A DNA stretch of 64,000 nt from Trametes villosa (taxonomy: Eukaryota > Basidiomycota > Agaricomycetes > Polyporales > Polyporaceae). The first letter of the stretch is position 1, and each line of letters starts with the position of its first letter. The notes beneath the pieces were generated by a model, which did not search any database, was not told where the DNA came from, and was given only the letters and a program-made list of their open reading frames with translations. Where the stretch lies: contig PUDQ02000034.1 of the NCBI GenBank assembly GCA_002964805.2, forward strand, positions 248,001 to 312,000, given 5' to 3'. Positions 1-64,000 of this stretch are shown here, piece after piece. The position numbers and the translations under genes were made by a program.

Positions 1-308
1 GGCTGCGCAGGCGCGGAGCCGCGCGGCGCAGGGAGGCCCGAGTCGGTCGGCTGCGCATCGACGGGCGAGGGCGGGATGTCCGCGGTCTTCGCGGGGGGCG
101 TCGCGGGGGGGCTGGGGATGTCGGCGGCGCGCGGGCGGCGGGCGAAGGCGCAGGTGACGGGGAGGTAGTGGCAGACCTGGATGATGCGGCCCGAGAGCGG
201 GATGTTCTTCTCGTGGAGCTCGGCCTCGAGCTTGCGGACCTGGGCGCGGACGTCGGCGAGCGAGACGGAGTTGTCGAGCGGCTTGCGCGGCTCCGCGAAG
301 CTGTCCAT
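1..308 (-). CDS. Trehalose-6-phosphate synthase/phosphatase family protein, N-terminal part (partial)
   Basis: This is an uninterrupted reading frame of 102 codons that starts at ATG 306-308 and runs off the left edge, so only the N-terminus is visible. Residues about 35-50 read LSGRIIQVCHYLPVTCAF. That is the start of the glycosyltransferase-20 domain in fungal trehalose-phosphate synthases and phosphatases (Tps2-like), where a GRII-VCHYLP motif opens the fold. A Pro/Ala/Ser-rich insert of about 45 residues follows, as is common in the regulatory or phosphatase members. The expected role is trehalose synthesis or dephosphorylation of trehalose-6-phosphate in the cytosol, for stress tolerance. 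Which member of the family it is cannot be decided from this piece. No intron is seen in it. Confidence 0.65.
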   Translation of the reverse strand, partial: MDSFAEPRKPLDNSVSLADVRAQVRKLEAELHEKNIPLSGRIIQVCHYLPVTCAFARRPRAADIPSPPATPPAKTADIPPSPVDAQPTDSGLPAPRGSAPAQ

Positions 309-1365
309 GCTGGCCGGCGCGGGGTGCGGGGGTGGTGGGGGCGGGAGGAAGAGTGGTGCAGACAGCAAAAGGCGAGCGAAGACTATAAGTACTGGCGCAG
401 ACGCGGTATCGAGAAAGCATCTCCATCGCGTTCCGCCCAATCCAGTCGCCCGTATGATGTCACGTGTAGGCCATCTCCTGCGTCATCGCCCAGATTTGGG
501 AACCCCACCCATCTTGCCCAAATCTAGACCGCCCTCTACTCACCGCCGTGCCTAGGCGCCCGCCGCGCGCACGTTCTCTCCATCGATGTTCTTTCCCCCA
601 AGGCGCGGATCCGGCCGCAGTGCGCGCAATTCTGTTTGTCGAACGACACGTACGAACTCCGACGTTCGCGTTGCTAGGATCGTCGCTCCTCGAAATTGGC
701 CACATCTGTAGGACTCTACTCCTGATACACCGCGAACTTTCACGTTGCGTGTTTGGTCATGATGAGGCGGCTTACTGGACCCGATCCACTTAACCTGGGT
801 GTTTCGTTTTTCGCAGAAGTTCACCAAGAAGCCTAATCTATCACCTTTACTCATCCAAATGCAGGGCGAGCGAGTCCGGGTCAATCCGCATGATCCCCCC
901 TGATTCCCCGCCGTGTACCAGCACTCCTCGGTCGATCCCCATTCTGCGTCACTCCGTTGCAGCTTTGGCTTAGTATTCCCTGGTGTACAACGATGCAGCT
1001 TGATTCCCCTTGAATCCTCACCGGCTCGACAAACAGTACTAACAGGGTCACCGTGATTCCCCACCACGTTGGTGGAACGCGATCCGTCTGGTGTCCCATG
1101 CTTGCGGCCCTTCCATTGCTAGAGCACCTCAGGTAGTGTAAGAAGAACGTTTAATGTTGAACAGCGTGCTCTATAGCGCGCCGATTGAAAGGCTTATAGT
1201 GATCCAGATCCCCGGTAGTTACACTCCGATATTCCGAGTCTTTTACGACGAACCGGGGCTACTATCGCAAGCCCTTCATTGTAGTCTCGGCCATACTGCT
1301 CGTGTTGTGTGAGTGCCCGAACGTCTTCGAACACCTGGAGGGATGTCCTGACGTTGAATGCTCAG
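309..1365. other. Intergenic stretch, no gene recognised
   Basis: The first part must hold the promoter of the leftward trehalose gene. An ACTTATAG-like AT-rich block lies about 75-80 bases upstream of its ATG. Open frames here have no recognisable protein, no splice structure and no codon bias like the neighbours. Confidence 0.5.
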
Positions 1366-1516
1366 CTGCCTTGGTCGACGGGGAACGAAGATCTGGTTGA
1401 GCTCTTCGAGACGACTGGCCAGGTCGAGCTCGCCGAGATCCTGTACGAGGGCACGCGCTCGAAGGGCTGTGGTGTCCTGCAGTTCGCGCAGGTGGCGGAG
1501 GCGGAAACCGCTATCG
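1366..1516 (+). pseudogene. Isolated relic of one RRM exon, paralogous to exon 9 of the Gbp2-like gene
   Basis: These 151 bases match exon 9 of the Gbp2-like gene (8672-8822, minus strand) from first to last base without an indel. There are 14 differences by my count, about 91% identity. Only two codons change the amino acid (Ala to Gly, Val to Leu); the rest are silent. The match starts right at the acceptor AG and runs about 10 bases into the following intron, where the donor GT has become AT (GATACGTCC against GGTACGTCC). No other exon of the gene is seen nearby. It encodes the third RRM half (LPWST-NEDLVELFETTGQVELAEI). It is best read as a remnant of a formerly functional paralogue. Confidence 0.85.
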
Positions 1517-2705
1517 ATACGTCCTACTCTGATCACCGTCCCCGTGAATCCCGGTGTCAAGTGTACTCACAGGGAAGGAGAGCTGGCAATTGGCTTTGTC
1601 CAAAAACCACCGCGATAGTTTGGGCTCTTGGTGATACACTTTGTGTAAGTCCGCTGAAAGCCAGTAAGTTGTACTCAAGCTTAGCACGTTGGATGTCTCA
1701 ATGCACTAGCGAACAACTGTATGCGGCTGGGCCGATCACATAACCTTGGATTTACCTGCTCGTCCCGTCTTCTCCCAGATACGCTCACGAACTACCCACT
1801 TCTGCCAATCGCGGCCATCTGCTCCCTTCTCCTCTCGGGGCGTCAGCTTCGCAGTTCGGCCTCGGTACGGACATCGCAGCGCTTCACCACCCAAAAGAAG
1901 GCTGCGAAGAGCACCCTCTTCGCGAAAACCTCGGCGGAAGCGCGTGCAATGCCATATCCGGTACCGACCGTCTGTACTTTGTCAGATCGCAGTTCTTGTG
2001 GGTCGCCCCTGAGCGGGGAAACGGCATCAGAGCCCTCAGGGGACCGGACGGCGCGGGCGTACCGGTGTTGCTGCCCGGCGGAAGTTCTTGAGTTCTGCGC
2101 AGGTGAGCGCGACGTTCCAAAGGAGAGGAGGATGACTTCGACGAGAAACAGCTGGGATCCTGGAGCGTGATAAAAGGGTGTCTCTGGAACGTCCATCAGC
2201 ACACCCATGGGAATGCCTCTGGGCCACACATGTGCAGCTGGGACACGATTGGCGCGAGGTAGCCGTGTAGGTCACCGTGACCTCTTGGGAGAGCTGATCG
2301 TGCGTATATGGGTATATGACCGCTGAGATGAGTGATTGACGTGCTAGGATCTCCCTGTAATGCACGACGAGCCTCTACATGTACAGAGGCAATCAGTCCG
2401 GAAGCGCGACCGGCGATGAAAGCATGGGCATGGGTCGGATAACACGGTACGTGCTATCAGCGTGGTAGTGTGCATGCGCTGGACGACCAAGGGGAGAAGA
2501 GGCTTGACGATATTCACCCGAGCTTTACTGCTCGTGTTGAACATACGCGATATTCTGGTGGCACATAGATAGTTGCTAGATAACAGTATCGTAGTAGTAC
2601 AAGAAATACAAACGAGCGTGGTGGTGTTAGTGGTATCAAACAGGGTATCACATCGGCGCAAATTCACAACAGTCCATCCTCCTCCTCCCCTTCCCCTCCT
2701 CTCAC
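1517..2705. other. Intergenic stretch, no gene recognised
   Basis: I see no protein I recognise and no consistent exon series. The last few hundred bases lie downstream of the SPFH gene stop and probably hold its 3' untranslated region. Confidence 0.5.
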
Positions 2706-4965
2706 CTACTTCCCCGCCCCTGCCGCGCCCAAGCCTGCCGCCATCCCCGCGGCCATCGCGCTGCCCATCTGCGCGCCCAGCCCGTCTGTCGGCACGAACA
2801 CGGTCTTGCTCCCGAACGCGCGCACGCGCGCGACCTCCGTCCTTCTCACCTCCATCTCGCGCGCGAACGCATCCGCAACCGCCGCGTCCGCTGCCGCGCG
2901 CAGGCGGATCGCCTCGGCCTCGGCTTCTGCGGCGAGGCGCGTCGCCTTCGCCTGCGCGGACGCCTCGATCTCGAGCTTCTTCGCTTGCGCCTCCGCGGCG
3001 GCGACGATGCTGTAGGCTTGCGAGTCTGCGATGGTCTAGAAAGGGGAGTGAGGTTAGTAATGAGTGGGGGAAGAGGAGAGAGGAAATGGGAGGGGAGGGA
3101 CTGACATTCTGCGATTGGGCCTTGATGCGGGCGACGGCGAGCGCGCCCTCCTCTTGCTTGATCTTGTTGCTGTTCTCCCTGTCGACGTTCTACCACCACC
3201 CAATGAGCTGCGGACGAGTGTACAGAGTATAGGGTGACGTACGGCAGCCTCCACTTGGGCTTGCAGCGCACGCGTGGTGAGCTTGTCCATGGTGGACGCG
3301 ATGTCGCCCTTGAACTGCCGGTCGATGACCGCTGCACATCGCACATCCCGTCAGCACCAGCACACCCCCACCATAGAACATGGGTGCATACCGAGGTCCT
3401 TCATGATGATGCCGTACTCGAGCGCGGCGTGGTGCAGGTCGTCCATCGCGCGCGTGCGGAGCGCGTCCAGGAACGCCGACGACGCGTCCGTGCCGTCGTC
3501 CATGTTGTCCGGGCCGAGCGATCGCTGCTTGACCATCGAGCTATAGTCCACTGCACGGGGAATGCGTCAGCGCATAGCGCGGGGATCACGGGCGAGAGGC
3601 GTACGGTGCGCGACGATCTGCGTGAGGATCGACTGCGTCTTGTCGCGCAGCGCGTCGTACGGCGTGTTGTACCCGTGCGTCGTCAGCTTGAGCGGCTCCG
3701 TGAGCTGCCACTTGAGGTAGATCGTCAGGCTGACGGGGACCTGGTCCCGCGTGAAGCTGTACCGCGCGACATGGTCAGCAAGTGCGCAACCTTGGACCGG
3801 GGATGAAGCGGAGGCAGGGGAAAGGGGGGACGTACATGTCCTTGGTCGGCATCTCGATCTGGTTCTCGCCGAGGGTGAAGAGCCCGCGGAGCGTCACGTT
3901 CGGCGAGGTGATGTAGTGCTGCCCGGCGGGGAGCAGCTCGAGGTCGTCGCCGCGCTGCAGGATCGCGCAGTTGTTCGCCGGGATGTTCAAGCTGCGCAGA
4001 AAATCTCGCGTCAGCCACCACTCCTCCTCCCTTGACCCTCAAACACGCAGTGGCACGTACAAGAGCGCGACGACGTAGTCCTGCTTCGTGCCCGTGCCCG
4101 TGCGGCTCTGCATCGTGACCTCGTGGCTCCAGCCGAGCACGACGCCGGTGATCCTGTCCTTGATGATCGTGGGCAGATGTGTCTGGTCGACGATGGAGAG
4201 CACGTTGTACGTGCCCTCAATCGCGTACGCGACGAAGCCCGCGTTCTTCACGACGAACACGTGGTTCTGCGGGTCGGACACGACCGCGGCCTGGTTCTGC
4301 GACACCTGCACCACCGTCAGGCCTCCGAACTCGATCACCGTGTCCGACACTGCCAAAGGGGCACGCGTGTTAGCAAACTCGGTCAATTATTGTGGCAGAG
4401 AGAGGAGAGGGACGCACGGCCGAGGGTGCCGACCCACTTGCGCGCCCACCAGTTGCGGAGGGGCATGCCGGGGTACCGGCCGGGGCGCGTGAGGACCTTG
4501 GGCAGACCACCGTGGTTGATGAGGCCGATCTGGCCCGGGTTGACTTCCTTCCCGATCCAATCCGTGGGTTGCTGCAATCCCTCTCATCAGCATGCCGTCC
4601 CGCTACAGGGTCAAACAACCACAGCTGACCTTGCGAGACAGGATATGCCCGCGTCCAGCCTGTCAAGTAAACGCGTGTCAGCTCGAAGATCACGCATACA
4701 GCGGAGAAGTGGACATGCTTACATTCTTGAGCTGCATGTCGAGCTTCTGGAGCGCGGCGATGAGCCCGTCCGTCTCAATCTTGACGAAGAACGCGCGCTC
4801 CTGGTCCATGTAGTCCACCGCGCTCGTGAACTGCGTCGCGCCCGGCTTCGCCGTGCTGCCAGACGGCTTCAGCGGCGGCTCCCCGAAGCGCGTCTTCCCG
4901 TGTCCGTTCACTGCGGACGAGGAGTGCCCATCCACTACAGTCGTTGCATCGCCGACGCTTGACAT
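2706..4965 (-). CDS. SPFH/band 7 (PHB) domain protein
   Basis: Ten exons: 4965-4723, 4659-4630, 4571-4418, 4349-4061, 3991-3836, 3756-3605, 3550-3392, 3331-3243, 3189-3106, 3035-2706, giving 561 residues. The start is the first in-frame ATG, followed by a low-complexity N-terminus. Residues about 90-400 carry the SPFH core: VNPGQIGLINHGG, then DTVIEFGGLTVVQVSQNQ, GVVLGWSHE and RDQVPVSLTIYLKWQL. The C-terminal 110 residues are an Ala/Glu/Arg-rich heptad region (AEAQAKKLEIEASAQAKATR) ending in Gly/Ala, as in flotillin-like oligomerising proteins. The family forms ring or cage scaffolds on membranes. No clear transmembrane segment is visible, so membrane contact is probably peripheral. The exact subfamily is not resolved. 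A TATATA block at about 5169-5175 lies 200 bases upstream. Confidence 0.88.
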
Positions 4966-5852
4966 CGTATCCTAAGGTTAGTTGTTGGTAAAGTGTGACG
5001 GGGCGCGGTGGCGCGGTGGGGGATGTGGCGAGTGTGGTTGGCGGGTAGTCGGTGGACAGGGGCTAGTGTGTGAGTATGGGTACGAGGCAAACCCCAAGAA
5101 CGCGGGCGGGCTGCTTCGTGAGAACAAGAAGTGTGAGTAGTATGCAGACACGCTTCCTGCCCGCCACGCTATATACTACCTGCGCGCTGCACCGCCCCCG
5201 CGCGACTCCCCGTCAGTTGACCAGGGCGGCCTGTGCACGACTCGTCCGAAAGAACCCGACTCGCGAGCCGGGAGCCGTGTCCTTGACAGTTGGAACTTGG
5301 AACCCAGCTACGTTCGTCGACGTCGCTTGCGGGGCGGAGCACCGCCTCAGTACAAGTACTCTCACCATTTCGAGCGCGCACGCGCCGGAGCGCGGGAGGA
5401 CAAACAACTCGGCAGGCACACGACCGCCGGCGCTGTGCGCTGTGGGAAGCGCACGTTCGACGGATGGATCTCCGGCGCGTCTGGAGATATGAGAGGAGTC
5501 ACGTCTGTGGCGCGGTATGTGCTGCACCCTGCATGCGCTTCATGACAAGCCGAGAGTCGCTCAGTTGCTGCCGCGCGCGGCAGGAGCTCCTCCTAGTTAG
5601 CGCACGATCGACTTCAGCGCGGATAGATTAAGAATGCTGTAGCCCCGATGTCAACTTACAAGATACAAGTTTCAGCCGCGCCTGTGCCAACGCACTAGTC
5701 TTACGGCGTGGCAACCAAGCAGCGAAGTGCCGGTGGTAACCCATATACAATGACTTCACATGGTAGAGAGATAAACACAGACCTACGGGTAACGAAGAAG
5801 CGATGACAGGTACGCCACCTCCACTAGTACTGCAGCGCATTGCGCGCTAGCG
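4966..5852. other. Intergenic stretch between two leftward genes
   Basis: It holds the promoter of the SPFH gene (TATATA block near 5169-5175 on the complementary strand) and the 3' flank of the Lunapark gene. The open frames here look random and no product is recognised. Confidence 0.5.
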
Positions 5853-7230
5853 CTACGAATCCACGTCCATGCTCATGCTCGCGCCCTCCAACGGCTCTTC
5901 CAGTGCCGGCTGGGCACGGCGCGCACCATCCGCTTGCGCCGCAACCGGGGCGCCAAGCGGGGGCGCGAAGTGGCCATTCGGCACCTGCGGCGTAATAGGC
6001 GACTGCTGCTGTGAGGGAGGCAGTTGTGCGGAGAGGGGGGAGCGCGCGTCTGGCGAGTGCGACTTCTTGCCCTCCCGCAGCTCGCGCATCTTGCGTGCGG
6101 AGGGGTTGAAGTACCCGCACTTCGGACATACATATTCTGCGGACGCGTGTTAGCGGCGTGTTCACTCGGAGAATCGAAATCCGGACTGACGTGCGTCTTC
6201 CCACATGCTCTCCTTGACGAGTCCGTTGTGCGCGAAACACTTCTGGCAGATGAGCGCGTAGCGCGAGCCTGCGCCCGTTGCGGACGTGTCGTCGTCTCCA
6301 AGGATGGCGTCTGCGAGCTTGTCAAACCACTGCTTTCGCGGAGGTGGCAGGGGGCGTTGGGGCGAGGCTATAAGAACAGGAGGTAAGTTTGCATTTGCCA
6401 TGAGCGGGCGTGGCATGCGCGTACGAGAAAGCTGCTGCTTCAACCCGGGGGACATTGTCCTCGGTATAGGCGTTTGGGGGTTGATTTGGATGTTGCGCTG
6501 GGGAGTCTGGGGGACAGGCTGCTGGACCTGAGGTTGCTGGGGCTGAGGCTGAGGCTGGGGAGGAACTCGACGCCGTAGACCGGGGGTGTCTGGAGGGGTA
6601 GCACCTGGCCCGCCTTCGTACCGTTCAATTAGGTTGCGCATGGAGTAGTAGTTCGTCCTCTGCTTGACTTCTTCGATCTTGTCCCGCTGCTCCTTCCGCA
6701 GCTTCACCAGTGCCTTTTCTGTGCGGGGTTGCGTTGAGCGTGTTTATACAGGGAAGAGAACTTGACACATACCTTCCGCATCTCCAATCCGGGTATACCA
6801 TATTTGCACAATCCTCCGAATGAATAGAATGCTACGCGGATAGAGCGCGTCAAGCCACAGCACGCGCAAAATGTGGCCAACACGTACACAATAGGGCCCA
6901 CGAACACGGGCACGGCCTCCACCGTCTTCTCAAACTGGCTGTTCTTCTTGTGCGCGGTGAGGGTGGGCAGGAAGTCTTTATACCACATGCTCGTGTACAC
7001 GATCCACAGCAGGATGGCGTAGACGGAGAAGAGGAGCGTGGCGCGCCGCTCGCGCAGGCGGATTTCGGAGAGGTGCGTCTGTCGCTTCTGGATGTCGGTC
7101 GAGAGCGCAGCGAGCACCTGCTCGTAATCTTCGGGCTGGTTCTATGCCACATGTTCAGTTTCATTGCACCTTCGGATTGAGCGGGGCCAATCCGGCGCAC
7201 CTTCTTGAACCACCCGCTGAAGAGACCCAT
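5853..7230 (-). CDS. LNP1: Lunapark (Lnp1) ER three-way-junction protein
   Basis: Five exons: 7230-7201, 7141-6888, 6831-6773, 6718-6191, 6136-5853, giving 374 residues. It starts MGLFSGWFKK. A short coiled coil follows, then two membrane segments: about 45-65 (ATLLFSVYAILLWIVYTSMW) and about 82-100 (AVPVFVGPIVILFIRRIV). Next come the family block RKEQRDKIEEVKQRTNYYS, a Pro/Gln-rich linker, and a C-terminal zinc ribbon with Cys pairs in ICQKC and VCPKC followed by GYFNPSARK. Lunapark stabilises ER tubule junctions and dimerises through the zinc ribbon. The donor at 6887 (GTACGTG) is needed to reach the RRIVQIWYTR frame; reading through gives a run without family similarity. The model is phase-consistent throughout. 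Confidence 0.93.
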
Positions 7231-7603
7231 CTTCGAGAGTTACCCTGAGCTTTTCAGCTCCGTTCGTAGAGACAACTAGAATACAGCAGCAGTAAGGAGT
7301 GGCGAGGGCGGCGAGGCGAGGCGAGGGACAGAGTACGGGGCAGAGGTGGCTTTTCTTTGGCGCCCAACACACGCTACGTCAAGCCCTGCCCCGCCACGTG
7401 ATGCACGCGTCGCACTCGCGTGCCGGCGCCTCCAACTTTTCCCCTTCTCTTCCGCAACTCTCAGCGTCGGCAGCTGTAGCGTACAACTTCAACTGACTTC
7501 GAGCAAGAGAACACTGACGACGCAACGAATTGATCAATACAACCCGAATATCTCAACAAACATGCCGTGAAAGCAAATCATGGCCACTGCAACCGACGCA
7601 GTA
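7231..7603. other. Intergenic stretch
   Basis: This holds the upstream region of Lunapark. It includes a GGCGAGG-rich purine run near 7300-7330 but no recognisable gene. Confidence 0.45.
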
Positions 7604-8120
7604 TCAACGCCACAATTCCTTACTTCCCGTCCGGATGTAGTCGACGTCTTTGAGCTCGAGGCCCTTCGTCTCGGGGAAGAAGGCGTACACGGGCGGGACC
7701 CAGAGCGCGTTGAAAATCGCGAAGATGATGAAGACGCGCCAGCTGATGTTCGCAGTGGCGGGTGGCGTCATCTCTACCACTGCGAAGATGCGCATCCAGT
7801 TGAAGAACGAGGCCTCGAGGAGATCGTGGTGCCGCATGCGCGGATCCGTGTCGTCTAAATCTACGGAAAGACTACTTAAGGATGTCGTATTTGCGGCGGT
7901 GGAGGAAGGCGATACTCATCTCCGCTGGATAGAGCCAGGGCTGCGCCATATCGCCCTTAATGTTGCGACGTGCATGTTCGCAGAAACAGAGGTAACCACT
8001 AGCACGATAGGCAGGAAACCAATCCCAAGGAATATCTGAAAGATGAACGCCTTGGCCGTGGCGTCGTATGCGGCGCTTGATCGTGCGTGCCAGCGCGGCG
8101 GGGCAAAGACGAGTTCACTA
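7604..8120 (-). pseudogene. Decayed MFS sugar transporter, C-terminal fragments
   Basis: Read leftwards, three blocks match the end of fungal hexose transporters but are not in one frame. AKAFIFQIFLGIGFLPI (about 8075-8020) is separated by an intron-like gap from PWLYPAEMS (about 7945-7915). A shifted frame follows, containing RIRACGTTISS (about 7850-7815). Then comes FNWMRIFAVVEMTPPATANISW and, at the end, VYAFFPETKGLELKDVD before a stop at 7604. The PETKG-LE--D signature identifies the family. At least one frameshift and a stop after the PWLYPAEM block break it, and the N-terminal two thirds are absent. Confidence 0.75.
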
Positions 8121-8417
8121 TTGCAGACTGTATGCTCAGCTGTACGCTCAAGAAGATGGGGCGGCACGACCATATGGATTGTTTTCACGTGCATATAACG
8201 GAACATAGCGTACTGGAACAAGCACAGGCGAGGACGTCCGCGGCGCGGACACGCCCGTCGCACATCTGAGATACAGATACATAAGAAAAACGGACGGGGC
8301 AGATGTGGGTGAGAGGGGGGAGACGGGGAGCCGGGGGAGAAGGCATCGCGGCGGCAGGCGAGCTGACAAGAACGTGGACGTATGTGCGCAAGAAGCGGGG
8401 AGCAGGCGCGGGGCGGC

Positions 8418-10815
8418 CTAGATGGCGGCCTCGGTCTGCATGGGGACCGTCTGGCCGCCCTTGGCGGCGCCGGGCGAGAACGTGTGCCAGCGGTCGTTGA
8501 AGCGGACGTCTGAGGGGAAAAGGGGCGGTCAGGATTACGTCCGGAGGTGAATGGGAATGAGCGGACGTACCGAGCGGGCGCCCACCGTACATGTACTGCT
8601 GGAATTTTGCTGTAGTGCCAGACGCGTTAGGACATCCGGTTGCATGCGGTGAAAGCGATACTAGGACGTACCGATAGCGGTTTCCGCCTCGGCCACCTGC
8701 GCGAACTGTACGACACCGCAGCCCTTCGAGCGCGTGCCCTCGTACAGGATCTCAGCGAGCTCGACCTGGCCGGTGGTCTCGAAGAGCTCTACCAGATCTT
8801 CATTCGCAGTGGACCACGGAAGCTGAAGTGCGATGTCAATATGAGCCTCTCCACACGCAACAGTCGGGGTACTCACGTTGCGGACCATGATCTGCTGCGA
8901 CGGCTCAGGCTCGAATCCAGCACCCGCGCCACCGTAAGCAGCAGCAGTGCCACCAGCAGCGTATCCTCCGCTGTCGCTGTATGCGCCACCGCCCATACGC
9001 GAGTCGGGCCCGGAGTAGTCCGCGTACAGGTCCTGGCTGGAGAAGTCGCGTCCACCCGCGCCTCCTCCGAACCCGCCACGGAAGCCGCCACGGAAGCCGC
9101 TGCTGCCACGAAGCCCGCCACGGAGGCCGCCGCGCAGACCGCCACGGGAGCTGCCTCGGTACGAGCCGGGGCCGGTGAGCCCGGCGTAGCGGTCCTCACG
9201 GACCTCGAGCGTGCGGCCGTACCAGTCGAACCCGTTGTACATGCCTGCGAGATTGGCGTCAGCCGCGAAATGAGAGCGAGGCATGGTGGAACGCACTGAT
9301 GGCTTGCTGAGCGTCCTTGGCGGTCTCGAAGATGACCGTGCCGGAACCCTTGGGACGCCCGTCCAAACCGATGTTGATGTCGGCCCGGATGATGTTGCCT
9401 GCAGAGCGGAACAGGTCCTTCAGGTCCTGCCACCCAGCTTGGTAGGGCAGCTGCGAACGTGTCAGGGCTCAAGTACGGGTGGAAGGTGAGGGGGAAACTC
9501 ACGTTGCCAACGTAGAGTTGGTTCCCAGGGTTCAACCCGCCGAAGTGGTTGTGAGACGCAGGACGAGGCGGCGGTGCTGCATTCAGCCCCTGACCAGCCA
9601 TGGCCATGCCAATTTTACCCGGAACGGGCGTGGCGCCGAAGCGAGACTCGAGTTCACGGTCCTGTGCAACGTTAGGGGTACGTATGGCAGGCAATATGCG
9701 CTGGAACTCACCTCGCGTATGAAGACCGGGCGGCCTAGCAGAAGCTGCTCGGAGAGCTCACGGATAGCGCGTTGCGCATCCTCCTGGTTGGCATACTCAA
9801 CGATACTGTCAAACGCAAGAATCAGCGAGCCAATACGAGCACCCGAAGAACGAAGTACACACCCGCAGCCCTTCGAGACGCCGGTGGGAGTGACCAAGAC
9901 TTCGGCGAAGAGGACCTCACCAGCTAACCAAACCCAAAAAGAAAGCTCCCATCAATAACCGTCCTCTCAACCAGCTATCCCGTCAGTAAACCAAGAAACC
10001 CCTCCTCCGCGAAAGACTCCGGCGCAACGATGGCCTTCAGTGGAACGATCGCACGATCTCGCCTCGATCTCGCAGCTCATGACGCGGCATCCTCCTCCTC
10101 TTCCCGCGCTGTGTCCCCCCGCCGTACCCAAAGCCAAAAGGTAACAAAAAACTGATCTGAGATTCCCCCACCCACCTCCCCTCATGAATTCCATCAGGTC
10201 CCGGTACCTGACGTCGTAGCTGAGATTCCCGACGTAGACGCGGTTCTCTCTCTTGCTCTGCTTGGCGAACTCGACGGCTTCTTCATGCGGGGCGTTCATT
10301 GGGCCACCGAGCGAACGGGCGAACGGCTCTGAGGCTCTGCGGTCGCGGCTGCGCGAACGGGAGCGGGAACGACTGGGGGATCGCGAATGCGACCGGCGTG
10401 ACTTGCGTCTTGGGGAACCTGACCTTCTCCTCGAGCGTGAGGGAGAGCGACTCCGCGAACGCCGCGGGCGGCGCTGAAGTACCAATGTTAGACACCCATG
10501 AGGTACCCAATCGCGCGACAGGTGCGGTACTCACCTCTCCGTTCCGTCTGTCATCAGGCTCCCAGTGGTCGCCACCACTCCTGCGGCTGCGTCCTGCCGA
10601 CACGGTCAGCGTACTCGACGACGTGCACACCTTGCTCACGTACCAGGCTCGCGACGGTCGCGCTCCCTGTCGCGGTCCTTGTCGCGGTCGCGTCTGTCTC
10701 TGTCCCGCTCGCGCTCACGGTCCCTATCGCGATCCGCGTCGCGGTCTCTCTCCCGCTCTCTCTCGCGGTCCTTCCGGTCGTCCACCTCATCCTTCACCTT
10801 CATATCCACGTCCAT
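8418..10815 (-). CDS. GBP2: SR-like RNA-binding protein with three RRMs (Gbp2/Hrb1 type)
   Basis: Eleven exons: 10815-10644, 10593-10535, 10473-10176, 9923-9863, 9805-9712, 9661-9503, 9450-9297, 9244-8877, 8822-8672, 8609-8571, 8509-8418, giving 548 residues. Order: residues 1-75 Arg/Asp/Glu-rich; about 80-125 Arg/Ser repeats; RRM1 about 155-230 (RVYVGNLSYDVRY, then VSKGCGIVEY); RRM2 about 276-345 (QLYVGNLPYQAGW, then GRPKGSGTVIF); a Gly/Arg-rich linker about 360-430; RRM3 about 450-525 (IMVRNLPWSTANEDLVELF, then SKGCGVVQF). This is the layout of yeast Gbp2/Hrb1, shuttling proteins that couple TREX, splicing surveillance and mRNA export. A stray copy of exon 9 lies at 1366-1516. Confidence 0.92.
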
Positions 10816-11215
10816 GGTGAGAGTATCAGAGGTGCGTGGCGCGACGAGCAGGGAGACGATGTGGCGGGAAGAGTCAAGCGTATTTTTCGCTCCTCGCCTC
10901 CGTTCGTAGTGGGCGCTTCTGCTTTCGGGGTTTCAAACTAGCCGCAAAAGGTAATCTACCCACCTACGTAACCTTCAGTGGCTGGAACCTCGACAAGCGA
11001 ATTGTCTTGAAACGTGGCTATTGCAGTGATGAACGAGGGACTAGAAGGTATATAACGGTACAGATATAGCGGGGATGATACATGAGGTTCATAAGGACAC
11101 AGCGACGAGGTGCGAGAATATGCAGTTTAACGTCCATGACAAGAGACCATGATGATGCGACAAGAAAGATGCAACCGAAAGCAAAATCAACGTCCGAACC
11201 CAACAGTGATACATA
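10816..11215. other. Intergenic stretch
   Basis: It contains the promoter of the Gbp2-like gene on its left side and the 3' flank of the next leftward gene on its right side. I see no gene in it. Confidence 0.5.
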
Positions 11216-12272
11216 TCATGCTCTGGAAACCCTCCTCGACGTGTCGTCCTGGCCGGACTCCTCCGACACCACTGACAGCGCGGGCGACAGCATGATGACC
11301 GACGTGAACATCGCCGACGACTGCGTGACAGACGTCGGCGCGGACGACGTCGCCGTCTTCGAGCTCTGCGCAGACTTCGCTGGTGTGGGCCGGTATATCC
11401 TGCTCAGCCGGCGGAAGGGGCTCCTGCTTTCCGACTCAGGCTCTTTGGGTGGGGCTATATAGGCGAGTGTAAGATGTTGTGAACCAGGGACAGGAAGCGA
11501 GACGCGATGGCTCACCGGCACCGTCGAACAGGACGTCGATCCCCTTCTCCGACACGTCTTTCCGATGCCGCACTCTCCGGGCCGACCCCCGACGCATGGA
11601 AAACGCCGCTAATGCTGCCGCGAGGAGGATGATCACCACGGCGACGACGATACCGGCGATAGCACCGGTAGAGAGGCCTTTTGGAGAGGGCGTGGTAGAG
11701 GCCCCCGAGGCGTCTGCAGCAGGCAAAACCGGTGACGATGGCGAAGAGGGCGGGGGCGACGAACTGGAAGGGGCAGCGGTAGGAACCTGGGAGGCATCCC
11801 CGTTGTTTTCCTCGCCGACAAGGGAGGTGTACTCGATGTAGTCGAGGTCGAACGAGCCGCCGACGACGGTGATGACCAGTTCGTGCAAGCCGGGCTCAAG
11901 CGGGGCGGAGGGGAAGAAGAACGGCCAGTTGTATTGGGTTGGGGACATGGGGGTGACGTCGGTGACCACTGGCGGTGCGTCGTCCAGCTTGTAGCTGCTA
12001 GAGCTGCCTTCCGTGCCGACGGAGCCATATACAGTGATATATGTGCCTAGCACAACGCGTTCGCCGATGAGCCGCCACCACCACCACCGAGGATCGCAGC
12101 GCTGGAGCTCACCATTGAACGTGAACTTCACGAACGACCCCGTCCCGCTCGATCCGTGGCTCGTCTTCAGGTAGTCCTGCTCGGTCCCGCTCTGGGCCCA
12201 GGTGCCGCCATATTGAAGACGAGGGCTCGTGTCATCAATGCGTAGCAGCACGCTGCCATTTCCGGATCCCAT
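11216..12272 (-). CDS. Single-pass membrane protein with lectin-like ectodomain (basidiomycete hypothetical)
   Basis: Three exons: 12272-12113, 12046-11516, 11454-11216, giving 309 residues if the first ATG of the exon is the start. An upstream exon ending at an AG near 12284 is possible and would lengthen the N-terminus. Residues 1-140 resemble the beta-rich ectodomain common in Agaricomycete membrane proteins (RIDDTSPRLQY-GTW, VKFTFNGTYITVYGSV, PGLHELVITVVGGSFDLDYIEY). A Ser/Pro/Thr-rich stalk follows, then one membrane helix (GAIAGIVVAVVIILLAAALA), a basic stop-transfer run (RRGSARRVRHRK) and a Ser-rich cytoplasmic tail. No signal peptide is seen in this model. Its function is unknown; a surface or wall-sensing role is only a guess. 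Confidence 0.7.
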
Positions 12273-13645
12273 GAGCAATTTATCCTGTCAGATCCAACCC
12301 CGCGAAGCGAAATCGCACGTCAGCCGACATGACCTGCACAGCACCCCGCATAACGGAGGCGGGCGAAACGGCGTGCTTACCAGCAGGGGGTGGGGGACGC
12401 GGCGCCGGTCGTGGGCACGTATAAGAAGAGGTCGCTGCTGGGTAAATACTGAGAACCTGGGAAGAAACTCGAGAGTCGGAACCCAGGTGACGCACCGGTG
12501 CTCTATACATATACGCATCGCCGCCTGCAACCCGCAGGGACGCCCAGACGCGGCAAGGGAAGGTCAATCAGGGATCCCACTATCAGCGGCTGCTCCCTCG
12601 ATCTTTGAAATCGGGAGAAGCAGCGAAGCGGGTATGTGTGGAAAGTCTATAATACGCGCGCGTCGTCTCAGTGAAGTCGTTGCCAGCACCAGCTGAGGCC
12701 GGAGGCGGGCGCGTTGCTAGCCCGTATGCGCGGTACAACCTCCTTCCCCGCAAAACATGCCGGAAGTGCGGCCAAGAGGTGAAGTCGCGTGCAACATGCG
12801 ATGCAGGTGGCTCGAGGGTGAGACATCTCCGGGCGTCCGGAGACTGAGCCGTTGTTGGGAGAACAGATCCCGTCAGAGCATAGCAGCGGGGCACTGTCCA
12901 AATCACAGACGCGGCGACGCATCAGTACTGTGCGCTGGGGCGCTTCGCCGCCGGAATCAATAACGGCGCATGCCAGCGCTGTGGGTCCATGGGCGGGTAC
13001 GATGCGATGCCTACGAAAAGATCAGGTTGCCGGAAAGTCAGTGCCAATTATATAAATGGTGATGATGATTTATTCGGTGGAAGTACTTACCATTGGACAG
13101 CCTTAGGAGTGGAGGCCAGTGGTCGCTGGCGGCTACTGGAGAATGGTTCCGTGCGTAGCATAGAACAAGACGTCGTCCTCATCGTGAGAGTATGCGGGAT
13201 TCTATCCGCGCATCTGTCGCCGGAAGCCTTCTGTTACCATGTCTGTTTGCATGAGGTTCTGCATAGACGCGCCATTGCGAACGCGGAACTGCCATGGCCA
13301 CCGCGGGCGCTCGCTCGTCGTGCACGAAACAGGACTGAAGGAGTGGTGCCGGTATCCTGGCCGACTGAAAGTCAATACAAACGGTCGACTGAGAGGAAAT
13401 ACCAGGATCACGCGTTTGTTTTGTGTGACGCCTTCAAGCTATGCGCGCACCACGATGGAAGAGGCGACCAGGCGGTGCTGGGGTGGCAGCGTAGCGTGGT
13501 GATGAACAATCCACTGTGGTTTCGAAGAGCTCTTGCACTGAGTCTGGTGTCTAGGCCACAACAAGGCGAACGTGGTTAGCAGCATCGTATTTAGAACGTG
13601 TTCTCGCGGATCAGGCGCCTCCAAGGGATATCGGCATGAACTCTA
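12273..13645. other. Intergenic stretch, no gene recognised
   Basis: Besides the promoter of the leftward membrane-protein gene I find no recognisable product. A 196-codon rightward open frame at 12989-13579 has no family signature, no splice pattern and no codon bias, and is not called. Confidence 0.45.
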
Positions 13646-16438
13646 TCACTCCACCCGCAGGCTCGCAAGTGCGGGACCCCTCGTGCGACCGAAAAACGCG
13701 ACGGCGGTGACGAGTGCCGAGAGGAGAAGCAGAAGGGAGCAGGCGGACAGAACGAAGTGCCGCGCAGACGCGACGCCCGTCATGAGCGACACCACGACGA
13801 ACACGTTCAGCGGCACCCGGAAGAGCGAAGACAACTGCGACCGGTAGTCAGTACCCGTCCCGGTGTATATCGGCTAAGGATGTCGACACTCACGGTGGCT
13901 CGATGTTCGTCCGGCACGAGCTTGCCGCGGAGCATGCCCTGCACGGGATAGTACACCCCGACGCACGTCTCGAATGCGCAGAACGCCCAAAATCGGAGGT
14001 GCTCGTTCCTGCTCGCAATGCTCGTTACGAACGCAAGCGCGCCGGCAGCGCAGACTGTCGCGCTAAGCTTCGCATGCAGCTTAACTGTACGCTCGAGATC
14101 CTGGATACCGTCGCGGGCGGCAGAGGGGGTGTCCGTTGATGGAGCTGGCTCCTCGAGGGAGATGATGGCGTTGTAGAGGAGAGCGCCGAAAGTCATAGAC
14201 AGCATAAAGCAGGAGAAGATGTAGCCGAGGGGGAGGGCGTGGTTCGGAGAGGCGGCCTCTTGCAGGAAGGGTACCCATAGGAAGACGAAGAGGTACATCG
14301 AGCCCTCGAAGCACATTTGGATGAAGCCGAGCACGAACAGCCGTTTATCTGTTGTGGCGGTCGCGCGCAGTCAGTGTTTACACCAGAGGGATAGTAGTGT
14401 ATCCTCTCACCAGCACAAGCGACCGTCCAGGCTGCCGAGAGGTGCTGCATGTTGAAAACGCTGTCGGCAGATCCACCGGTTCCTCCGTAGTTCTCCTCCC
14501 ATGTCGCCCAAATGACGGCGAGGGTGAGCAGTAGCAGCACCCCGCTTGCCAGAAAGGGAGAGCTGAAGAGAGCAGTGTACTCCACCAACTCGTTGCTGGC
14601 TATCCCAGCCACGGTAGCCGCGATGCTGTTGACAAGCGTTGCGTGACCAAAGATGGTGGAGAGATCGTGTGACGACAGCGACAGAGTATTGGCGGATGAG
14701 ACGAGCCAGGACTCAAAGCAGGAGAAGAGGATAGCGGTCGAGAAACCGCCGAGGAACCGGCCCAGGAAGAGTAACGGCAAACTGGTGATCTGGATGATGG
14801 CGCACGCCAAGGCATACGTGATGCAGAATATAATGCACATGCGCTTCCTCCCGCTGCGAGGAGCATCAACAAGGTAGCATTCGATATGGACTGCACGACT
14901 CACTATTGGTCTGCCCAGACGCCAACGACCGGTGCAGATACACCGGCCGTCAGGAAGCCAAGAACGAACAGTAGAGCCACCAGGCGTTCGGGGAGGTCAT
15001 GCTGTTCTCTGTACACCGAGTAGATGTATGGACCTTGCAACCAATCCGCGCCTGCATTCAAGATGTGCTTCAGTATGAGGCACAAGCAACGATCAAAAGT
15101 ATAACAGATTTTATATCGATAGACCACTCGCGTGATACGCCGCTTAGAGGGCTTTGGAGCGATTCGGCACCGTGTTATTGAGAGGCTGAGCCACCGTCAC
15201 GCAGCTTTCGCCGGCATGTGCTGTGCCCAGAGGTGTGCTGACCTGACCCGACCCTGTCCAGACATGAGCCCGACTCTAGTCAAACCCAAACAGGTCTGAC
15301 TTGGGGTCCGGGGCAGCCCGCAAGAGTATGAGAGTGCACGTAACATGTGATAATTGGGAAGCAAGAGGAGCTTGCAGCACGCGACTGGGCGCAACATGGG
15401 CTGTATGCGGGCTCATTGACCTCCGTCGTTTTCGGTGTGGCCCTTTCTCACCTAGAGTCAGAAGTAACCCGCGCACCATTGGCGGTGGCGGTCGGGTAAG
15501 GCTGACCAACCTTGCCCGGGGACCCACCAGAACGGTGGAAGTGGGACTACGATCCGGCGGGTCGGAGTACCACTCCCTGCTTCCACTTCCACCCCAAAGA
15601 GCTCCGCGAGCTGAACAATGCGACAGCGCAGAGGGAACATGGCGGTCCGCATGTGCATGAGCACGGCGTGACGAGTTCATCAGCCATGATGCGGACATGG
15701 TGTCGGCGCGACCAGGAACGTGAACGAGATGCACTGTACAAGCCCGCATAACGAGAGCGAGGGCGAGGGCAGCGATGCGCACGGTGAATGTGAACAGCGG
15801 GCTCAGTAACGAACACGCTCGGCCTGCGCGACCACCAGCGGGTGGAACTACATATGTTAACCGATGGGTCTGGTTTGGAAGACCTCTCCAGCCTATGGAT
15901 AGAACGATCGATAGCCTGCAGTTACCCCGGGACTAGTCTCACTTCTACCGCTTGAGTACAAATTCGAGTTGACGCGCTCAGGTGAGTTTGCCGCTTGGGC
16001 CCAGCATAAATAGCGTGGAGGCCGCTAGACTGAGCATATAGACCAGAATGGTGCGGGGGAAGCTACGAGGTGCGCGAACGTTCGCGGTTCACCTGAATTG
16101 CCCTGGATCACGAGCATAGACGGCAACCACCTCTCTATGGGAATTGGAAGTGTGGTTGGATACGTATGTGCAGGGCGTTCGGACGCTCTGAGCCCCATGG
16201 GTAGTGGTGAGATTCACAGGGTCCATTGACATGAAATTCGCTGTCTGAGTCTAAGGCATGACTTACCCATAGCCAGCGCGTATACCGAGAGATACTGTCG
16301 TGATAATCGCAGCACGACATGGGATTGTGCGATGCCTTCTTGAGGACCGCGACAGGGAGCCAGATATCGTTGGAGGCCCATAAAAAATGTGCAGAGGAGT
16401 ATCAAGAGCACAAGCTGCCAGTCGTAGAAGGAAGCCAT
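13646..16438 (-). CDS. MFSD5-like (molybdate-anion type) MFS transporter with a 1.2 kb first intron
   Basis: Five exons: 16438-16267, 15051-14904, 14853-14411, 14348-13894, 13834-13646, giving 468 residues, the usual size of the family. Exon 1 encodes the first membrane helix (MASFYDWQLVLLILLCTFFMG) and ends SRQYLSVYALAMG. Exon 2 continues ADWLQGPYIYSVYREQ, whose DWLQGPY is the MFSD5/Mot2 hallmark. Later landmarks are WADQYGRKRMC, FLGRFLGGFSTAILFSCFESW, KRLFVLGFIQMCFEGSMYLFVFLW and EHRATLSSLFRVPLNVFVV. The phase matches exactly (G|GC). Intron 1 spans 16266-15052 (1,215 nt) while the others are 50-62 nt. The gene diverges from SEC23 across 317 bases. Confidence 0.9.
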
Positions 16439-16755
16439 GTCAAGTTGTAGAAGTTGTTGGCTTCGACTTCCACACTGCTACATAGACCAGCACAGCGCAG
16501 CTGCAAGTCGAAGGGTCGACGCAGAACGAAGATGAGCGTATAAAAGAAAGTGCATTCGGAGATGATGTGCGTGAACGGAGGGAAAGAGCACGCAAGGGCA
16601 GGAGGAAATGCATTCCAAATCGAGCAGGACTACTGATTTGGGCCACGTGGGAGACTGGGAAGGTCTGGCACGCGCCGTGGACAGTGGACACGTCCGTCAT
16701 CGCCGCCTGAGATTCGTCCACGTCCGCCGCTAATTATCACCCTTTACACCGAACC
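16439..16755. promoter_or_regulatory. Shared promoter between the MFSD5-like gene and SEC23
   Basis: This 317-base gap separates two divergent ATGs and must carry both promoters. A TATAAAAG sequence at 16539-16546 points towards SEC23 and lies about 215 bases before its ATG. No other element could be assigned. Confidence 0.55.
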
Positions 16756-20362
<3,607 letters not shown>

Positions 20363-22963
20363 ATGTCTTCCTCGTCCCCACCTACCATCGTAGCCTCTCC
20401 ACCCGACGGGAAGGAGGGTTCGCTCGGCGAGCCCGAAGTCGTCGTGTTCGAAAGGAGCGACCCGGACGACCCCCACCAGTGGACCCCGAGGAAGAAGAGG
20501 AATACTGTCGCGCTAGCCTGTGTCTACGCGTTCTGCGCTGTGTTTGGCTCGGCGATATATGTAGGCCTTCTTCTCTTTGCGACGATGGTGCGGGAGAAAG
20601 AGAAACGGGTTCGAGGCTAACTTGGTTTGTAGGCGCCAGGGGAAGCGCAGATTCGCGAGAAGTACGGCGTGAGCGCGGTCGTCTCGAGCACGGGGTTGAC
20701 GATGTATGTGCTCGGGTTCGGCATCGCGCCGCTGATCTGTGGGTGCTTTGCTGCTGTGTCACGGGGTTGACACGCTGATGTGCGGCGGCATGGTTGTGTT
20801 CGTTTTCGCAGGGGGTAAGCTCTAGATCTCATCCAACGGCTCCTCGAGTCGTCATATAGCTGACCTTATATCGACGCAGGTCCGCTGAGCGAGCTCTTAG
20901 GTAGGAAACCGCCGTACCACATCTCGTGGGGTCTCCTAGTTGGTAAGTGGGCTACGCTCTCTCCGGCGTATGCTGCGCTCATCGTCGTGTCGGGCCCTGC
21001 AGCAACTTCGGCTGTATCGGCGTTCGTCGAGGATATCACCGTCATACTATTATGTGCGACCACCTACGTTCGATGTTTTCCCGCGTTGCTAACGTAACTC
21101 CCTACAGTCCGTTTCTTCACGGGCTGCGCTGCGGCCTGCGCGCTGAATACGTGCGTCACCACACGATGCTTCCGTCTCGATTTGAACTGAACTTATCTCA
21201 AGGGGGCCAGGAGTGATCGCGGAGTGAGTAGTGCGGGGAAGTGCTTCGTCCTTACATCGCTTACCAGCGGACGGGCTCTTGTTCAGTCTCTATTCTAGGG
21301 ACCTCCATGCGATGGGTTCAGGTACGTGTTTCTTCCGCCGATGTGATATCTTTTTAAACATGTGAGCAGCGACGACGATGTTGTACGTGCCTCCTACCCT
21401 TCCGACTCAAGCGTAGCCCTGATGCGCTACCCCCGCTCAGCGCTTTCTGCGCGCTCTCCGGACCGTGTTTCGCAACACTCTTCGGGTTCTTCATAGCCGC
21501 GAATACGCATGGCGGGTACGTCCGTGGCTATCTTTCCGGGGGCTCGGTGCTCATCGTCCCCACAGCTTATGGGTCCTCCGAGTGCAGCTATTCTTCGCCA
21601 TCGCAGTATGGCCGCTCCTGTTTGTCTTCCCCGAAACGTATGGCCCAAAGATCTTGGAGGAGCGGGCGAAGCACCTTCGCAAGGCGGGGAGGGAGAACGC
21701 ATGGGCTGCGCACGAGCTTCACCACAAGACGATCGCGCAAGTCCTCAGAGGGCACGTTGTTCGGCCATTCAGTATGTCTTCCGCGCGTCCTGCACCCGAT
21801 TTCGTGACTAAATTCGGAACAGCTATGATCGTATATGAGCCTATCGTGCAAGGGGCCGCCGTCTGGATCACCGTCACGTACGGTATCCTATAGTGAGCTC
21901 TCTAACACCCCACGCATTGTGCAGTCCTGACTGGCGACTGCGCGCAGCTTCTACTTCGAGGTCTACCCCGTCGTGTTCATCGAGCAGGTACGTTGAATCC
22001 AAACTGACAGTAATGTCTGCTAAGCTACATTTCTTGCAGCACGGCATTCCTTTCCAGCTCTGCGGCCTTTTCTTCCTCTCGGTGTCGCTCGGGATGGTCA
22101 TATCGATCGCACTGTACGATCCCCTCCTTCGTCTCTCTGAGCGGGTGCGCGTCCCCATTATCCAGCCAGAAGGAGAGACCCTACCTATGGAAGAGACGCA
22201 TTTGAAGGCTATCATCATTGCCTGGTATGTGCGCCCTTCAACGAGCTGCGGACGTGCACCGTTGTCATATGAGTAACCACCCATATGTTTGTAATATTAG
22301 TTTGTGTCTACCCATTTCGCTCTTCTGGTTTGCTTGGTGAGTCTCCACACACGATTATCCCGGGATCCGTCGGCTCACCTGTCGAGCTCTACAGGACGAG
22401 CGGGCCGGAGACACATTGGACCGCACCCGCACTGGCAGGCGTGCCCTTTGGCTACGCGAACACCGCCATATTCTTCTCCTTCACAGCGTAGTGCGTGCAC
22501 TCTAGATTGGTCACTGCCTCTCCACCTCCCGCTCACGCGCTCCACGTAGCACCTCGCGGACATACAGCCTCTACGCGTCCAGCGCCGCGGCCGCGAACAC
22601 GTTCTTCCGCTCCGTCGTCGCGTCCATCTTCCCGCTCGTCGCCCACTCCATCGTCGACGCGCTCGGGACGAAGTGGGGAAGTGCGTACCTATGCCCAGCA
22701 TCTCTTCCATTGTACGCCTCCCGGCACTCACCCGCGCACTCACTCACCCTGCAGTCTCCATCTTCGCGTTCATCTCGCTCGCGATGGTGCCTATCCCCTT
22801 CATCTTCGTGCGTTTCGGCCCGGCGCTGCGCGCACGCTCGCGCCACGCGCGCGAAGCGCGGGAGGCGATCGCGCGCATGCACGCGCAGGAAGAGGGCGGC
22901 AGCGAGGGCGGCGAAGGTCCTGATGACGATGGCAAGGAACCGAAGCGGCCAGAAGGTGCGTGA
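20363..22963 (+). CDS. DHA1-family MFS multidrug/H+ antiporter, 18 exons including a 3-nt microexon
   Basis: Exons: 20363-20587, 20633-20738, 20812-20814, 20880-20942, 21003-21053, 21108-21150, 21203-21223, 21287-21321, 21370-21382, 21441-21515, 21566-21771, 21823-21892, 21948-21987, 22040-22224, 22301-22336, 22395-22490, 22550-22680, 22755-22963, giving 535 residues. It has 12 predicted membrane segments. Landmarks: DPDDPHQW near the N-terminus, VLGFGIAPLIWGPLSELLGRK (motif A region), RFFTGCAAACALNTGPGVIADLYSRD, FVFPETYGPKIL, and TAYTSRTYSLYASSAAAANTFFRS near the end. The tail is Glu/Asp-rich. The Trp-Gly of IWGPLSE needs the 3-base exon GGG. The family exports drugs or metabolites at the plasma membrane; the substrate is unknown. 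Confidence 0.88.
20812..20814 (+). other. 3-nucleotide microexon (GGG) of the DHA1 transporter
   Basis: It lies between a TTTTCGCAG acceptor and a GTAAGC donor, with introns of 73 and 65 nt on either side. With it the protein reads PLIWGPLSE, the family signature. Without it the site reads ICPLSE and loses the invariant Trp-Gly. Confidence 0.8.
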
Positions 22964-23741
22964 GCGCTGAGCACGCATTGTGATGTGTGTACGCTCAGCT
23001 TATCGAACTATCGCTCGCGTAGGTGTTGCGGTGGTGGCCGTGGACGGGGGAGACGTGGCGGTGCTACGAGGGATGGTTTAGCGTAGTAGGATGGCCATTG
23101 TGCAGTGGTACGCAACTCCGTGGTCTGCTAAGTTCTAACCAGCGGGGTGCGCTTTTCGGAATTGAATAGTTACGCGCCAATAGTAAGCATAGTTGCAAGT
23201 ACAAGCTTTGGAGTACGGGTGGGTTGCGAAGGAGCTTACTACAGCCAACCTGCGGCATGGGCGACAAGGGCCGGGAATGAATAAGATACGTATCCTACGA
23301 CTTGCAAGCATGACTCGTCGCGAGGCGGGCCCGCGGATAAGACTGAAGGAGGGGCTGCGGGCACATTTTCATGCGAGGTTACATAGCATTGGCGTGATGA
23401 GGACGGTTATCCATGGTTACAATTGGATTTACTACGGCTAGTCTCACGCAGCGCAATATCGTACCCTTCGGATGCAAGTAAAACAGACAAAAGCGAGACT
23501 TGATAGAATGAAGAGAGCAATGGGGGAACGAGAGGGACGGAGCGAGGCGAGGGGTGGGATGATGTACACGTTAACGATGACAGTGAGCGGGACGAGGAGA
23601 GCGGGAAGATGTACGTGTCGAGGAGACGGGGAGAGCAGAGCGATCAATGTTACGATGGGGATCTAGCTCCAGAGGTGACTACTTCCGAGATGAACTGATG
23701 TTGTGCGACACCCAGCGGTGACGGGTCGCACGCGAGTGCGC
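22964..23741. other. Convergent intergenic stretch
   Basis: The 3' flanks of the DHA1 transporter and of the leftward Zn2Cys6 gene meet here. I see no gene or repeat in it. Confidence 0.5.
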
Positions 23742-24589
23742 TCAGATGTTGAACGGGTAGCCGTAGGGGGCCTGCGCGAAGGCGGCGCTTTCGAAAGCGT
23801 CGTGATGATTGGTGGTAGCGTTCGGGTGCGCGTGCGCGTGCGCACTCGCGTAGTTTCCATCGGCCGCGTAGTAGGCATTGTTCCAATGCACCTGAAAGTG
23901 GGGCCTTGGCATCTCGTTCTCCATCGTCGTGTAGTTCCCGTAGGGCGCGGAGGCATTGGGATAATGCTCTTGAGTGTACGAGTACGGCTGCCCGTACGAC
24001 ATCGCGCCATAGCCACCTGCGGCACCGGCTACAGACCCACCCCACTCGGGAAGGTACTGCTCACCAGCCTGCACGTCGCCGCCGGCCGACAGAAACTGGT
24101 ACTTCCGCTCGGTGCCGGGCATGCGGTACGGCTCTTGCACCGTCGCCGCGGGGGCAAGCTCCTGCTGACTGGAAGCAAGGGGAGCCTCCGCTGGTGCGCG
24201 CAACATATCAGAGGTGAGCGATGAGCGAGGCTTTAGAGGACGAACCTGGCAGTGTGACAGAAGGAGCAAGAGCGGTAGAATTAGCCCATACTATCTCTGG
24301 GACCTGGGGCCCCCGCTGCTTCCGGGGGCGACGGGCTTCCCGCTGTTTCCGAGGGGGTGTGGAACAGCTATCCACCATGTCCTTCTCGATGCACGGCTCG
24401 CAAGGCTCGCCGCCGCCGCACTTCTTCTTGATTTTGCGACAGTTAGTGCACTATGGTAGTATCAACCCTATCAGTGCTGCGACCTAGGCTCCCCGAAGAA
24501 GAGACATTTACCGCCAAGGGGAGACTACGAGGGCTGCAACGTCCTATTCCAAGCTTAGAATGGCCTATAGTAAGACTGCGTTTAGCCAT
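23742..24589 (-). CDS. Short Zn2Cys6 transcription regulator, 5' end uncertain
   Basis: Two exons are secure: 24450-24292 and 24245-23742. The first encodes a complete fungal zinc cluster, CX2CX6CX5CX2CX8C (CTNCRKIKKKCGGGEPCEPC, then IEKDMVDSC), followed by a basic run (RKQREARRPRKQRG). The second is a Tyr/Pro/Asn/His-rich tail typical of an activation region (YSYTQEHYPNASAPYGNY). A phase-compatible first exon of 26 codons (24589-24512) would supply an ATG and end in Ala right before the cluster. It lacks the basic N-flank of the related gene at 37.2 kb, so the gene may have lost its true 5' end. In both genes the cluster exon starts exactly at the first Cys codon. Target genes are unknown. 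Confidence 0.65.
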
Positions 24590-25006
24590 GCGAGCTAGAG
24601 GTATGTAGGGTGTAAATGCATCGTATGCTTACCGTTAAAAGATGAGTGGTGCTGAGGTCCGCCCGGTATACCGCTTAGCTGCCAGGAGCCTACAGGAGCT
24701 GTACAGGACCCGACCGACAGTTAGCGGAGCTCCCAATGATGCAGACCGCTGCGAGGTGGATTTCGGACCGAACGCGGACTTACCATCACGTCGTACGCAG
24801 ACATGCCCCACGTTACCGAAAGCAGGACAGCAACACGGAGATTCTTCCTCAATTGTAGCGAATCTAGGGTCTTTCATGGAGCAAGAGGCTGCGAGGAGTA
24901 AGAAGCTAAAAGCAAATGGGAGGCCCGTGCAAGGAGCTACGCTGGGTTACATCGGTCGAACGATGCCCAACTCATGTCTGTTATATAGAAGGGCTGGCGA
25001 CAATGC

Positions 25007-25200
25007 AATCCGCCCAGGATTCTGAACACGAGGCAAAGCAAAGCCAGGTAGTATGTCGACGGACGCGGATGGCGCTCAGGATGCCATCCGCCCAGGGTTC
25101 TGAACATGAGGCAAAGCAAAGCCAGATAGTTTGCCGACGAGGACGACCCACGGGCCCGGGGTTACAAACACGAGGCAAAGTAGTCTCGGCTCCAGACGCT
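25007..25200. repeat. Degenerate tandem repeat, about 65-78 bp unit, three copies
   Basis: The core GAACACGAGGCAAAG recurs at about 25024, 25102 and 25167 with one or two changes. ATCCGCCCAGG precedes the first two copies at 25008 and 25086, so their period is 78 bases. The third copy follows after about 65. Confidence 0.8.
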
Positions 25201-25487
25201 CTACAGGTGCTCTCCCCCTCCAGCGCGCTCATTGGCCAAAGGGAGCGAACAGGCGCTAAAATTTCGGCCATTTCTCACGAGAGTTGTAAGCGCGCGGGGG
25301 AGAGACCTGTAGAACATTGACCTTGAGCTACCGGTATCTGCGAGGTCATTATGCCATTCTGCAGAACATACCGTACTCCTTGAGCTCAGTGTATGTCGTC
25401 AAGAACGGGGCAAGACAGGACGGGCGGGCGGGAATCGTGTTCAAGTGGCAGTAAGTACTGCCAGCCTCAGCGATGAGGCAACTTTTC

Positions 25488-25545
25488 GGAGGTCCGGTGC
25501 CGAAGCCCAGTGAAAACTGACGAGTACAAATCCGGGCTTTGCGGG
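25488..25545 (-). repeat. Inverted copy 1 of a dispersed repeat (partner at 26650)
   Basis: On the complementary strand it reads GATTTGTACTCGTCAGTTTT continuing into CACTGGG. The plus strand at 26660-26690 carries the same string with one change. Outside about 35 bases the similarity fades. Confidence 0.7.
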
Positions 25546-26649
25546 GTGAATCCGTCTGCAATCGAGAGACTCCGGAAATTCTTGGGAAATCTAGGACGAT
25601 GGTGAAATAAGCGCCGATAGACGCTTCGAATCCGCTGATTTGGGTCGGCGGACGTTCCCGAAACTCGCGACTTGTCGTGAGTCGTGTCCTCTGGGTCCCG
25701 CCAACGTCATGTTGGCTCGTCTTGCGTCTTCTGAGCGAGCTGTGTCCTCGCCGCATCCGTCCCATCTGCTCGCCTCACCCACTCGACATGCCTCAGTCCG
25801 TGGGAATCTTCTCAACCTCCTTATCTTCCTGATGTCACGTTGAAATGGTCTCCTGTGCTCCTCTCTTTTCTACCACCACCACCTCTCGCGGTTGACTGGG
25901 CTTGGCTTTCCTCCGTATCTAACCTATGCTCGGAGCCTGCCCCTGCGGAGTGTCGGACGAGATGGAATAGGCCCAGGTGTCCCAGGACAAGGTGAGTTGC
26001 ACATCGTATAAAGGCGCCATCCGAATCTGACATTGCCCTGCTAATCAGGGACATTTCATGCATATATTTGGATATGTATATGGCCACTAGCGTGAGTGCC
26101 AATGCATTCGCGATTACCAGGGTCGCGCTTCCGTATATTCACCGTTGATTAGCTCGCAGGTCCCTCAACGTTCCCCATACGCGCACGCACCAGGAGCACT
26201 TGTACTGCACCGAAGGGCTCACCGAGGCGGATAAGCAGGTCCGTCCCCTTTCGTAATGATCTTCTGATGATTCCGCTACAGAGAACCGCGCGGCGACACA
26301 AGGTAAGTGTTCCGTTACCCGCAACGGCGGAAGTCATACTAATCGAAGGTACCGTAGAACTCAACTCAGGTGTCGTTCACGGATGGCCGCACGAACGGAC
26401 TTGAGAACGCCGTCGCGTGCGGGGTCAGGCAGACAGCATGGGGGAGCGGCGCAGGGGCGGTCTGGGGGCGCGGGGACGCGAGGGCGGGAGCAGACGCAGG
26501 TAGCACCCGGTAGGTTTCGGATTTTCTCGAGTAGCGTGAAGCATAGGTATCCATACTGTACGAGAATGACCGAGTCCTACCGACAAAAACGCGGATATAC
26601 TGTACCTCCCGAAAGTACCGAAATGAGCCGAGCGTCCACGAAGTGGACC

Positions 26650-26710
26650 GAAATCGACCAGATTTGTACTGGTCAGTTTTCACTGGGGCCGAAGTCCTGG
26701 CCTCCAGGCA
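26650..26710 (+). repeat. Inverted copy 2 of a dispersed repeat (partner at 25488)
   Basis: It reads GATTTGTACTGGTCAGTTTT then CACTGGGG. It lies about 1.1 kb from its inverted partner, a layout seen at the ends of DNA transposons or between two old insertions. Confidence 0.7.
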
Positions 26711-27766
26711 GGTTCTGAGTGGAACGCTTGACGTGTGGCCACTCAGTACTCAGGCAGCGTTCCCAAAGCATGCAGAGATGGTCGACTTATGAAGTGACGA
26801 GGTAGGGCTGGGTTCAGTGGCTCGGTGGCAGCAATCTCCGAGTACATACGGCGGCACTCTCGGCGGGCAATGCGTGACGAGTGTGAGGTCGCAGGAGAAC
26901 CCCCCACCCCTCTATCCAAAAGACACCAGACGTTAAGTATAGTGGGTCCTCTGCTCGTTCTCCTGTCCTGTCCCGTTTTGGAGGGAGCGTGAGGACCCCG
27001 TGATATAACGGCTGGTGACGAGACTAGCTGCCATCCATCCCTTTCTGCTGCCCTTTGTGGTCTTTCGAGACCTGCAGTCGCATCGTACGGGGCGTACGGA
27101 CAGGTAGACATGTAGCATTTGTACATTGTACGGTACAGGAGGAGGGGACCGCCAAAGCAGGTCACTACATGTCCCTCGGTTCCCTCATTCGCTCGTTCGC
27201 GGGCATCCGTGCATGGTCGTCACGGGCATCTGACACAGTCCGGCTTCCAGTAGCCTGGGCATCCTGGAATCAGGGCATCCAGCACGCTGGGCATCGCCCT
27301 AGAACGACGTCCAATAAAACTCACTCACTCACTCAGGGCCGACGAAGGCTGGCGAAACGCGTAAACGAGGCAATTTGCCAAACCGTGAGGCAGCAAGAAG
27401 TACTTTACCTTTGCTGTCGCTGTATGGCAGTCGGGTAGGGCGACCCAGACAAATGGCTGCTAGTACTTTGGATCCAACCAAGATGCCGGTGTATCCTCCG
27501 AGCCCGGGAGGATTGGAGCGCGAGCAAATTCTTCATGAAGGTGTTTCGAGAAGGGGTAAATGCGGTCTGCAGGCTGTCAGGACCTAATGTCCCGTGCTCA
27601 CACTAGTGGTGTTGCTCCAAGGGTACAAGTCCTGTCGGAGCGTGTGACACGATCTTACGATGCCAGGTCAGTAGATGGGCAATAGTTCCGTAGAATGTGA
27701 CACGCTAAAGCATCGTATATAGCTGCTACAATACTGGGAGGACAAATCCACAATCGGGCCGCGGAT

Positions 27767-28746
27767 TTATACCAACCTCTTGGGCACACCGGTCGTCTGA
27801 GCCGGAGGGACCCCAGCCTCCGCCGTTTTCTCCACTACGGCGGCCTTCGCCTCGTCCGCCTTTGCGTCGACGGCAGCTTGCTCTGCGGCCCCTACCGCCT
27901 CCCGCGCCTTCACCTCAACAGCACCAACTACCCGTTCCCTCCACCCAAGCGTTTCGCGCAGCTTGAGACCCGAGGATTCCTCCACTCTGCCCACCAAGTC
28001 CGCGATACCGCTCGAGAACGACTCTCGCCCGCTCTGCGTCGCGTCCTTCAGGCGGTACCACGTCATCGCGCTATGCTGCTTCGCGATCTCGTGCTTCTCG
28101 GCGAAGGAGGGGAAGTGCTTCTCCTCGAGCTCGGCGAGGTAGGAAGAGACATTGTGTGTGGTCTTGGGGAGGAAGTGGTTGAGGGAGAGGACGAGGAGGG
28201 TTGGGGGGAGGGTGAGGCGCCAGAAGATGCGGTTGCGCGCGAGGACGGAGCCGGTGAGCGTCGCGACGCCGACGTAGAGGATGCCAGGAGTGAGTGGTTC
28301 GTCGGGGGCGATCAGGGACTTCAACCTGCCTATGTTAGTGTCCATTAGTCAGTATTAGACATCTCCGAAAGGTTTTGGGGAGAAACGCACTTTCGACCGC
28401 CTGCTCAACACCGATCCACCGCGAGATGACGCCCTGCACTCTGGTGTGCGCATCCAGATACGTTGTCGTCGCAGCGCGCCTTGCGACGCCTATTTGCTTC
28501 TCGAGCTCGGATGGGGTCTCGACCAGGACGACCTCAGCGTCGGGCGTGGGGTAAATGGGGAGCTAGAACGTAGAGATGTGAGCGAGGCTGTCGGGGAGGA
28601 GAAAAGCATGGACGTACCTTGTCGCGCGACTCGTGCACGCCCACAGCTATCGCTGCAGCCGCAACGGCCCTCCTACCCTAGCTCAGGTTCAGCACAGCAG
28701 TTAGACGCAGAAGTGAAGCAACACATACCGCGAGTACTCTGAGCAT
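27767..28746 (-). CDS. MICOS complex subunit Mic26/Mic27 (apolipoprotein O-like)
   Basis: Four exons: 28746-28729, 28677-28618, 28562-28391, 28329-27767, giving 270 residues. The first exon has only six codons. Family landmarks: LPIYPTPDAEVVLVETPSEL, EKQIGVARRAATTYLDAH, VQGVISRWIGVEQAVESRLK, SLIAPDEPLTPGILYVGVATLTGS, a second hydrophobic stretch (LPPTLLVLSLNHFLP) and KTTHNVSSYLAELE. The protein sits in the mitochondrial inner membrane and helps hold cristae junctions. The C-terminal 60 residues are Ala/Glu/Lys-rich and probably helical. The very short first exon is supported by phase and by the need for an ATG. I cannot decide between Mic26 and Mic27. Confidence 0.9.
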
Positions 28747-29173
28747 GTGAGCGTATGGTTTGAGGACAGCTTGCCACAGGCGCGCCTACGTGAGGCTCCG
28801 GCAGTCGCCGACTCGGGAGTCCCATCAAAGCGGTGTTCCGGTCCGCGCCCACATGGCCGTCCCCTCCCCGCCCTCCTCCCTCCTCCTCCTTGTTCCCGCA
28901 CGCCCATCTCGGCTGTGTATGTAGTACCACGCTGCTACGGCCCATTGCTCGTTTCACTTGGGATATCCATGCGCTGGCATCGGGCGAAATGACACATGCG
29001 GCGCTGGCATGAAGAGATCGTGGCACCGAGCACGGAACCAAAGGTAACGGGCCATGGACAGCTATTCCTCAGCACGCTGGTAGCGCGATGCAGGAAGACC
29101 CCGACGTCTGTCGGCGACACCAGAGTGCGTTTCGTCACCACCAAGGCTCGATATCGACATTCGTGCTCCCTGA

Positions 29174-29560
29174 TCCCGCCAGACGTTCTGAAGAGAGGAT
29201 CGCGAAAGCGGGAATACTGGGACGATCACGGCGCAGACTATCCGGATTCTATGCTACGCCTCCGGCTTCCACCTCATGCGATGACAGTCGCCGCCCTGGC
29301 GGACTGGCCATCTGTCAGCTCGCGGATTCGGAGAAGGGTACTTGTTGCACCCAGGGACAGCCCAGCGCGGTCCCCGCCCATCCCAGACAGTCAGCCTTCT
29401 GCATGAAGACCACTGCAACACCTGACCTCCGACCTCGTGCTATTCACCCACATTGCGGCGGTGAGAAGCAAGGGTTTGTGCCGCCAGAAGCACGCTTACA
29501 TCCTCTTCTCCTTGCTGCCCTCGCAGTCTAAATTTATGATCAGACGCCCCTCTATCGCCC
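29174..29560 (+). repeat. Direct repeat, copy 1
   Basis: Matches copy 2 in blocks: CGGGA-TACT-GGACG near the start, GACAGTCGCCGCC near 29284, CCGACCTCGTGC near 29430, and CAGACGCCCCTCTATCGCCC at 29541-29560. Indels separate the blocks, so the duplication is old. Confidence 0.75.
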
Positions 29561-29676
29561 TCGACGTCCGCCGTTCACGGGCTGCAGGTGCGCCATGGCG
29601 GCGCCATCCAGGACGGCGGCGACATGTGTTGGCGGCATCATGGTGCGTATCGTTGGCACCCAGAACTTGTGCCCGC

Positions 29677-30110
29677 TGATACCGCTGGCCGCTCTGGAGA
29701 AAGTGTCGTGAAGACGGGATACTAGGACGCAATGACTGCTGCGCAGTTATCCGGATATCCTGGCACACCGCCGACTGCCACCTTCGGTGACAGTCGCCGC
29801 CTCGGTGGACTGATCATCTGTCAGTTTGTGGCCCTAAAGATGAGCATTGCATTTGGGAACACCTTCATCACACCTCGCGCCGTGCGAGGGAGGCCCTCGT
29901 AAAACGGCTACAGCATCCGACCTCCGACCTCGTGCCATCCGCGTTGCTGCAGGTGGACGCAGGTTACACATGCTCCGCCGCTTCTTGTGGGTTGCGCCGC
30001 TTGCGTTGGACGTGCGCCGCGTGAAGCACGCTGACCGTGCAACTTTCCCTGTTCCTTAGCCGCCCTACCTTCGCAGTCTAAGTTCATGGACAGACGCCCC
30101 TCTATCGCCC
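29677..30110 (+). repeat. Direct repeat, copy 2
   Basis: The same ordered blocks as copy 1, offset by about 500-550 bases, ending in the identical 20 bases at 30091-30110. Confidence 0.75.
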
Positions 30111-30330
30111 CCGTTCTGACACGGCACACCGACGAACAGGAGGAGCAGACGGCATTTTGGAACTCATGGCTCAAGCCCTTCACCGGCGAATCATGTGTGG
30201 CATGTCAATTCACCCAATTAGCGTCTCTAGTCGTACATACGATATCTACCCCGAGGCGGCGCAAAGCAGTGGTCCGTTCCATCTTCCTCGCCCGTCAACC
30301 CATCCTATCCGTCCGTTCAAGGCCCGACAC

Positions 30331-31052
30331 TCACGCCGTCGCCGCCAGCACTCGCGCCGCCCGCCAGCTCTCTTCCTGCTGCGGCACGCGCCCGAAGTCG
30401 ACCCGCTGCCCAGCCACGCGTTCCGCCGCGCTCCAGCCCCAGCCCGCGCCGTACGCAGTGCGGCGCCGCCTGCCCTCGACGTCCGCGCCGACACCACGCG
30501 CCTTCGCGCTGCTGGGCTTCCGGCCGGTGCGCCGCCTGCGCGGCGCCTCAGGCTTCTTCGGCGCGTCGGCGGGTGCGGGCGCGGTTTCCGCGGGCTGGGG
30601 CTTCAGCGCGCGCGGGGCCGGGGAGGGGCGCGCCATGAGGGGGATGTGTGAGGCGAGTTCGGCGTGTTGGGAGGGGGAGAGCGCGGCGCCGGTGGATGAT
30701 GGTGATGATGCGAGGGACAGGAGAGTGGTGAGTGAGTAGATGCGTGTTTGGGGTATCGTGGATGCAGGGGGTATAGTCGCCGAAGCGAGCAGGCCTGAAG
30801 GTAAGCACACCGTCAGCACGTCATGTCGCATTCGCGAGGGGCCTGAGGGAGGCACATACCATAACGGTTCACGTTGGCGGGAGACGACGGGCGCCTCGCG
30901 CGGAGAGGGGAGTGTTCCGGGAGGGAGGACGAGGACGCGCCGCGCCGGTGCACGGGTACGTACAGGCCACGCGCGGGGCTAGCGGGCGCTGGGAGCGAGC
31001 GCGCTGCGGAGGTCGCACGGCGGGTGGTCGGGATAGCGATGGGGCTCGACAT
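30331..31052 (-). CDS. Basidiomycete conserved hypothetical, small arginine-rich protein
   Basis: Two exons: 31052-30860 and 30794-30331, giving 218 residues. It starts MSSPIAIPTTRRATSAARS. An N-terminal YVPVHRRG motif is followed by a Ser/Pro-rich stretch, a hydrophobic segment (IYSLTTLLSLASSP), and a strongly basic C-terminus with RRRRTGRKPSSAKARG and GRRRRTAYGAGWGW. I recall similar hypothetical proteins from Agaricomycetes but no function. The basic tail suggests nucleic-acid or ribosome contact, which is inference only. Confidence 0.65.
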
Positions 31053-31810
31053 GGTGCTGATAGCTTGGTTTGCAGGCGCGAGTGGCTGAGATGGGTGCAG
31101 TGGGGAGGAGTCGAGCGACGAGGCGAAGAGTGCAAAACACGGGCGGGAGCTTGCTGGGTGTAGTCGAAGACGCGTCCGGGGTTGTTGACTCTGGTGCACA
31201 CCCCCCGCCGCCCGCGCAGCCCTTTATAGCAACCCCGCGCGGGCGACGTGGACGTTGGTCAGCGGTGGCGACGTGTCCTCCAGGCTCGGCGCGTCGCGCG
31301 GGGACGCGCACAGTCTGGGACAGGGGCGAACGCGCAGGAACGTGCTCGAACACCCTCGAACGCCCCCAATTTGGAAGGTGCCTGGTACTTCGGTGGCTGT
31401 GCGCTGACGACTTTGGGCGCTCCGTGACTCACGGGTGTGGTGAGCGTTACCAAGCAGCGCGTGTGCGTTGGTGTGCGCGTTGTTCAGCTCGGTTCAGGGA
31501 TTTGCGAGCGCTGAGTCATGTCTCGTCTTCCCAACGGGTGCCGCAAGAAGGAACACAACACACGCGATGGTGAGTTCAGTGCTTGGATGCTCAACTCGTG
31601 GAAGTACACTAGTATGTGCGAGAAGTACAATACAAAATGCCGGGATATCTAGTTCGTCGTGGATCGCGGTACCATATCACCAAACTAAAACTACGTAGAT
31701 CTCCGAGTCGTAAATGGGGAAAGTATGTGGGTCTAAATCGCACCTAAGGGGTCAGGAAACGTGCTACAACAGCTTCGGCGGCCCCGATGATGTATATTCG
31801 GGATGTGCCC
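31053..31810. other. Intergenic stretch
   Basis: Promoter side of the Arg-rich protein gene and 3' flank of the AEC carrier gene. No gene is seen. Confidence 0.5.
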
Positions 31811-33752
31811 TCAGAGTTTAGAGAGGAGGAGGCCGATAACGACGAAGATGATCGTCGAGGGCGGGGTGACGACGCAGTACGCCCAGAAGATCGTACGGCT
31901 GATGAGGCGCTCGAACGCGTCTCCGGACGCAGCTTGCGTGATTTGCGCGAGTGTAAGGGCGGGCGGGGAGGCGATGAGGAGGACGTTGGACACAACAAAC
32001 ACCGGGCTGTAATGACAAACACACCATCAGCGGGTGACCAGCACACATTCATAACGGGGGACGTACTCGTCGAAGACCTCCTGCAGATCGAACTTCGTCG
32101 ACAGGACCATGAGCGGTAGAAGCAGCAGCGGAGTGATAATCATGCGCGACAAAATCGCAACAACAACCGTACGCGTCTCCCCGGGGCGCACCTGCTTGCT
32201 CGCCGACGCCCCGAGCGAGCCTCCGCGTTCCGACCGGCCCTTGCCCTTGAACATGTCCCGGACGTTTTCGAACAACGAAGTGCGCGACGCACTGCGCGGC
32301 GGCTGGTGGTGCGCAGGCAACGCCTTGCGGTCCTCCGGGTCCGGAGGGGTATAGAAGTATGCGCCGAGGACGACTAGTGTGATCGGGATCGAGCAGTTCC
32401 CGGCGCTGGCGATCGCGCCCTTGACCGGCGGGAGGTGGTCATCGAGCGCGTGCTGCAGGGGCTGTATACACGCGACCACGAGCGAGGCGAGCGCCGCCCA
32501 GAGGGGGGTCGTCATGAACTCGTTGAACGTGCGCCATGTCTTGGAGAGCTTATGCCGTGTACGGCGGAGGCGCGACTGCCAACGCGACGACGTCGGCTCC
32601 GTGCTTGCGCGGCGGGACGGAGAGACCTGGAGGTCGTCCTCGTCCTCGTACTCCGTAGTCGTACCAGACGCGGATGCGGAGCCTGGGAGGTCGGTACGAC
32701 GCGAGGCGGGGGTGTTGGGGAACGAGTAGAAGAACTTGCGGCCGCCGACGTCTTGGACGGACAGGCCAGGGTTCGCACCGGGTTGGGGTATCGTGTGGGT
32801 ATCATCCGATGCGATCGAGCCCGAAGAGCCCTCGTGGCGCAAGACGCGCTCTTCTTCGGCTGAAGGCGGGAAGGGCACCTCATCCGGGGTCAGCAGAGGA
32901 CTTGCTTCGCCATCCTCCACGACTTCTGCCTGGACCGGTTCGGGGTCGGCCTGGGATAGGAGCCGGACGCCGTAGCTCCAGCGAACCTAGAAAGGTGGCG
33001 CATGTTCAGCAGGAGGGAAAGTAGGCGGGGGACCACTAGCACGTACCACCATGCCCAACGTTGAGTACAACACGAGGTAGGTTAGCGCGCGGCCGACCAT
33101 GGCGTCATTGTTGTCATCCTCTCCCCACTTCAAGCCAGGTACGGTGACGACGAGACTCTGCATCAAGGCGATGGGGAGCGAGTTCGAGTTCATGAACATG
33201 GCGGATGCGATGGCGAACGACCTTCAGGCACGGTGAGCATATATAGACTTGCGTATACACCATGAGACATACCTCTGTGACTTCTTCAACCTCATCACCA
33301 CGCTGAGAACGTACGCGGATAGCATTGAGACTAGGGTTGTAACGACGAAGACAATGGGAATGATCCATAGCTCTCGTAGCTTCGCTACATGGATGGTCAG
33401 CCGGACTTCGACGCGCCGCAATGAAATTACGTACCCGGTGACAAGAAGAAGGCGACTTTAGAGAAGAGTAGGGAGGGTGTGAATATTGACACATTGAGAC
33501 GGTTCAGTTTCTGAGCGTACTGCAGGTAAGTAGCCGGCCCGACCAAGATTGACTGCGCGTACGACGTACCTTCTGCGTATTCCTATCAAGAATACCCTTC
33601 TTGGCGAGAAAGTACCCCGCAGAACATATTAAGAAGACTTCGAGGATCGACTACCATGCGCGCGTTCGTTAGCTCTATGGACTGTCCGAAGACCGAGCTG
33701 AGCGTACTTCAAAAGTAGTCTTGAGAAGGGGGCCAATGGGGGTCCCAGGCAT
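31811..33752 (-). CDS. Auxin efflux carrier-like (AEC/PIN-like) membrane transporter
   Basis: Seven exons: 33752-33708, 33650-33570, 33510-33435, 33384-33273, 33221-33047, 32986-32067, 32006-31811, giving 534 residues. Landmarks: SILEVFLICSAGYFLAKKGIL (helix 1), KLNRLNVSIFTPSLLFSKVAF, ELWIIPIVFVVTTLVSML, SFAIASAMFMNSNSLPIALMQSL, and GRALTYLVLYSTLGMVVRWSYG. A 250-residue Ser/Thr/Pro-rich cytosolic loop is followed by the C-terminal five-helix bundle (SAGNCSIPITLVVLGAYF, ILSRMIITPLLLLPLMV, PVFVVSNVLLIASPPALTLAQI, FWAYCVVTPPSTIIFVVIGLLL). This is the layout of fungal Ecm3-like PIN-like carriers, probably in ER or plasma membrane. The substrate is unknown. Exon 3 has two in-frame acceptors nine bases apart (33511/33520). 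Confidence 0.9.
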
Positions 33753-36700
33753 CGAGAAACAGTCCCAAGAACGATCAAGGACGGCAAAGTTAGGGTGCGG
33801 AGGGACGAGCGGAGAGAGACGGGGGAGATGAACGGGGGAGGAGAGAGAGAGGAGGAGTGGGCCTGGCCAACTTGTGTCATACTTAGGGAGTTTGTGGCGC
33901 ATAGGGCCGATTTATCTTGGCGTTATCTCGCGAAGATCCCCGGCGAAATCTAGATTGCTCCGGTCCGCCCCTGCCCTAAAGGGTGCTCTAGCCGGCCGAC
34001 ACCGCCGCCGGGAGCGCAAGCTGGCCCTGGCTGCGGCCGAACCCCTCCGGTTCCTGACCGATCCCGGATCAAAGTGCGTAGATAAGATAATCTACGCCTC
34101 CTAAGCCGCATGTCTGTTGCCTCGGTGCCATCGAGCACGGTGACCTCAGCGCAGTCAGCGGAACGCGCGGCGACCAAGACCTCTCTTGCGCGGAGGCACG
34201 AGGATCCGGCGTGTGAAGCAAGCATGGCGATAGTGGAGCCTCGAATACCGAACATGCTCTGGCTGTCGGCTCGGCGAACTTTACCAGCCAGCCAAGTGCG
34301 CGGAACCACTGCCTTCCCGCCAAGCTTCCCACCTCTGACCCTGCTCGACTGGTTCCTACTCCACACACGTCGCCTTACGGGAGGTAAACTACGCATACCG
34401 GTGCACCAAGGACGTCCCTGCGTTATGAGATAACCCGCACCAGGCGGAAGCGCACGAACGTGCGCTGCCAAGCGTGGACGTGAGCTGTCCCGCGCATGTC
34501 AGATGCCAACAACGTTCAAGGTTCGCGCGATAAGTATGGCGAATTCGACCTCGATGCCCGACCGTCCGGGCCCCGAACATCTTGGCACCATGACCTGTAA
34601 AGCTTTCTATCTTATGCGGAAGGTGTGTCGTTGTGTGTACACCCATGAGCGTGCAGTACTCCAAGATCTTGCGGCAAAGTGTTGACACGTTGACATGCCA
34701 TGGAGAAGCTTCAAAGTCGATCGACAGCGAAAAGACGTTGGACGGATATGGCATATGCATAGCATTGGACTACGATTCGAAGGTGAGTGGGTAACTTCGA
34801 TAGGAAGCTCCTAATCGTCACCCGTAGTTGTAGCCATTTAGACAGCGACCCAGGCAAACTGATCGAGGCGAACATACACCGGCGTGGCGGGGGGAGCGGG
34901 GGGCCTCGGGATGTGCGGGACAGACCTGACATAAATACAGGAGAGCGTATAATACCTGAGGTCCCCGGAAATGCAGACGTACTGGCGGGTACACATCAGC
35001 GCCCGCATACGCAAATAGGCACCTACAACCTGCGCATGGTGCGGAGCTGAGTACGCTAACATCCGTGAGCATCGCTCGCAACTCTCCGGAATCTGGAGTT
35101 TCAGAACAGATGAACCGCGCGACGACTATATAGAAACTCGCAAGTGGATTCAGCTATTGCAGCGGATACAACAGCTGAACGTTGAACGGCCGCCCTTGGG
35201 TAAGCTACCAGGCGAGCGGGCTGGGGCTACCTTGTGCAAAAAGGACGAACCGTCTATACGATGCATTGAGCTGAAGATGCTTACCCTCCCTGGTCTTGAA
35301 CATTTCGTTTGTTCGAAAAAGGTACCGATTTAAATGGCGGTGGCGCTCAGAAGATGTGAGAGCGCTAGACGCATGCATCGTTCGAGCATGGGGTGGGAGC
35401 CGCTGCGGAGCAAGGTTAGGCTCTGAGAAGTCGAGCTTGCCGCGTCTAGACTTTACGGCTTAGCTGCAGGCACAGGGCGCAAACAAATGTTATCCGGTAA
35501 CGACATGCTGAAGTCACCGGTCAGTCCAGCCGTAAACTCTTCGCCTGCGAGAGCATCTGTACTGGCGCTTGCATTGTGCCGCTCAATAGGATCGCAGCGG
35601 GCGCAGTCGACCGACCGATGGTGGAACAAAGACACCGTGCAGCTCCGCCCGGTGCTTCGGAGGCATCTCACGGGGCAGGCTCGGGGAGGAGGCATTCCAA
35701 GGACCGGTCTCGCCTTCAGCGTCAGGCTCCGGATACTTGAGGTGCAGCCGGAAACCGGCGGGAGCAATGTTACTGTCGCCCATGTTGGTTAGGACCGTAT
35801 GTATACCCAGGGAGCCCGTGTGATAGGAGAACAACGAGGAGCCGCCCTGAGATTCAACCAGCAGCAAGCTCGGCGCGAAGGGATGCAGGACGTCCAGTGA
35901 AGAAAGTGCATTAGGTAATTTCCGGTACACGAGCGGAGGAATCCAGGAAGCGTCCGGCGAGCCGACCCCCTTCGCCTGTAGGTTCGTCCCGGGGTTTAGA
36001 CGGTGCTATTGATGCAGTAGAACCGAGGGTAGTGCAGCAGCGTAGTGGTAGCCCTTAGGTGGTGCTAGGCCAGAAGAAGATCGTACCAGCTGAGGAGAGA
36101 GATCGCCAGAGCTGCAGCTTCTCGGTGCGAAGCATGGGAAATCAGGCCGGCGTCAGGAAGAGCGTAGCCGCGAGGGCGTTGGGACCGAGGGCCAAGGAAG
36201 GCAAGATGTCGCCCTTCGGAGATTCGTGCAGATCCACATCAACAGACCGTGGGTGGGGGCCGCCATACCCATGTCGACTTCTCATGCATTCCGGGGCGTA
36301 CGAGGGCTGAGGAGCGCACCCTGGCCAGTACAGACCGCGGAAAACCACCGCCAAAGGGGCCCGCTTGGACGATAGCGGCCGGTCGGAGCCTCTGCGCAGG
36401 TCCGGGGAGAGGCATAGACAGAATGCCAGGGGTGCCGTTCTACGCCCACAGGGACGCCCTACAATTTATTCAGATATCGTCATGATTCGACCGATGCACG
36501 AGACCCGCCGCCCGCGACGGGAATAGAGAAAGGTGCCTCGGCGCCGGGCTGGGCAGGAAAAAGGCCCACTGTCAGCTGTAGCGCTTTCGGCGGGAACGCA
36601 CGCACTCTGTATTGCACCACGCGCACCTCTAGCCTGCGCGCGCGTACGGGCAGACCGCCGATGCTGTAGTGTTGGGGACCCGGAGCGGACGACCACCGCT

Positions 36701-37211
36701 GCTCGCCCGCCGTCGACTCGTCGGAGGCGGTCGTTGACTAAGCGCCTGGGCGGCAGTTGGGCGCAATTGGCAGGCCCGTTTCCCACGTGGCCTCTCTTCG
36801 AACTCCCCTAACATCAGCCCACACCTCCGCCCGGCGGGTTCAGCCTCGGTGAGTCGGCCTTTCGTCCGTGGTTCAAAAAGCGAGGGCGCAGCGGGGCGAG
36901 CACGGGCCCAGCTCCGCGGAGGAGCGCGAATCCGAGCACGCTGCGCGAGCGAAACGGCCGGCGGGAGTTCCAGCGGCGACGATTCGGAAAGGGCGATTTG
37001 AGTCGGAGTGAGTAGCCCCCTGCAGCTCGCCGCCTGCTCCGCCGCACACCTCTCTTGACCTGCTCATCGTCGACGCCGTCCGCGGCGTGCGTACGGACGT
37101 CCGACATGGCTGACCCCCCGCCTGCACGACAGGTCTCACGCCTCCCACGTATCGCTGCGCGTCGTCTAGCCACCTCTTCTCGCTGCCATCGCACCCCATC
37201 CGGCACACACC
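33753..37211. other. 3.4 kb gene-poor region
   Basis: Promoters of the two flanking genes lie at its ends. In between I find no family signature. A leftward open frame at 35583-35930 reads like plausible protein (YRKLPNALSSLDVLHPFAPS) but I cannot match it and do not call it a gene. The last 400 bases are pyrimidine/GC-rich and probably form the promoter and leader of the Zn2Cys6 gene. Confidence 0.45.
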
Positions 37212-38973
37212 ATGTCTTCCGAGCCCTCGAAATCGGCGTCCTCATCCTCGGCGTCGCCCCAAGAAGGTGCTCAGCCACCACCCGTCCCTCAATACCCCCA
37301 GCCGCCGCCGTACGGTGGCCACTACCCCCCGCCGCCAGGGCCGTACCCACCCTTCTACGCGTACCCGGTCCCCGACCCCTCACACCATGACCCGAACGCG
37401 CCCAATGGTGCCCCTACGCAACCCGTCGCGCCGTTTTTCATGGCCGTACCCCCACCCCCGCCAGGAATGGTGTACGCGTACCCAATCCCGCCCACGGCCC
37501 CTGGTACGTCAGGCACCCTCCCGCACCGCCATCCTGTCACCTCACGACATTGTATAGGCTATCCTTTTGCAGCAGGCATACCGCCGCCGCAGCCCACGCC
37601 CAAGGCGAAGCGCAAGCAAGTGAAGATGGCGGTGAGTAAGCTTATCCTGGTCATGTGTCTCTGCGGTGCGCCATCGAGATCGGTCGCCGGCCGGTGTTTC
37701 GTGAGTTCTATCATCTCGCGCGAAACACCGGTGGGCCAGGATTGGGCGGGTGCGTCATAGGAGCGACGTGATTCGGTGTGGCTATACTGGAGCGCGGTCG
37801 CACAAGGTCGACATCCCTCGCAGAAACGAAGACTGGTGGGCGTACATGTGCGACGCTTGCGCGACCACCATGTTTCAGGTTGGATTGGTGGGAGAGGAAG
37901 GCCGTGGAGAGGTATCCCGCGCTCAAATGTCACCGCTCGCCTTCTTGGTGCGATCGAGTACGTCATAAGAATGGTGCAAGGCGCTGTTTGCATGGCTTCA
38001 CTACTTCGCCCGACTTCTGCACGGTCTTCGTTACCCGTGAGCGATACTGATACATCGGCCTGTAGTGCACGAATTGTGCGAGCGCGTGTAAACGCTGCGA
38101 CGAGGCACGTCCGTGCGAGCGATGCGTCAAGTATGGTCTCGCAGAGACCTGCATTGATGGCGTGCGCAAGGAGCGCAAGAAGGGCATCAAGCGCGGCCCG
38201 TACAAGCGCAAGAATCGGAACGCGTCGGGCGAGCCGACCACTGGTGAGTGCATATACAATCATGCATACATCGTTTTCGGCTGAGATGCTGACTGTCTCA
38301 CGCAGCAGGCGAAGGCGAACAACCGGTCCCAGTGGCCCCTCCCGCCGGATACCCCATGCCTCCTGAAGGCTACCCTTTCCCGTTCGTCTATCCCCCATAC
38401 GGCTACATGCCACCGCCTGCCGATGGCCAGCCACATCCCGAGGGAGCCCCGAACGGAGCCCCGCCCGCTATGCCTCATCCAGTCTACTCCTCCTACCCTG
38501 CCATGTATCCCCACCCCTACGGCGGGTACCCCGGCGCACCTCCCATGGGCTACCCTCCGATGATTGGCGCCCCCGTCGCGACCTCTCCCAGCGGGTCTGC
38601 GAAGCCCGACTCGTCCGGCCCTGCCGCTGCCAGCACCTCCGTGTCGGCCGAGCCGACGAAGAGCAAGAAACGCTCGCGCAACAAGGGCGACGACGGCTCG
38701 CGCTCGTCGAAGAAGAGCAAGGAGGCGCCGGCGGAGAACCCGCCGTCCAGCGCCGAGGGCGAGCCCGCAGCGAAGGACCCTCCTCCCCTCGTAACTGGCG
38801 GGCGCCAGAAGGAGGATCCGCTCATAGCGATGGGGACGTCGCGCGGCTTAACGCCGTCTCAGCTGCGCCGCCCGACTGCGCACGTCACCCGCCCTGGAGA
38901 CCTCCGCCGGGGTTTTGGTGGTCGCAGCGTGGTGGTGCGTTCGCCGGTGGTCGTCCACGTGTACCTGCAATAG
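37212..38973 (+). CDS. Proline-rich Zn2Cys6 transcription factor
   Basis: Four exons: 37212-37503, 37558-37631, 38066-38243, 38309-38973, giving 402 residues. Residues 1-115 are Pro/Tyr-rich (QYPQPPPYGGHYPPPPG). A basic run (PKAKRKQVKMA) leads into the zinc cluster at Cys123, 126, 133, 139, 142 and 151 (CTNCASACKRCDEARPCERC, then VKYGLAETC), followed by RKERKKGIKRGPYKRKNR, a likely nuclear-localisation and DNA-contact segment. The rest is Pro/Tyr/Gly-rich, then Ser/Lys-rich (KKRSRNKGDDGSRSSKKSK). The acceptor of exon 4 is a CAGCAG tandem. Intron 2 is 434 nt, against 54 and 65 for the others. Residues after about 365 may be altered by an unrecognised last intron. Confidence 0.8.
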
Positions 38974-39972
38974 ATATCGCGCGTTCCCGTCCCTCGTCCC
39001 CGTCTCGGTCTCGGTCGCCCGGCCTCGGCTGCCCTCGCACGGCGCTGAACCCATCTTCACGTTCTTTGAGCACCAACAGTGTCGCGATCTCCCCCACGCC
39101 GCCCGTCGCGGCAGCCGCACGGCCGGCGATGCGGTGGGGAGCGGATGCTGTTGCTGGCCAAAAAGCTGCAGAGTGGTTTTGTTTGTGCGTCCTGCGGGCC
39201 ACACCCGCCCCGAATAGCTCGTGCGGGCTGTCGAACGATGGTCGATCTCGATCTCGCCCAGCCCCGTTATAACGCTTCTGTATGTATCCTTCCCGTGCGT
39301 CGCGATTCTTCCGTTTATGGTGCCGAGTAGGGTCTGTCTTGTGGGGCTGTGTATGTGTACGTTTACGTTTACGCTTACGTTGCCGCTTCTTCTTGTTTGC
39401 TGCGCCGCCTTCGATGTTGCGTCCTGTCGTGTAGTGATAGAACTGTGTGTCGATCGCGATCGTGTCACCCCATCTGGGGACTGCGATCGGGGTTGGCCAC
39501 GATTGGTTTTGGGTTCGATCGTGTATGCTGTCTTCCGTGTAGGAATAAATACAGTGTCTCAATTGACGTTGTAGTATTTGGTCCTTTTTAGCTTGCTTGT
39601 GTGTGTGAGTGCATGCGCAGGTGCGTCGAGCCCCGCCATGATGTTATGTATGTCTCCCCGAGAATGGCATGGTCGTCCTTACTCCGGAGTCTTACGCAGG
39701 CACCACAGTCCTTTAAGATTCCAGAGCACTCGCAAAACATGAACTGATTTGCATTTTTGCTGCGCATCGAGCACTCGCCTTAAGTTTTGCTAGAACATCA
39801 TCCCACGCGACTCGCGAGTCGCAAGCTCGGCGCCTGCCGGAAGTGAGTTTGCGAAGCGGTTGTTTGTTTCTGAAGCTCTTGCCAAACAAAGACCCGGGAC
39901 ACCGCGAGTGCAGGCGGACGCGCGCGCTGCTCCACCAAATCTTTCCAGCTCACTCTGTCTGCAACGTCCACC
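38974..39972. other. Intergenic stretch
   Basis: Probable long 3' untranslated region of the Zn2Cys6 gene, with a TACGTTTACGTT-like simple repeat near 39357-39382, followed by the MAM33 promoter. No gene is recognised. Confidence 0.5.
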
Positions 39973-41127
39973 ATGTCTGCCATCCGTGCTCTCCGTCAGC
40001 TTGCCCTCCCCTCTTCTCGCGCTCTTGCCTCGCGCGGTGCGGCCTCTGCTGCGCGCAGCGTGCTCGCGGCTCGTGTTGTCCCTGCCATCGCGTCAAGGGC
40101 GTTCTCCGTGTCCGCGCGCCGGCTCGGTGAAGGTGCATGTGAGTAGCGCATTCCTACCTACGGAGCATCATCCGGAGGGACTTTATATGCACTTTCTGAC
40201 TATATTGGCACATTAGCCGATGTTGCGCTGGCACAGAGACTTGGAGAGGAGCTGAAGTACGAGACCGAGGCTGCCGCGCCTGGCGAGCCCGAGTTCCTGA
40301 AGGCTTTCAAGGCGCAGGGCACCTGGGCTGTGCGTTTTCTTGCACTTGTATCCTCCGTGAGCGGCTGTTGAGATTGCATTCCAGATTGAGGATACTGCTG
40401 GCGCGGACGAGGTCACCCTCAGCCGGAAGTTTGGCAACGAAGAGTACGTAAACTCACTGCTTGCGCTGCTGGCTTTGGTTCTGACGTATAGTGCAGCATT
40501 CGGTTGATCTTCTCCATTGCCGACATTCAGACTGAGCAGGAGGCAGAGTTCGAGGAGGGTGAGGAGCCCGCCGAGGCCGAGGAGAGCGAGCAGCCCCTCC
40601 ACTCGTACCCCATCCGGTGCTCGTTCTCCTTCACCAAGGTCAGCATACACAACTGTTTCCTCCCGACAGCGTATGCTCATCTCTCATTGCTACTTAGGGT
40701 GGTGCGCCTGGTGCTCTGACCATCGACGCGATGTGCCAGGAGGGCACGTTCGTGATTGACAACATCTCGTACTACAACGACGCGAAGGTCGGCACCGAGC
40801 TCACCGCCGAGGCGGACTGGAAGCGCAGGGGGTACTACCTCGGCCCTCAGGTACGTTCAGCACCAATGAAGTGTCAGCTAGCGCGTACTCAACAATCACC
40901 ATACAGTTCGACACCCTCGACGTCTCGCTCCAGGACGAGTTCGACAAGTTCCTCCAGGAGCGCGGCATCAACCAGACCCTGGCTTACTTCGTCCCCGAGT
41001 ACGCTGAGCACAAGGAGCAGAAGGTCAGTCGATCCCGCTTGCGGCGTTTTACCTGTTTACCGACGACTATACCGTGTAGGAGTACGTCCAGTGGCTCAAG
41101 AACGTCAAGGACTTCGTCGAGGTCTAA
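39973..41127 (+). CDS. MAM33: Mitochondrial acidic matrix protein Mam33 / p32 (C1QBP family)
   Basis: Seven exons: 39973-40138, 40217-40329, 40385-40443, 40497-40638, 40698-40850, 40907-41023, 41080-41127, giving 265 residues. The N-terminal 50 residues form an Arg/Ala/Ser-rich mitochondrial targeting sequence without acidic residues (MSAIRALRQLALPSSRALAS, ending near SRAFSVSARR). The p32 fold follows: LAQRLGEELKYE, VTLSRKFGNEDIRLIFSIAD, an acidic loop (EEGEEPAEAEESE), YPIRCSFSFTK, EGTFVIDNISYY, YLGPQFDTLDVSLQDEFDKFLQERGI and a C-terminal helix (EYVQWLKNVKDFVEV). The family forms negatively charged trimers in the matrix linked to mitochondrial translation and respiration. Confidence 0.95.
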
Positions 41128-41719
41128 GACTTCAACCGTCTCGCTCCGACTCCCTACTACCACCCTTAGCTTAGATGGATCCATAGGCCATGACCCGCCC
41201 AAAATGTGCTCTATAATCGTACGTACGTAGATCTGCCCATTCGATACTTAATACACACCCTCCTCGTTATCTGGAACCCCCCGCTGAGTGCAGCAACCGC
41301 CCACACGACACCATGCGCGCATACTCGGTCTTGATTCGACCACACGTCGGCGAGCCGCTCTCGCTGGCGTAGCGAAGGAAGCAGGTAAGTGGTGATCGCG
41401 ACAACGAAAGCGGCTGACTATACATGCTGTACATGGGTAACGATAGCGAACTTAAGGAATGCGCGTGCTGTAAGCTGTTCGGGCGAGTCGTCCTAGTATA
41501 ATCACCTATGAAACAATCGGGATCCCGATCGCTCGAAGCGAAGAACGCCGTCCAGCCCTCGCAGCCCGACCGGTGCTCCTCGTGGGCGGATGCGCGCCGT
41601 CCGGGCGCGACGCTGCTGGAGGTGTTGCTCGACGTTCAAGGCCTCTGTCGATAGCTTAGACCGGCCTGTGGTCCCGGGGAAACCCTCCGTGTCGCCAACC
41701 TCTCGTTCCGTTCCGCGAA
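41128..41719. other. Convergent intergenic stretch
   Basis: 3' flanks of MAM33 and of the first DUF6533 gene. Nothing else is recognised. Confidence 0.5.
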
Positions 41720-43682
41720 CTACGGCTCTCCAGAAAGGTCTTCAAACCGGACAGTCGACGGCGTCTCCGGGAGCTCAATATCCACCGGATGGTGCAGGTC
41801 CGCAAACAGCGGGTCCGCGGCCGTCCGCAGCGTGTCCGCCTCCGTCTCGTCCGTCTCGTCCGTCCCGTCCGTCTCCCACGTCCCGCCGCTCCACCCGCTG
41901 CCCGTGCTGAATCCGCGTGCATGGCGCTTGAACGTGTCGAGCGGCGCGCCCATGTTGCCGACGACGCTCGTGGAGAAGCGGAGGCGCGAGAGCTCGGCGC
42001 CGCCGGGCGCGAGCGTGTCGGCGTCGGTGTACGCCGAGTCCGCGTGCGAGCGGAGCGTGTCCGCGAGGTAGACGCCGCGCAGGTCGAGCATGAAGCGGCA
42101 GGAGAAGATGACGGTGAAGCTGCGGGACCGGGAAGGCCGGGGTGCGCGTCAGTACTGGGGAGTCGGACGGAGGGGGGAACGAGAGGGAGGGAGGGACGTA
42201 CACTTGGTCGAAGTAGGGCCAGACGTCCCAAAGAACGAAAGACTGGAGAGCAGGAAAGGGTGAGTAGAGTGGTAGGGCGGCAACTCAAGGTTCCATGACT
42301 AACATTCCCGACCTAGCAGGGTCCGGGCGTTAGCTGCGGTGCACAGCGCGGATCTGTAGGCGCACTCACCGACACGGAGACGATCCCGCAAATCTGGATG
42401 ACCAAGATGATGCTAGCAAATCCGAAAGCCCACAGCTCAGCATGGCAGGAAGCCTTATGCCCCGGTCGGAGACTCACAGGAAGTAAATCGTCCCTAAGGC
42501 CAGTCAGCCTCGTTCATCAGGTGGGGGGAGAGAACCGCTCACCATCGCGGAGAAGGAGCGTCACCAGCGGCGTGCGCAGCCCCAGCCGGCGCGACTCCCG
42601 CTGCATACCGAGGGTGCGCAGCCAGGTCAAGACGAGGACGGTTGCGTCGAGCGCGAGCCCTGCAGCACGCGAAGCGATACCCACTGAACGGCAACTAGGT
42701 CAGCTCCGTGCCGCAAAAGAAAAGACTCGTCATCGCGGCTGCTCACATCTATGACAAGCCGTGAGTGTCTGGCGCGGGATTACGGCAGAGACCTGACTCA
42801 CTGTGCATACAGCGCGTTGTCGATAACGGCCCCGCAGCCGAAGAGCGGCCCTCCGAAAGCGATTGGGGTGTAATGTGCCTGGTTGTACTAGTAGAGGTGC
42901 AGGGTAAGCAGGATTTTCAACCGACAGGCAGGCTTCTCGACTAGTCACTCACGATACTCAGGATGGGTCTGACAGGTGTAAGGATGGCAAGGAGGGTGAC
43001 AGGAAACCAACCCCTCCCCCAGATTCCGCGAGCTCGGAGCATCAGGAACACTGAGCATAGCGCGAACGTGGTTAGTGCGAGGCAGTCGGTCTGGTATGTG
43101 GTGCAGAAGGCCCACCTCCGAACATGAGATAGCTGATGTCCGTGAGGACGTCGTCTAACCGTAGAACGGGGACGCAGCTGTAAAAAGATGTCAATCCTGA
43201 CATATCAACCACATAACCACATATACATGCCTCTGAGAAACATGACGTGAGTTGCTATAGCCTGGTCAAAATATGTAATCGCCCACTAACCTCATCCTCC
43301 ACCGTCGGGAGAAACACGCTGACCAACAGCACTATCCGCTCCGCAACGGCCACATAGCGCGTAATGAGGAAAACGGCGGTCGCCCCCGTAAACCGCCTGC
43401 GCCATATCCGCTGCACCTCGCTCGTGAATGTCATGAACGTGTCCGCGAAGAGGAGGGCTGCGCCGTCCGCTCGATCATCCATAGGTGCAAACATCACGAA
43501 ATAGCGCGACGCTTACCCGACGACGCGATGATGCAATAGTTTTCGACCAAACTGTGTGCATCCGCGAGGACGTTAATAGGTCTCAGATCTCGATGGAGTA
43601 GTAGGAGCGGTGCTGCTCACACTCTGCCGTAGGCGGCGTATATCTCCTGGGTGAGGTCCCCGTCCGCGTCGTCGGAAGACAT
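41720..43682 (-). CDS. DUF6533 multi-pass membrane protein A, with two 2-nt microexons
   Basis: Thirteen exons: 43682-43621, 43551-43517, 43457-43291, 43232-43231, 43177-43116, 43050-42953, 42887-42802, 42748-42747, 42683-42543, 42493-42478, 42412-42370, 42242-42202, 42119-41720, giving 384 residues. The N-terminal DUF6533 block is clear (ENYCIIASSALLFADTFMTF, EVQRIWRRRFTGATAVFLITRY). Later parts: SCVPVLRLDDVLTDISYLMFG, MLRARGIWGRGW, LGIASRAAGLALDATVLVLTW, TPLVTLLLRDGTIYF, SFVLWDVWPYFDQVFTVIF and SVVGNMGAPLDTF, then an acidic tail. About seven membrane helices are expected. The function of the family is unknown. The reading frame closes only with microexons AG and AT; the intron after the first has a GC donor. 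Tandem paralogue of the next gene. Confidence 0.85.
42747..42748 (-). other. 2-nt microexon AT in DUF6533 gene A
   Basis: It lies between acceptor GTCATAG and donor GTGAGC, with introns of 53 and 63 nt. It joins CA to TG, giving Gln-Leu before GIASR, and moves the frame from phase 2 to phase 1 as the next exon needs. Confidence 0.82.
43231..43232 (-). other. 2-nt microexon AG in DUF6533 gene A (GC donor follows)
   Basis: It lies between acceptor TTTCTCAG and donor GCATGT, with flanking introns of 58 and 53 nt. It joins GAG to C|TGC to give Glu-Ser-Cys. The same AG exon occurs at the same place in paralogues B and C. Confidence 0.75.
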
Positions 43683-44642
43683 GGCGACCTGAGCTGTTCC
43701 CCTTCCGACGGGGGCCGCCTGCTACGTAGCAACGGCAGTAGGGCGCGGTATTGGCCGGGTGCAAGTGAGTGGAGGGCTTATCAGTGTTCCAAGGACGCAG
43801 CTCTTATAAGACGCGTCTTGTTCGCGCAATCTTGCATCGAGCGTCTCTGCCGCGGAGAACGGGGAAAGAGAGCAGAAGAGGGGGAGCTAACCGCATTCGC
43901 TCTGGGCTGCCCTGCTGTGCCGCGTCGTGATGAGCCGGCTAAATGCTGGCGGAGGTATGTATGTAAGCAGCGCTTCAAAGTCGCTTCTCCGGGCTCCCTT
44001 GCCTTCTGAATCTCACGAGGCGCATCAGGACGGAGGATCTTGCTCATGCCTTTTTGGTCACGCCAGGCAACCTCAAGGCGCGGTGCCTGTACAAAAGAAT
44101 CGCCTTAAGAGGTTAGTCCCAATCATCTCCGCGGTGCGCGCCCCGAAGCATCTGAATCAACGCCTGCGGGGAAAACCACAGTGACATATCATCAGCGTTG
44201 ACAAGAGGGCGCGTTGCGGTACTCTACCGCAACTGCCCCACCGACACACATCGTGTGCTTGTATTACAAGGCGGTCGCAGCGAAGAGCCCGGATATCAAC
44301 AATCGGTCTCCTATCTATATCCTACATAACAACGCCTAGGCTGACAACCGCGCAGAGTGCGACCTACTGAGGGCACGACTGTACTCGTCGGCTTGCCTCA
44401 AGTCCGTATGCCCCGCCGCCCATATTCTCGTGATGCGCCCGCTCCAGCATATGTCCGGACCCGTGCCCGAGTCCAGCGCGTGTCGCGCCACAGCGTCCGG
44501 TATAAACCGGAAGTTGACGCACCACCGCTGCAGCGCCCTGCGCGCACTCCCATGCCCTCTATCGCCCACAGAGTCTCGGCGCAGTGCTTGCGTGTCTCGG
44601 CGCTCTGTGGCGCACGACGATCCCCCTCCGCATCCGAGGTGC
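43683..44642. other. Spacer between the tandem DUF6533 genes
   Basis: Promoter of gene A and 3' flank of gene B. No gene is recognised. Confidence 0.5.
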
Positions 44643-46559
44643 CTACGGTATATGATGGGCGGTCGTGTGGGCGTCCGGGAGCTCGATGCTCGCCGGGTGA
44701 TGCAGCCCTGCCAAGAGCGGGTCCCTCGCGACCTCCAGCGTCTCGTCCGCGAAGTCGGTGCTGGAGTCGCCGTCGGTGGTGGTGTCCGCGCTGTGTTCCT
44801 TCGCGCCCACACCGAACGTGTCCAGCGGCGCGCCCATGTTCCCGACGACGCTCGAGGAGAAGCGGATGGTGGAGAAGTACGCGGGTGACGAGGGGTCCTC
44901 GGGGCTCTGGCCGGCCGGGCCCGAGTCCGTGCTGCGGTCGCTGAGGTAGACTCCGCGGAGACTGAGCATGAACCGGCACGTAAAGATCACGGTGAACCTG
45001 TGATAATGGTTGTGGTGAGCGTCTCGTCAATGTTTCGGCCGATGTAGCAGCGTACACTTGGTCGAAGTAGGGCCAGACGTCCCAGAGGATGAAGGACTGA
45101 AATCGCCGCAGAGGCAAGGTCAGCGGGTAACCTTGTGTCATACCAGCGGAGTTGAGCTTACACTTCCGACCTACGCGAAAGAGGACATTCAGCATCTTTG
45201 CTTTACACTCGGTGCGAATGTGAACTTACCACGGTGGCAACGATGCTGAAGAGCTGGACAAACAATATGATCCTGGCCGGTGAAATATAGGTAACCGAGT
45301 TGAGCCCAAACGCGACTCTTAGGGTACTCACACGAAGTATATTGTACCTGAAACGAATCAGTCAGTACGTGCGTCCAATCTGCGAACAACATGCACAGTG
45401 CTCACCATCACGGAGAAGGAGCGTCACGAGCGGTGTGTTCATCCCAAGCCTATGGGACTCCCTCTTGATGCTCAACGTCCGTATCCAGGTCAAGACAAGG
45501 ACGAATGTGTCGATAGTGAGGGCAGCGGACCGCGAAGTGATTCCCACTGCGCAGGAGCCTCCAGTCAGCCGCAGCCGCAGACGTCATTAAGCATGAACCT
45601 ACGCCTGCGAGAGCCGTCAATGGCGTATCAGTATCTCTGCCACGACGCCGGAACTTTGACAGACTCACGATCGAATCATGTTGGGTGTCAAATCAAACGA
45701 CGCCCCGCACCCGTATAATGGTGCACCGAAGGCTATAGGGACGTAATGCGCCTGAACGTACTGCGCACGAGTGCGTCAGCCGTGATACGTGGGGTTACGA
45801 CGAGCGATGCGGGTACGCACTATGGTGATGATCGTTCGGACAGGAGTCAGGAGAGCGAGGAACAATATGGGTAGCCACCCTTGCCCCCAGATCCCTCGCG
45901 TGCGGAGCATCATGAAAACTAATGCGATGTACTCAATCAGTGAACGGGTTCCTGCAAACGCTGCGTACGAATGCTTACCTCCGAACATAAGGTAGCTGAT
46001 GTCCGTCAGCGCATCGTCCATGCGCAACACTGGCACGCAGCTGAGTGATAGAGTTAAGCCACATTACTCGACATATAGGAAGGATGAACGAACCTCTGTC
46101 GCAGTCCGCATGACGTTCAGGATCACCTCTCTCACGAACGACCCTGTAGAAGCATGGGCTGACCTTGTCGAGTACCGTCGGCAAGCATACGCTGACGACG
46201 AGTACTATCCGTTCTGCGACCGCGACATATCTCGTGACGAGAAAGACCGCTGTGGCTCCCGAGAACCGTCTGCGCCATATGCGTTGGACTTCATCCGTGA
46301 ACGTGATGATCGTGTCTGCAAAGAGGAGCACTAGTGCAAGGAGACATCTTAGCATCCCGACGGGCTGGCTGAAGCATGGGCTTACCCGAAGATGCAATGA
46401 TGCAATAATTCTCGACGAATCTGCCAGCGACGCGTCGTCAGCCCAATGTTTCGACAAGCGGGAGGAGCCATGCCCTATGGCATTGCGACTGGGAGGCACT
46501 CACATCCGGTCGTATGCCGCCACAATCTCCTGCGTCAGGTCCCCATCGTCGGAAGACAT
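44643..46559 (-). CDS. DUF6533 multi-pass membrane protein B, with two 2-nt microexons
   Basis: Thirteen exons: 46559-46504, 46420-46386, 46330-46164, 46095-46094, 46040-45979, 45918-45821, 45760-45669, 45604-45603, 45546-45406, 45347-45332, 45272-45230, 45096-45056, 44997-44643, giving 369 residues. Nine coding exons have exactly the same length as in gene A (35, 167, 2, 62, 98, 2, 141, 16, 43) and exon 12 too (41). The N-terminus reads MSSDDGDLTQEIVAAYDRIF, then ENYCIIASSVLLFADTIITF and EVQRIWRRRFSGATAVFLVTRY. The tail carries SVVGNMGAPLDTF like A. Identity with A is high in the first 90 residues and lower in the acidic C-terminus. Without the 2-nt exons the gene would look frameshifted twice. 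Confidence 0.85.
45603..45604 (-). other. 2-nt microexon GC in DUF6533 gene B
   Basis: It lies between acceptor CTCGCAG and donor GTAGGT, with introns of 58 and 56 nt. It gives Ser-Leu before GITSR, matching QLGIASR in gene A. Confidence 0.82.
46094..46095 (-). other. 2-nt microexon AG in DUF6533 gene B
   Basis: It lies between acceptor GCGACAG and donor GTTCGT, with introns of 68 and 53 nt. It gives Lys-Ser-Cys (DKSCVPVLRM), matching ESCVPVLRL in gene A. Confidence 0.82.
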
Positions 46560-47455
46560 CGCGTATGCTACAGAAAGCACCGCAGCCTGTCAGGCCTCAG
46601 GACGCAGCTTCCCCCTTGTTGTTAAGTATCCACGGTGCGGTGCGTAGCGCGGACGCGGTCCCGCAAGGACGGCTTATCAGAGTTTCACGCTGGGTCACCC
46701 GCCATTTCAAACGGAGGATAGCTCACCGCACCGTGCAGGAATCCGGTCCCAAGAGCTTCCGCGAAGAAGCGCAGCGCACCCGTGCCACCCCCGCCGTGCC
46801 TTCGCCGGGACCGTTCAGCCAGCGCACCGCCGGCCGCGCTCGGAGGGATCGTCGTGCGCTGTGTGCTGGGTGTTGATGGGAGGGACCTAGAAACCTTGGC
46901 GGCGATGCAGGCCATTTCGCCTTGGCGCCGGGTTCTAGCCTCGATGTGCAAAGATTTCGGCGTGCTGACGATGTTTGCCACGTACCTTGTCATGATCCTG
47001 AGGGTACATAGGCCCTGGATCAGGGTTTCCGCGCGATCCACAATTACATGGTCTCAACAAACCTTCAAGAATGTGTGTAGGTCGCCGGAGGCGGTACGCA
47101 GAATACAACGAGGCCCAAGCGTGGGTAAGAGGCACTGCGAGGATCGGACCCTGGGCTGAACTTGAGTGGAGTTTGCGGATTTTGGAGGGGGCTACGCTGC
47201 ACTGCCAAAGGGATGGCATACCATACCGTCATGCGCGAAGTACTGCCGTTGCCGTAGCACCGTGATATTGTCGGACGCGGACGCTGGAGAATGGAAGCAC
47301 TTACGAGAGGCACACTGAGAACGCCAGTACACGGCAAGATGCGCGCAAGTTAGAAGTCGATGCGCTGATGGCGAGATCAACATGTTGTGGAGTGTGGAGA
47401 TACGGGCGCAACGCGCAGCCCGCGGGGAACACATATATTAGCACCGATCAAGCGC
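46560..47455. other. Intergenic stretch
   Basis: Promoter of DUF6533 gene B and 3' flank of the small membrane-protein gene. No gene recognised. Confidence 0.5.
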
Positions 47456-48101
47456 CTAGTATAGAGGGGAATAAGCAACACCGAGGCAGAGTTCACCGGA
47501 TGCCTGCGACGCGCCCTGAGAGGGCATCGCGATGACCATCGCCACCCTGAACTCGATGGGCTCCGGGTCCGGCGTGATCGTGGTCGCGGGCGAGGATGCT
47601 CGCGAGAACATAGTGAAGGATGACGGTTTGGTTTTGGAAAAGGAAGTGGAAAGGGAGGCATCGTCTTGCGAAAGCTCGGAGAGGGAATGCCAGCGCTTTT
47701 GGTCGAGTTCTGAGGCATAGTCTACCGAGACGGGCTAGAGCAGAATGAGCGAGGGAACATTGCACTGCACATTCCGATACAAAACTCACCGAGAGCCTAC
47801 CCCATCCGGTCGTGTGAGGGTCTTTCGAGTCATGAGGGAAGCTCAGCGCGACGTCTGAAAGTGTCGGTTTTGTATCGCGGTCGCCTATGAGCACCACGCG
47901 AGGCACGCCTCTCCTGCTGCGCCGAATGCGCGAGGCGATCCACCAGAAGAGAATCGCGGCCGCGCTAATGATCACGACGGCCACCAACGCAGCGACGACG
48001 GGGGACGTATGAGTGCTTGTCGGGTGGCCACCCACGCTGCTACCCTGAGGAGGGTCGGGGCGGCCGCCGCTCTTGTCGCCGTCGGTCGATCCGGTAACCA
48101 T
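47456..48101 (-). CDS. Small single-pass membrane protein with C-terminal RVA-IAMP motif, copy 1
   Basis: Two exons: 48101-47801 and 47721-47456, giving 188 residues. After about 32 residues rich in Gly/Ser/Thr comes one membrane helix (SPVVAALVAVVIISAAAILFWWIA) with a basic stop-transfer (SRIRRSRRGV). A Ser-rich cytosolic part then ends with PEPIEFRVAMVIAMPSQGAS and a short hydrophobic tail (LCLGVAYSPLY). The C-terminal motif RVA-VIAMP recurs in the gene at 56009 (RVALAIAMP), which shares the same layout. I recall this motif from hypothetical basidiomycete membrane proteins; no function is known. The donor G|GTAGGC is chosen because it gives the frame of this motif; a nearby GTGAGT donor gives another frame. 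Confidence 0.68.
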
Positions 48102-49504
48102 ATCGGAGCCGTCTCGTTTAAACCTGAGAGAGACAGACTGCGAGGCGGCATAAGCTTGAAAGTTCGTCTAGGATGGTGTTCAATGAGACGTACGATGCGT
48201 TCCGGAGAAATCATATCCAATGGCTCTTTGGCCTTTGTGAAGGACTTCATTGGTGGAAGCGGCGAAGGGTACCGCGGGAGACGGGGGTCGATCGGAGGAC
48301 GGACATCTTGCTGACTAGAAGGAGGCAGCGAGAGGAGGATGGGAGGAATGTTTGTGAACGGGGGGTGAAACTGGGTCGTGTCAATTAGCTGGTACATGAA
48401 TGAATGAAACCGCGACGACTAACCTGTAGCACGGTAGGTGCGGGCAGGATGTGTCGAAGTGCGGTTGGGTGCAAAGAGCGCGATGCCGGGGCTGTAGGAA
48501 ACCTGGGGTATTAAGTATACACCTCGCCACCGGGCACACGCAGAAGCAGCGGGACCGCTGCGGTCAGCCGGTGAGTCACTGATGCGGTGTGGGTCATCTG
48601 GGTTCGCGATGGAAGTACTAGTGCATCGCTTCGCGATGATAGTTCGAACTCTGCAGCACCGCGCATGCCAGGCAGCGTTCAGGTCGGGGGGTGCAGGCAT
48701 CATTCGAGTCAGAGGAAGCGCGATGGCACCGGCGCGCTCGTTAAGGTTCTCGACCGGCCTCGTGCCGGAGCGCGCGCGAGCTGTAGGTAGGGCGTGAGTC
48801 ATGTCTGAGATTCCCCCGAGGGAGGCGGAAAGTACCTCATTCAGGATATAGCAGAGCCTTTCCGACAGCTATTCTACCCCGAGGTGTCGGAAAACGCGGG
48901 GATCATGGCTAGCGCTACGGACAGCTTCGTGCGACGCCGGTCGGTATTACATCCCGGTAGGGTCGCAGAACTGCACGATGTAGTGGCATGAGTCGGGAGT
49001 CTGGGGGATCGGCGCGGATCGCTTGTACGATGTTTTCTTCCCGACACCAGGCTTAAAAGAACGAACAGGCAGTGTGGGTGGGTGCTAAGGAGGGGTGCGC
49101 AAGCTTGGCAGCGGTTCGCTGTTGCGATGTGGCTGTGCAGAAGCTATACGTAGCCAAAAAGGCAAGGGACTACGAACCTCTGCGGCTATCACCACCACGA
49201 GAACACCAGCTGTCACGGACGCCCTACAGCCGCTCGCAAAAACCAAATGTCACTCTAAACGTGTGATATATACTGTATGACACTGGCCCTATGTTGTACA
49301 CGTTGTCTACTTCTAATTCCCAGCGGCCGGGAGACTGTTCCACTACTTGGCATCTATGTCTTCGTGTCAGGGCAACGGTCTAATAATACAGAAGCGAATT
49401 AAGATAATGTGCATATGCAACAGACAATTATATATGAAGCTTTGCCATGATGCGTTCGTTACAGGTTCGACGCGTGAGGAAGAAAGGAGGGGGAGAGGAC
49501 GTGC
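48102..49504. other. Intergenic stretch, no gene recognised
   Basis: Promoter of the small membrane-protein gene at the left and 3' flank of the MFS carrier at the right. An upstream exon for the former could lie just right of 48101 but is not supported. Confidence 0.45.
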
Positions 49505-51472
49505 TCATACGCGGCCGATGAACTGCTTGCCGAGCAGCAGCTGTCGTGCAACGACCATCAGGGCCACCGACACCATGATGGCGGTACCTATCGCATATGT
49601 ATCAGTAATAGGCCCTGGAGAGATAAACAGTGCAGCAGAACGTACCAGCATAGTATCCGACGTTCTCGAACGAGCCGGTGTTGTCGAGGATCGCGCCGGA
49701 GATCGGAGGGCCCGCGAGCGCACCGAAAGACATGATCGTGAACGTCATGCCTACACGCATGCCAACCTCCGTGAGCTTGCCCATCTGGACAATAGGCGCG
49801 CCGATGACGGAGACGAACACGCCAGACGAAGCGCTAAGAACGGTAGCGCGGTGTAAGTCTCGAGAAGGACGGGCAAAAGGATGCACCGGCACTTACCCGT
49901 ACAAGACGGCGATGGCAATGAGCGAGCCGCTAGACTTGGCGAACGGCCACGCGTAGGTCATGATACCAGCCACAATCGTCGGGGGGATGAGGGCATTCAT
50001 GGGGCCTGGCACGAACAGTCAGCACCAAGGAGGAGAGGTACAAGCTCGTTGTTCTCACCGAAGCGATCCGCAGCAAGGCCGCCGCCAAGACGGCCGATGA
50101 GCGTGCATGCGTTGGCGATAGAGAGCAGGTAGAAGGACAAGTCTTGGTTGACACCGGCCAGGATGCCGCTGATAGATAGATAGGTCAAGCACTGTGCGCG
50201 CAAACGTAAGCAACACCATAACACCGTGACGGACGCAGCGGTAGAGAGATACACACGGTGTAGATACCCAGGAAGCCGAAGAACAGCGACATGGAAAATA
50301 TAGTGTAGGGCGCAGACTTGAAGAGTGTGAGGTCGATAAACGGCCCGGTGGAGGGCTTCGGAGGGAGTCTCCGTGCGATGGTCTGTACGATGGTTAGTGT
50401 CGGCCCGCTACACTCATCCCGCGCAAATACGCACGAGGTTCAGGACGACCAGGAATGCCGCGACGATGAAGCCCGTGATGCGCAGAGTCCACTGGTAGCT
50501 ATAGGTGATGGTTAGCATCGACGATCCGAGACCAGGGATGAGTACGATTGGCGCACCTCTGGGTCTCGATGAGGTTCTTCAGGATGATGGGGAAGATCGT
50601 TCCACCGACGCTCGAGCCGGTCGCCATGCACGCAAGCGCCAACCCGAGTTTCTTGTCGAACCAATGCGGGATCGTACCGACGGCAGCGTTGAACAGGATA
50701 CCGCTGCAGATCTGAAGGGGGATCAGCATGTACAAAACGGTCGAGCAACCCGTCGAGCACTTACTCCGATACCGAAGCCTTGGCAGAGCAGGAGCTGCCA
50801 AAACTTGGTGCACTCCGCGGTGAGGAATGTGCATGTGACGAGCAAGGCGGACGCGAGGGACACGGGGAGCCGCAAGTACCCCAAGTCGAAAAGACGGCCG
50901 AATACAAGGCCGGGCATGAACACGAGCGCGTACTGAGGGAGTACCGTCAGCGGACATCATGCTATTTAAGGGGCCGCTGTCACGAACCTGGATGGAGCCT
51001 ATCCACGCACTGCTATGCATTAGCGAAGGTTGCCTCGGACGAGGAAAGACGATGCTCACATATCGGACGGTGACATACCCCGTAGGGTGTACTGTTCATA
51101 ATAGGCTTGGAACACCTGTAAACGGGGTGAGACGGAGTCAACAAGGGCGGAAGTGACATGTTTCGGACTTACACCCCACGCGTTGACGAAACCGAACGTG
51201 GCACATAGGCCCGATGCGAGCTGTTGGATCCCATACATTTAGCCGGCTTTCCGACCTGCTGAAACACGTCGACGTACCCCGAGAACCACGAGCCATGCCC
51301 TCAGCCCACCATCCGGGCATCCAGAATCCTCAGGGTTGACCTGAGCGGGTGCCTTCTCAACTTCAGAATCTTCGTATGATTTGCCGGCCTCGGCGAAGGT
51401 AGTAGCGTGGGGTGCGAATGTTGTCGACGACGCGGCCGACGAAAGGGCGGTCTCAGCGAGGCGGGGCGACAT
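49505..51472 (-). CDS. Monocarboxylate transporter-like MFS permease (SLC16/Mch type)
   Basis: Twelve exons: 51472-51278, 51220-51173, 51115-51060, 51012-50988, 50932-50765, 50711-50557, 50498-50435, 50382-50257, 50191-50059, 50005-49897, 49833-49646, 49587-49505, giving 449 residues. A 50-residue polar N-terminus leads to PDGGLRAWLVVLG, the conserved DGG-RAW entry of the monocarboxylate family, then CATFGFVNAWGVFQAYYEQYTL and AWIGSIQYALVFMPGLVFGRLFD. Later: GSSVGGTIFPIILKNL, YQWTLRITGFIVAAFL, CTLIGRLGGGLAADRFG and FGALAGPPISGAILD. Twelve membrane helices are expected. Fungal members are often transporters of acids, riboflavin or unknown substrates; yeast Mch proteins do not carry monocarboxylates. 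The substrate is unknown here. Exon 4 is 25 nt. Confidence 0.9.
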
Positions 51473-52980
51473 TAGGGAAGGAAAGGAAGGTAGAAGAAAC
51501 GGGGAGGCCTGCGGGTGCTCACACAGTCAGATACACACGTCGACGCCCTAGTTATATTGTGGACGACTCACCGGAGAAGAAAGGAAAAAATATGACAGGC
51601 CTGTCCGTCTTGGCTGCTATATATTCGCGCGACGAGGATTTGCAGGGCCGCACTACCGGCCGAAACCCGGCGGCTGCGGTGTCTTATAATTACAGCCTGA
51701 GGGGCCGACGGCGGTGTTCTACACTGATGCGCCATTCGCAAACCATGACAATGGGCATCGCACGGCGAGTCGGTGCGCCGGGTACAAAGTCTCACTTCCG
51801 GGGCGGGGTTGGCGCTCCATGAACCCGCGTTACAAGCGGGTTTGATCGGATTCCCGGCGTGAGGCCGAAAAATGTGGACTCCGGAGGAGCACAATGTTGA
51901 AGACGGCGTTGTGGCGGCGTGCTCATCAACGCGATGAAATCGCATTGTACGGCTGTCGGTCGCGTCGAGGCGCCCTGGAGGCCAAGCCCGAGACATGTGA
52001 AAATCGGCTGTGCCTGCTACAACGCCATCCCTTTCGCTGCTGTTCAGCCCAGGATGGTTTAGCCGCGATACGACCCAGGTTCAGTGCAGCGGGTCGGCCC
52101 ACACGCACAATTACGGAGCATGGCGTGCAGTAGATATGACGCACCGAGGTTTCCTGACGTATTCCGAGCGTGTTGTGAGCGTGCCACAAACATCGCTGGA
52201 AGTGCTCTCTAGGCACCTGTAGAAACGCAAAACTCAGCCCAAGCAAGCTGTCGGCGACCCTATTTCCTAAGTCGCTACGTGTAGTGGTGGTCGAACCCTG
52301 CGAACTCAACAAGTTGCCGGCGGGACATGTCCTGGCATCTCGACATACCTGAGCATACCGGGCGCGCCTAGATAGAGTTGAGTTGTTTGGACCGCCGTCT
52401 GACGGAGGCCTCGAGGATGCAGTGCTGCTAAAATGTTCACGGAAGAGACGATGAACCTGAGCTCGAGAAGGGTCCGAGCGATCGCACGATCGAGCAGCGC
52501 GCATGTGATTTTGTACATCGCACGGTCCCGGCGTCGATATCGCGATCTTGAAGTTGTCCCGCCGATACGATGTTTGCTTTTCCGGTTCGTTCGGGGGGCT
52601 ACGGACGTCTAGGCACGAGGACAGGTAACTTGGCAGACGGTCGACGTCGACTCGAAGGGCAAAGGGCAGCCGGCCATCGCTCCTGTCAGAGCGCATGATT
52701 TCCATTATTCGTACACCTATCACGAGAGTGAGTCGCGACAAGTACGGCATGGGCAACGTGCGTCTTCGTACGATGCTCACACTTTGGTCTAGACTGAGGG
52801 GCCGTGCAGCCGCTGAAAGGAACATGTACATCAGCATCGTACAATTCATCCCATACGTTATACAAGTACAGTCGTGTTGCCCATGCAAGTCTCGGCGATA
52901 CCCTGCGCCGAGTGGGTACGAGGTGGGGTTAGCGAAGACATCCTGCGCCTCGTGAAATCCCCTTACTTACCGGCTAAGGC
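51473..52980. other. Region with a long unassigned leftward open frame
   Basis: Promoter of the MFS carrier on the left. A leftward frame stays open for 320 codons (52888-51926), longer than expected by chance in this base composition, but its protein matches nothing I know and shows no domain or membrane segment. It may be a relic or chance. Confidence 0.4.
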
Positions 52981-53346
52981 TCAAGCGTTCGACACGACGA
53001 TAGAGTTCGTGCTCGGCGTGAAGCAAAACTTGTTGCTGAGCTTCTGGATGCAATTCACCAATTCAGTGCAGGTTCCACCGCGGTTGGATTGGTTGCAGAA
53101 TTCGGTGTCCTTCGTCGAGGAAAGGCAGTTCGTGTCCGGCTCCGCGAGGCACGCCGTCCCGCCGTTGTACACGGAGCACCTCTCGCTGCAGACGTTCCCG
53201 AAGCGGCTCCAACAGTAGGTAACCATCGGGTTCTGCGCCGCGCTCGTCGCAAGCGGATTGATTGGCTCGCCGATGAAGGTGAGCTCGGCATCCGTCGTGG
53301 CGAGCCACTGCATCATCTCGGCGTGGTCGACGAGGTAGGAGGCGAG
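52981..53346 (-). pseudogene. Cysteine-rich secreted-type protein, 3' exon only (5' part not found)
   Basis: A 366-base exon begins after an acceptor AG at 53348-53347 and encodes 121 residues to a stop. It reads LASYLVDHAEMMQWLATTDAE, then a Cys-rich domain with ten cysteines (YCWSRFGNVCSERCSVYNGG, TACL, NCLS, EFCN, TCTEL, NCIQ, FCFTP). I recall similar small secreted proteins from Agaricomycetes. The preceding exon, which should hold a signal peptide, cannot be found in the upstream 500 bases. The gene is therefore either broken or has a distant first exon. Listed as a probable fragment rather than a complete gene. Confidence 0.6.
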
Positions 53347-54756
53347 CTGTTGAAATTGGAGGTCGTGTTAGGACGAGACAAGATTGAGGTCAAGGCGACT
53401 TCGGGAAGGCTCGAAGCAGCTTCGATCTAGGAAAACTGAGTCCGGCCCGACGCATGTCAGATATACAAAGGCCGAGGATGAATGCACGAACGAGTTTTCG
53501 CTTGCTAGATAAATCGCCGGCGGACACAACTGCTTCTCCTGATAGGCACACCGAGGCGAGGATACGTTTCGGACTGAAAAACAAGGTTCGAATACGAGGT
53601 CAGGTTCCCGCCTGATAATCAACTTGCCGGAACGCACGATGTACCTTTCTCCTAGGCACGCCCCAAGCCCAAGTTTGCGATTCCTTGCGTTGGCGGGTGT
53701 CATGTAAGCGGTCGCCGTGAGTGTGTGCCAGAATTATCGCATGATAGGCTTCAAGGAATGAACGGTATGAGAAGCATCGCCCCTTAAAAACAGGTACCAG
53801 CGTCGTCTTCTACCATAGGCTTGAGAGGCTGGATGTTCGTTTGGGGAAGTGACTAGCGTCTTCAACATGTTGAAGGCCAGACAGACCGCTCACGCGGCGG
53901 TGGCAATATGCATACCCCAAGCCTGTCACCGCGGAGTGCGGTGCAAGCATCCAGAACAGCCCAGTAACCGAAGATATGGAAAGCCTACGGTATTGACAGT
54001 TAGCAAATGTATTATTAGGGCGAGACGAGCACGCTACTTACTTTACCGGACAGCACACTGCGTGTTGAGCTTGGGGAAATTCACCGGTCGACTTTAGGCC
54101 TAGGCCCATTCATATGCTGGATACAGTACCGTCACATTCCTGCGATGTTAGTGGACTTGGTCGACTGTGGTGAGCGTGAACGAGGAAAAGAGCGAAGCCG
54201 CGCGTCGTGGCGATCTCTATGCAGCCAAAGAGACTGAGATTGGTTGAGCGCAAGCGCGAGGACGAACCGTCGACCATAGCAGTTGCGCGGCTCATCAGAG
54301 TGGGTGAAAAGCATACGCAGAAACTCGCGTGTTACGTGCATTTTTGTGAGCTCTTGGAAGGAACCTCCTCCAGCGAGATATATTTGACGGGCTGCCTATA
54401 TCCTTCGCCAGGGAGTGACGCCGCGAGCCAGATGGGCCATGGAGGGTGGCGCCTGTAGGTGTCTGGAGGCCGCCCCGATGGCCATGCGACGGCATTGCAT
54501 GGCACGAGGTCGTCGTAGTGCCAGAAGCGATCACAACGATCCCGACGATGGTCGACGCCAAGTGAGGTATTGATCCAGGTGGCGTGCTTCATCGACTTAA
54601 TGATATACGAACTTGGAAGGACCTGGAGGCCCGTGTTCATATATCCCGTGCGTGGTACTGAGTGTATGCGCCTAAAAGATGCGCTGTGAGCCTTGAGGTA
54701 CACTGTAGAGGCGTTTCATACCCACTCAAAGGCCGTAAGACGTACCGGAGCGAAGT
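53347..54756. other. Intergenic stretch, no gene recognised
   Basis: It should contain the missing 5' part of the Cys-rich gene if that gene is intact, but no signal-peptide exon is visible. Otherwise I see nothing. Confidence 0.45.
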
Positions 54757-55673
54757 TCATATCTCCACCTTCTCGTCGTCCACCTCCATCGCGCCCACGG
54801 ATTCCACAACCTCCGATTTGGCCTCGTCTTTCGGCGCGGCCGACTTGTCGAGCCAGCCTACGCTCTCCTTCATCTTCAACCAGACCTCTCGAGCGCCTTT
54901 CTCCGCCAACGCTCGCGCCTTCGAGAGTTCCGCGACGTCGAACGGAGCCGCGGTGGTGTAGTTCGTCCAGAGCAGAGAACATGGAGGGACTTCCAAGGAC
55001 GACAAGGGCGCAGCAGAGAGGACGGAAGAGAACAAGAACGCGAAGCACCCGCTTCCAGCCAGCCGCGACAGCTCCGTCTCTTCAGGGTCCAGCACGAGCG
55101 TCGCGTTCCCCGAGGAAGCCTGGAGGCGACCAACCGCAACAGCACACACGACGCCCTTCATAGGCACCGAGCCCGCGTTGACGAGCGCCGCCGCGGTCGC
55201 GTTCACCAGGCTCGCAGTGAGGCTCGCGTTCCACCCGCGCCCGGCGCTGCCGAGGCCGCTCCCGCTCTCCGTGCCGCACAGCGCCTGGCCGACGATCTGC
55301 ACGAGCGTGCGCGGGTGGTGCGAGAGGAAGAGCGCGGGCGCGAAGATGGATTTGAGGGTGGTGGCGAGCGCCTTGGAGTCGGTGCCTGCGATCGCGGCGA
55401 GCGGGCGGATTTGGATGTCGAGCGTGGCTTGGGAGGGGTTCTCGAGCGTCGGGCGCACTTCGATGGGCCCCGAGACGGAGCTCAGAGATGTTGTGGACCC
55501 TTTAAGTGCGCATACATTGGATGAGAAAATAACCGTGGATGAGGGTTGGGATACTCACCGAACGCGAACCTCGCAGACCCGTCCACTCTGTCTAGTCCCT
55601 CGTATACGATCGACAGGTCCCTCATTTGATCGGGCCGCCGCCCTCGCGGACGCAGTGCCAGCTCTGCGGACAT
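54757..55673 (-). CDS. RRP46: Exosome complex RNase PH-like subunit Rrp46
   Basis: Two exons: 55673-55559 and 55499-54757, giving 285 residues. It starts MSAELALRPRGRRPDQMRDL, a variant of the RPDGR--ELR opening of RNase PH-like subunits. Then come YEGLDRVDGSARFAFGSTTSLSSVSGPIEVRPTLE (the G-T-V--SV-GP-EV core), ATLDIQIRPLA, HPRTLVQIVGQALCG, ASLVNATAAALVNAGSVPMKGVVCAVAVG, and an acidic C-terminus (GAMEVDDEKVEI). Rrp46 is a catalytically inert ring subunit of the nuclear and cytoplasmic RNA exosome. A Gly/Ser-rich loop after residue 100 and an extended C-terminus make it longer than the yeast protein. It diverges from the membrane-protein gene on its right. Confidence 0.9.
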
Positions 55674-56008
55674 TTTATGCACTCCGAGCGCGGATGTTTG
55701 TCTTAGAAGTAGGCGGTGAGAGAAAGGACGCGAGCGTTGGGCGAAGAACTGCAGGAAATGCGCGCGAAGTGCGACTCAACGCCAGGAGTAAGCGCCCATA
55801 AGGGGCGGGCGCCCAGACTGGGGTCGGGTCCGTGATTTTCGGACTAGCGTACTCGGGTTTTGCTTGGCTTTTTTCCTACCATCATCTGCCATCCTCGGAA
55901 CCCATGCACGTACGCCCGTAATACGTCCGCAGCCTTCCAGGCATCGCCAGGTATATCTACGAGCTACGAGGACCACGAGGACCGACCCAGCCGCACCCGC
56001 ACACCAGC
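55674..56008. promoter_or_regulatory. Shared promoter between RRP46 and the small membrane-protein gene
   Basis: This 335-base gap lies between two divergent ATGs. No clear TATA box is seen. Confidence 0.5.
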
Positions 56009-56876
56009 ATGGCCTCGGACGGGAACAGCGGCGGCGGCGACAGCTCGCAATTCCTCACGTCGGGGAGCTCCGCGCTCATCCTCGCCTTCCTCGCCATCGG
56101 CCTCTTCGTCGGCGGGTTGCTCGTCATGTTCGCCATGCGGCGCTACGTCGTGCTCAGCCGCCGCCGAGCCGGCGCGTGGGAGGGCGCCGCGGGCAGCGGC
56201 CCGTGGAATTGGGAGGAGACGACGTACGAGCCGCTCTTCGCTATCGCCGTCGGGAGGGGTCTGCGGGGGAGGCAGGATGGACCGGGCGCGACGCCGGAGT
56301 TGCTGGACGTGCGTGCGGTTAAGGCGGCGGGCGACGATTGGGAGGATATCATGGTGCGCTTCGATCTGTATCTCATCTTCCAGCAATGCGATACTGACCA
56401 TCTGCTGCGTCCTCGAATAGCCTATCTCTGTCAAAGAAGAGACCCAGGAAATATCGCCCGTGCCTGAAGTTCCCGCAACCCCGCAGCCCGGCCCTGAAGC
56501 TAGAGATGCGCCCGTTCAGGAGAGCCCCGCCCCCGCATCCTCTGGATTCCTGCGTCCCTTCTCCAACGGCGTGCACAACATTGTATCACAGATACGACCT
56601 TCGAGACGTCGCGCCCACTCCCCATCCCCACGACCGTCTTCGCCACCACCTTCGGATCCCGCGCTGTCGCCGTCCGTGCCTGCGCCTCCAGAGCCGAGTC
56701 CGCGGTATTTGCGCGTGGCGTTGGCCATCGCGATGCCCGCACAGCAGCCCGGTGCATCCGCAGTGCCGCAGTACGCGCTGGGGATATGTGATGTCAAGTG
56801 GTCTGGCCAGGTTGTTGAAGATCTACAGCAAGGAGCAGAGGAGGCTGCACCGCGGGCTATTGATTCTGAAGGGTAA
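56009..56876 (+). CDS. Small single-pass membrane protein with C-terminal RVA-IAMP motif, copy 2
   Basis: Two exons: 56009-56353 and 56421-56876, giving 266 residues. A short Gly/Ser-rich N-terminus precedes one membrane helix (SSALILAFLAIGLFVGGLLVMFAM) and a basic run (RRYVVLSRRR). The cytosolic part has PWNWEETTYEPLF, a Pro/Ser-rich linker (HSPSPRPSSPPPSDPALSP) and the motif PRYLRVALAIAMPAQQ followed by YALGICDVKW. It shares layout and motif with the gene at 47456-48101, so the two are distant paralogues. The sequence after DVKWSGQ may run into an unrecognised intron (GTTGTT follows); the frame nevertheless stays open to a TAA. No function is known. Confidence 0.72.
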
Positions 56877-57564
56877 TTGGTGTCTATTGTATACATCCGG
56901 CGACTATAGTGTACAGTACGTTGTATCGGTTCTGTATTGCCCCCTCTACATGCCACGACTGGAGCGCGTTTGAGCGTGTGTGCATAGTTTATTCCTACGC
57001 TCAAGACCCCGTCGCAACGCGGACATTGACCCAAGTGCACCGCTGCGGATACCATCAACGATCACCGCTACGACAATGGTGGCGGGCCGTCCGCGCGGAG
57101 GAGTCCTCCCCGAGTCTTCTCTTCTCCCGCTCACTCCTTCGTTCGAGAGCCCGGTGCTGCTTCCCTCCCCGCTTCGTCTTTCATCTGGCTGGCCCGGCTT
57201 TCGTTCTTCTGCAGCACTCGACGCGCTTTCACGACGCCGTGGCCCACTCCATCAGCTCATACCTCGTCTGCAGCGCGGATTTCGTAGGATCGCCGGCTCA
57301 AGACCGGCTCTTGGTAGACATCACGGCGTGAGTAATCTCCTAGCACCACCTACGGATCTGCATGGCGCGTACGCGAGGAGTACGCATGGCTCATGTCACC
57401 CCCGCTTGTCAGTACGCCCCGGATCCACATACTGCTGCAGTAAGCAGCGCGAACCGCCCTCGCGCGTTCAAAAGCAGTGGGCCGATAGTCTGCGCAGCTG
57501 CTGGCGGCTCCACGATCTTCAGGGCTGCTCCTGCCCCCGCCCCCGGCACCCTGCCCAACGTTCT
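56877..57564. other. Intergenic stretch, no gene recognised
   Basis: Promoter of the third DUF6533 gene. Two overlapping rightward frames at 56980-57331 are pyrimidine/Pro/Ser-rich and match no family I know. Confidence 0.4.
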
Positions 57565-59325
57565 ATGTCTCAGGTGGATCCTCTGGCGCATCTGTGGCCC
57601 GTGTTGCGCAATGCGGACTTGTAAGTGCTGAACAGGCGCGCGGGCCGAGGTTGGGGAGTGGGATTGAACTGGTGCGCGCAGGTCCTTCTTCCTCTCGTGT
57701 GCCGCGACAAGTGCGTACCCTCTTCCTAGGCTGGAGCGTATTCGGGATGAGCTGTGTACTAACTACGAGAACCAGCACTAGCGTTCTACGAGCACCTCAT
57801 TACCATCCGGCTCGAGGCGCAGCAAATATGGAGACGCGATCCGTCTGGAGCGACGATACTGTTCATCATGACACGGTACTTCATGCTCCTCAGCCGCATC
57901 TTCGTCATTCTCGGCTTCTACCCCATCCGAGACGAAGCAGTGAGCATCTACTCGTCTTCGCTTATTCACAGTACTCACGGGCGCCTATTCTACCTACAGA
58001 GGTGAGGGTGCATATACCCCGGCTGCGCGAGCTCCGTTGGTCTGACGGGCATACTGCAGTTGCAGTACCGTACTATGGATACAGGCCATTACGACCTCAA
58101 TACTGATCATCGTGCTATCTGGTCAGTCCAGTTCCCGCTCTACGTTGATCTACCCCGGGTACTAACGGAGGGTCCGCAGCTGTGGCGGCTATCCGCGTCT
58201 ACGCTCTCTGGAACCGCGACTACCGACTGTTGGTGATCGTAATGCTCACAGGCATCATACCCGCGTTCGCAAATCTGGTGAGTGCCCTTCCCATTAGGTG
58301 AGCTCGCGCAATGGTGACGTTTGAGTCTGTCAGTTTTTCCGCGGTGCCTCGACTGCATACATCGTGCCTACCAGGTTCTATACCTGTCAGTCTGCGCCCA
58401 CTGCGATGACGGCGCAAACCTACAAAGCGTGCGTGTTTCTCTGTCTCTTTCGGACACCGAGTATGTACTGACACGCGCTGCAGATGTACGTCTGTATGCG
58501 CAACGGGGTACATCACACGGGAACTAACTTCCGATGGAACCTCTAGTTGCGATTGCGACACGCGTCATCGCCATATTCTCGGACGGTCTGGTCGTCGCCC
58601 TGACGTGGATGAAGACGTTCAAGATCTACGCGCTCACCCGGCATGTGAGGCTCCACGCCGACTATTCCGTGCTCATCCTCCGTGATGGTGAGTAGACGTG
58701 TACTACTGTTGCATGACCATACTATGGTTTGCTTATGAGAATGTATAGGCACTGTGTACTTCCTGTAAGTCTCAAACTCCTGGTTCCGTGTCCTCCGAGC
58801 TTGATGACTAACGTTGACCAGGGCAATATGCGTCCTCAACCTCATCGCGATCCTCTACATTGTGACCACGGTAAGAATCCTCCTCCATTAGTCTCGTTCA
58901 GTATCCTCACGCGTCTTGTCCAATAGGGGACGAATTTGCTAAATGACCTCATCGTAACGTACGTCCCTCCCTATGAGACGCCTCCTTCCCACCTGACCTC
59001 TCCCCCCAGGCTGAGCGCAATCCTCATGGCGCGCTTCCTACTCAACCTCCGCGACCAGCGCGCACACCTCGAGGACAAGGCGTGGCCGGTCGACAGCCCG
59101 TCGACGCTCACGCTCACCGGCACGCTGTCCTCGCCGATGTCGACGCTGCGCTTCCGCTCGGGCGTGCTCGACACGATGGGCGGCACCGTCAGCATGGGAA
59201 CGCGCGAGGGCGAGGACGGCGAGGAGATGGACGGGGTGAGCGACGACGGGTCGGACGAGGACACGCGGTGTGGCGGCGAGTCGTGTAGGAAGGGGAAGAT
59301 GGACGAGGAGAATGCATGGGCGTAG
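57565..59325 (+). CDS. DUF6533 multi-pass membrane protein C, with two 2-nt microexons
   Basis: Thirteen exons: 57565-57620, 57682-57710, 57776-57939, 58000-58001, 58060-58121, 58180-58277, 58334-58428, 58484-58485, 58547-58687, 58749-58764, 58822-58870, 58927-58958, 59010-59325, giving 353 residues. The exon plan is that of genes A and B: exons 1 (56 as in B), 5 (62), 6 (98), 9 (141) and 10 (16) have equal lengths. DUF6533 block: TTLAFYEHLITIRLEAQQIW, RRDPSGATILFIMTRYFMLL. Then SCSTVLWIQAITTSILII, IRVYALWNRDYRLLV, FAIATRVIAIFSDGLVVALTW and ILMARFLLNLRDQRAHLED, with an acidic tail. It is clearly more diverged than A from B. Function unknown. Confidence 0.84.
58000..58001 (+). other. 2-nt microexon AG in DUF6533 gene C
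   Basis: It lies between acceptor CCTACAG and donor GTGAGG, with introns of 60 and 58 nt. It gives Ala-Ser-Cys (EASCSTVLW), at the position of the AG exon in genes A and B. Confidence 0.82.
58484..58485 (+). other. 2-nt microexon AT in DUF6533 gene C
   Basis: It lies between acceptor CGCTGCAG and donor GTACGT, with introns of 55 and 61 nt. It gives Ala-Phe before AIATR, at the position of AT in gene A and GC in gene B. Confidence 0.82.
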
Positions 59326-60216
59326 CCCGTACTGAGGCGAACGCACGCGAGTGGCCAGTCAAAGGTGTGGAGTGCTAGTGAAGAGCGAAGCTCAATCAGT
59401 GCGTGGGTTGGTACTCTATTGTAAGACAACTTGATATTCGATGAGGTGTATGCACAAACTTTCCTCGACGACTGCCACAGGACCGGGGACAACCGATACG
59501 GTACTTTGGATGTTCGATCTCAGCGCCTTGGATTCACCGCCACCCGGACAGGAACTTGAAGGTAGCTCTGCTGCCTGCATGCCTAGCAGTCGTTTTCCGC
59601 CCACCAACACCATCGCTCGGTGACTCGCCCCTTTCTGACGTCGGGAGATCGAAGCACCGGGGACCAACAGGAAAGTCGGCGAGGCAGCTGCAGCGTACAT
59701 CTCAGCGCGGGCATGCAATACAAACCGACGCGGTTCACAGACGAACCGGTGCATGCGTCCGCCTTTTGCAGAAGTTAATGGGGCGCAGCATGGCCATGGC
59801 CGGCGGTCAGATTGTCACGAAGTTGAGCGGTGTTTTGACTGTGCATCCTTGCCGCCGTAAGGGTGTGCGGCCATCTCTCCTGACCGATGCAGGAGCGCGA
59901 GGCGGACAGCGGCTTCCGCAGCGATGACCTGCAGCTGAGCGTAACGGTGCGCGGGGTGTGCGCATAGATGACGATGTACTCCATACCTCCCTTGGCCAGT
60001 CATGAAAACAACGTGGTCGCAAACTGGAGAGTGGTTGCTATACGCAAGTTATACGTTCGCGGAACCAGGTATACATATGTCAATAGTACAGTTAGCGATT
60101 ACATGGTGCCGTTCATAGCGTGTTATACAAGGCCAGCGATACAGTGCGTCGCGACTCGCGATCCGATCCTCCTGTCCAAGCCCCAAGAAACCACCTCGCA
60201 CCTCGCACGTCCCACC
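59326..60216. other. Convergent intergenic stretch
   Basis: 3' flanks of DUF6533 gene C and of the LRR-like gene. No gene is seen. Confidence 0.5.
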
Positions 60217-61793
60217 TCACGTCTCACGCGACTCCCGCACAGCCGAACCCCCATCTTCAAGCTCGAACGCGGTGCAGCGCACCTCCGTAAGCCACTGCGA
60301 GCGCTCCGCCTCCTTGCGACACAGTACACTGTTCCCCGCGCCCATGCACTTCCCGTTCGCGCACGCTGAGACCGAGCCCCCGCCGCGCTTGCGCAGCATA
60401 ACCCCTGCGCTCAGCCCGAATCCGCCCGCCGCGGGGCCCCCGAGCGTGAACTGCGGGCTCGCGGGGTCGGGGATGCAGCCGCCGCTCGAGAGGCAGGGTA
60501 GGAGCGTGGGCAGGGTCGCGGGCGTGGATGCGTACGTGAAAATGCGGAGGCGCTGCGCGTTGGACAGCGTGGGCGCGAGGAAGCCGAGGATGTGCAGTTT
60601 GAGCTCAGTCGGGAGGCGCGGGAAGGGGAAGAAGGAGTGAGCGGGGGAGGGTATGGCGGAGAGGGGGTATGGCTGGCCGATCGCGGAGAAGAGGGTATTG
60701 GAGGGCAGCTGGACGCAGGAGCAGGACTCGGAGCAGGGGGACACAATGTTCGTGGCAGGGAGCGCGTCGCGGGATGTGGGCCGCAGGAGGAGCACGCGTG
60801 AGTATCGGAGGAGGGCGATCGCTTCCTTCTCGACGAGGCTCCTGAGCGTTGCGTTCCGTGTCAGTGACCGTTTGAGGTCGGCTTCGACGTCCTGCCACCG
60901 TGAGAGGCGGGAATCGGAATCCTCCTCATCCGAGGAGAGGTCGCTCTGGTTCGGGTGCTGTGAGAGTCCAGTGGCGTAGAGCTCCATGCGCAGCAGGGTA
61001 TAGTTCGCGTGGCGAATCGCCCGCACTATCGGCCATACGCCCCGCACGCGCAGTTGATTACCATTCAGCTTCAGCACCTGGAGGTGGCACCGCGGCGACG
61101 TGAGGTAGTCGACGAGGGATGGCGCAGCTGCCTGCGTGAGGCCACAGACGGATAGGTGGATCTCGCGGAAGTAGGGGGCGTCGAGGACAGAGCAGAAACG
61201 GTCCACGAAGGTGTCTCTGAGCGCGTCGTTACTGGCGAGGGACAGGGTCTCCAGGCGGGAAGAGTTGATGGACAGAGCGAAGACGAGTGCTACATCTCCG
61301 TCCCCAACGAAGGCGTTCTACACTACGAGTTAGCTATATGCTTGCATAGTGAGAAGGTCGGCCGCTCACATTCTGGAGGAAGAGCTCCTTCAACGTAATG
61401 TTATCTTGGAGGTACCTGCTGATAGCGAGAAGCCCGCGGTTGCCGATGCCATTTGAGTTGAGGCTAATCTCAGCAATCTTGTATTTCCGACCGGCTTCCG
61501 AGGACAGGAAGCCGAAGAGCTCTTCGCAGCCCTCGTCCCCGAGGTAGTTGTGGCCGAGGATGAGCTTCGTGACGGATCGCCGCGAAAGCATGTCCTTCAT
61601 GACCTCCTGGGCCCCTGAATCTTCGCTGAATGGCTGTACGTATGGATAAGTGCGGCAAAGACGTACCTGAGACGGACGTCAGGCCCGCATCCATGCTCTC
61701 AATGTGGCTCCTGGAGGCAAGAGAGACCTTTGGTGCGGAGGTGCGGCGGACGGGGACATGCTGGTTGAAGCCGTTGAGCATGAACGCGTTCAT
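60217..61793 (-). CDS. Leucine-rich-repeat (RNI-like) protein
   Basis: Three exons: 61793-61667, 61614-61370, 61317-60217, giving 490 residues. Repeats of the ribonuclease-inhibitor type run from about residue 48 to 240: SVTKLILGHNYLGDEGCEEL, YKIAEISLNSNGIGNRGLLAI, ITLKELFLQNNAFVGDGDVAL, SRLETLSLASNDALRDTFVD, YFREIHLSVCGL, HLQVLKLNGNQLRVRGV. An acidic patch (SDLSSDEEDSDS) follows, then a region with LPTELKLHILGFLAPTLSNAQRLRIFTY that looks like an F-box-type helix, and a Cys-containing C-terminus. It could be an F-box/LRR adaptor or a scaffold; the domain order (LRR before the F-box-like helix) is unusual, so the function is left open. The acceptor at 61615 gives a 52-nt intron; the nearer AG at 61648 would leave a 33-nt intron out of frame. 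Confidence 0.75.
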
Positions 61794-62209
61794 ACTACTC
61801 GTCGTTTCTGTCGTAGTCGTCGTGGGTGTCGGTTACGAGGGGTCTGTCATGGGCACAGGACGGAAGCCGGCCAGATGAAGCGATAATTAAGTAAAAGGCT
61901 GAGTTGGTAAGCGCCGCCGCTCGCCGCACTAACGCGTGGACTTGGCCGCTAGTCGGGCCAGCAGTCTAAGATCAGCGTTTTCCAGCTAGGTTATGGGTGT
62001 GGGAGAGCGAAAAACACGCAAGCGTACAGAGCGATTGTGGTGGTTTAAGCTCAAGAAGTGACTTGTCAAGCAACAGATTTTTGGGCGTCGCCATGGGCGC
62101 TTGCAGTTCTCCGAGGTTGACTCTGAACCACCACCATCTGTGCTCGTTCGACAGGCTAGCACTTGCTCGATCCGCGCATATCTGCACTTTCGCGGCCTCT
62201 GTGGCCCCC
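61794..62209. promoter_or_regulatory. Shared promoter between the LRR-like gene and TFIIE-alpha
   Basis: This 416-base gap lies between divergent ATGs. No specific element is assigned. Confidence 0.5.
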
Positions 62210-63994
62210 ATGGCGTCTGGTCTGCCGAAGGACGAGCAAGAGACCCTCCGTCTTCTGGTGCAACATGTCTCGCGTGCGTTCTACGAACCCAAGTTCACCG
62301 TTGTTATGGACCAGCTCGTCCGCCATCCTGTGTAAGTATCCGTTCGTTGCTGCTGGGAGATGATGCGGAGCCGGGGATCGTGGTTGCTGGTGGCGTTTTC
62401 GGAGGGGAGATTACTATGGGATGGGCTTGATTACTTACGCGCCACAGTCTCAAGGATGACGATCTGGCGGGTCGGATGGGCTTGCAGCTCAAGGAGCTGA
62501 ACAAGATCATGGCGACGCTGGAGGGCCACAGGCTGGTTCGCATGTATGTACCCAGTCTACTCCAAAACGGCAGCATGCCCAACCGTTTGTGAAAGATACC
62601 GGCAGAATGAGCTGAAGGAGGGCGCGCAGCGCTCGGTCGGCCGGCAGTACTTCTACATCGACTACCAGAACTTCTGCAACGTCGTCAAATGGCGGATGGC
62701 CGAGATGCGGCGGGTCATCGACAAGGGCCTCCGGAACGAGCTCGACAGCAAGGGCTACATCTGCCCCCAGTGCCACAAGTCCTTCCAGCCTCTCGAGGTC
62801 GACCGCTTGTTCAACCCCGCGATGGGCACATTCAACTGCGACATCTGCAATGCGGAGCTGATCGACAACGAGAACGCGGAAAACGTGGTCGGAAGCCAGG
62901 ATCGCATGCAGCGCTTCAATCGACAGATGCGCTTCATCCTGGAAGGGCTGCGCAAAACAGAAGACATGGTGTTGCCTGCGTACGTCTCCTCTCAGAGCAT
63001 CGGTATTGCGCTATTTACCCGTATCCCTTCAGTTTCGATGTTGCTCTCTGGATCAAGAACCATCTCGCCGAGCAAGAGCGCGCCAAGGCCGCCTCAAGAG
63101 ATGGTGGCTTGAAGATCGCCGGATCCTCGGGAGAGGGCCGTCAAGGCGACACGATCGGCGTCGTCCTGTCTGTGGACAAAGACGAAGAAACGGCGCGCCT
63201 CGAGCGCGACCGCGAGGCCGCGGCGAAGCGCCAGCAGAACGCGCTACCACTCTGGCATTTGCAGAGTACGATCTCGGGCGACTTGACTGCATTGGGTATC
63301 AAGGAGAGTGCGCGGGCGGATGTGGCTGACGCGAACCGCCTTCCGAGCTCGAACGACGCGATACTGAGGGGGCTGGGGGCCGCGCAGGGCCCACCGCCTA
63401 TGACGAATGGAGAAGATGTCAAGCCTGTGGTGGTGCAGCCGGACGAGGCAGATTGTACGTCTTGCAACTCTGTCGTGCGCACTCTTCCTCGCCAGACTAC
63501 TGACTATATGCAGACTACGACCAGTACTACGCTTCATTGGCGGCATCTGCGCCTCCTTCTGGTGAAGCGACACCCGGGCTGAACGGGTTCGGGGAGGATG
63601 AGGACGTGAAGCCTTCGATCGAGTATCTCGACTCGTTGAACGAATACCGCAAGCGGTCACGATCACGAGACGACGTCGGCACTGGGGGGAGCACCCCGAA
63701 AATCATGCGGGTTGACGGGCATGTGGATGCTGTGGAGACGGAGTCTGCGCTGTACACGAACGGCATCGAGGCCGAGGCTCTGCCCGAGACGAACGGTGTT
63801 GCGGCAGCAGACGATCCGGTGGTATATGGTGCGTTGTCCTCCTTTATAGTCTGCTTGAGACCACGCTGAAGCTGTTGCCCGTCACAGTGAACGGCGAGCC
63901 GGTGCCGCTTTCGCAGGTCACAGAGGAGCACCAGGAGGCAATGACGCCCGAGGAGTACACGGCGTACTACGAGGTGCTCAGTGCGCAGTCGTAG
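62210..63994 (+). CDS. TFA1: General transcription factor TFIIE subunit alpha (Tfa1)
   Basis: Six exons: 62210-62331, 62448-62543, 62596-62979, 63033-63454, 63514-63828, 63888-63994, giving 481 residues. It is complete, ending six bases before the window edge. TFIIE-alpha recruits TFIIH to the RNA polymerase II pre-initiation complex. Residues 1-115 form the extended winged helix (LVQHVSRAFYEPKFTVVMDQL, LKELNKIMATLEGHRLV, RQYFYIDYQNFCNVVKWRM). A zinc ribbon follows with Cys129, Cys132, Cys154 and Cys157 (YICPQCHKSF, FNCDICNAEL). Next come an acidic/charged linker with ARLERDREAAAKRQQNALP, and a C-terminal half rich in acidic patches and the motif EEYTAYYEVL. All exon phases agree. Confidence 0.96.
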
Positions 63995-64000
63995 TCACGG

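Follow-up and report, generated by a model that had tools for sequence, protein, structure and literature searches.

A single-nucleotide exon is described for the CYP621A P450 genes of Fusarium in the accessible parts of the report concerned, where 20–24 orthologues of one gene carry it and RNA reads serve as proof, and where exons of 2–5 nt are mentioned for Arabidopsis, Drosophila and humans (PMC12940212). The DUF6533 genes considered here resemble CYP621A in that a fungal nuclear exon of less than 3 nt is betrayed by a frame that does not close, in that a relative lacking an intron lends support, and in that gene models, mostly wrong at the exon in Fusarium, often seem wrong here too; in contrast to the one RNA-proven exon of CYP621A, they have two called 2-nt exons per gene across a large paralogous family (PMC12940212). 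In plants, as far as the accessible text goes, microexons of 1–15 nt occur in conserved gene clusters, including 1-nt exons in APC11 and VPS55 (PMC8831610, PMC4674806). The exons reported here are likewise ultra-short, long conserved and often unannotated, and intronless plant copies carry the corresponding base within a larger exon, but DUF6533 is a fungal family, nearly all of whose members have a pair of dinucleotide exons (PMC8831610, PMC4674806). For the Arabidopsis 1-nt exon, the accessible text argues for intron definition and for removal of the introns one after the other (PMC4674806). Among filamentous fungi, Xlr2 of Trichoderma virens contains a microexon with glucose-regulated inclusion, and its authors, in the part of the article available, call functional microexons undescribed before in these organisms; Xlr2 shares the filamentous-fungus setting with DUF6533 but is a single, regulated gene (PMC11121469). 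The P450 genes of Phanerochaete, according to the available portion of that study, also combine a white-rot basidiomycete, a multigene family and small introns, with a shortest exon of 6 bp, but their microexons are scattered over families, whereas those of DUF6533 lie at two fixed sites (PMC1184071). Stwintrons, as described in the accessible text, likewise involve the sequential removal of two introns, but, unlike DUF6533, leave no exon base between them (PMC5639578, PMC6616335).

Snowball (SNB1) of Coprinopsis, which is needed for mushroom development, is a DUF6533 protein like the product of gene C described below; in the accessible text it has seven predicted transmembrane helices, falls outside the GPCR classes in its authors' view, and represents a narrower group, the SNB1 family, with a copy number of 1–5, and no mention of microexons is made for it there (PMC10949477). 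Within a partial coverage of the literature on 2-nt exons, DUF6533 and fungal microexons, no report of DUF6533 2-nt exons was found. Exons shorter than 3 nt were already known; what differs here is the scale, namely two sites per gene kept through a large paralogous family.

The window, a stretch of 64,000 nt of Trametes villosa DNA (assembly GCA_002964805.2, contig PUDQ02000034.1, positions 248,001 to 312,000), contains three DUF6533 paralogues, designated A, B and C (Table 1). The gene C protein (351-residue version) matched Pfam PF20151 (DUF6533) with 34.2 bits against a cut-off of 24.1, and genes A and B also score above the Pfam cut-off. Proteins of Trametes and other polypores resemble the gene C protein, the best being from T. 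versicolor (73%), and gene B is 90% identical over its core to a T. polyzona protein. A preliminary description had claimed that gene C contains two dinucleotide exons flanked by introns of 60/58 and 55/61 nt, and that all three paralogues share the pair. Inspection of the sequence located both dinucleotides and all four introns in gene C, and both units were fitted in genes A and B too. For gene B, neither 2-nt exon appeared under the first genome-iterated settings, site 1 only appeared under the next, and both appeared only under the final settings, in which longer introns are penalised. The two exons of gene C, of 2 nt and flanked by four GT-AG introns of 55–61 nt, fall under the usual definition of a microexon (internal coding exon of ≤15 nt). 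The 1,062-nt frame of gene C, as described before, closes with the profile-fit acceptor of exon 3, by arithmetic (1,056 + 6) rather than by a whole translation. This acceptor brings back the residues 'LA' present in most orthologues; a hand model of 1,056 nt, which placed the acceptor 6 nt further downstream and omitted these residues, was replaced.

Table 1. Positions of the DUF6533 genes and of their features within the window
Feature	Position	Strand	Length (nt)	Remarks
Gene A, profile-covered core	44946..46407	-		profile fit
Gene A microexon 1, AG	46094..46095	-	2	introns 68/53
Gene A microexon 2, GC	45603..45604	-	2	introns 64/56
Gene B, profile-covered core	42068..43538	-		profile fit
Gene B microexon 1, AG	43231..43232	-	2	introns 58/53; absent under earlier aligner settings
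Gene B microexon 2, AT	42747..42748	-	2	introns 53/63; one 107-nt intron instead under earlier settings
Gene C, DUF6533 membrane protein gene	57565..59325	+		13 exons; 1,062-nt coding frame
Gene C exon 3	57776..57939	+		phase 0 end, before site 1; boundary from profile fit
Gene C intron 1a (site 1)	57940..57999	+	60	GTGAGC..CTACAG
Gene C microexon 1, AG	58000..58001	+	2	bases 1-2 of Ser codon (AG+T)
Gene C intron 1b (site 1)	58002..58059	+	58	GTGAGG..CTGCAG
Gene C exon 5	58060..58121	+	62	conserved Cys codon starts after base 1
Gene C exon 7	58334..58428	+		second conserved Cys inside; phase 2 end, before site 2
Gene C intron 2a (site 2)	58429..58483	+	55	GTGCGT..CTGCAG
Gene C microexon 2, AT	58484..58485	+	2	last base of Ala codon + first base of Phe codon
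Gene C intron 2b (site 2)	58486..58546	+	61	GTACGT..CTCTAG
Gene C exon 9	58547..58687	+	141	

The further claim that gene C needs both 2-nt exons held in part: the family data decide for these exons, but other models of gene C are possible. Gene C by itself does not prove them, since single-intron alternatives exist, one of which gives the same protein. At site 1, a donor 14 nt downstream would produce a 4-residue insert; the alternative for site 2, one GC-AG intron of 116 nt, would leave the protein unchanged; in addition, the 60-nt intron, if retained, is open in frame as judged by eye. The microexon model of gene C scored 50 bits above the best model with exons of ≥9 nt. In shuffled gaps, a 2-nt exon was called in 92/672 cases at site 1 and in 115/632 at site 2, a rate at which some single 2-nt calls may be due to chance. 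Because of the single-intron solutions and this call rate, gene C alone was insufficient, and therefore the whole family was tested.

In the 46.7-Mb genome, 137 DUF6533 matches were obtained, of which 124 lay above the Pfam cut-off, and 93 of these 124 (the 91 best matches together with genes B and C) formed the family set; the models of the 90 fetched loci did not overlap, and one pair (L007/L009) was 96% identical. The spliced-profile aligner accepted any exon length, allowed GC donors in its later versions including the final one, and penalised longer introns in its final settings. Its first profile was built from gene C orthologues only and failed on genes A and B, and the profile was later iterated on the DUF6533 members of the genome itself. 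The models used for training include the microexons, so that the site counts are not independent of the profile, a dependence that is limited by the shuffles and by the rarity of small exons elsewhere. With the final settings, 84 of the 93 genes received a 2-nt exon at site 1 (81 at profile position 63 and 3 at 61–62), with phases 0 then 2 in 84/84, and at site 2 in 79 of the 93 (77 at profile position 148, one each at 147 and 149), with phases 2 then 1 in 79/79; position and phase are thus conserved through the family. Both exons were present in 73/93 genes and neither in 3/93. Over 936 junctions, the internal exons no longer than 8 nt fell at site 1 (84) and at site 2 (79 with 2 nt, 4 with 8 nt), apart from a single one elsewhere. 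The gaps spanned by the two units had medians of 118 nt (site 1) and 121 nt (site 2), about two ordinary introns (median of the other introns, 60 nt). An AG-N2-GT arrangement was seen in 82/84 and 76/76 genes, counts that are partly circular because the genes were picked for having the call; the weight is therefore placed on the shuffled gaps and on the scarcity of small exons elsewhere in the genes. One gene, L066, had a site 2 call under early settings and none under two later ones, including the final. A 16-nt exon also recurs at one place, profile position about 196, in 83/93 genes.

The dinucleotides at site 1 (n = 84) were AG 63, GG 7, AC 5, CG 4, GC 2, GA 1, AT 1 and TC 1, and those at site 2 (n = 79) were more varied (AT 31, AC 11, CT 7, others). 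Differences in phase and in letters between the two units point to separate origins. The median lengths of the four flanking introns were 58, 59, 62 and 58 nt, compared with 60 nt for other introns of the family. CTNAY, a branch-site-like motif, occurred in fractions of 0.68, 0.71, 0.90 and 0.71 of the four flanking introns, in 0.71 of the other introns and in 0.28–0.34 of shuffled sequences. GC donors were found in 3/84 cases in each intron class of site 1 and in 0/79 at site 2; in L003 and L089, a GC donor takes the place of GT after the AG of site 1. The commonest donors at site 2 were GTGAGT and GTAAGT. The Ser codons formed at site 1 were AGY in 61 cases and TCN in 1, against a ratio of 573:1206 in the coding sequence of the family. 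G at donor position +5 had a frequency of 0.63 in intron 1b versus 0.91–1.00 in the other intron classes; it was present in 34/63 genes with an AG microexon and in 19/21 with a non-AG one (Fisher P 0.003, uncorrected for relatedness, so that common descent could explain both the AG and the +5 relaxation). This association had P 0.03 without the largest clade and 1.0 inside it. In ordinary family introns, AG before the donor is rare (68/746) and has no tie to +5, which leaves a general U1 effect as a weak explanation for the AG bias. Tentatively, the dinucleotide of site 1 may also be read at the RNA level, and the downstream donor may be relaxed at +5 where it is AG.

Natural intron losses occur within the family. 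The tree pairs L012 with L076 as sisters, and both lie on one contig; L012 reads CAG-intron-GG-intron-CTGC and L076 reads CAGGG-intron-CTGC. L074 is without the second intron, and its dinucleotide GA is read together with the exon that follows. One clade shows an 8-nt exon at site 2 in L041 and L080, and in L042 and L082 the next exon is 134 nt long, equal to the 8 + 126 nt of L080 as if fused; L028 belongs to the same clade. In L041, L080, L042 and L082, the length of the site 2 microexon is thus changed by two codons. The intron-loss paralogues and the apparently fused 8-nt exons indicate that the bases between the paired introns behave as exon; the single-intron losses, like the short-contig proteins described below, argue for a probable presence of the dinucleotides in mature mRNA. 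Genes that have no 2-nt call amounted to 9/93 at site 1 and 14/93 at site 2, some of them being partial and some having 8-nt or fused exons. By eye, L001, L013, L018, L046 and L069 are partial models, site 1 seems degenerate in L073 and L079, the donor of L060 is altered and L048 reads through, and L023 and L053 have a possible 2-nt exon at site 2 that stands outside the counts. In L058, a near-full model, neither unit was seen.

A tree of 90 family members was calculated by a quick method with the site columns left out; its midpoint root is arbitrary, and 32 of its 87 inner branches have support below 80. Both units were found on either side of this root and in most groups, which, together with the 84/93 and 79/93 genes, bears out, within this genome, the earlier proposal that the microexon pair predates the duplications. 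Many DUF6533 genes form one array of ~0.2 Mb on contig C65 (about 214,000–407,000), and nearly all the fetched ones belong to one 35-gene clade.

For other species, 153 proteins, including 120 listed of the 318 from one search, were compared, 141 from annotated genomes and 12 from short contigs. Among those listed, the annotated proteins were indel-free within ±4 columns in 45/140 cases at site 1 and 90/141 at site 2, compared with 125–134 of 139–141 at five ordinary junctions, and natural length variation of the loops that hold both sites inflates the indel counts and explains part of them. The short-contig proteins were indel-free in 9/12 cases at site 1, 10/12 at site 2 and 12/12 at all five ordinary junctions; in 2/12 the indel at site 1 was ≥4 residues, and in 12/12 a residue was present at the microexon column before the Cys. 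These full-length proteins, from contigs of 1.2–2.8 kb (P0087, P0089, P0098, P0101, P0111, P0113, P0117, P0125, P0129, P0132, P0135 and P0153), perhaps derive, at a guess, from environmental transcripts or spliced RNA. In P0089, P0101 and P0117, the coding frame fills all but <180 nt of the contig, which leaves room for ≤3 such introns; others are roomier. Three more short-contig DUF6533 proteins (P0154–P0156) lie outside the alignment. Ser directly precedes the Cys in models of Lentinus, Fomes, Sparassis and Pilatotrama (P0042, P0049, P0052, P0085, P0040), as most 2-nt exons predict, and some inserts in published models at these sites resemble translated introns. The protein data fit, and so indirectly support, the presence of the units across polypore genera, and suggest errors at these junctions in many of the published DUF6533 proteins. 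A third protein search, aimed at other fungal orders, returned 38 proteins, whose named hosts we take to be Polyporales again.

Based on these results, we consider it highly probable that the family ancestrally possessed constitutive 2-nt coding exons at two sites and that the introns flanking them are removed one at a time. The genome would hold about 124 DUF6533 genes, gene C among them, for GPCR-like membrane proteins with seven helices, and both exons would have been present in the family ancestor within this genome and retained through the duplications. Site 1, usually AG, would supply bases 1 and 2 of the codon that immediately precedes a conserved Cys, and site 2, a little downstream of a second conserved Cys, would end one codon and begin another. 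Introns as short as ~60 nt are likely to be recognised by intron definition, which may hold for each of the flanking introns. The two introns of one unit would be spliced sequentially, with the dinucleotide serving as the exonic edge for the second reaction; the paired introns would not be engaged simultaneously, because the 3' site and the next 5' site are 2 nt apart. Omission of a dinucleotide would cause a frameshift and usually a truncated protein.

An alternative inclusion of genuine 2-nt exons, switching between a full-length and a truncated receptor, appears rather improbable. The donors of intron 1b are weaker at +5, and published models often skip or retain sequence here, though this may reflect software only; against such a switch, the 12 short-contig proteins run across both sites, and skipping 2 nt, a length not divisible by 3, would shift the frame. 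It is very unlikely that each site holds one longer intron of about 118–121 nt, in which the frame is restored by a donor or acceptor elsewhere and AG-NN-GT arises by chance. The single-intron models of gene C given above are of this kind, but its site 2 solution rests on a GTGC donor, which differs from the commonest donors there; a branch-site-like motif precedes the microexon; and the single-intron losses in L076 and L074 keep the dinucleotide. Moreover, when a minimum exon of 9 nt was imposed, the score fell in 90/93 genes although GC donors were allowed (median 43 bits; exceptions L058, L013 and L018). The least credible reading is a stwintron, that is, an intron inserted into a splice site of another, so that both vanish from the mRNA without leaving a base: it is a known fungal class with sequential removal of adjacent introns, and the fungi named in abstracts as having it are Ascomycota, but the frame requires both bases, removal of all ~120 nt gives the wrong frame in gene C, and L076 and L074 hold the dinucleotide as exon after a single intron loss.

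A seven-helix fold like that of Ste2, as in class D (Ste2-like) GPCRs, was found, and DUF6533 proteins look like GPCRs with a Ste2-like predicted fold, with G-protein coupling and ligand binding that are only putative. Gene-finding software often seems to be wrong at the 2-nt exons, and wrong published junctions may hide the likeness of DUF6533 to Ste2-type receptors. The other accessible reports of exons of less than 3 nt concern single genes; here, 93 genes of one genome gave 163 called 2-nt exons. It can be suggested, tentatively and with considerable doubt, that the double-intron unit is itself selected beyond the coded residue, such that two frameshift checkpoints would gate more than 100 GPCR-like receptors by stepwise splicing. 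The family and its intron-loss variants provide a test bed for two questions: how the spliceosome deals with a 3' and a 5' site separated by two bases, and what makes such units persist.
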